In this document: positions 1 to 32,137 of the stretch, in pieces | Layout of the letters: each line of letters opens with the position of its first letter | Numbering within the stretch: the first letter of the stretch is position 1 | Virus record (IMG/VR): IMGVR_UViG_3300028569_000108 | Span: 1 to 32,137 of that record | DNA from: a virus | DNA: 32,137 nucleotides | Direction: 5' to 3' (one strand) | The notes under the pieces: generated by a model | The model's input: the letters and a program-made list of their open reading frames with translations, nothing else | What the model was told of the DNA's origin: nothing | The model's database searches: none | Program-made: the position numbers and the translations under genes

Positions 1-105
1 GTGTTGACTTCAAGTCCCAGTAGGGAAGTACACTTATAAAAACAAAAATGAGGAAAGTGTCGACTATAGAAACGGCGAGTACCAACGAAGGGATTTTTAA
101 AAAAA
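1..105 (+). other. Noncoding stretch, possible 3' end of a structured RNA
   Basis: No convincing reading frame crosses this stretch. It has short complementary segments: TCCC-AGTA-GGGA near the start, and ACACTT (about 34-39) with AAGTGT (about 54-59). It ends in a T-rich run just before a host-type promoter. The string ACACTTATAAAAA recurs near the end of the giant RNA around 10156, so this may be the tail of a similar RNA that starts upstream of the window. That is inference; the 5' part is not visible. Confidence 0.3.
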
Positions 106-136
106 TTTGGTAGATTAAAAAAAAGTATTATCTTTG
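106..136 (+). promoter_or_regulatory. Host-type (Bacteroidota) promoter
   Basis: TTTG at 106-109, a 19-nt spacer, then TATCTTTG at 129-136. Four nucleotides later comes the ATG of the 57-aa gene, so the transcript should start at or next to the start codon. The block TTTGGTAGATTAAA recurs almost unchanged at 3845 and 4277. Confidence 0.75.
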
Positions 137-140
137 TGTT

Positions 141-314
141 ATGGAAAGAATGTTTAATAAAAAAGAAGTTGAGGAAATGTGTAAACAATCCTATATGAGA
201 GGTATGAGTATCCAACACGATACTATGACTAAGAAAAAAATGAAACCACCAAAGGTTTTTAGTGAATGGGTTAAAGAATTGATTAACACTTGTCCCATTA
301 ACAAATTTAAATAA
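141..314 (+). CDS. Small protein of unknown function (57 aa)
   Basis: A 57-codon frame from ATG to TAA, not recognised as any family. The product begins MERMFNKKEVEEMCKQSYM and is Lys/Met rich, with a short KKKMKPPK stretch in the middle and a WVKELI segment near the C-terminus. No signal peptide or membrane segment is visible. The start is fixed by the promoter whose TATCTTTG ends four nucleotides before the ATG. It is the first gene ahead of the tRNA array and may be co-transcribed with it, since tRNA-Val begins three nucleotides after the stop codon. Real expression is likely because of the precise promoter; the function is unknown. Confidence 0.65.
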   Translation: MERMFNKKEVEEMCKQSYMRGMSIQHDTMTKKKMKPPKVFSEWVKELINTCPINKFK

Positions 315-317
315 GAT

Positions 318-390
318 GCACCTTTAGCTCAGCTGGTAGTAGCGGTAGTATTACAAACTACCGGTGGTGGTTCGAATCCATCTTGGGGTA
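318..390 (+). tRNA. tRNA-Val (TAC), imperfect acceptor stem
   Basis: Anticodon arm GTAGT-ATTACAA-ACTAC with anticodon TAC. T-arm GGTGG-TTCGAAT-CCATC is well formed and the D-arm starts GCTCAGCTGGTAG. The acceptor stem GCACCTT/TTGGGGT has several mismatches, so the gene may be degenerate or its product edited. No CCA is encoded. Confidence 0.6.
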
Positions 391-426
391 CGAGAAGTTT
401 ACGGTAAGTTCCTATAAACCGTGTTT

Positions 427-496
427 GGGAGTATCGGCAGGGTCCTGCTCGTGTCTGTAAAACATCGGCTTGGTGGTTCGATTCCATCTGCTCCCA
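427..496 (+). tRNA. tRNA-Tyr (GTA) with a short variable loop
   Basis: Acceptor GGGAGTA/TGCTCCC with discriminator A, D-arm GGCA-GGGTCC-TGCT, anticodon loop CTGTAAA (GTA), T-arm GGTGG-TTCGATT-CCATC. The variable loop is only about five nucleotides, whereas bacterial tRNA-Tyr normally has a long variable arm. The anticodon stem has one C-C mismatch. Confidence 0.7.
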
Positions 497-501
497 CAAA
501 A

Positions 502-573
502 GGATCAGTAGCTTAATGGTGAAGCACTTGACTGTTAATCAAGGGATTGTAAGTTCGAGTCCTACCTGTTCCG
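502..573 (+). tRNA. tRNA-Asn (GTT)
   Basis: Acceptor GGATCAG/CTGTTCC with one T-T mismatch, anticodon arm CTTGA-CTGTTAA-TCAAG (anticodon GTT), T-loop TTCGAGT. Discriminator G. No encoded CCA. Confidence 0.85.
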
Positions 574-579
574 CAACAA

Positions 580-653
580 GCTCATATACATCAATTGGTT
601 AGATAGTCGACCTGATACGTCGGAGGTTACAGGTTCGAGTCCTGTTATGAGCA
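580..653 (+). tRNA. tRNA-Ile (GAT)
   Basis: Perfect acceptor GCTCATA/TATGAGC with discriminator A, anticodon loop CTGATAC (GAT) on a TCGAC/GTCGG stem, T-arm ACAGG-TTCGAGT-CCTGT. Confidence 0.9.
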
Positions 654-658
654 CAAAT

Positions 659-747
659 GGAAAGTAATCCCTGAAGGCGACGGGACTTGTTTGCTAAACA
701 ATGTGATCGGTAAGAAACCGATTGTGGATCGTTACCACTACTTTCCT
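659..747 (+). tRNA. tRNA-Ser (GCT)
   Basis: Perfect acceptor GGAAAGT/ACTTTCC, anticodon loop TTGCTAA (GCT), and a long variable arm (TCGGT...ACCGA) as expected of a serine tRNA. The T-loop is ATCGTTA rather than the usual TTCRANY, a clear departure. Confidence 0.8.
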
Positions 748-753
748 TAATAT

Positions 754-823
754 ACCAATAGGAAAGGTTTTCGGTCCGGGCTCATATCCTGGATGTCATT
801 GGGTTCGATACCCTTTATTGGTA
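754..823 (+). tRNA. tRNA-Met (CAT)
   Basis: Perfect acceptor ACCAATA/TATTGGT with discriminator A, anticodon arm CCGGG-CTCATAT-CCTGG (CAT), T-loop TTCGATA. The A1-T72 pair speaks against an initiator of the usual C1-A72 type. A lysidine-modified tRNA-Ile2 cannot be excluded from sequence alone. Confidence 0.8.
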
Positions 824-830
824 CAATATG

Positions 831-903
831 GTGTATGTAGCTCAGTTGGTAGAGCACTTGATTGTGGTTCAAGAGGTCGTGGGTTCGACCCCCATCGTAC
901 ACA
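831..903 (+). tRNA. tRNA-His (GTG)
   Basis: Acceptor GTGTATG/CGTACAC, D-arm GCTCAGTTGGTAGAGC, anticodon arm CTTGA-TTGTGGT-TCAAG (GTG), T-arm GTGGG-TTCGACC-CCCAT. Confidence 0.9.
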
Positions 904-909
904 CAAAAT

Positions 910-982
910 ATCCTCGTAGTTCAACGGATAAGAACATATAGCTACGGACTATAAAATGGGAGTTCGAATCTCTCCGAGGATA
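910..982 (+). tRNA. tRNA-Arg (ACG)
   Basis: Acceptor ATCCTCG/CGAGGAT with discriminator A, anticodon arm TATAG-CTACGGA-CTATA (ACG, so A34 would need deamination to inosine), T-loop TTCGAAT. Confidence 0.85.
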
Positions 983-984
983 CT

Positions 985-1150
985 AAAGATGATAAAAGGC
1001 GTAGAGCAACGGACACGGAGAGGTGTTCGTAAGGGTACACACTAAGGATAGGTATTCAATCTTAATTGTATTGATGTAACAACCCAGCTCTCTAATGGTG
1101 TGTGAAGTCTAAGGACGGGATTCCTGATAAAGTTGTTCATCATCTTTTTT
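985..1150 (+). ncRNA. Unassigned structured RNA in the tRNA cluster (~165 nt)
   Basis: Not a tRNA and without a usable reading frame. The ends pair: AAAGATGAT (985-993) with ATCATCTTT (1139-1147), followed by a T-run, like a closed RNA domain or an RNA ending in its own terminator. Inside, ACGGACAC (1010-1017) pairs with GTGTTCGT (1024-1031) around a GGAGAG loop that could pair with CTCTC at about 1088-1093 as a pseudoknot. TACACAC (1036-1042) can pair with GTGTGTG (1098-1104), and AACAAC (1078-1083) with GTTGTT (1132-1137). T4 also has stable RNAs of unknown role among its tRNAs. I do not recognise this one. Confidence 0.5.
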
Positions 1151-1189
1151 GATATCCGAAGTCGGTCCCGAGCTAGGTCGGGCAAATTT

Positions 1190-1261
1190 GCAAGATTAGT
1201 GTAATGGCTAACACGGACGATTCCAAACCATCAAATTTTTGTTCGACTCGGAAGTTTTGCG
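1190..1261 (+). tRNA. tRNA-Trp-like (CCA), damaged anticodon stem
   Basis: Acceptor GCAAGAT/GTTTTGC, D-arm GTGT-AATGGCTA-ACAC and T-arm TTTTG-TTCGACT-CGGAA can all form. Counting from the D-arm gives loop TTCCAAA, anticodon CCA (Trp), but the stem GACGA/CCATC has two A-C mismatches. Shifting by one base gives TCC (Gly) with a worse stem. It is either a degenerate tRNA or one needing modification to fold. Confidence 0.5.
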
Positions 1262-1273
1262 CAAATTTTTAAT

Positions 1274-1304
1274 TTTGCCAATTAAAAAAGATTTTGTATC
1301 TTTA
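1274..1304 (+). promoter_or_regulatory. Host-type promoter
   Basis: TTTG at 1274-1277, a 19-nt spacer and TATCTTTA at 1297-1304, with the ATG exactly four nucleotides further. The final A instead of G is shared with the stable-RNA promoter at 4866. Confidence 0.7.
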
Positions 1305-1308
1305 CAGT

Positions 1309-1803
1309 ATGAAAGACGCACTACCATATTGTACTACAGGAAAAGCCATTAAAGGTTATAAAGAATCTGCAATCGCAAAAAATGAAACCAACGATTGTGT
1401 TGTAAGAGCATTTGCATCTTGTTTTGATGTATCTTACGATTACGCTCACAAATACGTTAGAGAAAACTTTGGACGTAAAAATCGTGAGGGGACTTATGGT
1501 ACTGTTTTAAAAATGACAAAACTTTCAGAAGACAAAAGACAAGTTAACTACAAAAGAGTTAAATGTGTCGGTACTAAAAGTGAGATGGGAACACACAGCT
1601 TGAGATACCCTGTAAAGACAAAAGACGGTGTTGTTAAACGAGAGATGACTGTAGGTACTTTTACAAAACAAAACCCTATTGGTACATTCTTCATTCTTGT
1701 ATCAAAACACGCATTCACAATTAAAGATGGTGTTGTGATTGGTAATTGGGAAGATTCACAAAAAAAGAAACGTGTTGTTAAGTTTGCGTTTCAAGTTAAA
1801 TAA
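1309..1803 (+). CDS. Predicted papain-like cysteine peptidase-fold protein (164 aa)
   Basis: The start is the ATG four nucleotides after the promoter element; an upstream in-frame TTG at 1294 lies inside the promoter and is unlikely. The segment ETNDCVVRAFASCFD (about residues 26-40) places a cysteine (C30) at the head of a helix. SKHAFTIKDGVVIGNWEDS (132-150) supplies a histidine (H134) followed by N146/D149. This C...H...N/D order is typical of papain-like (C1/C39/NlpC-type) folds, and NDCVVRA openings are common in phage proteins of this shape. No signal peptide is seen, so it would act in the cytoplasm. Substrate unknown. The stop codon directly abuts tRNA-Phe, so transcription probably continues into that tRNA. 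Confidence 0.55.
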   Translation: MKDALPYCTTGKAIKGYKESAIAKNETNDCVVRAFASCFDVSYDYAHKYVRENFGRKNREGTYGTVLKMTKLSEDKRQVNYKRVKCVGTKSEMGTHSLRYPVKTKDGVVKREMTVGTFTKQNPIGTFFILVSKHAFTIKDGVVIGNWEDSQKKKRVVKFAFQVK

Positions 1804-1876
1804 GGACAGGTAGCTCAGCTGGTAGAGCACTATATTGAAGCTCTATGTGTCGGGGGTTCGATTCCCTCCCTGTCCA
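1804..1876 (+). tRNA. tRNA-Phe (GAA)
   Basis: Perfect acceptor GGACAGG/CCTGTCC with discriminator A, canonical D-arm GCTCAGCTGGTAGAGC, loop TTGAAGC (GAA), T-loop TTCGATT. The anticodon stem CTATA/TCTAT has two mismatches. It begins on the base right after the stop codon of the upstream gene. Confidence 0.75.
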
Positions 1877-1898
1877 CAAACAATTAAAATTAACTAAA

Positions 1899-2354
1899 AT
1901 GAACAGAGTATTTAGAACGGTTAATGGTGATGCGATACCAGATGTGGTTAACCACACTTTGGGGGTTCTAAAAGAATGTCCCTGGGTGGAAGTACACATC
2001 GGGACTGACTCACAAAACCACAGAAGAAGTACCGTGTATGTTACGGTAATAGCATATAGGTACGGGAATAGGGGTGTTCATTATATTCTTCACAAACAAA
2101 AAGTAAAAAAAATAAGAGATAAATGGACACGTCTTTGGAATGAGGCCGATTATTCAATTGAGGTTGCCGAATGGTTAACCAAAAAAGTAAAGGTGCAAGT
2201 TGAGATTGACTTAGATTATAATAGTCAAGAAAAACATTTCAGTTCAAAACTTGTTCCCCCTGTTGTGGGGTGGGCGACATCGTTAGGTTATAAAACAAAT
2301 ATTAAACCTGACAATCAAATTGCAACAAAAGCGGCAGATCACCACTGCCGTTAA
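1899..2354 (+). CDS. DUF458/YkuK-type RNase H-like protein (151 aa)
   Basis: VEVHIGTDSQNHRRSTVYVTVIA (residues 30-52) matches the opening strand and first acidic residue (D37) of the DUF458/YkuK RNase-H-fold family. Further acidic residues lie where the fold expects them: E88 and E91 in the helix SIEVAEWL, D104/D106 in EIDLDYN, and a C-terminal KAADHHCR with a late aspartate. A nuclease role on RNA or DNA is inferred from the fold; no substrate is known to me. The start is the ATG after an A-rich leader, because an earlier in-frame ATG lies inside tRNA-Phe. It sits between tRNA-Phe and tRNA-Cys, so tRNA or mRNA turnover is an attractive but untested role. Confidence 0.7.
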   Translation: MNRVFRTVNGDAIPDVVNHTLGVLKECPWVEVHIGTDSQNHRRSTVYVTVIAYRYGNRGVHYILHKQKVKKIRDKWTRLWNEADYSIEVAEWLTKKVKVQVEIDLDYNSQEKHFSSKLVPPVVGWATSLGYKTNIKPDNQIATKAADHHCR

Positions 2355-2359
2355 TATAT

Positions 2360-2431
2360 GGTCCTATGGCCGAGAGACTTAGGCACCGGTCTGCAAAACC
2401 GGTTAGATTGGTTTGATTCCAATTAGGACCT
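2360..2431 (+). tRNA. tRNA-Cys (GCA)
   Basis: Perfect acceptor GGTCCTA/TAGGACC, anticodon arm CCGGT-CTGCAAA-ACCGG (GCA), T-arm ATTGG-TTTGATT-CCAAT with TTTG in place of the usual TTCG. Confidence 0.85.
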
Positions 2432-2440
2432 CAACAAAAT

Positions 2441-2520
2441 GCCTTCGTGACTGATGTAAACTGGCACAGCTAACCGCCTTAGAAGCGGTGTTTTTGTGGG
2501 TTCGAATCCCACCGAAGGTA
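2441..2520 (+). tRNA. tRNA-Leu (TAG)
   Basis: Acceptor GCCTTCG/CGAAGGT with a terminal G-T pair, discriminator A, anticodon arm ACCGC-CTTAGAA-GCGGT (TAG), T-arm GTGGG-TTCGAAT-CCCAC. It is the last tRNA before the terminator. Confidence 0.85.
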
Positions 2521-2527
2521 CAAAAAG

Positions 2528-2570
2528 GGTAGACATATAAAAAAAATATTAAATGTGTCTACCTTTTTTT
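2528..2570 (+). terminator. Intrinsic terminator of the tRNA cluster
   Basis: GGTAGACA (2528-2535) pairs with TGTCTACC (2556-2563) and seven T follow. It closes the tRNA/accessory operon. Confidence 0.85.
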
Positions 2571-2581
2571 AATTTTCTTGA

Positions 2582-2589
2582 TATTTATA
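2582..2589 (+). promoter_or_regulatory. Late-type motif TATTTATA
   Basis: Lies 13 nt before the ATG of the HNH gene. One of about 19 copies placed just upstream of starts in this window; the same 13-nt distance is found at 7173 (minus), 21246, 25163 and 26633. Confidence 0.6.
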
Positions 2590-2602
2590 ATAAAGTGATA
2601 TT

Positions 2603-3298
2603 ATGAATAATACAGAAAAAAAATTTAAAGATAATTTTTCAGTTATTTTGAATATGATTGAGAGTAACGAACCAAAAGTGTCTATTTGTCGTTTATTAAT
2701 GGTAAAACAAGATACATTAAATAAATACTTAAAAAAGTATGGTTTAGAGTATAATGGTAATCAGAATCGTAAAGGTAGACCTCATCTTGAATCCAGAAAA
2801 GATTATAAAGAATATACCGAAAATGGTAAATATATTAACACATCTCGATTAAGACAAATATTGGTAGAACAAGAGGTTAAAGAAAAAAAATGTGAGTGTT
2901 GTGGTTTAGAAGAATGGATGGGTAAACCAATACCTTTAGAACTCCACCACATAGATGAAAATAGATTTAATAATAAATTAGAAAATTTAAAAATTCTTTG
3001 CTCTAATTGTCATATGCAAGAACATAATTATTCTAATACAACAAAATTATTTAAAGTAAAAGATAAACCAATTAAAATTAAAAAAATGAAGACTTGTCAG
3101 TGTGGTTCACAAATTAATTTAAGATCAACGATGTGTGAAAAGTGTTGGAGTATAAAAAATAGAAGGGTTGAAAGACCTCCATTTAACCAATTACTTAGCG
3201 AAGTAACGGAAATGGGATATTCCGGTGTAGGTAGAAAATATGGTGTTAGTGATAATACAATAAGAAAGTGGTTAAGTACTATTGAAAAAGAATTATAA
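2603..3298 (+). CDS. HNH homing endonuclease with helix-turn-helix flanks (231 aa)
   Basis: The centre holds a zinc-supported HNH nuclease: C97/C100, the His pair in LELHHIDENRF (H115/H116), the ENLKILC Asn region, and C133/C136-H137. The N-terminal third looks like a helix-turn-helix (KVSICRLLMVKQDTLNKYL). The C-terminus repeats the theme (GVGRKYGVSDNTIRKWL), and a small CxC...CxxC zinc knuckle lies around 165-181. Such DNA-binding modules around HNH are typical of free-standing homing endonucleases, which cut an allele lacking the gene and spread by recombination. It lies directly after the tRNA-cluster terminator under a late-type motif. The cleavage site is not visible. Confidence 0.85.
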   Translation: MNNTEKKFKDNFSVILNMIESNEPKVSICRLLMVKQDTLNKYLKKYGLEYNGNQNRKGRPHLESRKDYKEYTENGKYINTSRLRQILVEQEVKEKKCECCGLEEWMGKPIPLELHHIDENRFNNKLENLKILCSNCHMQEHNYSNTTKLFKVKDKPIKIKKMKTCQCGSQINLRSTMCEKCWSIKNRRVERPPFNQLLSEVTEMGYSGVGRKYGVSDNTIRKWLSTIEKEL

Positions 3299-3303
3299 TG
3301 ATA

Positions 3304-3311
3304 TATTTATT
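3304..3311 (+). promoter_or_regulatory. Late-type motif TATTTATT
   Basis: Three nucleotides before the ATG at 3315. It overlaps the end of the HNH gene region and decides the start of the next gene. Confidence 0.55.
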
Positions 3312-3314
3312 ATT

Positions 3315-3653
3315 ATGAAAAAAATAATAAGATTAACAGAATCAGATTTAGTTCGTATTGTTAAACGAGTAATCCAAGAAGGAAATATTGAAAAATCATC
3401 AAAGGAAAAAGACCTTGATGTTAAGATGGAAAATTTCCGAGATAAAATAAAAGATTTTTTAAAATCTAAAGATTGTAAAGTAAAACAAGTTGGGACCGAT
3501 TTTGAGGTTCATTGTGATGGAGAACACGTAGGTCAAGTTATGTTCAGAAGAAATGCGTTTACAGTAAAAAAAGAAGGAAGTAGATTTGGAAAAGATTTCA
3601 GATTCAACGAAATGGGGGATATTAAAGCTGAATTATCAAAATTAATTAAATAA
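3315..3653 (+). CDS. Small protein with a possible capsid-targeting N-terminus (112 aa)
   Basis: The start is the ATG just after the late-type motif; an in-frame TTG upstream lies within the HNH gene. The N-terminus reads RLTESDLVRIVKRVIQE, an amphipathic basic helix ending in Glu followed by Gly. The rest is charged: a Lys/Glu linker, then a compact segment with GTDFEVHCDGEHVGQVMFRRNAF that looks like beta strands. No known enzyme is recognised. In T4, internal head proteins carry a short N-terminal capsid-targeting peptide cleaved after Glu by the prohead protease. This N-terminus and the similar one at 19813 fit that idea, but this is inference. The late-type motif agrees with expression alongside virion genes. 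Confidence 0.6.
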   Translation: MKKIIRLTESDLVRIVKRVIQEGNIEKSSKEKDLDVKMENFRDKIKDFLKSKDCKVKQVGTDFEVHCDGEHVGQVMFRRNAFTVKKEGSRFGKDFRFNEMGDIKAELSKLIK

Positions 3654-3656
3654 AAC

Positions 3657-3688
3657 TTGACACTTTTAAAAAGTTTCGTATATTTATA
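3657..3688 (+). promoter_or_regulatory. Host-type promoter overlapping a late-type motif
   Basis: TTG (3657-3659), a 19-nt spacer and TATATTTA (3679-3686); TATTTATA (3681-3688) overlaps it. Either polymerase programme could therefore read the small unit downstream. Confidence 0.5.
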
Positions 3689-3708
3689 AAAAAATTAAAA
3701 AACCGCAA

Positions 3709-3777
3709 ATGAAAAATTTACACATATCATTGATAGGAGGCGATTTAGCTGAGGATTCTTTCAAGGAGAGGGTGTAA
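3709..3777 (+). CDS. 22-aa micropeptide or small RNA
   Basis: A free-standing unit: promoter (3657-3688), a short A-rich leader, an ATG frame for a 22-residue peptide (starts MKNLHISLIGGD, ends KERV) and an intrinsic terminator at 3805. The GGAGG and GGAGAG strings inside are not placed as ribosome-binding sites for anything. The RNA itself may be the product rather than the peptide. No family recognised. Confidence 0.35.
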   Translation: MKNLHISLIGGDLAEDSFKERV

Positions 3778-3804
3778 TATTTTATACATATAAAAATTTT
3801 GAAG

Positions 3805-3832
3805 CCCCTCTCTAAAAAAGAGGGGTTTTTTT
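3805..3832 (+). terminator. Intrinsic terminator
   Basis: CCCCTCT (3805-3811) pairs with AGAGGGG (3819-3825), followed by seven T. Confidence 0.9.
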
Positions 3833-3844
3833 GTTCTTTGAAAA

Positions 3845-3876
3845 TTTGGTAGATTAAAAAATTATTTATACTTTTG
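3845..3876 (+). promoter_or_regulatory. Host-type promoter
   Basis: TTTG (3845-3848), 20-nt spacer, TACTTTTG (3869-3876), then exactly four nucleotides to the ATG at 3881. The -33 side carries the recurring TTTGGTAGATTAAA block. Confidence 0.75.
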
Positions 3877-3880
3877 TTTT

Positions 3881-4186
3881 ATGATAACATTTAAGGATAT
3901 AGAGTTTAGACAACACCCAGATGGTGAAGGATCACACGGACTGATTTTTTTTCCTGGTGGATACGGACTTTCACTTATTAGAATTAAACATCCTTATAGT
4001 ACCAGATATTCGTCTTACACAGATGATAAAACCTGGGAGGTTGCGATTTTAAAAGGAACAAAAGATCAGTGGGAGATTTGCTATGATACAGAAATAACAA
4101 ATGATGTACTAGCTTACCAAACAGAAGAAGATATAAATAAAATAATTAAACACGTTCAAAGACTATATAACGATGAAAACAATTGA
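3881..4186 (+). CDS. Unknown small soluble protein (101 aa)
   Basis: A compact acidic protein, not recognised. It opens MITFKDIEFRQHPDGEGSHG and continues with alternating hydrophobic and charged stretches typical of a small alpha/beta fold (GLIFFPGGYGLSLIRI, TWEVAIL, WEICYD), ending in a helix (INKIIKHVQRLY). No signal peptide or membrane segment. The start is fixed by the promoter element four nucleotides upstream. Its last codons overlap the start of the following 38-codon gene, suggesting translational coupling. Confidence 0.7.
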   Translation: MITFKDIEFRQHPDGEGSHGLIFFPGGYGLSLIRIKHPYSTRYSSYTDDKTWEVAILKGTKDQWEICYDTEITNDVLAYQTEEDINKIIKHVQRLYNDENN

Positions 4187-4289
4187 GATTACATATCAGG
4201 AGATTAAGATGGCAACAAGACCAAATGTGTATCGTAATAAAAAAAAATACACAAGAAAAGAAAAGTTTAAAAAAGATTTGGTAGATTGA
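4173..4289 (+). CDS. Very basic 38-aa peptide
   Basis: The ATG lies 14 nt inside the previous gene in another frame, and the stop TGA lies within the promoter block of the RNA unit that follows. The product is strongly basic (RNKKKYTRKEKFKKDL). A shorter product from an internal Met beginning MATRPNVYRN is also possible. Nucleic-acid or ribosome binding is a guess from charge alone. It could equally be a chance frame. Confidence 0.4.
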   Translation: MKTIEITYQEIKMATRPNVYRNKKKYTRKEKFKKDLVD

Positions 4290-4308
4290 AATAAAATACA
4301 TATCTTTG
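4277..4308 (+). promoter_or_regulatory. Host-type promoter of a stable-RNA unit
   Basis: TTTG (4277-4280), 20-nt spacer, TATCTTTG (4301-4308). It is followed by AAACAAAT and, at 4330-4340, GTTCTTTGAAA, the same leader order as at the giant RNA (9302-9343). Confidence 0.75.
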
Positions 4309-4538
4309 TTAAACAAATAAGGAAAAGGGTTCTTTGAAATATTGGAAATAAAAATCACGGGTGGTTCCCTTAATAGTTAAGTCTGACTTTAAACATCTGA
4401 CGTATGTCTATACAGGGGGTGAAAGTGATTTTAAAATATTGTGGTTGTAAGAAACGGGAAACTCGTAAAGTGTATCAACCTGTTAAATCAAGATAGTGAA
4501 ACGAGAGTTTGATTTAACTACTAAACTACAGTAAAAAC

Positions 4539-4645
4539 AGTCAAGTGGCGGAATTGGTAGACGCTGGGAGATAATACTCAAAACTCCTTGGGGTAAGGTG
4601 ACTTTCACACTTATCTCGTGATAGGTTCGAATCCTGTCCTGACTA
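4539..4645 (+). tRNA. tRNA-Leu (CAA) with an enlarged anticodon loop
   Basis: Acceptor AGTCAAG/CCTGACT (one mismatch), D-arm GGCGGAATTGGTAGACGC, T-arm ATAGG-TTCGAAT-CCTGT and a long variable arm (TAAGGTGA/TCACACTTA with one bulge) identify a leucine tRNA. The anticodon stem GGGAG/CTCCT closes a 13-nt loop, ATAATACTCAAAA: a normal CTCAAAA loop plus six extra bases on the 5' side. At 107 nt it is unusually long. It may not decode at all and could instead be a structural part of the RNA around it. Confidence 0.75.
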
Positions 4646-4739
4646 CACCGGTTACTTGATTCCTGGTAGTAGAGTAACAACCATTGGAGAATTCGGGATA
4701 TCTCGTGAATGGTGGTGTAAGGTGAGAAGAACTTACGAT

Positions 4740-4811
4740 GGTGGAGTACCAAAAACAAAAGAAACGAGACATATGGGTGATCATATGTTGGTGCAAATCT
4801 CCACCTTTTTT
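4740..4811 (+). terminator. Terminator helix of the tRNA-Leu RNA unit
   Basis: GGTGGAG (4740-4746) pairs with CTCCACC (4799-4805), followed by six T. The loop itself holds a CATATG/CATATG hairpin, so this is a branched terminator. Confidence 0.75.
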
Positions 4812-4842
4812 AAAATTAAAAAAAAATATTATGACACCACTA

Positions 4843-4873
4843 TTGTTATTATTCTTTATTTTGTTTATCTTTA
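4843..4873 (+). promoter_or_regulatory. Host-type promoter of a second stable-RNA unit
   Basis: TTG (4843-4845), 20-nt spacer, TATCTTTA (4866-4873). The transcript would begin near 4878. Confidence 0.65.
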
Positions 4874-4877
4874 CAGT

Positions 4878-4978
4878 AAGAAAAAGACGATGAACTTCAG
4901 TTCCCACACAGCGGTGAGATGGGCTAAGTTATATACAATTCCTCGGAGCTGGGAGTAGAAAGCTGAAGAGTCGTTGTT
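4878..4978 (+). ncRNA. Structured RNA leading into a tRNA-like element
   Basis: About 100 nt fold back as one interrupted rod: ACGA with TCGT, CTTCAG (about 4896-4901) with CTGAAG (about 4962-4967), and TTCCCA with TGGGAG inside it. The distal part holds GCGGTGAGATGGGC and CCTCGGAGC. It runs without a gap into the tRNA-like element, so both are probably one primary transcript. Not recognised. Confidence 0.5.
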
Positions 4979-5061
4979 TGTCAGGAGTGTAAAAAGCATC
5001 GGTGCCGAATCCTTCCGTTGAGGAAGGTTGCTCATTGTGGGTTCGAATCCCACCCTGACAA
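4979..5061 (+). tRNA. tRNA-like element (nominal anticodon TTG, Gln)
   Basis: The acceptor TGTCAGG/CCTGACA is perfect, with discriminator A, and the T-arm GTGGG-TTCGAAT-CCCAC is perfect. The anticodon-like arm CCTTC-CGTTGAG-GAAGG is perfect too, but position 33 is G instead of the near-universal U. The region between acceptor and anticodon arm has no normal D-arm and contains TCGG-TG-CCGA instead. The variable region is about nine nucleotides. It may be a non-decoding tRNA mimic with an intact top half. Confidence 0.5.
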
Positions 5062-5076
5062 CTAAAATTATATATT

Positions 5077-5289
5077 ATGAAAGATGCGTTATTAACAGTT
5101 TTGGCAACAGTTTTATCAATAATTGTTGTAGTTTTTGGCTCAACTTTATTTGTAAAATTTCTAGAAGGTGAATTTGCAATTATACCATTTTTAATTGGTC
5201 TTGTTGGTTATTTCATCACTCTTAGACCAGCAATTAATGAGTGGGAAAGAAACTTTAAAAAATTATTTAAAGTTAAAGATAAAGAATAG
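5077..5289 (+). CDS. Small two-helix membrane protein (70 aa)
   Basis: Two hydrophobic helices, residues about 5-28 (LLTVLATVLSIIVVVFGSTL) and about 34-52 (AIIPFLIGLVGYFITL), are followed by a basic, charged tail (NEWERNFKKLFKVKDKE). This is an inner-membrane protein with a cytoplasmic tail. No enzyme motif is visible. The ATG follows an AT-rich leader 15 nt after the tRNA-like element, so it may be read from the RNA promoter at 4843. A holin-like or membrane-stress role is possible, but the better holin candidate is at 7220. Confidence 0.65.
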   Translation: MKDALLTVLATVLSIIVVVFGSTLFVKFLEGEFAIIPFLIGLVGYFITLRPAINEWERNFKKLFKVKDKE

Positions 5290-5320
5290 TTTGTGAATTA
5301 AAAAAAACTTTATATCTTTG
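5290..5320 (+). promoter_or_regulatory. Host-type promoter
   Basis: TTTG (5290-5293), 19-nt spacer, TATCTTTG (5313-5320), then exactly four nucleotides to the ATG at 5325. Confidence 0.75.
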
Positions 5321-5324
5321 TTCT

Positions 5325-5906
5325 ATGAAAACAATTATAACAACCATATTTATCCTATTTTCTTTTGTTTCTTTAACTCAAGATTCAATTATAGAGTATT
5401 ACAATGAAATTGCTGGTAAATCTGAATATGGGGACCCAACAGCTACTTTTTGTAAATGGAAAAATGATGTTAAAATATATTTTGATTTTGAAAATTCCGA
5501 TACCATTAAAAAATATAGTGAAGAGGTCATTAAAGACTTAAACGACATAATTGATTCAATTTCAATTTCAATAACCAATAAAAAAAGTGAAGCGAACCTA
5601 ATTGTTTATTGTGGTAATTTTTCAGATTATAAAAAAAGATATAATGTTGTTATGGAAGGTCAATTTAATGGATTTACTTGTACAAACACATACAATCATA
5701 CTATATATAGTGGTTATGTTTTCATTAATGAAAGATTAAGAGGGAATAGATTAAAAAGTGTTATACGTGAAGAAGTCACACAATCATTTGGTCTTGCAAA
5801 CGATTCTTGGGAATACCCAGATAGTATCTTTTTTCAAGGAACCAATTCGCAAATAACTTTTTCAGAACTTGATAAAGAAATAATTAAGTTGCATTATAAC
5901 AAGTAA
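5325..5906 (+). CDS. Secreted DUF2927-like protein (193 aa)
   Basis: A signal peptide is clear: MKTIITTIFILFSFVSL, probably cut near residues 18-20 (LTQ-D). Near the C-terminus SVIREEVTQSFGLANDSWEYPDSIFFQG (about 146-173) matches the conserved core of DUF2927, secreted proteins of unknown biochemistry thought to resemble zinc proteases, although no complete HExxH is present (IREEVTQSFGL in its place). The middle part (KSEANLIVYCGNFSDYKKRY) suits an alpha/beta fold. It would be exported to the periplasm or cell surface. Host-type promoter with leaderless spacing suggests early expression. It may alter the host envelope or block superinfection; this is inference. Confidence 0.65.
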   Translation: MKTIITTIFILFSFVSLTQDSIIEYYNEIAGKSEYGDPTATFCKWKNDVKIYFDFENSDTIKKYSEEVIKDLNDIIDSISISITNKKSEANLIVYCGNFSDYKKRYNVVMEGQFNGFTCTNTYNHTIYSGYVFINERLRGNRLKSVIREEVTQSFGLANDSWEYPDSIFFQGTNSQITFSELDKEIIKLHYNK

Positions 5907-5911
5907 CTTAA

Positions 5912-7159
5912 TTATTTTACAGCTTTTCTTGTATAAGTTTTACAAGCGTCAAATTTACCAATTTCTTTTTGTTCATCAAACATATTTGGTGTGTCAGTAG
6001 CGTCAATAGCCTTTTCTTCCATTCCGGTAATTTTAAATGAAATTTGACCAACATTTGTATGACAATCGCTTGAATTATTGTAAGGACCTTGACCTCTATC
6101 GGTACAGGCTGCTGTAATAACTAAAGCACCATTATTTTTAAATAATACATCTCTATTAAAAAATGATTCATTTGTTATCTTATCTAAAACAAATGTGTTA
6201 GACCTACCACATTCATTACCTCTACCACATTTTTTATATTTGCTACCAGGTAATATTTCAGCATCATCAAAACCAACTTGTTTGTCATTTAAGACTCCTT
6301 TAACCTTTTTTCTAATTTTACCTATATTATTTAAAGATGCGTAATCTTCTCCGGTTTCTCTTTTAAGTTGTATTCCATTTGCAAATATGTTATATACAGC
6401 ATAGTTACAGTGGTGAGCAGTACCTTGATAATAAACTCTAATTCTTGAATTTTCGTAACATTCCCTTAAAGTTTCTTCACTTGGTATTATTTCACCTTGA
6501 TTTGTTGGTATTAATTGTGGTTTTAAATATGGTAATCTATCACTATCCTCACCAGTTTTTTGTTTAGCAACAGGACAAACGGTAATTTGAATTATAACAA
6601 CTTGCCCTTCTTTTGGATGTGTTGTTGTATTACGGTTTACATCACTAGCACCACCAGTATCAATAACGTGAGCTTCGGTTGTTGGCTCAACGCTAACAGT
6701 TAAACCAACTTTTTGTAACTCATCTAATATTGGTTGTTTAGTGGCGTTAATTCTTGCTTGAGCATAACCCATATTATTTTGAAATTCTTTAGTTTCGTTG
6801 GGTTTTCCGTCTCTTGGTGTGTAATCGTTATTTAATGTAAAATCAGATTTAACACCATTATCAACATTACTTGCACCACCAATAATTCTCATACTTGTTA
6901 CAGTACCCCCTTGAAATTCTGGTTTACCCTTAATTTGTTTATCAAGTTCTGCAATTATATTTGTTAAATATTCTGTGGAATCGGTCTTTTTAGGATTAAA
7001 TTTTCCACTGATTGTTAATGGAATACAACCATCACCACCTTGTTGAGTTGGTGTTGCTGGTGTTTCAGGTGTTGTTTCTTGTTCAGAAATTACCACACCT
7101 TTTTTATACCCCAAAAGGTATTTTATATAATTTAACTCTTCATTGATATTTTGTTTCAT
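5912..7159 (-). CDS. OmpA-like domain protein with a shared N-terminal helix motif (415 aa)
   Basis: The N-terminus INEELNYIKYLLGYKK is a short helix of the type also found at the C-terminus of the peptidase at 7960. A Thr/Pro/Gln linker (28-42) follows. Residues about 46-196 resemble an OmpA-like fold: TSMRIIGGASN, a helix GYAQARINATKQPILDELQKVGL, and a closing strand EGQVVIIQITV. The C-terminal half (about 215-415) is Cys-containing and beta-rich (YQGTAHHCNYAVYNIF, NGALVITAACTDRGQG) and not recognised. There is no signal peptide, so a virion role such as peptidoglycan contact at entry is more likely than secretion. The divergent late-type motif 13 nt upstream supports late expression. OmpA assignment is by pattern only. 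Confidence 0.5.
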   Translation of the reverse strand: MKQNINEELNYIKYLLGYKKGVVISEQETTPETPATPTQQGGDGCIPLTISGKFNPKKTDSTEYLTNIIAELDKQIKGKPEFQGGTVTSMRIIGGASNVDNGVKSDFTLNNDYTPRDGKPNETKEFQNNMGYAQARINATKQPILDELQKVGLTVSVEPTTEAHVIDTGGASDVNRNTTTHPKEGQVVIIQITVCPVAKQKTGEDSDRLPYLKPQLIPTNQGEIIPSEETLRECYENSRIRVYYQGTAHHCNYAVYNIFANGIQLKRETGEDYASLNNIGKIRKKVKGVLNDKQVGFDDAEILPGSKYKKCGRGNECGRSNTFVLDKITNESFFNRDVLFKNNGALVITAACTDRGQGPYNNSSDCHTNVGQISFKITGMEEKAIDATDTPNMFDEQKEIGKFDACKTYTRKAVK

Positions 7160-7172
7160 AACTTTTTTACTT

Positions 7173-7188
7173 AATAAATATATTTATA
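7173..7188. promoter_or_regulatory. Divergent pair of late-type motifs
   Basis: On the minus strand TATTTATT (7173-7180) lies 13 nt before the ATG of the OmpA-like gene. On the plus strand TATTTATA (7181-7188) lies 31 nt before the holin candidate. The two are adjacent and face opposite ways, which shows the motif is directional. Confidence 0.6.
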
Positions 7189-7219
7189 TATATAAAAATA
7201 AACGTTAAATCAAATTAAA

Positions 7220-7387
7220 ATGAAATTAACAAAAGAACAAGTATTAGGAATTGTTAGACACGCATTAACATTTGCTGGTGGTATTGTTGTTATGAAAGGA
7301 TGGGCAGAAGAAAGTGTTGTTACTGAAATCACTGGTGGTATTATGACATTAGCAGGGGCTATTTGGTCTGTAATTACTAAAAAATAA
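7220..7387 (+). CDS. Holin candidate (55 aa)
   Basis: After a charged start (MKLTKEQVLGIVRHAL) come two hydrophobic segments, about residues 14-26 (ALTFAGGIVVMKG) and 34-52 (TEITGGIMTLAGAIWSVI), ending in TKK. The RHALTFAGG...GGIMTLAGAIWS pattern resembles small phage holins of the Pam3-gp28 type. Holins form membrane lesions that release the endolysin. The context fits: an M15-type peptidase follows at 7960. The ATG follows an AAATCAAATTAAA leader and a late-type motif; a strong terminator follows the stop. Confidence 0.6.
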   Translation: MKLTKEQVLGIVRHALTFAGGIVVMKGWAEESVVTEITGGIMTLAGAIWSVITKK

Positions 7388-7408
7388 GTTTATTATAACT
7401 TTTTTTAG

Positions 7409-7434
7409 ACCCCATCTTTTAGGTGGGGTTTTTT
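7409..7434 (+). terminator. Intrinsic terminator
   Basis: ACCCCA (7409-7414) pairs with TGGGGT (7424-7429), followed by a run of T. The T-run also provides the -33 TTTG of the next promoter. Confidence 0.8.
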
Positions 7435-7462
7435 GTTGATTAAAAAATATTTTATATCTTTG
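7432..7462 (+). promoter_or_regulatory. Host-type promoter
   Basis: TTTG (7432-7435), 19-nt spacer, TATCTTTG (7455-7462), exactly four nucleotides before the ATG at 7467. Confidence 0.75.
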
Positions 7463-7466
7463 TTTT

Positions 7467-7934
7467 ATGAATATATTTTTTTTAGATTTTGATACACAAA
7501 AATGTGCACAGTATCATTGTGATAAACACGTAGTTAAGATGATACTTGAAACTGCACAACTTTTATGTGGTGTACATTGGGTTATTGGTTCAGAAGCACC
7601 ATATAAATTATCACACAAAAATCATCCTTGTGCTATTTGGTCCAGAGAATCATTATCAAATTATCTTTATTTATGTGATCTTGGTTTGGAGTTATGTAAA
7701 GAATATACTTACCGCTATGGTAAAAGACATAAATCACAGGATATAATAGAATGGTGTTTAATTAATAAACCAAATATACCAGATAAAGATTTTACCCAAC
7801 CAGCAAAAGCAATGCCAGACGAATATAAAGTGGAATCTGTTATTGACTCATATAGAAATTATTATATAGAAGCAAAAAAATCTTTTGTAAATTGGAAAAA
7901 TAGAAGTATTCCAGAATGGTTTTTAATAAGTTGA
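7467..7934 (+). CDS. Conserved phage protein with CDKHVVKM motif (155 aa)
   Basis: The protein has a highly recognisable set of motifs seen in many tailed-phage hypothetical proteins: CDKHVVKMILETAQLL (18-33), HKNHPCAIW (50-58), LCKEYTYRYGKRHKS (75-89), AMPDEYK (115-121) and WKNRSIPEWF near the end. Invariant His, Cys, Asp and Arg residues suggest an enzyme or nucleic-acid-binding protein, but I know no established function and do not assign one. No signal peptide. The start is fixed by the host-type promoter four nucleotides upstream, pointing to expression by unmodified host polymerase. A different gene set with late-type motifs flanks it on both sides. Confidence 0.65.
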   Translation: MNIFFLDFDTQKCAQYHCDKHVVKMILETAQLLCGVHWVIGSEAPYKLSHKNHPCAIWSRESLSNYLYLCDLGLELCKEYTYRYGKRHKSQDIIEWCLINKPNIPDKDFTQPAKAMPDEYKVESVIDSYRNYYIEAKKSFVNWKNRSIPEWFLIS

Positions 7935-7936
7935 TA

Positions 7937-7944
7937 TATTTATC
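7937..7944 (+). promoter_or_regulatory. Late-type motif TATTTATC
   Basis: Begins three nucleotides after the preceding stop codon and lies 15 nt before the ATG at 7960. Confidence 0.5.
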
Positions 7945-7959
7945 ATAAAAGTATTTTTA

Positions 7960-9045
7960 ATGAAACAATATATAAATGAATCAGAAACTTTTGGTTTTAC
8001 TGTTGGTAAAAAATACCCTGGATGTGTTAATCAACGTGCGGTTTGTCCCGGAGGTGGTATTGGCGGAAATTGGGGTGGATCAATGGAAAGAGCTCTTGAG
8101 GTTGCTTCTTGGGTTAAAGGTGTTGGAATCTATCCCGGTTCACAAAAACGTAGTAAAGAAAATACAGCAAGTGGTAGAAAATCTGATCACTGGCAAGGAT
8201 CTGTAGGTTCTTATGGTGTTGATATTGGTTGTTCGCTAAAACAAGGTGATGAAGGTTTTAAGATAATAAAAGATAAATTAGTAAAATTAGGTTGGATTAC
8301 TCAAGAAGTTGCAGATAGTAGTAAATGGAAGCCAGCTAGAAAAACATATTCCTCATTTACAAAAGATGGTTATAGATATCAAATTCTTTGGAGGTCTGAT
8401 TCTATGCACGACAATCACATACACGTTGGAGTAAGAAATACCTCAAGCTCATCATCCGAGTTCAAAAAAAGTGAATCCGATTCTTCGGAACCAACTAAAA
8501 AAAATCAAAAATCAACAGAAGAAACACCAAAAATTAAAAAAATATTTTACACAGTATTTTCTTCTGGCGAACAGTCAATAATTAAATCTGTTTTAGAAAA
8601 ATTGGGAACATTAGGTGTTAAAGATAATTTTTCTAAGATTGTTTTGGCCGCACTTGTTATTAATAAAAAAGATTCAATTGTAAAGGGTGAAACAACATCA
8701 AATTCAGAAGCTGAAACTTTCATAAATGATTTAAAAGATAAAACATTTAATAGTTTAGACGAATGTTTAGATTATTTTGAAAAAGAATTGGGTAAAACTG
8801 ATTTTAATAGAAGTGAAATTAAAACAATTGCCGAAAAGTTTGATGTTAAAATTTCCGATGATAGTGGTGGGGAAATCAAACTCGATTTGGAAAAAATCAA
8901 AGCTTTTATGAAAAAATTTAGAGAATACTACTCAAAAAAAGATATTGGTGAAGAAAAAAATGTTATAACAAAAAAAGAAGAGGAAAATATCAAATTAAAT
9001 GAAGAGTTAAGTAGAATGAAAGATTTGATGAAAAAAATTCTTTAA
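7960..9045 (+). CDS. M15-type peptidase with a C-terminal helix motif; probable endolysin or virion lysin (361 aa)
   Basis: The first ~160 residues contain the M15 (D-Ala-D-Ala carboxypeptidase/endopeptidase) signature: RKSDHWQGSVGSYGVDIG gives zinc ligands H77 and D88, and MHDNHIHVGV (149-158) gives the closing His pair. Such enzymes cleave the peptide stems of peptidoglycan. After a Ser/Lys linker (about 161-190) comes a ~170-residue helical, charged region of unknown role ending KLNEELSRMKDLMKKIL. That ending resembles the N-terminus of the protein at 5912 and the C-terminus of the scaffold at 27716. Length is well above a minimal M15 endolysin. A late-type motif precedes it and a holin candidate lies nearby, so lysis is likely; packaging as a virion enzyme is the alternative. 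Confidence 0.65.
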   Translation: MKQYINESETFGFTVGKKYPGCVNQRAVCPGGGIGGNWGGSMERALEVASWVKGVGIYPGSQKRSKENTASGRKSDHWQGSVGSYGVDIGCSLKQGDEGFKIIKDKLVKLGWITQEVADSSKWKPARKTYSSFTKDGYRYQILWRSDSMHDNHIHVGVRNTSSSSSEFKKSESDSSEPTKKNQKSTEETPKIKKIFYTVFSSGEQSIIKSVLEKLGTLGVKDNFSKIVLAALVINKKDSIVKGETTSNSEAETFINDLKDKTFNSLDECLDYFEKELGKTDFNRSEIKTIAEKFDVKISDDSGGEIKLDLEKIKAFMKKFREYYSKKDIGEEKNVITKKEEENIKLNEELSRMKDLMKKIL

Positions 9046-9050
9046 CTTTC

Positions 9051-9081
9051 TTGACACAATCAAATATTTAATATATGTTTG
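9051..9081 (+). promoter_or_regulatory. Host-type promoter
   Basis: TTG (9051-9053), 20-nt spacer, TATGTTTG (9074-9081). The start codon is 23 nt further, so this transcript has a short A-rich leader. Confidence 0.65.
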
Positions 9082-9104
9082 TAATGTATTTAAAAACAAA
9101 CAAA

Positions 9105-9254
9105 ATGACAGAACAAGAAACACAAGTAATTGAAGTTGAAATCTACGGATATGTTAACAAAGAAGGACAAAAAGTCTTCACACCAAATTTAGAGTTTGCC
9201 CATATTATGGCAACAAAGTATGGTACAACACATGTTTACGTAGAAAGAAATTAA
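9105..9254 (+). CDS. Small acidic protein (49 aa)
   Basis: The frame starts MTEQETQVIEVEIYGYVNK and ends HIMATKYGTTHVYVERN. It is acidic at the start, with two probable beta strands (VIEVEIYGYV and THVYVER) flanking a helix (LEFAHIMATKYG), so a small folded alpha/beta protein is plausible. Not recognised. The A-rich leader AAAACAAACAAA before the ATG is a typical Bacteroidota initiation context. It stands alone between the lysin gene and the giant-RNA promoter with its own promoter; no terminator separates it from the RNA unit. Confidence 0.6.
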   Translation: MTEQETQVIEVEIYGYVNKEGQKVFTPNLEFAHIMATKYGTTHVYVERN

Positions 9255-9271
9255 AAAAGTTCACAAAGTAC

Positions 9272-9302
9272 TTGACAAATCAAAATAAAAGTCTTAACTT
9301 TG
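9272..9302 (+). promoter_or_regulatory. Host-type promoter of the giant RNA
   Basis: TTG (9272-9274), 20-nt spacer, TAACTTTG (9295-9302). It is followed by AAAACAAAT, a TTCGG/CCGAA hairpin and the boxA-like GTTCTTTGAAAAT (9331-9343). Confidence 0.75.
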
Positions 9303-9305
9303 TAA

Positions 9306-10172
9306 AACAAATTCGGAAATGACCGAAAACGTTCTTTGAAAATAGAAATTATCCGTTCAGGAGTAAGTAATGAAACTGATAAAGATATTGGGCCGTGTAT
9401 AGTCCATAAAATAAACTGGGAAACCAGGATAAAGTGAGTGAGTTGTGTTAACTTATTTGCGGTTTAGGCAACTGAACTTGAGTACACAAGCGGGATACCG
9501 TTTAATCTTTAGTACCGAGGGCAACGCTGTAGGGAAAGTGGTTAGGTGAATTGGCAATGTGGGTTGTCAGTTTGAGATGGGAACATCAATAGGAATAACC
9601 CGTAGGAATTATGCAAAAAATAGAGTTATCCAATTTTATTATTGCGTGTTCCAGTATCATAGGATACTTAAAACCGAAAGGTATGTTCGTGTACAGGTGG
9701 TGCTGTTATTAACCTTGATTAAACCTTACCAAGGGTTCAATCTCGAAGTAGTCTAGAAATATTGAGATGGGGACATTTCAAGGAGTAGTTTGGTATTTTG
9801 TTATCCAAAAGGTAACAAAGCTTAAGACGGACCACTACTTCTATCAATCCACAACACAAAAACTTTTATGGAAAAGGTAAAACTTATAACTAAAAAGCAA
9901 AAGTGTTCGTCACGATATAACGGAAGTTACCCACCTATTCACTGGCAGTCAGTGGAACGTGATAACCGCAAGTTTGACCGTATTTTTATGAAAAATCTCT
10001 AGGTCGTCGAAGACCGAATCAGGACGCAATCTTGAGGAGACAGGAGTAGTAAGAGAGTAGTTATATCGTCAAGGAGTGATTGGTCTAACCAATCGGTAAT
10101 GAGTGTTACAAGTCAAAAGCTTGTGGATAAGAGTAGAATAAATAATGACTCAAAAGACACTTATAAAAAACT
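9306..10172 (+). ncRNA. Giant structured noncoding RNA (~870 nt), GOLLD/ROOL-like candidate
   Basis: No gene-length frame exists, and base composition is visibly richer in G and C than the neighbours. Helices visible by eye include: GTTCAG (about 9354) with CTGAAC (about 9470) closing a domain that contains CTGG-GAAA-CCAG; GATG-GGAA-CATC; ACC-GAAA-GGT; AGTATC-ATAG-GATACT; AACCTTG with CAAGGGTT; TTTGTTA with TAACAAA around CC-AAAA-GG; GTAGT with ACTAC; CACTG-GCAGT-CAGTG inside a TCACG/CGTGA helix; GGTC-GTCGAA-GACC; and GATTGGT-CTA-ACCAATC. Three of these loops are GNRA tetraloops. With its own promoter and boxA-like leader this is a stable RNA. Large ornate phage RNAs (GOLLD, ROOL) match in size and context; membership is unproven. 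No intrinsic terminator is evident, so the 3' end is approximate. Confidence 0.75.
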
Positions 10173-10184
10173 GTAATCTCAGGT

Positions 10185-10861
10185 TTATTTTAAAATTTTA
10201 GAACCTTTACTTAAATTTTCCTTAATCCATAGTGGTTGTAAATTAGTGTAATCACATAATTTATATATTTCTTCTTCTGTTTTTGCTGAAGATAGAGGTA
10301 TAATGTGATCAATATGCCACATATACCTATTATCCCAAGACATCCCATCAACAAATTTATTTTCAATATATCTTTTAAGGAATAAAGAATCACAACCTAC
10401 AATATCAAATGTTTTATTCTTTTTACTTATTTTATTTAATTTTAAAAAAGAATTTAACCTATTTCTAACATTTAATGATAGTTTATAAAGAATGTCATTT
10501 TTATATTTTTCATTTCTTTTTTTATAAAATAATACTTTATTCTTTTTTTGCCAAGTTTCTGGAGACTTACTTTTTTTATTAATAGAAATTATAATTTTTT
10601 TATTACGGTATATTTTATTTCGTAATAATTCTTTTTCTCTATTTTTCTGATAATATTCTCTTTGTTTTTCATTTAATAAACCCCTATTTTTTTCTCTATA
10701 TTTTTTGTCGTATCCATTAAGAATTTTTTTTGGTATTAGTTTTTTCTTTCCTTTGAACATTCTTTACATTCACTACGAAATCCATCCTTAGAATTATTGT
10801 TTTTTTGGAAAAGACAAATTTCTTTTAATTCTTTACATCCACTACAAATTTTTGTTTCCAT
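10185..10861 (-). CDS. Zinc-finger/HNH homing endonuclease split by a frameshift
   Basis: The upstream frame starts at 10861 and encodes 41 residues with two CxxC knuckles (KICSGCKE and ECKECSK), the usual N-terminal zinc ribbon of this HNH type, then stops at 10736. The remainder (191-codon open stretch below 10760) is in the -1 frame: a long basic helical region, then WDNRYMWHIDHIIPLSS and YTNLQPLWIKENLSKGSK, the complete HNH core. At the junction the heptamer A AAA AAC sits in the correct phase, immediately followed by the zero-frame TAA. A -1 slip there would give one protein of about 225 residues. The alternative is a recent inactivating indel. Its start overlaps the upstream ribbon-helix-helix gene by 20 nt, and it is convergent with the giant RNA. 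Confidence 0.65.
10739..10745 (-). promoter_or_regulatory. Candidate -1 frameshift slippery heptamer
   Basis: On the minus strand A AAA AAC, in the X XXY YYZ phase of the zinc-finger frame, with the zero-frame stop TAA as the very next codon. A -1 slip continues into the HNH frame with CTA ATA CCA. Confidence 0.5.
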
Positions 10862-10994
10862 AATAATCTTTTAAGAGTTTTTCAATCAATTTTGATTTGT
10901 TTATAATATCCTGGTCTAATTTTTTATTTATTTCCGGACTTAATGTTATTGATATTTTAATTCTTTTATCGGTTTCTTTTAATTTTGGTCTCAT
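10842..10994 (-). CDS. Ribbon-helix-helix DNA-binding protein (50 aa)
   Basis: KRIKISITLSPEINKKLDQDIINKSKLIEKLLKDYY is a classic ribbon-helix-helix layout: a basic beta strand with alternating residues, a first helix after SPE, a turn, then a second helix. Dimers of this fold bind DNA operators through the paired strands. The start MRPKLKETDK is chosen because a late-type motif lies three nucleotides upstream; a longer frame with an extra 19 hydrophobic residues would run through that motif. It overlaps the following zinc-finger/HNH gene by 20 nt, so it may regulate that gene or the opposing unit. The target is unknown. Confidence 0.7.
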   Translation of the reverse strand: MRPKLKETDKRIKISITLSPEINKKLDQDIINKSKLIEKLLKDYYGNKNL

Positions 10995-10997
10995 ATA

Positions 10998-11005
10998 TAT
11001 AAATA
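10998..11005 (-). promoter_or_regulatory. Late-type motif TATTTATA (minus strand)
   Basis: Three nucleotides before the ATG of the ribbon-helix-helix gene, on its coding strand. Confidence 0.55.
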
Positions 11006-11045
11006 TCGGTAAAAAAAGTAAAATACCGATTTTTAAAAAAATTGA

Positions 11046-11074
11046 GGACAACGGATGGTTGCCCTTTTCTTTTT
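11046..11074 (+). terminator. Weak hairpin with T-run
   Basis: GGACAAC (11046-11052) pairs with GTTGCCC (11058-11064) with one mismatch, then TTTTCTTTTT. It could end plus-strand transcription coming from the left, but no plus-strand gene ends nearby. Confidence 0.35.
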
Positions 11075-11129
11075 ACAAAAAATGTGATATATATTATTAT
11101 AATAAACCAAAAAAATTACCTTATTCAAA

Positions 11130-11276
11130 ATGAAAAAATTATTTTTAATTTCTTTAACAATTTTCACGACAATCTCTCTTATGACATCTTGTGGTGAAAA
11201 CGGAACTGGAAACGCAACACCAGAAGCTACTGTTGAAGCTACAGCTGTTGTAAAGGATACTACTGCTACTAAGTAA
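11130..11276 (+). CDS. Small lipoprotein (48 aa)
   Basis: MKKLFLISLTIFTTISLMTSCGENG has a basic start, a hydrophobic core and the lipobox LMTSC-G, so the mature peptide would begin with a lipidated Cys at residue 21 and carry only about 28 residues rich in Ala, Thr and Glu. It would sit at the outer membrane or inner leaflet. Candidate roles are an outer-membrane lysis protein (Rz1/o-spanin-like, though such proteins are usually proline-rich and this one is not) or a superinfection-exclusion lipoprotein. A strong terminator follows. No clear promoter is visible upstream; AT-rich ATATATATTATTATAATAAA may serve. Confidence 0.6.
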   Translation: MKKLFLISLTIFTTISLMTSCGENGTGNATPEATVEATAVVKDTTATK

Positions 11277-11300
11277 TTAGGATATGTCCTAAAAAAGAAA

Positions 11301-11326
11301 ACCCACTTCAAAAGAGTGGGTTTTTT
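11301..11326 (+). terminator. Intrinsic terminator
   Basis: ACCCACT (11301-11307) pairs with AGTGGGT (11315-11321) and six T follow. It ends the lipoprotein unit. Confidence 0.9.
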
Positions 11327-11346
11327 AATTTATTGTATTTTTTAAT

Positions 11347-11372
11347 AAAAAACCCCATCTGTGGAGATGGGG
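11347..11372 (-). terminator. Intrinsic terminator of the tmRNA
   Basis: Read on the minus strand, CCCCATCT pairs with AGATGGGG around CCAC, followed by TTTTTT. It begins about ten nucleotides after the tmRNA 3' end. Confidence 0.9.
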
Positions 11373-11382
11373 AGAACTATAG

Positions 11383-11797
11383 TGGAGGTGCGGAGGCTCG
11401 AACTCCGGTCCATAATATCCTGTCAGATAAGGACTACACGTTTAGGTTAACATTTTCTAACGTTCCAAAATATTTGGTTTTAATTTGACCAAAAACAAAT
11501 TTGATTTGTTCTTCACCATCGTAAATCAAAAACCAATGGTCCCGAATCGGATTTAAAGAGCCATCCGGTGTGCTCTATCAAACTACGACTTCTGTTGCTA
11601 GGTTATATGTCTGCCGACCCCCGTTTCCGTTTACTTATTAAGCTACAGTAACTTCAGAACCTCTTAGTAAACCAAGAGTTTCCATTTTGTTTAGCACATT
11701 GCCAGTTGTTTTTCTAAATCAGTTTTTAAGGAGATTAATTCAGTCTCCACGTGCCCTTATTCCTCAGCCGATACCTGTCAAATCCAAAAACACCCCC
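11383..11797 (-). ncRNA. ssrA: tmRNA (transfer-messenger RNA), phage-encoded
   Basis: On the minus strand the RNA begins GGGGGTGTTTTTGGATTTGAC, the canonical tmRNA 5' end, and closes with T-arm CGGAG-TTCGAGC-CTCCG and acceptor CACCTCC plus discriminator A, pairing with GGGGGTG. Helix P2 can form from GGTATC and GATATT. Pseudoknot PK1 is visible: GGAGA/TCTCC with loop CTGAAT pairing to ATTTAG. Ten nucleotides after PK1 a resume codon GGC opens a 21-codon tag frame ending in TAATAA. Length about 415 nt is normal. CCA is not encoded. The RNA tags proteins on stalled ribosomes and frees them. A phage copy with its own promoter and terminator suggests takeover of ribosome rescue during infection. 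Confidence 0.93.
11638..11703 (-). other. tmRNA tag reading frame (21 codons) with atypical C-terminus
   Basis: Reading from GGC ten nucleotides after PK1 gives a peptide that starts GNVLNKMETL and ends GSEVTVA, then TAA TAA. Usual tags are 8-15 residues and end in ALAA or similar, the signal for ClpXP and ClpAP. Here the last residues are VTVA. A start one base later gives AMC and then a stop, so it is not usable. A shorter tag from a later Gly codon (GSEVTVA) cannot be fully excluded. Confidence 0.65.
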
Positions 11798-11799
11798 AT

Positions 11800-11856
11800 A
11801 TTTTCAAAGAACTATATATAAATACAAATATAACAATATTTATTTAATATGGCAAG
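11800..11856 (-). promoter_or_regulatory. tmRNA promoter and boxA-like leader
   Basis: On the minus strand: CTTG (11856-11853), 20-nt spacer, TATATTTG (11832-11825), then GTTCTTTGAAAAT (11812-11800) directly before the RNA. The -33 element lies within codons 2-3 of the divergent gene at 11849. Confidence 0.75.
11837..11844 (+). promoter_or_regulatory. Late-type motif TATTTATT
   Basis: Four nucleotides before the ATG at 11849. It lies inside the spacer of the divergent tmRNA promoter, so the two promoters overlap on opposite strands. Confidence 0.55.
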
Positions 11857-12904
11857 TGAAACATACGAATTTTTAAAAAAAATTGCTAAAGGTGATGAAG
11901 TTAATAGATGGTCTTATCCAGATCCGCTAATAAATGATATTTCATATTCAAAAGGAAAGTCACCGAAAATTGAAATTACATTTGATGATGACGATGATTT
12001 TTTAAAAGTTTTAGGTGTTACTGATGATGAAGACTTATGGACCTGGAGAAGATTTATGGGTAGGTATAATTACGACTATGATTTTGATATGTGGAGATAT
12101 GAAGAAGATTGGAAAGAAGGATATATTGTTGGAAGTTTCCAGGGAGAAAATATTGAAATTACAAATGAAATATTAAAATTAATAAATCCAAATTTACGTT
12201 TACATCTTGGGAATAATGAAACGGAGAATTCTGAAATTTCAAAGCTTTTGGGGACTATGTTTCCAGATGAAGTCTCTGATATTATATATGAATATGGAAG
12301 ATATAACGAAGAATGTAACTCAAGGGCCGTACAAAAAACATTAATGGACGAAACGGATAATCCATTTATAAATTTTGGTATCATACAAAAACAACATGCT
12401 TATAAATTTGTAACATCTGTTAATATTTTATTAAATTTATATAAAATGTTAAATGCTGAAGACGAGGATTTAAAAATAATGTTAAAATTACTATATGAAA
12501 ATTATGGAGGTAAAGCTATTGGTGGTTGGTATGAGTTAGAATATAGTGTTTGGTGTGATGATTATGATACCGAAGGTTTTCAGCAAAAAGTTAAAAGAAA
12601 CCTTAATAAGATGTTAGAAAAAGCTGAAGAAGATTTTGAAGGTGTTGGCCAAGAAGAATATAATAAAATGTACGATAAAGTTATGAGTCTTGGTGGTTTT
12701 AGTAAATTAATAGATTTACCAGAAAAAGGTATTGATGTTTTATTTTATAAATTTGACACAAAAACAAATACGTTATTTTTTGATTTGTATAAAGGTAATA
12801 AAAAAGAAACAAGATCTGTCAATAATCTTGAAGATTTGAATTTACAGTTATATCATCCAGAACTTTTTGAAAGTGTAAGAAGAATATTAAAAAAACTTTT
12901 GTAA
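11849..12904 (+). CDS. Unknown acidic protein with C-terminal helix (351 aa)
   Basis: Not recognised. The N-terminal part (1-100) is rich in Asp, Trp and Tyr (ITFDDDDDFLKVLGV, DLWTWRRFMGRYNYDYDFDMW), the middle is helical, and the C-terminus ends HPELFESVRRILKKLL, a basic amphipathic helix resembling the termini of several other proteins here (5912, 7960, 27716). No signal peptide or membrane segment. The late-type motif four nucleotides before the ATG suggests late expression, so a virion or head-assembly role is possible. The last codons supply the -33 TTTG of the following host-type promoter. Confidence 0.6.
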   Translation: MASETYEFLKKIAKGDEVNRWSYPDPLINDISYSKGKSPKIEITFDDDDDFLKVLGVTDDEDLWTWRRFMGRYNYDYDFDMWRYEEDWKEGYIVGSFQGENIEITNEILKLINPNLRLHLGNNETENSEISKLLGTMFPDEVSDIIYEYGRYNEECNSRAVQKTLMDETDNPFINFGIIQKQHAYKFVTSVNILLNLYKMLNAEDEDLKIMLKLLYENYGGKAIGGWYELEYSVWCDDYDTEGFQQKVKRNLNKMLEKAEEDFEGVGQEEYNKMYDKVMSLGGFSKLIDLPEKGIDVLFYKFDTKTNTLFFDLYKGNKKETRSVNNLEDLNLQLYHPELFESVRRILKKLL

Positions 12905-12928
12905 ATCAAAATAATATTTCTATATTTG
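12898..12928 (+). promoter_or_regulatory. Host-type promoter
   Basis: TTTG (12898-12901, overlapping the preceding stop), 19-nt spacer, TATATTTG (12921-12928), exactly four nucleotides before the ATG at 12933. Confidence 0.75.
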
Positions 12929-12932
12929 TTGT

Positions 12933-13718
12933 ATGGAAAGAAATTTTGAATTATTAAAACAAGTACTATCTGTACCAACAAAAACATACCAAGAAGATTT
13001 GATGATTGATTTCATTACAGAATGGTTGGGTGAAAACAATATACCATATTATGTTGATAGTTTTTACAACATATACGCAACAAAACAAACTGATGAAAAT
13101 ATCGAGTATTTCCCTTGTGTTGTTGCTCACACAGACACGGTTCATAATTTAGACACAATCAATGTTGTGGAAGAGATGCTCCCAAATTCACAGAAAGAGG
13201 TTAAACTAGCACTTAAAGCATATAATGATAGTGGAGACCCAACTGGTATCGGTGGTGACGACAAATGTGGTGTATATGCTTGTCTTGAATTATTAAAAGA
13301 ACTACCAAATTTAAAAGCCGCGTTTTTTGTTGCGGAAGAAACTGGGTGTAAAGGTTCATCAAATGCTGACCCAAAATTCTTTACAAATATTGGATATGTA
13401 ATCCAATTTGATGCACCAGAAAACAATATGATTTCCGAGTTTTTGATGAATAAACCAATGTTTAAAAGAGATTCAGAATTTTTTAATGTCGGAGGTCGTT
13501 TAATAACAGAACACTTTCCAGGTGATACCAAATATCACAGACACCCCTATACGGACATATTTCCGTTAAACCAAAATTTTGGTCTATCTTGTTTTAACAT
13601 ATCAATTGGTTATTACAACTACCACACAAAAAATGAATACGTTGTTGTGGAAGATACCTATAACGGTATTAAGGTTGGTAAACTAATGATAGAAGAATTA
13701 GGTTATACTAAACATTAA
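12933..13718 (+). CDS. M20-type metallopeptidase without lid domain (261 aa)
   Basis: All ligands of a two-zinc M20/M28-type peptidase are visible in order: VVAHTDTVH (H66, D68), GIGGDDKCGV (D109/D110), FFVAEETGCKGS (general base E135 and ligand E136), IQFDAPE (D160) and YNYHTKNEY (H231). Family members such as PepT are about 400 residues with an inserted dimerisation domain; here the protein is 261 residues and that lid is reduced or missing. It would cleave small peptides or acyl-amino acids in the cytoplasm. It converges on the ClpC-like gene, sharing a bidirectional terminator, so it could finish peptides made by Clp proteolysis. That link is inference. Host-type leaderless promoter. Confidence 0.8.
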   Translation: MERNFELLKQVLSVPTKTYQEDLMIDFITEWLGENNIPYYVDSFYNIYATKQTDENIEYFPCVVAHTDTVHNLDTINVVEEMLPNSQKEVKLALKAYNDSGDPTGIGGDDKCGVYACLELLKELPNLKAAFFVAEETGCKGSSNADPKFFTNIGYVIQFDAPENNMISEFLMNKPMFKRDSEFFNVGGRLITEHFPGDTKYHRHPYTDIFPLNQNFGLSCFNISIGYYNYHTKNEYVVVEDTYNGIKVGKLMIEELGYTKH

Positions 13719-13720
13719 AA

Positions 13721-13747
13721 AAAGGAGGGGTTTTAATCCTCCTTTTT
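13721..13747. terminator. Bidirectional terminator between convergent genes
   Basis: AAAGGAGG (13721-13728) pairs with CCTCCTTT (13738-13745), with A-runs on the left and T-runs on the right, so it works on both strands. The right arm overlaps the last codons of the Clp gene. Confidence 0.8.
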
Positions 13748-15793
13748 CTTTCTACCACGTTTTTTTGGTTCTGGTTTTGACCTATCTTCTATTTCTATTG
13801 TTTGGTCTTCATCTTCTCCTTTTACAAATAACATATATTCTTTTCCTTCTGTAACTTCACTTGTTAAGATTTTTTCCGAAATTAAATCTTCTATTTTGTC
13901 CTGGATTGCTCTCTTTATTGGTCTAGCACCATATTGTTCGTCAAAACCAACTTTAGCGATTAAATCAATAACAGACGATTCGTAAGAAACCTTATATCGC
14001 ATAGAATTAAGTCTATTAATTAACTTATCTATCTCAAGTTTCACAATTTTATCAATATGTTCTTTTACTAAAGAATTAAAAATAACAACATCATCAATTC
14101 TATTTAAAAATTCTGGTGCAAAAAACTTACGTAATTCTTTTTTCAAAACATCTCGTTTGTATTCTTCCTGGACAACATCACTATTGTTATTTGTCTTAAA
14201 ACCAACACCACCACCAAAATCCTGTAATTTTCTAACACCAATATTTGATGTCATAATAATTAAACAATTCTTAAAATTGATTTTTCTTCCTAAACCATCT
14301 GTCATATGTCCATCGTCTAACATCTGAAGAAGTGTTGAAAATATATCTTTGTTTGCCTTCTCAATCTCATCAAATAGTATAACCGAATATGGTTTGTTTT
14401 TTACTTGTTCTGTTAATTGTCCACCTTCTTCGTGACCAACATATCCTGGTGGCGACCCAATAAGTCTCGATATTGTGTGTTTTTCTTGGTATTCAGACAT
14501 ATCAAATCTAATCAAGCTGTCCTCGCTACCAAAAATTTCATTAGCCAATTTTTTAGCTAAAAATGTTTTACCAACTCCAGTAGAACCAAGAAATATAAAT
14601 GAACCAATAGGTCTATTTGGGTCTTTAATACCGACTCTATTTCTTCTAATCGCTTTTGATATTTTCTTAACCGCTTCTTCCTGGCCAATTATATATTCAT
14701 TTAAAGAATTTTCAAGATTAACGAGTGAATTTTTTTCATCAATGTTAATTTTATTAACTGGTATTTTGGTCATATTTGAAACAACCTCATAAATCAAATC
14801 TTCCGGAATACCACGCTTACTAGTACTTAAATCATCTTCAAATTTCCTTTTTTCTTCATCAAGTTTAATTAAGATACTTTTTTCACGATCACGAAGTTCT
14901 GCCGCCATTTCGTATTTTTGTTTTTTAATTACATCGGCTTTTTCTTGTTTTATATCAACAGCTTCTTGTTTTAATATCTCAATGTGTTCAGGGAGTTTAA
15001 TATCAATTTGCATACGTGAACCAACCTCATCTAAAATATCAAATGCTTTATCTGGAAATTCACGATTGGTAATATATCTATCAGCTAATTCAACACACAA
15101 CCAAAGTGATTCATCAGTATAATGTACTTTGTGGTGTTCTTCGTATTTTTCTTTGCTCTGTTTTAAAATCTCAAACGTTTCTTCTTTTGTTGATGGATCA
15201 ACAATAATTTTTTGAAATCTTCTTTCTAAAGCACCATCTTTTTCAAAATGTTTCCTATATTCATCAAGTGTTGTCGCACCAATACATTGAATCTCACCTC
15301 TTGATAATGCTGGTTTAAAAATATTGGAGGCATCCAAAGAACCAGAACTATTACCCGCACCAACCATTGTGTGAATTTCATCAATAAAGATTATAATATT
15401 TGGGGTCGCTTGTAACTCCTCGATTATAACCTTCATTCTTTCTTCAAATTGCCCTCTGTATTTTGTACCAGCAACAATAGAATTAATATCTAAAGACACA
15501 ATACGTTTATCCGCCAAGTTTTTTGGACATTCACCGGCGTGAATCATCATAGCCAAACCCTCCACAATTGCTGTCTTACCAGCACCAGGTTCACCAATAA
15601 TAATTGGATTATTTTTCTTTCTTCTAGATAATACTTGAGCAATACGTAAGATTTCTTTTTGTCTACCAATTACTGGGTCCAATTTACCTTGCTCCGCTGC
15701 TTTTATTAAATCTTTACTGAAATTATCTAAAACTGGGGTACCACCATCTTTCTTTTTACCCTTATCACCGTCATCTACAAATTCTATTGCCAT
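13733..15793 (-). CDS. clpC: ClpC-like AAA+ unfoldase lacking the N-domain (686 aa)
   Basis: Two AAA+ modules are complete. First: Walker A GEPGAGKT (67-74), Walker B IIIFIDE (133-139). Second: GSTGVGKT (403-410), VILFDE (471-476), sensor-1 MTSN (514-517), sensor-2 GARPIKR (622-628). Between them a short middle domain has a UVR-like stretch, KKQKYEMAAELRDREKS (290-306), as in ClpC. VGF (530-532) sits at the place of the ClpP-docking loop, so docking to host ClpP is likely. The usual N-terminal Clp-N repeat domain (~140 residues), which binds adaptors, is absent: the protein goes from a charged leader directly to LDPVIGR. The C-terminal tail is Lys/Arg rich. It unfolds proteins with ATP. Proximity to the tmRNA suggests a possible link to the unusual tag. 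Confidence 0.9.
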   Translation of the reverse strand: MAIEFVDDGDKGKKKDGGTPVLDNFSKDLIKAAEQGKLDPVIGRQKEILRIAQVLSRRKKNNPIIIGEPGAGKTAIVEGLAMMIHAGECPKNLADKRIVSLDINSIVAGTKYRGQFEERMKVIIEELQATPNIIIFIDEIHTMVGAGNSSGSLDASNIFKPALSRGEIQCIGATTLDEYRKHFEKDGALERRFQKIIVDPSTKEETFEILKQSKEKYEEHHKVHYTDESLWLCVELADRYITNREFPDKAFDILDEVGSRMQIDIKLPEHIEILKQEAVDIKQEKADVIKKQKYEMAAELRDREKSILIKLDEEKRKFEDDLSTSKRGIPEDLIYEVVSNMTKIPVNKINIDEKNSLVNLENSLNEYIIGQEEAVKKISKAIRRNRVGIKDPNRPIGSFIFLGSTGVGKTFLAKKLANEIFGSEDSLIRFDMSEYQEKHTISRLIGSPPGYVGHEEGGQLTEQVKNKPYSVILFDEIEKANKDIFSTLLQMLDDGHMTDGLGRKINFKNCLIIMTSNIGVRKLQDFGGGVGFKTNNNSDVVQEEYKRDVLKKELRKFFAPEFLNRIDDVVIFNSLVKEHIDKIVKLEIDKLINRLNSMRYKVSYESSVIDLIAKVGFDEQYGARPIKRAIQDKIEDLISEKILTSEVTEGKEYMLFVKGEDEDQTIEIEDRSKPEPKKRGRKKKED

Positions 15794-15886
15794 ATTTAAT
15801 TTTTTATTTAATTTTAGACATAAAATTATGGCATGTCAATAATTTAAAACTGACTATCATATACAATTGATTTTGTGTTATTATAA

Positions 15887-15894
15887 TATTTATT
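15887..15894 (+). promoter_or_regulatory. Late-type motif TATTTATT
   Basis: Fifteen nucleotides before the ATG at 15910, in the intergenic region shared with the divergent Clp gene. No strong promoter is evident for the Clp gene; TAATTTTA on the minus strand is the nearest match. Confidence 0.5.
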
Positions 15895-15909
15895 ATAAAA
15901 TTTTACAAT

Positions 15910-16155
15910 ATGGCAATCACTAAAGAAGAAATTAAAGGAACAAAAATCATAAATGAAGTTGAGTCTTCAAATATCGTTAGAACTGAATATGATACCGAAA
16001 CAAAAAAAATGATTACAGAATTTAAAAACGGTATGAAATACGAATATGAAGATGTCCCACACCAAACTTACACTTCATTTAGATCAGCAAAATCACAAGG
16101 TTCGTTTTTTAACACAAACATTTCAAAAACTTTTAAGTATAAGAAATTGAGTTAA
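15910..16155 (+). CDS. KTSC-domain protein (81 aa)
   Basis: Residues about 18-78 fit the small KTSC domain: ESSNIVRTEYDTETKKMITEF, then NGMKYEYEDVP, then SAKSQGSFFNTNI. This domain is found alone or fused to phage and RNA-related proteins; its biochemical role is not established to my knowledge. The protein is soluble with no signal peptide. The ATG follows a late-type motif by 15 nt. A second late-type motif stands before the next gene, so the two may be separately initiated. Confidence 0.75.
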   Translation: MAITKEEIKGTKIINEVESSNIVRTEYDTETKKMITEFKNGMKYEYEDVPHQTYTSFRSAKSQGSFFNTNISKTFKYKKLS

Positions 16156-16168
16156 TTCATTTTCATAA

Positions 16169-16176
16169 TATTTATA
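16169..16176 (+). promoter_or_regulatory. Late-type motif TATTTATA
   Basis: Four nucleotides before the ATG at 16181. Confidence 0.55.
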
Positions 16177-16180
16177 CTTA

Positions 16181-16912
16181 ATGAACACCGAATTATTAAA
16201 AAGTTTTGAACCCCAAAATGAATTAAACCCAAAAGTTTGGGAAGGTAATAAAAAAGAACCAAAATTAAAACCCGAAATAAGGGAAAGGTTACTTGAAATT
16301 GCTTATGAATTTATTGAATTTTTGGATATTGAGATTGTTGTTACCGATATAATCCTTACCGGGTCGCTTTCTAATTATAATTGGTCAAAGTACTCTGATT
16401 TTGATTTACACATTGTTACAAATTTTCAACAATACCAAGAAAATCAAATCGAACTATATGAAAAACTATTCAACTTGAAAAAAATGTTATTCAATCAAAA
16501 ACACGACATTACAATAAAAGGTTATGAAGTTGAATTATATGTCCAAAATGAAACCGAATCACATTTTTCAAGTGGTGTTTATTCAATATTATTTGATGAA
16601 TGGGCAAATGTTCCAGAAAAAGAAGATGTAACCGTTGATAAAGAATTAATAAAAGGAAAGGCTAAACAGTGGATGAATATAATAGATGATTTGCTAGACA
16701 CAATAAAAGACGAAGACGCAAGTACGGCAAAAGAAATGGTTCAGAAATATAAAGATAAGTTAAAAAAATATAGAACGTGTGGTCTTGAAAATGGAGGCGA
16801 GTACTCAACAGAAAATCTTGTTTTTAAAATTCTAAGAAGAAATGGATATATTGAGAAATTACACGATTCAACAACAAAGATTCTAGATAAAAAGTTATCT
16901 ATGAATCAATAA
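16181..16912 (+). CDS. Polymerase-beta-like nucleotidyltransferase-fold protein (243 aa)
   Basis: IILTGSLSNYNWSKYSDFDLHIV (about 57-79) contains the GS...DxD signature of the polymerase-beta nucleotidyltransferase superfamily. A later acidic strand, YEVELYVQ, can provide the third carboxylate. The C-terminal half is helical and charged (KGKAKQWMNIIDDLL, EMVQKYKDKLKKYR). Members transfer nucleotides to proteins, RNA or small molecules; the substrate here cannot be read. It lies at the beginning of the long structural block and has the late-type motif four nucleotides before its ATG. The activity could be on virion or on host components. Confidence 0.65.
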   Translation: MNTELLKSFEPQNELNPKVWEGNKKEPKLKPEIRERLLEIAYEFIEFLDIEIVVTDIILTGSLSNYNWSKYSDFDLHIVTNFQQYQENQIELYEKLFNLKKMLFNQKHDITIKGYEVELYVQNETESHFSSGVYSILFDEWANVPEKEDVTVDKELIKGKAKQWMNIIDDLLDTIKDEDASTAKEMVQKYKDKLKKYRTCGLENGGEYSTENLVFKILRRNGYIEKLHDSTTKILDKKLSMNQ

Positions 16913-16947
16913 TTTATTAAAAAATAAAATAATCTTAATAATCGATA

Positions 16948-16955
16948 TATTTATT
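16948..16955 (+). promoter_or_regulatory. Late-type motif TATTTATT
   Basis: Thirty-one nucleotides before the ATG at 16987. Confidence 0.5.
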
Positions 16956-16986
16956 AAGAAAAATAATTAATTCAAAAAAATATACT

Positions 16987-18474
16987 ATGGGAGGATTAAG
17001 ACCTATCGGAAGTGAAAAGTTGGAAGGAATGGATAAAATTCGTAGAATTATGGAAATTGCCAGATACAACGAATCTATTCCACAACCAGTAAATGAAGAT
17101 AAAAAAACAGAATATACAGCTGAATTAGCTGACGGTAAAACGTATACAATCGTAAGAGAAAGATTGGGATATATAATTAAAGAAAGTTATGATGATATTA
17201 ATTCTGACTATATTGAACCTATCCAAAATAGAAAATATTTTCCTTCTTACTCACAGGCATTGAAAAAGTTAAACCTTATAGCTAAAGACTTTAACCAAAT
17301 GTACGGAAATGAAGAGGGTATGTCTTTATTTACCGAGCAAAAAAAAAAGTTCAAACTAAAGCTTCCTGGTAAAAAAAATACTGAACCAACTGGAGATGAA
17401 GGGACTTTACTTCCACCAGAACCAGTAGCAGCTCCGGCACCAATGCCGGCAGTGCCACCTATGGGTGATATGGGGAGTGAAGAAGGTTTACCACCACCAG
17501 ATATGGGAGCGACTAGAGAAGAAGGTTTACCTCCGCCACCAATGGATGATATGGGTGGAGAAGGTTTACCTCCGCCACCAATGGATGATGATATGGACGA
17601 TGAAGAATTACCTCCACCACCAATGGATGATATGGATGATGAAGAAGAATCGGATGATGAAGGAAAATCAAAAAAAGAAGGTGGATCTACATTTAAAGTA
17701 ATTCAAAAACTTACAGGTAAATTAGCACAAAGAATTAGAAAATATAATAGTGAAGATGATATGGATCCTAATGATGTTAAGTACATCATAAATTCTATTT
17801 TGTCCGCACTTGACGTTGATTTGTTAGATGATGACGATTTAGAAGAAATTATTTCAAGATTAGAAGGTGATTTTGATGAAGAAGGTGACGAAGAAGAAGA
17901 TGAAGATATCGAAGATGAAGAAATGGGTGATGAAGAATTACCAGAACCAACGTCTGATGAAGAAGAAGGTGCATTACCTCCACCACCACCAGCTGGCGGT
18001 GAAATGACAGAATATGATTTAGGTGAAATGGCAACACTTGGTGATGCAATTAATCATCGTGTTAAATCAGAAATGGCACAAGGTCTAAAAGATATGACTG
18101 GTGAATGGGGCGAAGAACACACCAGAAAAGGTGCTAGAGAACCGAGACACACATATAACCATTTTTCACACGGTACTTTTGGAGAATCAAAAGTTGATAA
18201 AATTATTTCACAATATTTTACAACACAGAAAAAAGAAATTATTTCTGAAGAAAAGAAAAAAATACAAAAAATAGAAAAACACGAAAAATTAAAAGAAACA
18301 AATTATATGAATGTTAAAAATCTTTCTGAAAATATCAGACAAGAAAGAATTGCATTAAAATATATGAAAAAAAACCCAGTTTCTACCCTTGTTGGAAAAA
18401 CCAATAAAGGAAATTTGGTATTTAAGGAAGGAGTTATTAACACAAAAATTACAATCAACGGATTGGTAATATGA
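16987..18474 (+). CDS. Unknown virion-block protein with Pro/Asp-rich repeats (495 aa)
   Basis: The N-terminal ~120 residues form a folded domain (GMDKIRRIMEIARYNES, ELADGKTYTIVRERLGYIIKESYDD). The centre (about 140-220) is low complexity with repeats of the type LPPPPMDDM. A second acidic stretch occupies about 285-335, with a folded island between (KVIQKLTGKLAQRIRKYNSEDDMDPNDVKYIINSILSAL has a heptad-like look). The C-terminal ~130 residues are basic and helical. No family recognised. The stop overlaps the next ATG in an ATGA arrangement, so the pair is translationally coupled. A tail, neck or head accessory role is inferred from position only. Confidence 0.6.
   Translation: MGGLRPIGSEKLEGMDKIRRIMEIARYNESIPQPVNEDKKTEYTAELADGKTYTIVRERLGYIIKESYDDINSDYIEPIQNRKYFPSYSQALKKLNLIAKDFNQMYGNEEGMSLFTEQKKKFKLKLPGKKNTEPTGDEGTLLPPEPVAAPAPMPAVPPMGDMGSEEGLPPPDMGATREEGLPPPPMDDMGGEGLPPPPMDDDMDDEELPPPPMDDMDDEEESDDEGKSKKEGGSTFKVIQKLTGKLAQRIRKYNSEDDMDPNDVKYIINSILSALDVDLLDDDDLEEIISRLEGDFDEEGDEEEDEDIEDEEMGDEELPEPTSDEEEGALPPPPPAGGEMTEYDLGEMATLGDAINHRVKSEMAQGLKDMTGEWGEEHTRKGAREPRHTYNHFSHGTFGESKVDKIISQYFTTQKKEIISEEKKKIQKIEKHEKLKETNYMNVKNLSENIRQERIALKYMKKNPVSTLVGKTNKGNLVFKEGVINTKITINGLVI
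17482..17640 (+). repeat. In-frame tandem repeat (Pro/Asp/Met rich)
   Basis: Four imperfect copies of a unit reading GAAGGTTTACCTCCGCCACC followed by AATGGATGATATG, in frame within the gene at 16987, encode LPPPPMDDM-type repeats. Copy-number change by recombination is expected. Confidence 0.75.
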
Positions 18475-18878
18475 GTTACTTATTATACATAAATGGTTTG
18501 GGTCCTAATTATAAGGGTGAAAACATTTATGAATTTATTTTTGGTAATTCTTTGGAAGATGTTTGGGGTGAAAATTGGGAAGCAAGACCGGCAAATGGTT
18601 ACCCAAGTCCACCAGATGTTGACCATGTAAAAAAGGTTGGGACATTAACACATAATGAAATTACATTGGAGTTGGTACAAAATTCTGATGTATTTTCTGT
18701 TCAAGATTCAATTGATGGTGTTATTGCTTTAGGTTGGGAGAAAGAAGACGAGATTGATTTCTCATTAGTTAAAAGATTGGTTTTTAAATATGGAGACCAA
18801 GAACAAGACGTAAAAGATAAATTATACGAGAGAGATCTTGTGTTACAATTTGAAAAAAAAGTAGTATATGAAAACTAA
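18471..18878 (+). CDS. Unknown structural-block protein (135 aa)
   Basis: The ATG overlaps the preceding stop (ATGA), and its own end overlaps the start of the next gene by 11 nt, so it is part of a tightly coupled operon. The sequence MSYLLYINGLGPNYKGENIYEFIFG followed by WGENWEARPANGYPSPPDVDHVKKVG is distinctive, with a WGxxWxxxPAxG-like core. The second half is acidic with two strands and a helix. I have no secure family assignment. Soluble, no signal peptide. Confidence 0.6.
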   Translation: MSYLLYINGLGPNYKGENIYEFIFGNSLEDVWGENWEARPANGYPSPPDVDHVKKVGTLTHNEITLELVQNSDVFSVQDSIDGVIALGWEKEDEIDFSLVKRLVFKYGDQEQDVKDKLYERDLVLQFEKKVVYEN

Positions 18879-19809
18879 AAGAAATGTTGAGATATTATTA
18901 GAAAATGGAATCCATTTTACCACGATATCAAAAATGAAACCAAACCAAATAAGAATCCTGGTTGAAAAATTTGAAACTAAGGAACAAGCACAAATCACAA
19001 AAAAAATAGTTAATCAAGCACAAATTAATTCAACAGGTGAAGTTGCAACAACTGGTCCTGCTACAGTAACAAAAAGTGGTACACAAACGATTGTAACATC
19101 ACCAGAACCAATTATTGGTGCGACTTCTGGCGAAGTAACCGAAAAATTTCAATCAAAAGCACAACAAGGATTCTTTTGGGCAAAATGTAATACAAGTAAA
19201 GGTGTTAAGAAAAAGAAATGGTGTGAATTAGCTAAAGAATTTTCAGATAGTACGTCTAAAAAACAATATAAAGATATGCCAGAAAAAACAACTAAAAAAA
19301 GAACTGAAGAAGATTACGAAAAATATCTAGAGGAACAAATATTTGGTATGATTGAAAAACACATTGAGCCAAGTATGACAAAAGGTGAGTTACTAAGAAC
19401 AATTCAAGAAAAGGTTGATAAGTCAGAAAATTTTATGTTGAAACAACCAAAGAAAAATACTATGTTTCAAAAGAATGGTAAAATGAATTTACCAATTGGG
19501 AGATTAACAAGTATATCTAAGGAAATGAAAGAAGACACAAAAGAAAAGGAGAAAACTAAAACAAAACCAGGAACTAAAACACCAACAAGAAAAAATCCTT
19601 TTAAAGACCCTAATCCAGGTGTTGAGGAACAACCAAAAGCAAACACAAGGGAAAAAGAAAGAACAAAGGAAAGGGAAAAAACTAAAACACCAACAAGAAG
19701 AAAAGGTAACCCTTTTAAAGATCCAAATCCAGGTGTCCAAGAACAACCAAAAGCTGAAGAACAAAAAAATGACTTTATGTCAGCAATAGAATCAATTTTA
19801 AATAAATAA
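18868..19809 (+). CDS. Unknown Lys/Thr-rich protein with duplicated C-terminal segment (313 aa)
   Basis: The N-terminal part is helical (VEILLENGIHFTTISKMKPNQIRILVEKF). A central block around 92-140, KFQSKAQQGFFWAKC followed by KKKKWCELAKEFSDSTSKKQYKDMP, resembles a short motif found in other phage proteins (SKAQQ-F-A-) and may be a small zinc or DNA-binding fold. The last third is low complexity and carries two copies of PTR-(N/G)PFKDPNPGV-EQPKA. Function unknown. It starts within the end of the previous gene and is followed three nucleotides later by the next one. Confidence 0.6.
   Translation: MKTKRNVEILLENGIHFTTISKMKPNQIRILVEKFETKEQAQITKKIVNQAQINSTGEVATTGPATVTKSGTQTIVTSPEPIIGATSGEVTEKFQSKAQQGFFWAKCNTSKGVKKKKWCELAKEFSDSTSKKQYKDMPEKTTKKRTEEDYEKYLEEQIFGMIEKHIEPSMTKGELLRTIQEKVDKSENFMLKQPKKNTMFQKNGKMNLPIGRLTSISKEMKEDTKEKEKTKTKPGTKTPTRKNPFKDPNPGVEEQPKANTREKERTKEREKTKTPTRRKGNPFKDPNPGVQEQPKAEEQKNDFMSAIESILNK
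19574..19754 (+). repeat. Duplicated coding segment
   Basis: Two ~65-75-nt copies encode KTPTR...NPFKDPNPGV and end EQPKA, separated by a Lys/Glu/Arg-rich linker, in frame within the gene at 18868. Confidence 0.75.
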
Positions 19810-19812
19810 AAA

Positions 19813-21189
19813 ATGGGAAATAGAGAATTAGAAAGACTTGTAAGAAAGATAGTAAAGGAAGCGCCTGTTGATTACGGTGATTATCCAGAAAGAATGCACC
19901 CAAGGACTCAACAAAGAATTGAGGATCCAGAAGGTATCTACGCAAAAAATAGAGCTTTTAGAGGTGGTGTTTCAGATGTTGAAAAAATTGCTGGTAAAAG
20001 ATTTAAAGAAGTTGTTGATTATGTGAAAAGGTATTTTGGTACTGAACAAAATATCACAAATCCACAAGTTAAAATGGCAATACAAATGGCACAAATGCAA
20101 GCTGTTAGACAGGCTATGCAACTTGAGCCTAGGTATAAAGAACAATTAAGAGATTTGGCAGTTGAGATTGCCGCAAAAGAAGAAGGTTGGTTACCTTATT
20201 CTGATAATATGGAACAAGCAATTGAAAAAGGCCTAGTTGTTAAGAAAAGAAAAGATGGTGGTGTTATATATGAATTTGATTTTGTTAATATGTTAACATT
20301 TTTGGGTGAACAAGCAATTGACCCAGGAATTTTTAAAATGAAACCACAAAAAGAACAAAAACTTCCGTTACCTCCAAATTTTTCATTTGATATTGACGAA
20401 CTAACGCCAGAAGAACAAAAACAATTAGAAATTGAAAAGAGAAATGTAATTAACGCAATTATAATGGGTAAAGGAAAACGTGGTCAGTTTGCTTACCAAA
20501 TGTATAAAGATAGATTAGATGCTATTAATCCAGGATTATATCCACTTTATAATAAAATTATGGGTGCAAACGATTTAATGTATTTTACCGATGAAGATTT
20601 AATTGAAGCACTTGGTGGAAATGCTGCTGGTGCTGCAGGTAAAAAACAAGAAAGTAACGATGACGACGACGACGACCAAGGAGGTGAAGAAGAAGATGGA
20701 AATGATACGTATTACGCAAACGGATTAATATTCCCAATCTTACTTCACGAATTATTCAAATCATTTTCAATGATACAATCAAGAGCGCAATGGAAAGATA
20801 TGGACCCAGAAATGGCAACACAAGTAATTGGTCAAACAGATACAATGGTTAATGAACCAATGAACTTCCGTGTTGGTGGTGAGCTTGTAAGAAAATTAAG
20901 AACATTACTTCCAGATGAATTAACTCTAGATAACGAAGGTAAAAAATACATTCCTTTCTTTGAGCAACTACTTTATAGTATTCCAGCAGAAGAATTTTTA
21001 AAAAATGTAATCGCAAATGTTATTTCAGATAATTCATCAGATAATGAAAAAGTAAAGAAAAAGTTTAATGAGTTATTACAACAAGCAAAAGCTAACTACA
21101 AAAAATATAAAGAAGATGATGACGATGATGATGACTATGACGACGATGATGACGATGGTGATGACATCTTAACAAAACTAGGTTTATAA
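19813..21189 (+). CDS. Unknown structural-block protein with basic N-terminal helix (458 aa)
   Basis: The N-terminus RELERLVRKIVKE followed by AP is a basic amphipathic helix ending in Glu-Ala, similar to the one at 3315 and compatible with a prohead-protease site. Residues ~60-270 are helical and may be globular. An Asp-rich spacer (about 279-300) divides it from a second folded part (NGLIFPILLHELFKSFSMIQSRAQW to about 425), and the tail is a long Asp run before ILTKLGL. No family recognised. A strong terminator follows, separating this operon from the terminase. Confidence 0.6.
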   Translation: MGNRELERLVRKIVKEAPVDYGDYPERMHPRTQQRIEDPEGIYAKNRAFRGGVSDVEKIAGKRFKEVVDYVKRYFGTEQNITNPQVKMAIQMAQMQAVRQAMQLEPRYKEQLRDLAVEIAAKEEGWLPYSDNMEQAIEKGLVVKKRKDGGVIYEFDFVNMLTFLGEQAIDPGIFKMKPQKEQKLPLPPNFSFDIDELTPEEQKQLEIEKRNVINAIIMGKGKRGQFAYQMYKDRLDAINPGLYPLYNKIMGANDLMYFTDEDLIEALGGNAAGAAGKKQESNDDDDDDQGGEEEDGNDTYYANGLIFPILLHELFKSFSMIQSRAQWKDMDPEMATQVIGQTDTMVNEPMNFRVGGELVRKLRTLLPDELTLDNEGKKYIPFFEQLLYSIPAEEFLKNVIANVISDNSSDNEKVKKKFNELLQQAKANYKKYKEDDDDDDDYDDDDDDGDDILTKLGL

Positions 21190-21210
21190 AAAAATAATAT
21201 ATTATCAAAC

Positions 21211-21243
21211 AAAACCCCCTTTATGAAAATAACTGGGGGTTTT
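21211..21243 (+). terminator. Intrinsic terminator
   Basis: AAAACCCCC (21211-21219) pairs with GGGGGTTTT (21235-21243), 15-nt loop. The downstream late-type motif starts three nucleotides later. Confidence 0.85.
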
Positions 21244-21245
21244 GA

Positions 21246-21253
21246 TATTTATA
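21246..21253 (+). promoter_or_regulatory. Late-type motif TATTTATA
   Basis: Thirteen nucleotides before the ATG of the terminase gene. Confidence 0.6.
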
Positions 21254-21266
21254 TTAAAATATCTTT

Positions 21267-23039
21267 ATGAGTTTATCAAAAGAACAAATAATGCTTGAGT
21301 ATGTAAGGTGTATGAAAGATACCTCATACGCCTTAAGAACATATCTACAAACATATGATAACACAGTGTCAAAATACGTACCTTTGGAGTTGTTTCCAGA
21401 TCAGGTGTCACTACTTACCGATTATGAAGATTATGAAGAAAATATTGCATTAAAGTATCGTCAAGCTGGAGTTTCTACTGTAACGGCAGCGTGGATATCA
21501 AAAAGACTTGTTTTTGCAAAAAAAGAAAGACCAGAAAAAATCCTAATTATTGCCAACAAACTTGATACATCAATGGAAATGGCAAACAAAATTAGGGCTT
21601 TCGTAGATCAATGGCCTAAATGGGTTGGGACTGGATTTTCTGCCGATAAAAATTCACAAAGACATTATAAATTAACAAATGGTTGTGAAGTAAAAGCGGT
21701 TGCAACATCACGAGATGCTCTTAGAGGTTATACACCAACGATTCTTGTCTTTGATGAGGCCGCGTTTATCGAAGCTGATGGTGATTTCTGGGCTGCTTGT
21801 ATGGCATCACTTTCTACTGGTGGTAAAGTTATCGTTGTATCAACACCAAATGGTTATGACCCAATTTATTACGAAATTTACAATCAAGCAACAAAGGGAA
21901 TGAATAACTTTAAAATTTCTGAAATGTTTTGGTGGAAAGACCCAAGATACTCAAAAGAACTCTATTTGGTTCCAACTGACGATATGGTTGATTATCTTTT
22001 AAATAAAGATGAGAAAGACCATTCTAAAAATATCTCATTTGCTGATAGTGACCCATATGACAGAGACTATATAACAATTAAGGAATATTTTGCTAAAGGT
22101 TATAAACCATGTTCTCCTTGGTATGAGAAAATGGTTAAAAAATTGAAGTATGATAAGAGAAAGATTAACCAAGAGCTTAACTGTGAATTTCTTGGTTCTG
22201 GTGATAACGTATTTGAATCAAAACAATTAGAATATATAAAAGAAAGTACAATACAGGATGCGTCAACTAAATTAATGGGGAATTCTTTATGGATGTGGAA
22301 GGAACCAGAGCAAGGACATAAATATATTATGGGTGTTGACGTTTCTCGTGGTGATAGTGAAGACTTTTCATCTATTCAAATAATTGATTTTGATGAAAGA
22401 GAACAAGTTTTAGAATATGTGGGAAAAATACCCCCAGACGCTTTAGCTGAAATAGCCTTTAAATGGGGATTAATGTATAATGCGTTTTGTGTTGTTGATA
22501 TCACCGGCGGTATGGGGATTACAACGGTTAGAAAAATGCAAGAACTTGGATATAAAAATTTATATATAGATGGTGTTGATTCCACAAATATTTGGTCTTA
22601 TAACCCAAAAAATCAAGATAAAATTCCTGGAATAAATTTTAATAATAAAAGAGTTCAAATAGTTGCGGCTTTTGAAGAATATGTTAGACATAAATTTAAG
22701 ATTAAGAGTGTTCGGTTATATAACGAGATGAATACTTTTGTTTATGTAAACGGAAGACCAGACCATCAAAGAGGTCAACACGATGACCTTATTATGGGTA
22801 TATCAATGGCAATTTATGTTGGTGAATCATCATTTTCAAAACTTGAAAAGGTTGTTGAGTCAACAAAAATAATGATAGACTCCTGGACTGTTGCAAACAA
22901 TGATTCTGTCGGTAAGCAAATTCATTTTGACCCAATGATACCAAATGGTAATATGATTAATGAAAGAATGAAAATGAATTCCGGACCATCAAAAGATGAT
23001 TATATGAAATACGGTTGGTTATTTGGTGGTAAAAGATAA
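21267..23039 (+). CDS. terL: Terminase large subunit, T4 gp17-like (590 aa)
   Basis: This is the ATP-driven DNA-packaging motor and headful nuclease. The ATPase half has a deviant Walker A, KYRQAGVST (63-71), in which the usual GK(S/T) lysine is replaced by Val and a Lys lies further upstream. Walker B is ILVFDEAAF (159-167) and the coupling motif is VVSTPNG (190-196). The linker has the typical INQELNCEFLGSGDNVF. The RuvC-like nuclease half has its three acidic residues: D358 in MGVDVSRGD, D411 in VVDITGG and D507 in QHDDLIMGI. Length matches T4 gp17 (610). It heads the head-gene block and has a late-type motif 13 nt upstream. Confidence 0.95.
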   Translation: MSLSKEQIMLEYVRCMKDTSYALRTYLQTYDNTVSKYVPLELFPDQVSLLTDYEDYEENIALKYRQAGVSTVTAAWISKRLVFAKKERPEKILIIANKLDTSMEMANKIRAFVDQWPKWVGTGFSADKNSQRHYKLTNGCEVKAVATSRDALRGYTPTILVFDEAAFIEADGDFWAACMASLSTGGKVIVVSTPNGYDPIYYEIYNQATKGMNNFKISEMFWWKDPRYSKELYLVPTDDMVDYLLNKDEKDHSKNISFADSDPYDRDYITIKEYFAKGYKPCSPWYEKMVKKLKYDKRKINQELNCEFLGSGDNVFESKQLEYIKESTIQDASTKLMGNSLWMWKEPEQGHKYIMGVDVSRGDSEDFSSIQIIDFDEREQVLEYVGKIPPDALAEIAFKWGLMYNAFCVVDITGGMGITTVRKMQELGYKNLYIDGVDSTNIWSYNPKNQDKIPGINFNNKRVQIVAAFEEYVRHKFKIKSVRLYNEMNTFVYVNGRPDHQRGQHDDLIMGISMAIYVGESSFSKLEKVVESTKIMIDSWTVANNDSVGKQIHFDPMIPNGNMINERMKMNSGPSKDDYMKYGWLFGGKR

Positions 23040-23047
23040 TTATTATT

Positions 23048-23332
23048 ATGGGTTTAGATAGAAGAAAAACTTCAGGTAGAATATTTGGTGGGGCTAATTT
23101 AGTAGTACCTGACCAACCAATATATTCGGTAAAAAATTTTCCACCAACTTTTCAATATAAAATAGGGACCCCAAAAGATACTTTTAGGGAAATACCACAA
23201 CCAACACCTACGCCAACACCGAGTCCTACACCACCCACACCAAGTCCAATACCAATAGTTGAGACTTTTTATATTCTAACTGAAATACAAGATTCAATAC
23301 TAACAGAAAGTGGTGAAAACATTATATACTAA
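23048..23332 (+). CDS. Small Pro/Thr-rich protein (94 aa)
   Basis: It starts eight nucleotides after the terminase stop. The N-terminal half (MGLDRRKTSGRIFGGANLV) could fold; the middle is a Pro-Thr-Pro-Ser run (about 50-70), then a short hydrophobic, acidic end (ETFYILTEIQDSILTES). Not recognised. The place between terminase and portal is that of small neck or tail proteins in T4-like phages, but no sequence evidence supports one. Confidence 0.55.
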   Translation: MGLDRRKTSGRIFGGANLVVPDQPIYSVKNFPPTFQYKIGTPKDTFREIPQPTPTPTPSPTPPTPSPIPIVETFYILTEIQDSILTESGENIIY

Positions 23333-23336
23333 TGAA

Positions 23337-23344
23337 TATTTATA
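23337..23344 (+). promoter_or_regulatory. Late-type motif TATTTATA
   Basis: Twenty-eight nucleotides before the ATG of the portal gene. Confidence 0.55.
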
Positions 23345-23372
23345 TTTGATAATTATAAATTAAACTTCTATT

Positions 23373-25160
23373 ATGGAACAAAATACAAATCAACTTACAG
23401 TTTGGCAAAGACTTAATAAAGCATTTGGCCCTAATTCATTATTAGGTCAAGATGTGCCAACACATAAGTTTAGTAAACAAGACCTGTTAAAAACAAGAGA
23501 TAAAAATGAATTTGAGAAGGAAAAACTCCAAGCTCAACAAACACTATATTTATCAAATCAATGGCAAAAAATAGAAAGTAACCTATATACTCAGGCAATT
23601 TATTATGAACCAACAAGACTAGCGGCATTTTACGATTACGAATCTATGGAGTTTACACCAGAGATTTCAACAGCACTTGATATATACGCCGAAGAATCTA
23701 CAACCCCAAATGAAGACGGACATATTTTACAAATATATTCTGAATCAAAAAGAATAAAAGGAATTCTTGCAGATTTATTTAATAACACATTAGATATTAA
23801 CACAAACTTACAAATGTGGATTAGAAACACTTGTAAGTATGGTGATAATTTTGTTTATCTAAAATTAGACCCAGAAAAAGGAATTATTGGTGGTGTACAA
23901 TTACCAAACATTGAGATTGAAAGATTAGAAAGAGGGATGACACCAAAGACGGCAAATTCTGAAAATAACCCAGCTGAAAAAGGTTTAAGGTTCAACTGGA
24001 AAGAAAAGAATATGGCTTTTAGCACTTTTGAAATCGCACACTTTAGATTACTTGGTGATGATAGAAAACTTCCTTATGGTACATCAATGCTTGAAAAAGC
24101 AAGAAGGATTTGGAAACAACTTGTATTAGCCGAAGATGCGATGTTAATTTATCGTACATCTAGAGCACCAGAAAGAAGGGTTTTTAAAGTATTTGTTGGA
24201 AATATGGATGATAAAGATGTTGAACCATATGTACAACGTGTTGCCAACAAATTTAAAAGAGATCAAGTTGTTGACCATAAAACAGGTAATGTTGATTTAA
24301 GGTTTAACCAAATGGCTGTTGACCAAGATTATTTTATTCCAGTAAGAGATGCAACACAAACAATGCCAATTGAAACATTACCAGGTGGAACAAATCTATC
24401 TGAAATTGCGGATATTGAATACATACAAAAGAAATTAGTTACGGCTCTAAGAATACCAAAAGCTTACTTAGGTTTTGAAGAAGTTGTTGGTGATGGTAAA
24501 AACTTATCATTACTTGATATTCGTTTTGCAAGAACAATTAATAGAATACAAAAAAATATTTTATCAGAATTAAATAAAGTTGCAATAATTCATTTATTTC
24601 TATTAGGTTTTGAAGATGAATTACAAAACTTTACATTAGGGTTAAATAATCCATCAAAACAAGCAGACCTTTTAATGGTTGATGTGTGGAAAGAAAAAGT
24701 AACACTATACAAAGATATGGTTACAGAAATCCCAAATACATTAGCACCAACATCTGCTACTTGGGCTAAAAAACACATTTTTGGTTTTTCAGATGAAGAT
24801 ATTAAATTGGATGCTCAAAGACAAAGAATGGAAAGAGCTGTTGCCGCAGAACTTGCAAATACCGCAACAATTATTACACATACTGGATTATTTGATAATA
24901 TCGATAAATTATATAAAACTGTAAGTGGAACAACTGAAGGTGGAGAAGCTGCCGGAGGCGCACCACCAGGAGGAGGACCACCACCACCACCAGGAGGAGG
25001 ACCACCACCGCCACCAGGAGGAGATGATTTAGGTGGATTGCCAGAAAGTAGAGCTAAACTAGAAAACCTATTATTAGAATCAAATGATGATGATTTTATA
25101 ATAAAAAATAGTTCTCTTGGTGATATCGAAAATGAATTATTAAAAATACTTAAAGATTGA
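23373..25160 (+). CDS. gp20: Portal protein, T4 gp20-like (595 aa)
   Basis: The dodecameric portal initiates head assembly and is the DNA channel. Recognisable segments: YEPTRLAAFYDYESMEFTPE, then STALDIYAEES (about 71-108), LQMWIRNTCKYGDNFVYLKLDPEKGI (141-166), the clip/stem region FRLLGDDRKLPYGTSMLEKARRIWKQL (about 226-252), RTSRAPERRVFKVFVGNM (261-278), and KLVTALRIPKAYLGFEEVVGDGKNLSLLDIRFARTI (about 355-390). These match the T4-type portal layout. The C-terminal tail adds a Gly/Pro run (about 525-550) and a helical end. It is in T4 gene order after the terminase. Confidence 0.92.
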   Translation: MEQNTNQLTVWQRLNKAFGPNSLLGQDVPTHKFSKQDLLKTRDKNEFEKEKLQAQQTLYLSNQWQKIESNLYTQAIYYEPTRLAAFYDYESMEFTPEISTALDIYAEESTTPNEDGHILQIYSESKRIKGILADLFNNTLDINTNLQMWIRNTCKYGDNFVYLKLDPEKGIIGGVQLPNIEIERLERGMTPKTANSENNPAEKGLRFNWKEKNMAFSTFEIAHFRLLGDDRKLPYGTSMLEKARRIWKQLVLAEDAMLIYRTSRAPERRVFKVFVGNMDDKDVEPYVQRVANKFKRDQVVDHKTGNVDLRFNQMAVDQDYFIPVRDATQTMPIETLPGGTNLSEIADIEYIQKKLVTALRIPKAYLGFEEVVGDGKNLSLLDIRFARTINRIQKNILSELNKVAIIHLFLLGFEDELQNFTLGLNNPSKQADLLMVDVWKEKVTLYKDMVTEIPNTLAPTSATWAKKHIFGFSDEDIKLDAQRQRMERAVAAELANTATIITHTGLFDNIDKLYKTVSGTTEGGEAAGGAPPGGGPPPPPGGGPPPPPGGDDLGGLPESRAKLENLLLESNDDDFIIKNSSLGDIENELLKILKD

Positions 25161-25162
25161 TA

Positions 25163-25170
25163 TATTTATA
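25163..25170 (+). promoter_or_regulatory. Late-type motif TATTTATA
   Basis: Thirteen nucleotides before the ATG at 25184, three after the portal stop. Confidence 0.6.
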
Positions 25171-25183
25171 ATTAAAAATAATT

Positions 25184-25900
25184 ATGAAATTTGGTTTAAT
25201 AAAAAGTAAAATTGAAAAATTACTTACAGAGTCATACAAGAAAAATTCTTTTAAAGACACATTATTTGTTTTTAAAGAATTAGTGTTAGAAAATAAAAAC
25301 ATTAGTAAACTTTATTATTTGTATGATGAGTTATCAAGTAACAAGGGATTAAACGAATCTATCGCTTCGGAATTAATAAACCAATCAATAGTTTTATATG
25401 AGAATACAATTAATAAAATTTCTAAAAAAAATTTAGAAGAATTAAATTTGTGGGTTGGTCATATTAAATCTAATAATAACTATGAAAATATAGATAATTT
25501 GTTTTCAACAAGTGTTTTAACTTTAGAAAACAAAATTAAAAGTAAAAAAATTATTCTTGAAAATTTAAAAAATAGTCCAGAACAAACTGAAACCGTAAAA
25601 AAATTACCGGTAGAAAAATTGGTAAATGTTGCAAATAAAACATTGAGCAATTTTATCAATTCATTAAATGAAGAAAGTAAAAAAACTTTAACAAAGATTT
25701 TATCTGAGGATGAAAACAAATTAAAGTTAAAATATGAACTTATAAAAGAAGATGTTCTTGATAAATTAGAAGATATCAAAAAAAATGAAACGGATTCTGA
25801 TGTTCTTAAAACAATTGATGAAACATTAAATAGACTACAGAATGAAAACTTTGATAGAATTTCGTTTTTTAAACTACAAGAACTAAATAGAAGTATTTAA
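25184..25900 (+). CDS. Unknown helical protein between portal and protease (238 aa)
   Basis: Almost entirely alpha-helical and Lys/Glu/Asn rich, with coiled-coil-like stretches (KFGLIKSKIEKLLTES, EDVLDKLEDIKKNETDSD). In T4 the small prohead-core genes 67 and 68 lie here, between the portal and protease genes, so a prohead-core role is plausible by position. No sequence similarity to those can be claimed. The stop codon overlaps the stop of the minus-strand bS21 gene by three nucleotides. Its transcript probably ends at the hairpin inside that gene (25941-25969). Confidence 0.6.
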   Translation: MKFGLIKSKIEKLLTESYKKNSFKDTLFVFKELVLENKNISKLYYLYDELSSNKGLNESIASELINQSIVLYENTINKISKKNLEELNLWVGHIKSNNNYENIDNLFSTSVLTLENKIKSKKIILENLKNSPEQTETVKKLPVEKLVNVANKTLSNFINSLNEESKKTLTKILSEDENKLKLKYELIKEDVLDKLEDIKKNETDSDVLKTIDETLNRLQNENFDRISFFKLQELNRSI

Positions 25901-26082
25901 TCTATATTTTTTAGTCTTTGTATGTAAATAGCTTTTTGTAAAGTCTGTCTTCTTTCGACAGACTTTTTTGTAAATTCTTTTCTATTATTAAGATGGGAAT
26001 TTTGTCTGGTTCTTATTACCTTACTTTTTAATTCTTTTAGGGCTCTTTCGATGTCGTTTTTTTTTACTTGTACTATTAACAT
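25897..26082 (-). CDS. rpsU: Ribosomal protein bS21 homologue (61 aa)
   Basis: Full-length bS21 by pattern: MLIVQVKKNDIERALKELK, then the basic helix with RTRQNSHLNNRKEFTKKSVERR, then QKAIYIQRLK. In Flavobacteria bS21 ends much like this (QKA-YIQ-LK). bS21 sits on the 30S platform near the 3' end of 16S rRNA. In Bacteroidota it takes part in sequestering the anti-Shine-Dalgarno sequence, so a phage version could replace the host protein and alter start-site choice. The gene is opposite to the surrounding late genes and has a host-type TAATTTTG element 30 nt upstream, not a late-type motif, implying earlier expression. No Shine-Dalgarno is visible. A plus-strand terminator lies within it. Confidence 0.9.
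   Translation of the reverse strand: MLIVQVKKNDIERALKELKSKVIRTRQNSHLNNRKEFTKKSVERRQTLQKAIYIQRLKNID
25941..25969 (+). terminator. Plus-strand terminator embedded in the bS21 gene
   Basis: AAGTCTGTC (25941-25949) pairs with GACAGACTT (25957-25965), a perfect 9-bp stem with a 7-nt loop, and the T-run extends to 25969. It ends plus-strand transcripts from the portal side and at the same time forms codons of bS21 on the minus strand. Confidence 0.75.
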
Positions 26083-26112
26083 AAATGATTTTATTATATT
26101 TGATATATATTA

Positions 26113-26143
26113 CAAAATTATGTAAATTTTACTAAAATAAACA
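26113..26143 (-). promoter_or_regulatory. Host-type promoter of bS21
   Basis: On the minus strand TAATTTTG (26120-26113) matches TAnnTTTG, with a weak TGTT at the -33 position about 19 nt upstream. The start codon is 30 nt downstream. Confidence 0.55.
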
Positions 26144-26164
26144 TTGAGACTATGTAAAATTTTT

Positions 26165-26632
26165 ATGAAAAAGGGAAAAACCTCAAAAATTAATGGATTT
26201 CGAACATCCAAAGTAAGTTATGGAACAGTAGATTCCAAAGAATTCAAATCACTTTATTTGAATATCCAAACCTGGGTAGAACCAAAAAAAGAAGCAGAAA
26301 ACTGGACAAGAGTTGTTCTGAATATGAATAGAAGTGTTAAACACTCTGTTTTTAACAACATAAACAAAGAACTTTTTGACGATAAATTTATTGTAGATTT
26401 AGATTTAAGAACAAGTGGATTACAAATGAAAAAAAAATCTTTTATGAATTTAGAAATAAATTTATATTTAACACAAGAAATTGACTTCAAATCAGTGAAA
26501 TTAAAAAAATATCTAAAAAATATCACCAAAGAAATTTATTCAGACGTATTTAACAAGAATGATTATTTTAAGTTTTATCTAACAAAAAATGGAAATACCA
26601 AACCTTTAAAAGTAAAAACCGAAAAAGTTTAA
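26165..26632 (+). CDS. Unknown head-region protein (155 aa)
   Basis: The start is the ATG at 26165 (MKKGKTSKINGFRTSKVSYG); an in-frame TTG seven codons earlier is less likely. The protein is basic, with NIQTWVEPKKEAENWTRVVLNMNRSVKHSVF and a run of probable strands (KFIVDLDLRTSGLQ, SFMNLEINLYL). Similar small basic proteins are seen between portal and protease genes in T4-like phages, but I cannot give a family name. The late-type motif of the protease gene begins on the base after its stop. Confidence 0.55.
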   Translation: MKKGKTSKINGFRTSKVSYGTVDSKEFKSLYLNIQTWVEPKKEAENWTRVVLNMNRSVKHSVFNNINKELFDDKFIVDLDLRTSGLQMKKKSFMNLEINLYLTQEIDFKSVKLKKYLKNITKEIYSDVFNKNDYFKFYLTKNGNTKPLKVKTEKV

Positions 26633-26640
26633 TATTTATA
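26633..26640 (+). promoter_or_regulatory. Late-type motif TATTTATA
   Basis: Thirteen nucleotides before the ATG of the prohead protease gene. Confidence 0.6.
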
Positions 26641-26653
26641 ATAAAATTTAAAT

Positions 26654-27370
26654 ATGAAAATTTTAGGACCAAATGAAACTGGTAAAGGAATCCTTATCGA
26701 ATATGATGCGGGATATATAAATCCAAAATCACAAAATAACCATTACATTATGGAATCTCAAAACTTTTTGGATTATTCAAAACCATTTGAGTTCTATGCT
26801 GTATTGCAGAAATATGATACACCAAATAGAAATGGTAGAGTTTATCCAGAAAAGATATTAAAAAGAGAAGCTGAGAACTATAAAAAGATGATTGAAAAGG
26901 GAGCATCCCTTTCAGAACTTAACCACCCGGAATCTTCTTTAATTGATCTTGATAGGGTATCACATATGATTACCGAAGTATGGTGGGACGGACCGGTATT
27001 ATTGGGTAAATTAAAATTACTTACAAGTCCAGGTTTTCACGAAAGAGGTGTTTGTTCAACAAAAGGAGATTTGGCCGCAAATTATCTTAGACAAGGTGTA
27101 ACGCTTGGTATTTCTTCTAGAGGTGTTGGGTCACTTAAAAAAGTTGGAGAACAAAATGAAGTACAAGATGATTTTGAATTAATTTGTTTTGACTTAGTAT
27201 CTTCACCATCAACACCTGGTGCTTATTTATTTTTAGATAAAAATGATAGACATAAGTTTGATGAAAATTTAGAAGAAGAAAAAAGAATGACCGTAGAAAG
27301 AAATGTTGGTGAATCTGGTAACAAATCTCTTGACTTAATGAAAAGATTATCCGATTATTTGGGTAAATAA
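26654..27370 (+). CDS. gp21: Prohead core protease, T4 gp21-like (238 aa)
   Basis: This serine protease matures the prohead by cutting scaffold and capsid proteins after Glu. Conserved blocks: FYAVLQKYDTPNRNGRVYPEKIL (48-70), SELNHPESS (87-95) with catalytic H91, and LGISSRGVGS (151-160) with the serine pair S154/S155. VWWDGPVLLGKLKLLTSPG (109-127) and FDLVSSPSTPGAYL (about 178-191) are also typical. Length is close to T4 gp21 (212). The order protease, small protein, scaffold, capsid protein is that of T4. The small gene eight nucleotides downstream is co-transcribed. Confidence 0.92.
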   Translation: MKILGPNETGKGILIEYDAGYINPKSQNNHYIMESQNFLDYSKPFEFYAVLQKYDTPNRNGRVYPEKILKREAENYKKMIEKGASLSELNHPESSLIDLDRVSHMITEVWWDGPVLLGKLKLLTSPGFHERGVCSTKGDLAANYLRQGVTLGISSRGVGSLKKVGEQNEVQDDFELICFDLVSSPSTPGAYLFLDKNDRHKFDENLEEEKRMTVERNVGESGNKSLDLMKRLSDYLGK

Positions 27371-27378
27371 AAAAAATT

Positions 27379-27594
27379 ATGGAACAAGGAGAAAAATATT
27401 TTGTAGCAAAGATTACATCAGATTTGTTAGATTCAGAATCTGGTAGAGTAAAAAAAGTAAAAGAAGAAAAATTAGTTTTAGGGTACACACCAACGGATGT
27501 TGAGGCAAAAGTGACCAAAATCTATGAAAACTACACAATGGACTGGAGGATTACATCAATTACCGAAAGTAAAATTGATGAGGTTATAGAATAA
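27379..27594 (+). CDS. DUF4494-like small protein (71 aa)
   Basis: KYFVAKITSDLLDSESGRVKKVKEEKLVLGYTPTDVEAKVTKIY resembles the DUF4494 pattern known from Bacteroidota proteins: a strand, an Arg/Lys-rich turn with K(V)xE, then Y(x)PTDVEAKV leading to a helix. WRITSI forms the last strand. The function is unknown. It lies between the protease and the scaffold. The family occurs in Bacteroidota, which supports the host inference. A terminator follows. Confidence 0.55.
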   Translation: MEQGEKYFVAKITSDLLDSESGRVKKVKEEKLVLGYTPTDVEAKVTKIYENYTMDWRITSITESKIDEVIE

Positions 27595-27621
27595 AAACTT
27601 AAAAAATATTTTTTACAAAAA

Positions 27622-27650
27622 GGGAGTAACATTAGTTATTCCCTTTTTTT
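27622..27650 (+). terminator. Intrinsic terminator
   Basis: GGGAGTAAC (27622-27630) pairs with GTTATTCCC (27635-27643) with one G-T pair and an ATTA loop, followed by seven T. Confidence 0.85.
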
Positions 27651-27685
27651 ATTGTTTAAAATTAGATTTTTTTCAAAAACCCGTG

Positions 27686-27693
27686 TATTTATT
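27686..27693 (+). promoter_or_regulatory. Late-type motif TATTTATT
   Basis: Twenty-two nucleotides before the ATG of the scaffold gene. Confidence 0.5.
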
Positions 27694-27715
27694 TGAATAA
27701 AGTCAAAAAATAAAA

Positions 27716-29332
27716 ATGGCAAGAAATCAAAGAGAAGTAGAAGACGCATTATTCCAGATTAAGAATTTGGAAGAGTCTTTACAAAGAAACGCACAAGGAA
27801 TACTTTCATCAACAATGAGGGAAGAAATCAGTTCATTAGTAAAAGAATCTCTGAAAGAACAAGATGAGGTTGAGGATGAAGAAGAGATTGACGTGGACAT
27901 TGAGGACACTGATATTGATAACGAAGAAGGTACTGATGACGATGAATATGACATGGATAACATGGGAGATGATGAAATGATGGGTCAACCAGTAATGCCT
28001 TCTGATGATGACACAGTCGATTTAACCCAAGCTTCAGACTCAGAAGTATTAAGAGTATTTAGAGCGATGGGAGATAACGATGGTGTTGTAGTAAAAAGAG
28101 ATGATAATATGATACATTTATCTGATAACGAAAACGACACAGAATACATTATCCAACTTTCTGAATCAATGATGGATGATGAAGATGAAGAGGATTTTGA
28201 AGGTCAAAATAATATGTTAGACTATGAAGATAGTGCCATAGGTCGTATGTTGGATGGCATGGGAGATGATTGGGATTCTTCTTTTGAAGGCGAGCATGAT
28301 TATGATGATGATTATATGCCTATGAACAAATTGGATATGGGTATTAGAGAAAAAGGAGTGCTTAATCAAGATCCGATGGCCAGTAAATTTAAATCTAATG
28401 AATTTGAAGATGAATTTGAAGATGATGATTTTGATTACGAATCTTTAGCAGAAGAGATGGAATTTACAGCCGACAATGGTGAAACTTTTGTCAGGGATGA
28501 ACAAACTGAAAACATCTACGAATTAGCATTGGATGATGAGGATGGTGTGTTTAGTAGAAGTAAAACAAGTAGATTTGAATTTGAAGAGGAAGATTTTTCT
28601 AGTGAAGAATATCACCAAATGATGGAATCTAAAGGATTTAAAGCAAAAGGTGTTGGAATGGGTAACGCTTCAAAATATCGAATGAGTAAAAAACCAAATA
28701 TGGATGGTGGATTTAAAACTGTTAAGAAAACAGTTAACAAAACTATGGGTACTGGTAAAGCAAAATTCGAATATAAAGAAGGTGAAAACTTAGATGGTGA
28801 ATTTAAAAAACTTAAACCTTCTATGAGAAAATCAGAATTTAAAGAAGCGTCAAGAACTTTAGGTAGTGGTAGATCTTGGGGTAAACCTGGTGTAGACAAA
28901 AGAAGAGCAGCACCAGCTAACCTAAGAAAAGAAAGCACCGAAGAACTTGAATTATTAAGAGCAAAAAATGATGAATACAGAAAAGCGCTTGATTTGTTTA
29001 GAACTAAATTAAATGAAGTTGCAGTATTTAATTCAAACCTTGCTTACGCGACTAGATTGTTCACAGAACATTCAACAACTAAACAAGAAAAGATTAATAT
29101 TCTTAGAAGATTCGACAATGCCGAAACTTTAAAAGAATCTAAAGGTCTTTACAGAACACTTAAGTCAGAGTTGGACTCGCCAAAAGCTAGTGAAACTACA
29201 ATTGCAGAATCGGTTCAAAGAAGAGTAGAATTTACTCCATCTACTGGGTCTGCCGCGAATTTGATTGAATCAAAAACGTATGAAAATCCACAGTTTTTAC
29301 GAATGAAAGACTTAATGACTAAAATAAAATAA
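27716..29332 (+). CDS. gp22: Prohead scaffold core protein, T4 gp22-like by position (538 aa)
   Basis: The N-terminus (VEDALFQIKNLEESLQRNAQG) and C-terminal third (LELLRAKNDEYRKALDLFRTKLNEVAVFNSNLAYATRLF, about 402-440) are coiled-coil helices like scaffold proteins. The middle holds very acidic, unstructured segments (for example the DEEEIDVDIEDTD region near 56-75). The end, FLRMKDLMTKIK, resembles the termini of the proteins at 5912 and 7960, which may dock on the scaffold. It is about twice the length of T4 gp22 (269). It lies between protease and capsid genes, as in T4. Many Glu residues after hydrophobics offer protease sites. Identity rests mainly on position and composition. Confidence 0.75.
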   Translation: MARNQREVEDALFQIKNLEESLQRNAQGILSSTMREEISSLVKESLKEQDEVEDEEEIDVDIEDTDIDNEEGTDDDEYDMDNMGDDEMMGQPVMPSDDDTVDLTQASDSEVLRVFRAMGDNDGVVVKRDDNMIHLSDNENDTEYIIQLSESMMDDEDEEDFEGQNNMLDYEDSAIGRMLDGMGDDWDSSFEGEHDYDDDYMPMNKLDMGIREKGVLNQDPMASKFKSNEFEDEFEDDDFDYESLAEEMEFTADNGETFVRDEQTENIYELALDDEDGVFSRSKTSRFEFEEEDFSSEEYHQMMESKGFKAKGVGMGNASKYRMSKKPNMDGGFKTVKKTVNKTMGTGKAKFEYKEGENLDGEFKKLKPSMRKSEFKEASRTLGSGRSWGKPGVDKRRAAPANLRKESTEELELLRAKNDEYRKALDLFRTKLNEVAVFNSNLAYATRLFTEHSTTKQEKINILRRFDNAETLKESKGLYRTLKSELDSPKASETTIAESVQRRVEFTPSTGSAANLIESKTYENPQFLRMKDLMTKIK

Positions 29333-29351
29333 ACTTTTTAAAAGTACAGTA

Positions 29352-29359
29352 TATTTATA
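29352..29359 (+). promoter_or_regulatory. Late-type motif TATTTATA
   Basis: Forty nucleotides before the ATG of the major capsid gene, giving the longest leader of this class. The leader is A-rich. Confidence 0.6.
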
Positions 29360-29399
29360 ATATACATAAATAAAAAATAAAGCCAAAAAACAAATAAAA

Positions 29400-31256
29400 A
29401 TGGGAGCATTATTAGAATCAGGTCTTGTTGGTAACATTGGGTTAAAACACCTTAAAGTTATCAAAGAAGATACAATTAACAAATGGGATAGATTAGGATT
29501 CCTAGAAGGTCTTAAAGGACATTTAAAAGAGAACGTTGCGCAGTTGTATGAAAACCAAGCGTCTCACTTAATTAACGAAGCAACATCTGAAGGATCAAAT
29601 GGTGCATTTGAAACAGTTGTATTTCCAATTGTTAGAAGAGTATTCTCTAAATTATTAGCTAACGATATCGTATCTGTACAAGCAATGAACTTACCTATCG
29701 GTAAATTGTTCTTCTTTGTACCTAAAATTCAAGGGTATTCAAGTGGTTATGATAACGGAACATCAGGTGTTCATTATCCACCAGTTGGTTCTCCAGAAGC
29801 AGTTAACTCTGGTCAAAATAGTCCAGGACAAGGTTATGGTGACTCGTCTGCGACAAACTTTCCTTACGCAAAAAATCTTTACGATTTATTCTACGAAGGC
29901 GCAGAACCAGGATTAGATCCAGGTGGTTTATTTGACTATTCAAAAGGTCGTTGGTCAGCTGTTACAGCTCCAGCTACAGTTGTTGTTTGGACTGGTAGTT
30001 CTTTAGTTGATGCAACAGGAACATTAGTTAATGCTTATGTTGGTAACACAAGAAAAGTTCTTATTAAACTTTGTGGGTGGAATAACATCCCTGGTGCTGG
30101 AAAATTAGTCGGACCAGACGGAAACGAAATCGATACAGAATCTTTCCTTTCTGATCTTAAAATTATTCCAAATACTGGTTTAGGGTTTTCATCTGGTAAC
30201 ACATGTCCACTTCCTACTGCGTCTCAACCACTTTTATTTAGAGTTGTTACTCAAAAATATGGTAAAGGAATTGTTCAGTATGGTGAAACAACACAAACTA
30301 CTTTCCCAATTGATGGAAATGGTGGTTCATTCTATGACATCTGTAACGCAAATGGATGTATTATTCTTGAAGTTGATCTTTCTTGTCCCGCTTGTGCATC
30401 TTGTGGTGATGATTCATTAGACGGATACACAGGTTCTTCTATTTCTGCAATTACTTCTGGTACATCATTTACTGCTGTATGGAGAAGATATGAAGAACTA
30501 GAATTTGAAGAAAAAATCGGTGAAGTTTCTTTTGACCTTGAGTCTGTAACAGTTTCTGTAACTGAAAGAAAATTAAGAGCACAATGGTCTCCAGAGCTTG
30601 CTCAAGACGTTGCTGCATTCCATAACATTGATGCTGAAGCTGAACTTACAGCATTACTTTCTGAGCAAGTTGCTGCTGAAATCGATAGAGAAATCTTGAG
30701 AGATTTGAGAAAAGGTGCTGCTTGGAACCTAAGATGGGATTACAACGGATGGAGAAGATTGTCTTTAACAACTTCTTACACTCAAAAAGATTGGAACCAA
30801 ACTTTGATTACTGCAATTAACCAATTGTCTGCACAAATTCACAAATCAACTTTGAGAGGTGGTGCTAACTGGATTGTTGTTTCTTCTGAAGTTTCTGCAA
30901 TCTTTGATGACTTAGAATACTTCCACGTATCTAACGCGTCTCCTGAGCAAGACCAATACAATATGGGTATTGAAAGAGTTGGTACTTTAGCTGGTCGTTA
31001 CCAAGTGTATAGAGACCCTTACTTCCCACCAAACACAATTTTGTTGGGCCACAAAGGAACGTCTTTATTAGACACAGGTTACATCTACGCACCGTATGTA
31101 CCTCTACAATTAACACCTACAATGTATAATCCGTTCAACTTTACGCCTATCAAAGGTATTATGACCAGATATGCGAAAAAAATGGTCAACAACCGCTTCT
31201 ATGCCCGTGTTACCGTTGATGGTGTTCGTACATTTGATTTAAGAGAATTGAGATAA
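29400..31256 (+). CDS. gp23: Major capsid protein, T4 gp23-like (618 aa)
   Basis: The most abundant virion protein. The N-terminal delta-domain is helical (LKVIKEDTINKWDRLGFLEGL) and ends HLINE followed by ATSEG. Cleavage after E60 would match T4 gp23, which is cut after E65 by gp21. After it come the E-loop and axial segments FPIVRRVFSKLLANDIVSVQAMNLP (about 75-99) and FFFVPKIQGYSSG. The C-terminal half contains the conserved EVSFDLESVTVSVTERKLRAQWSPELAQDVAAFHNIDAE stretch (about 378-416) and IFDDLEYF, ending RTFDLRELR. Codon use here is less AT-biased than neighbours, as in a highly expressed gene. Confidence 0.95.
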   Translation: MGALLESGLVGNIGLKHLKVIKEDTINKWDRLGFLEGLKGHLKENVAQLYENQASHLINEATSEGSNGAFETVVFPIVRRVFSKLLANDIVSVQAMNLPIGKLFFFVPKIQGYSSGYDNGTSGVHYPPVGSPEAVNSGQNSPGQGYGDSSATNFPYAKNLYDLFYEGAEPGLDPGGLFDYSKGRWSAVTAPATVVVWTGSSLVDATGTLVNAYVGNTRKVLIKLCGWNNIPGAGKLVGPDGNEIDTESFLSDLKIIPNTGLGFSSGNTCPLPTASQPLLFRVVTQKYGKGIVQYGETTQTTFPIDGNGGSFYDICNANGCIILEVDLSCPACASCGDDSLDGYTGSSISAITSGTSFTAVWRRYEELEFEEKIGEVSFDLESVTVSVTERKLRAQWSPELAQDVAAFHNIDAEAELTALLSEQVAAEIDREILRDLRKGAAWNLRWDYNGWRRLSLTTSYTQKDWNQTLITAINQLSAQIHKSTLRGGANWIVVSSEVSAIFDDLEYFHVSNASPEQDQYNMGIERVGTLAGRYQVYRDPYFPPNTILLGHKGTSLLDTGYIYAPYVPLQLTPTMYNPFNFTPIKGIMTRYAKKMVNNRFYARVTVDGVRTFDLRELR

Positions 31257-31281
31257 TCAAAATCTTAAAAATATAAGGAAA

Positions 31282-31306
31282 AGGTCAGAGAAATCTGACC
31301 TTTTTT
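31282..31306 (+). terminator. Intrinsic terminator after the capsid gene
   Basis: AGGTCAGA (31282-31289) pairs with TCTGACCT (31294-31301) around a GAAA tetraloop, followed by T-run. Confidence 0.9.
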
Positions 31307-31350
31307 ATTTTATTTAAAATGAATAATAGATTTTTTGTTATAGTTTATTA

Positions 31351-31358
31351 TATTTATA
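31351..31358 (+). promoter_or_regulatory. Late-type motif TATTTATA
   Basis: Three nucleotides before the ATG at 31362. Confidence 0.55.
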
Positions 31359-31361
31359 AAT

Positions 31362-32039
31362 ATGAAAAAGTATATCCCAACACAAGAAACCATTGATATA
31401 ATACTTAAAATGTATAATGACGAATTATTAGGTTCAAAATCAATTTCACAAGAATTAAATATAAACCAACAAATTATTTTAAGAATTTTAAAAGAAAATG
31501 GTGTTCAGGTTGGTCCGTCTGGAAGAAGATTTATTGGTGGAAAAAAAGTTGCCGATAAAAAATACCGTGAAAAAAATAAAGAAAGATTATATAATAATCA
31601 CAAAGAATGGTATGAAGAAAACAAAGACAAATGGAACGAATATATAAAAGAATATCGTGAAAAAAATAAAGACAAAATTCGTGAAATAAAAAGAAACTAC
31701 GAAAGAACTCGTAAAGCAAATGACCCCATCTATAAACTAATCAATAATTTCAGAACCGCAATATATCAAGTATTAAAAGAAAACCAAATTCAAAAAAACG
31801 GTCACTACTTTGAGACACTAAAATATTCACCAGAAAACCTAATAGAACATTTAGAGAGTAAATTTAAAGATAATATGACTTGGGATAATTATGGTAAGTG
31901 GCACGTAGATCACATAAAACCAATATCGTCATTTCAGATAACAGAAATTGGTGATGATGAATTTATGACTTGTTGGTCCTTAAAAAACCTACAACCATTA
32001 TGGAGTGACGAAAACATAAGAAAATCAAACAAATTATAA
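31362..32039 (+). CDS. HNH homing endonuclease (225 aa)
   Basis: The N-terminus is a helix-turn-helix (GSKSISQELNINQQIILRILKENGV, about 24-48), then a long Lys/Glu/Asn-rich helix with repeats of KEYREKNKDK, then the HNH core: MTWDNYGKWHVDHIKPISSF (about 172-191) and LKNLQPLWSDENIRKSNK at the end. The core closely resembles the split HNH gene at 10185 (WDNRYMWHIDHIIPLSS ... NLQPLWIKEN), so these two are one family, while that at 2603 is another. It is inserted after the capsid gene, a typical homing-gene position next to a conserved virion gene. Intact frame. Confidence 0.85.
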   Translation: MKKYIPTQETIDIILKMYNDELLGSKSISQELNINQQIILRILKENGVQVGPSGRRFIGGKKVADKKYREKNKERLYNNHKEWYEENKDKWNEYIKEYREKNKDKIREIKRNYERTRKANDPIYKLINNFRTAIYQVLKENQIQKNGHYFETLKYSPENLIEHLESKFKDNMTWDNYGKWHVDHIKPISSFQITEIGDDEFMTCWSLKNLQPLWSDENIRKSNKL

Positions 32040-32100
32040 TTTAATTTCGGTAAATGTTCATCTAAGTGATTTTTTACTTTGCAATTAAGTTTTTTCAAAG

Positions 32101-32108
32101 TATTTATT
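32101..32108 (+). promoter_or_regulatory. Late-type motif TATTTATT
   Basis: Fifteen nucleotides before an ATG at 32124 at the window's edge. Confidence 0.5.
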
Positions 32109-32123
32109 AAGAAAAAATTATTT

Positions 32124-32137
32124 ATGAAAAGTATATT
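32124..32137 (+). CDS. Start of a gene cut by the window end
   Basis: Only the first codons (MKSI) are present. The start is supported by the late-type motif and AT-rich leader. Confidence 0.4.

Follow-up and report, generated by a model that had tools for sequence, protein, structure and literature searches.

An in-phase A AAA AAC heptamer at the frame junction of a phage HNH nuclease gene that very probably is in decay

The DNA analysed here (the window) is a stretch of 32,137 nucleotides from a virus: positions 1 to 32,137 of IMG/VR record IMGVR_UViG_3300028569_000108. It contains an HNH nuclease gene whose two halves lie in different reading frames and meet at what looks like a slippery site for −1 frameshifting. 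Very probably, this gene derives from a free-standing HNH homing-endonuclease gene of a phage and is now in decay, and its slippery site is incidental. The ancestral gene would have encoded one protein, consisting of a zinc ribbon, basic helical repeats of about 15 residues and an HNH domain. Together with an overlapping gene for a small ribbon-helix-helix (RHH) protein, it would have been inserted between a GOLLD RNA and the hairpin downstream of it, and would then have decayed, as homing endonucleases do once fixed, by two lesions: a stop in the zinc-ribbon frame just past the second CxxC and, as a separate event in the 35 nt or so that follow, a loss of frame.

Both halves of the gene are on the minus strand. 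The zinc-ribbon open reading frame (ORF; 10736..10861), an N-terminal fragment of the nuclease, starts with ATG at 10861, encodes a protein of 41 amino acids (METKICSGCKELKEICLFQKNNNSKDGFRSECKECSKERKN) and ends with the stop codon TAA at 10738–10736. Its final codons are AGA AAA AAC TAA, which place the heptamer A AAA AAC (10745–10739) in the X XXY YYZ phase directly ahead of the 0-frame stop; the ORF contains another A AAA AAC in phase, at 10799..10805. The −1 frame is open from a stop at 10766–10764, via an internal ATG at 10760, to 10185. From the internal ATG (10185..10760), it encodes 191 amino acids that comprise the basic helical repeats and the HNH domain, with the motif WHIDH...TNLQPLW...N. 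Direct reading confirmed, at the same coordinates, the preliminary description of a zinc-ribbon frame that ends at an in-phase A AAA AAC and of a −1 frame that continues into the basic and HNH regions.

Relatives of the gene were collected by scanning viral contigs with the HNH ORF as query, which gave 79 loci. In 70 of these (49 distinct proteins), the zinc ribbon, the basic helices or linker and the HNH domain are in one open frame, and seven loci are cut by contig ends. The other two, L033 and L068, are interrupted in the basic region by one in-frame TGA each (at about 3187–3189 and about 2995–2997, respectively) and apart from it share about 90% identity with intact copies; inactivated alleles thus appear to belong to the life of this nuclease family. 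Both halves of the window gene match a single PHROGs profile, phrog_1035, at adjoining positions: 61–100 for the zinc-ribbon ORF and 97–213 for the HNH ORF. One profile for both halves, taken together with the one-frame relatives, implies that the gene was formerly one protein. In matching this profile, the two halves are like the phage HNH proteins of phrog_1035 and phrog_28061 that are annotated as “endonuclease VII”, but they differ from those proteins in being in different frames, with a stop between them. Among relatives in bacterial genomes, 22 of the 41 genes detected have a continuous zinc ribbon and HNH domain, and one has them in separate frames. No near phage genome was found for the window. 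The window has two more HNH-type genes, at 2603–3298 and 31362–32039 (both on the plus strand); the latter is of the same type as the broken gene (HNH and basic repeats, phrog_1035), with a different N-terminus.

In Escherichia coli dnaX and in transposases of the IS3 family, programmed −1 frameshifting takes place at sites of the type A AAA AAG, and the window site is like these in having X XXY YYZ in phase before a stop. The preliminary description had proposed that frameshifting at A AAA AAC produces the full-length nuclease at low dose, and the exact phase of the heptamer directly ahead of the stop is in favour of this, as is the entry of the −1 frame into a well-conserved HNH domain. However, the arrangement is unique to the window copy, all sampled intact relatives having one frame. 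The heptamer, the conservation of which in related phages had been suggested as a check, occurs near the same position in only one of the 49 relatives, and there without a stop; relatives of just this kind, uninterrupted in frame and lacking the heptamer, had been named beforehand as grounds for abandoning recoding. Unlike the sites of the dnaX and IS3 type, the window site thus lacks conservation and also a stimulator: the best structure 3′ of the heptamer, folded without pseudoknots, has −4.7 kcal/mol (z −0.34), and 70 of 200 shuffles were as good. Stimulatory Shine-Dalgarno-like elements stand about 10 nt before a slippery site, whereas the Shine-Dalgarno-like AAAGGA in the window ends 3 nt ahead of the heptamer.

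The heptamer is also what would turn up in such a gene anyway. AAAAAAC is found 35 times in the window, compared with 39.8 expected from shuffles, i.e., no more often than by chance, and the mean number per gene in the intact relatives is 0.71 for A AAA AAC and 4.76 for A AAA AAN, both counted in phase. Of the single-base deletions simulated in intact relatives, 32% left an in-phase X XXY YYZ where the two frames overlap, and of those inside A-runs of 7 or more, 60% did so. Slippery heptamers are common after loss from an A-run because the shortened run tends to read as A-codons in both frames. Very probably, the heptamer before the stop is a by-product of A-rich coding for lysine and asparagine, incidental in its position, and not a working recoding signal.

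The position of the lesions can be deduced from the homology of each frame to the relatives. The relatives are conserved just 3′ of the second CxxC, with Tyr or Trp at column +8 in 43 of the 49 and Asn at column +12 in 46. When frame 0 of the window is read past its own stop, it gives Tyr at +8, Gln at +9 and Lys at +10, whereas the −1 frame gives Ile, Pro and Lys; over columns 7–12, frame 0 scores +2.1 bits and the −1 frame −10.6. The score was calibrated by leave-one-out on the relatives: their true frames have a mean of 7.7 (sd 6.0), and the best of 98 off-frame controls has 0.0, so that none of the 98 reaches +2.1, in a test that leans mainly on the near-invariant Tyr at +8 and on 49 partly related sequences. 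This argues strongly, if not absolutely, that the ancestral frame, both at the stop and past it, is that of the zinc ribbon. With homology of frame 0 extending beyond it, the TAA (10736..10738, minus strand) would be a nonsense lesion at a position where the relatives have a sense codon. Such homology past the stop is a further difference from the sites of the dnaX and IS3 type and a further point against recoding, which is very improbable here.

The second lesion, a stretch in which the frame is lost, would lie within 10700..10735 (minus strand), for frame 0 is homologous at 10735–10733 (the Tyr of column +8) and homology in the −1 frame sets in with the YREKN repeat unit that starts at 10700. 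The case is strong, while short of absolute, that two lesions would account for the data where one A-run indel, biological or technical, would not. The window gene does not have the continuous open frame of a working copy, being interrupted by the stop at 10738–10736 and by the frame loss at 10735–10700, and is therefore a degenerate member of its family, from which a full-length product would no longer be expected. The other explanation in the preliminary description, that the gene had been broken by an indel in an A-run, can be retained in part: the gene is broken, but not by a lone indel in the heptamer, as the TAA interrupts the ancestral frame itself and the change of frame follows downstream of it, at 10735–10700. 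A lone homopolymer indel or misread at 10740–10745 is disfavoured because it leaves the stop in the ancestral frame unexplained. Sequencing or assembly error in a gene that is really intact has to be considered, given that the window is a metagenomic virus contig, that A-runs are prone to error and that the viral contigs contain no identical copy of the window allele, or any other copy of it, whatever the number of A's. One miscalled A-run, however, would fit the change of frame and not the TAA, and L033 and L068 are real-looking nonsense alleles in the same family; an error of this kind is thus quite unlikely.

The HNH half of the gene is well preserved. Of 54 near-invariant columns it retains 51, among them the catalytic-type H, D, H and N; its three departures from these columns compare with a mean of 1.4 in the relatives. 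WHIDH...N...N, which contains the catalytic His and Asn of an HNH domain as expected of a homing endonuclease of this kind, is invariant in the alignments. The Pfam HNH match of the window ORF is weak. In a structure model of a full-length relative, the zinc ribbon and helices were good and the HNH domain was poor, and for this reason the HNH half was modelled alone (pLDDT 89). The best neighbours of this model among solved structures are HNH nucleases (Z at most 4.2), and viral HNH proteins in BFVD match it with E to 1e-10; a sequence search against solved structures gave no match. The good conservation of the HNH half counts against decay of the gene, and implies either that the decay is recent or that the half ORF is still in use, translated from the ATG at 10760. 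In the latter case, the gene could have been split into two proteins, with the HNH ORF translated by reinitiation at this ATG; its overlap of 25 nt with the zinc-ribbon stop is comparable with the one between the RHH stop and the zinc-ribbon start. Nevertheless, not one of the relatives has such an arrangement, and the break resembles damage rather than a conserved layout, so that a split is improbable.

The surroundings of the gene fit a decaying mobile nuclease gene. The RHH gene and the broken HNH gene constitute an insert of about 830 bp (10203..11031, minus strand, with boundaries accurate to about ±20 bp) that is missing from the same site in close relatives of the window, as is characteristic of homing-endonuclease genes. 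L164 and L180 (84% identical) align to window 7900–10202 and 11032–13000, with 5 bp between the two segments; L186 is likewise empty (gap at 10203–11034), and so is L165, in which the alignment resumes at 10997. L163 has a different gene at the site, and more distant relatives have 2–3 kb of other genes that separate the GOLLD RNA from a tmRNA. An imperfect inverted repeat, ATCGGTA...TACCGAT, is located beside the RHH start (window 11005–11030), and L165 keeps much of it at about 6202–6230, though without an RHH or HNH gene. Perhaps, this remnant is the scar of a lost insert.

On one side of the insert is the GOLLD RNA (RF02032; 9781..10185, plus strand; 292.5 bits by cmscan, with a gathering score of 150), which at its 3′ end reaches the HNH stop codon. 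It is kept in the relatives L163–L186, also where the content of the site differs, and the ORF-poor stretch at 9255–9780, upstream of the match, probably constitutes its 5′ part. Adjoining the insert on the opposite side is a hairpin with a T-run (11045..11065), terminator-like on the minus strand, and direct reading revealed a similar hairpin in L164 and L186. In mycobacteria, a GOLLD RNA and an HNH gene have been reported together in a tRNA cluster (PMC6582537). GOLLD as a usual neighbour of the present nuclease family was rejected, as none was found near the HNH relatives at the 40 loci tested. The window phage has its own tmRNA next to the GOLLD RNA (11380–11797, minus strand; 105.5 bits with Rfam, missed by ARAGORN), which is kept in relatives, as well as nine or ten tRNAs clustered at 318–2432.

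The RHH gene (10842..10994, minus strand) encodes 50 amino acids and overlaps the start of the zinc-ribbon ORF, and hence of the nuclease gene, by 20 nt. The window protein matches RHH_3 with E 0.0035, below the cut-off. A homologous RHH ORF overlaps the start of the nuclease gene in 46 of the 49 relatives, by 11, 20, 23 or 29 nt and in a constant relative frame; no RHH gene was detected beside the relatives in bacterial genomes with a crude pattern. Just 5′ of the RHH start codon is a conserved promoter-like motif, TTTT-N12-GATATTTAT (10999..11025, minus strand), which occurs with equal spacing a few bases ahead of the RHH start in most of the 46 relatives. As (G/A)ATATTTATA is also present in the window ahead of the genes for terminase, portal and protease, the motif looks phage-wide. 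Ahead of these structural genes, it forms a second class of promoter motif in the window, beside TAnnTTTG-like motifs (e.g., TATATCTTTGTT) that are found upstream of the genes at 3881, 5325, 7467 and 12933; the TAnnTTTG-like motifs we take to suggest a host in the Bacteroidota.

By their flanks, the relatives divide into several unrelated groups, and the window belongs to none of them; this suggests that the RHH and HNH genes move as a pair. The pair is like type II toxin–antitoxin operons (CcdA, BrnA), in that a small RHH gene lies directly upstream of, and overlaps, a potentially toxic nuclease gene, and two of five RHH partners tested in the relatives pass the Pfam cut-off for the CcdA antitoxin. 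It is unlike them in that the partner is an HNH nuclease of homing type rather than CcdB or BrnT, and the roles of toxin and antitoxin are putative. PADLOC gave no match, and a literature search for an RHH–HNH homing cassette returned nothing specific. Control of the nuclease dose would be the likely role of the RHH protein. Tentatively, and with considerable doubt, the real unit can be envisaged as a mobile two-gene cassette whose homing endonuclease would be repressed or neutralised by the antitoxin-like RHH protein encoded across its start, and of which the window would have a decaying copy between the GOLLD RNA and the terminator.

Degenerated homing-endonuclease genes are documented in phages. 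In phage T5, hegG and hegJ are degenerated, frameshifted genes for free-standing HNH homing endonucleases, and further degenerated cases are mobA of T4 and group V of Xanthomonas oryzae phage (PMC2248197); in Skunavirus, 56 of 268 HNH genes are truncated (PMC12724721). The window gene is like the group of hegG and hegJ in being a free-standing HNH gene that is missing at the site in close relatives and has point lesions, including a frameshift, while its relatives are intact. It differs from that group in belonging to another HNH subfamily (zinc ribbon and 15-residue basic repeats, phrog_1035) and in having an RHH partner that would travel with it. Presumably, the ancestor was active in homing and decayed following its fixation.

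A textbook-looking slippery heptamer at the frame junction of an A-rich phage gene can thus be fully explained by decay of the gene, and testing the upstream frame for homology past its stop separates recoding from decay without recourse to reads. Of more interest than the slippery site is the conserved RHH–HNH cassette: the overlap of these two genes in freshwater phages provides a testable idea of how the dose of a homing nuclease may be limited.
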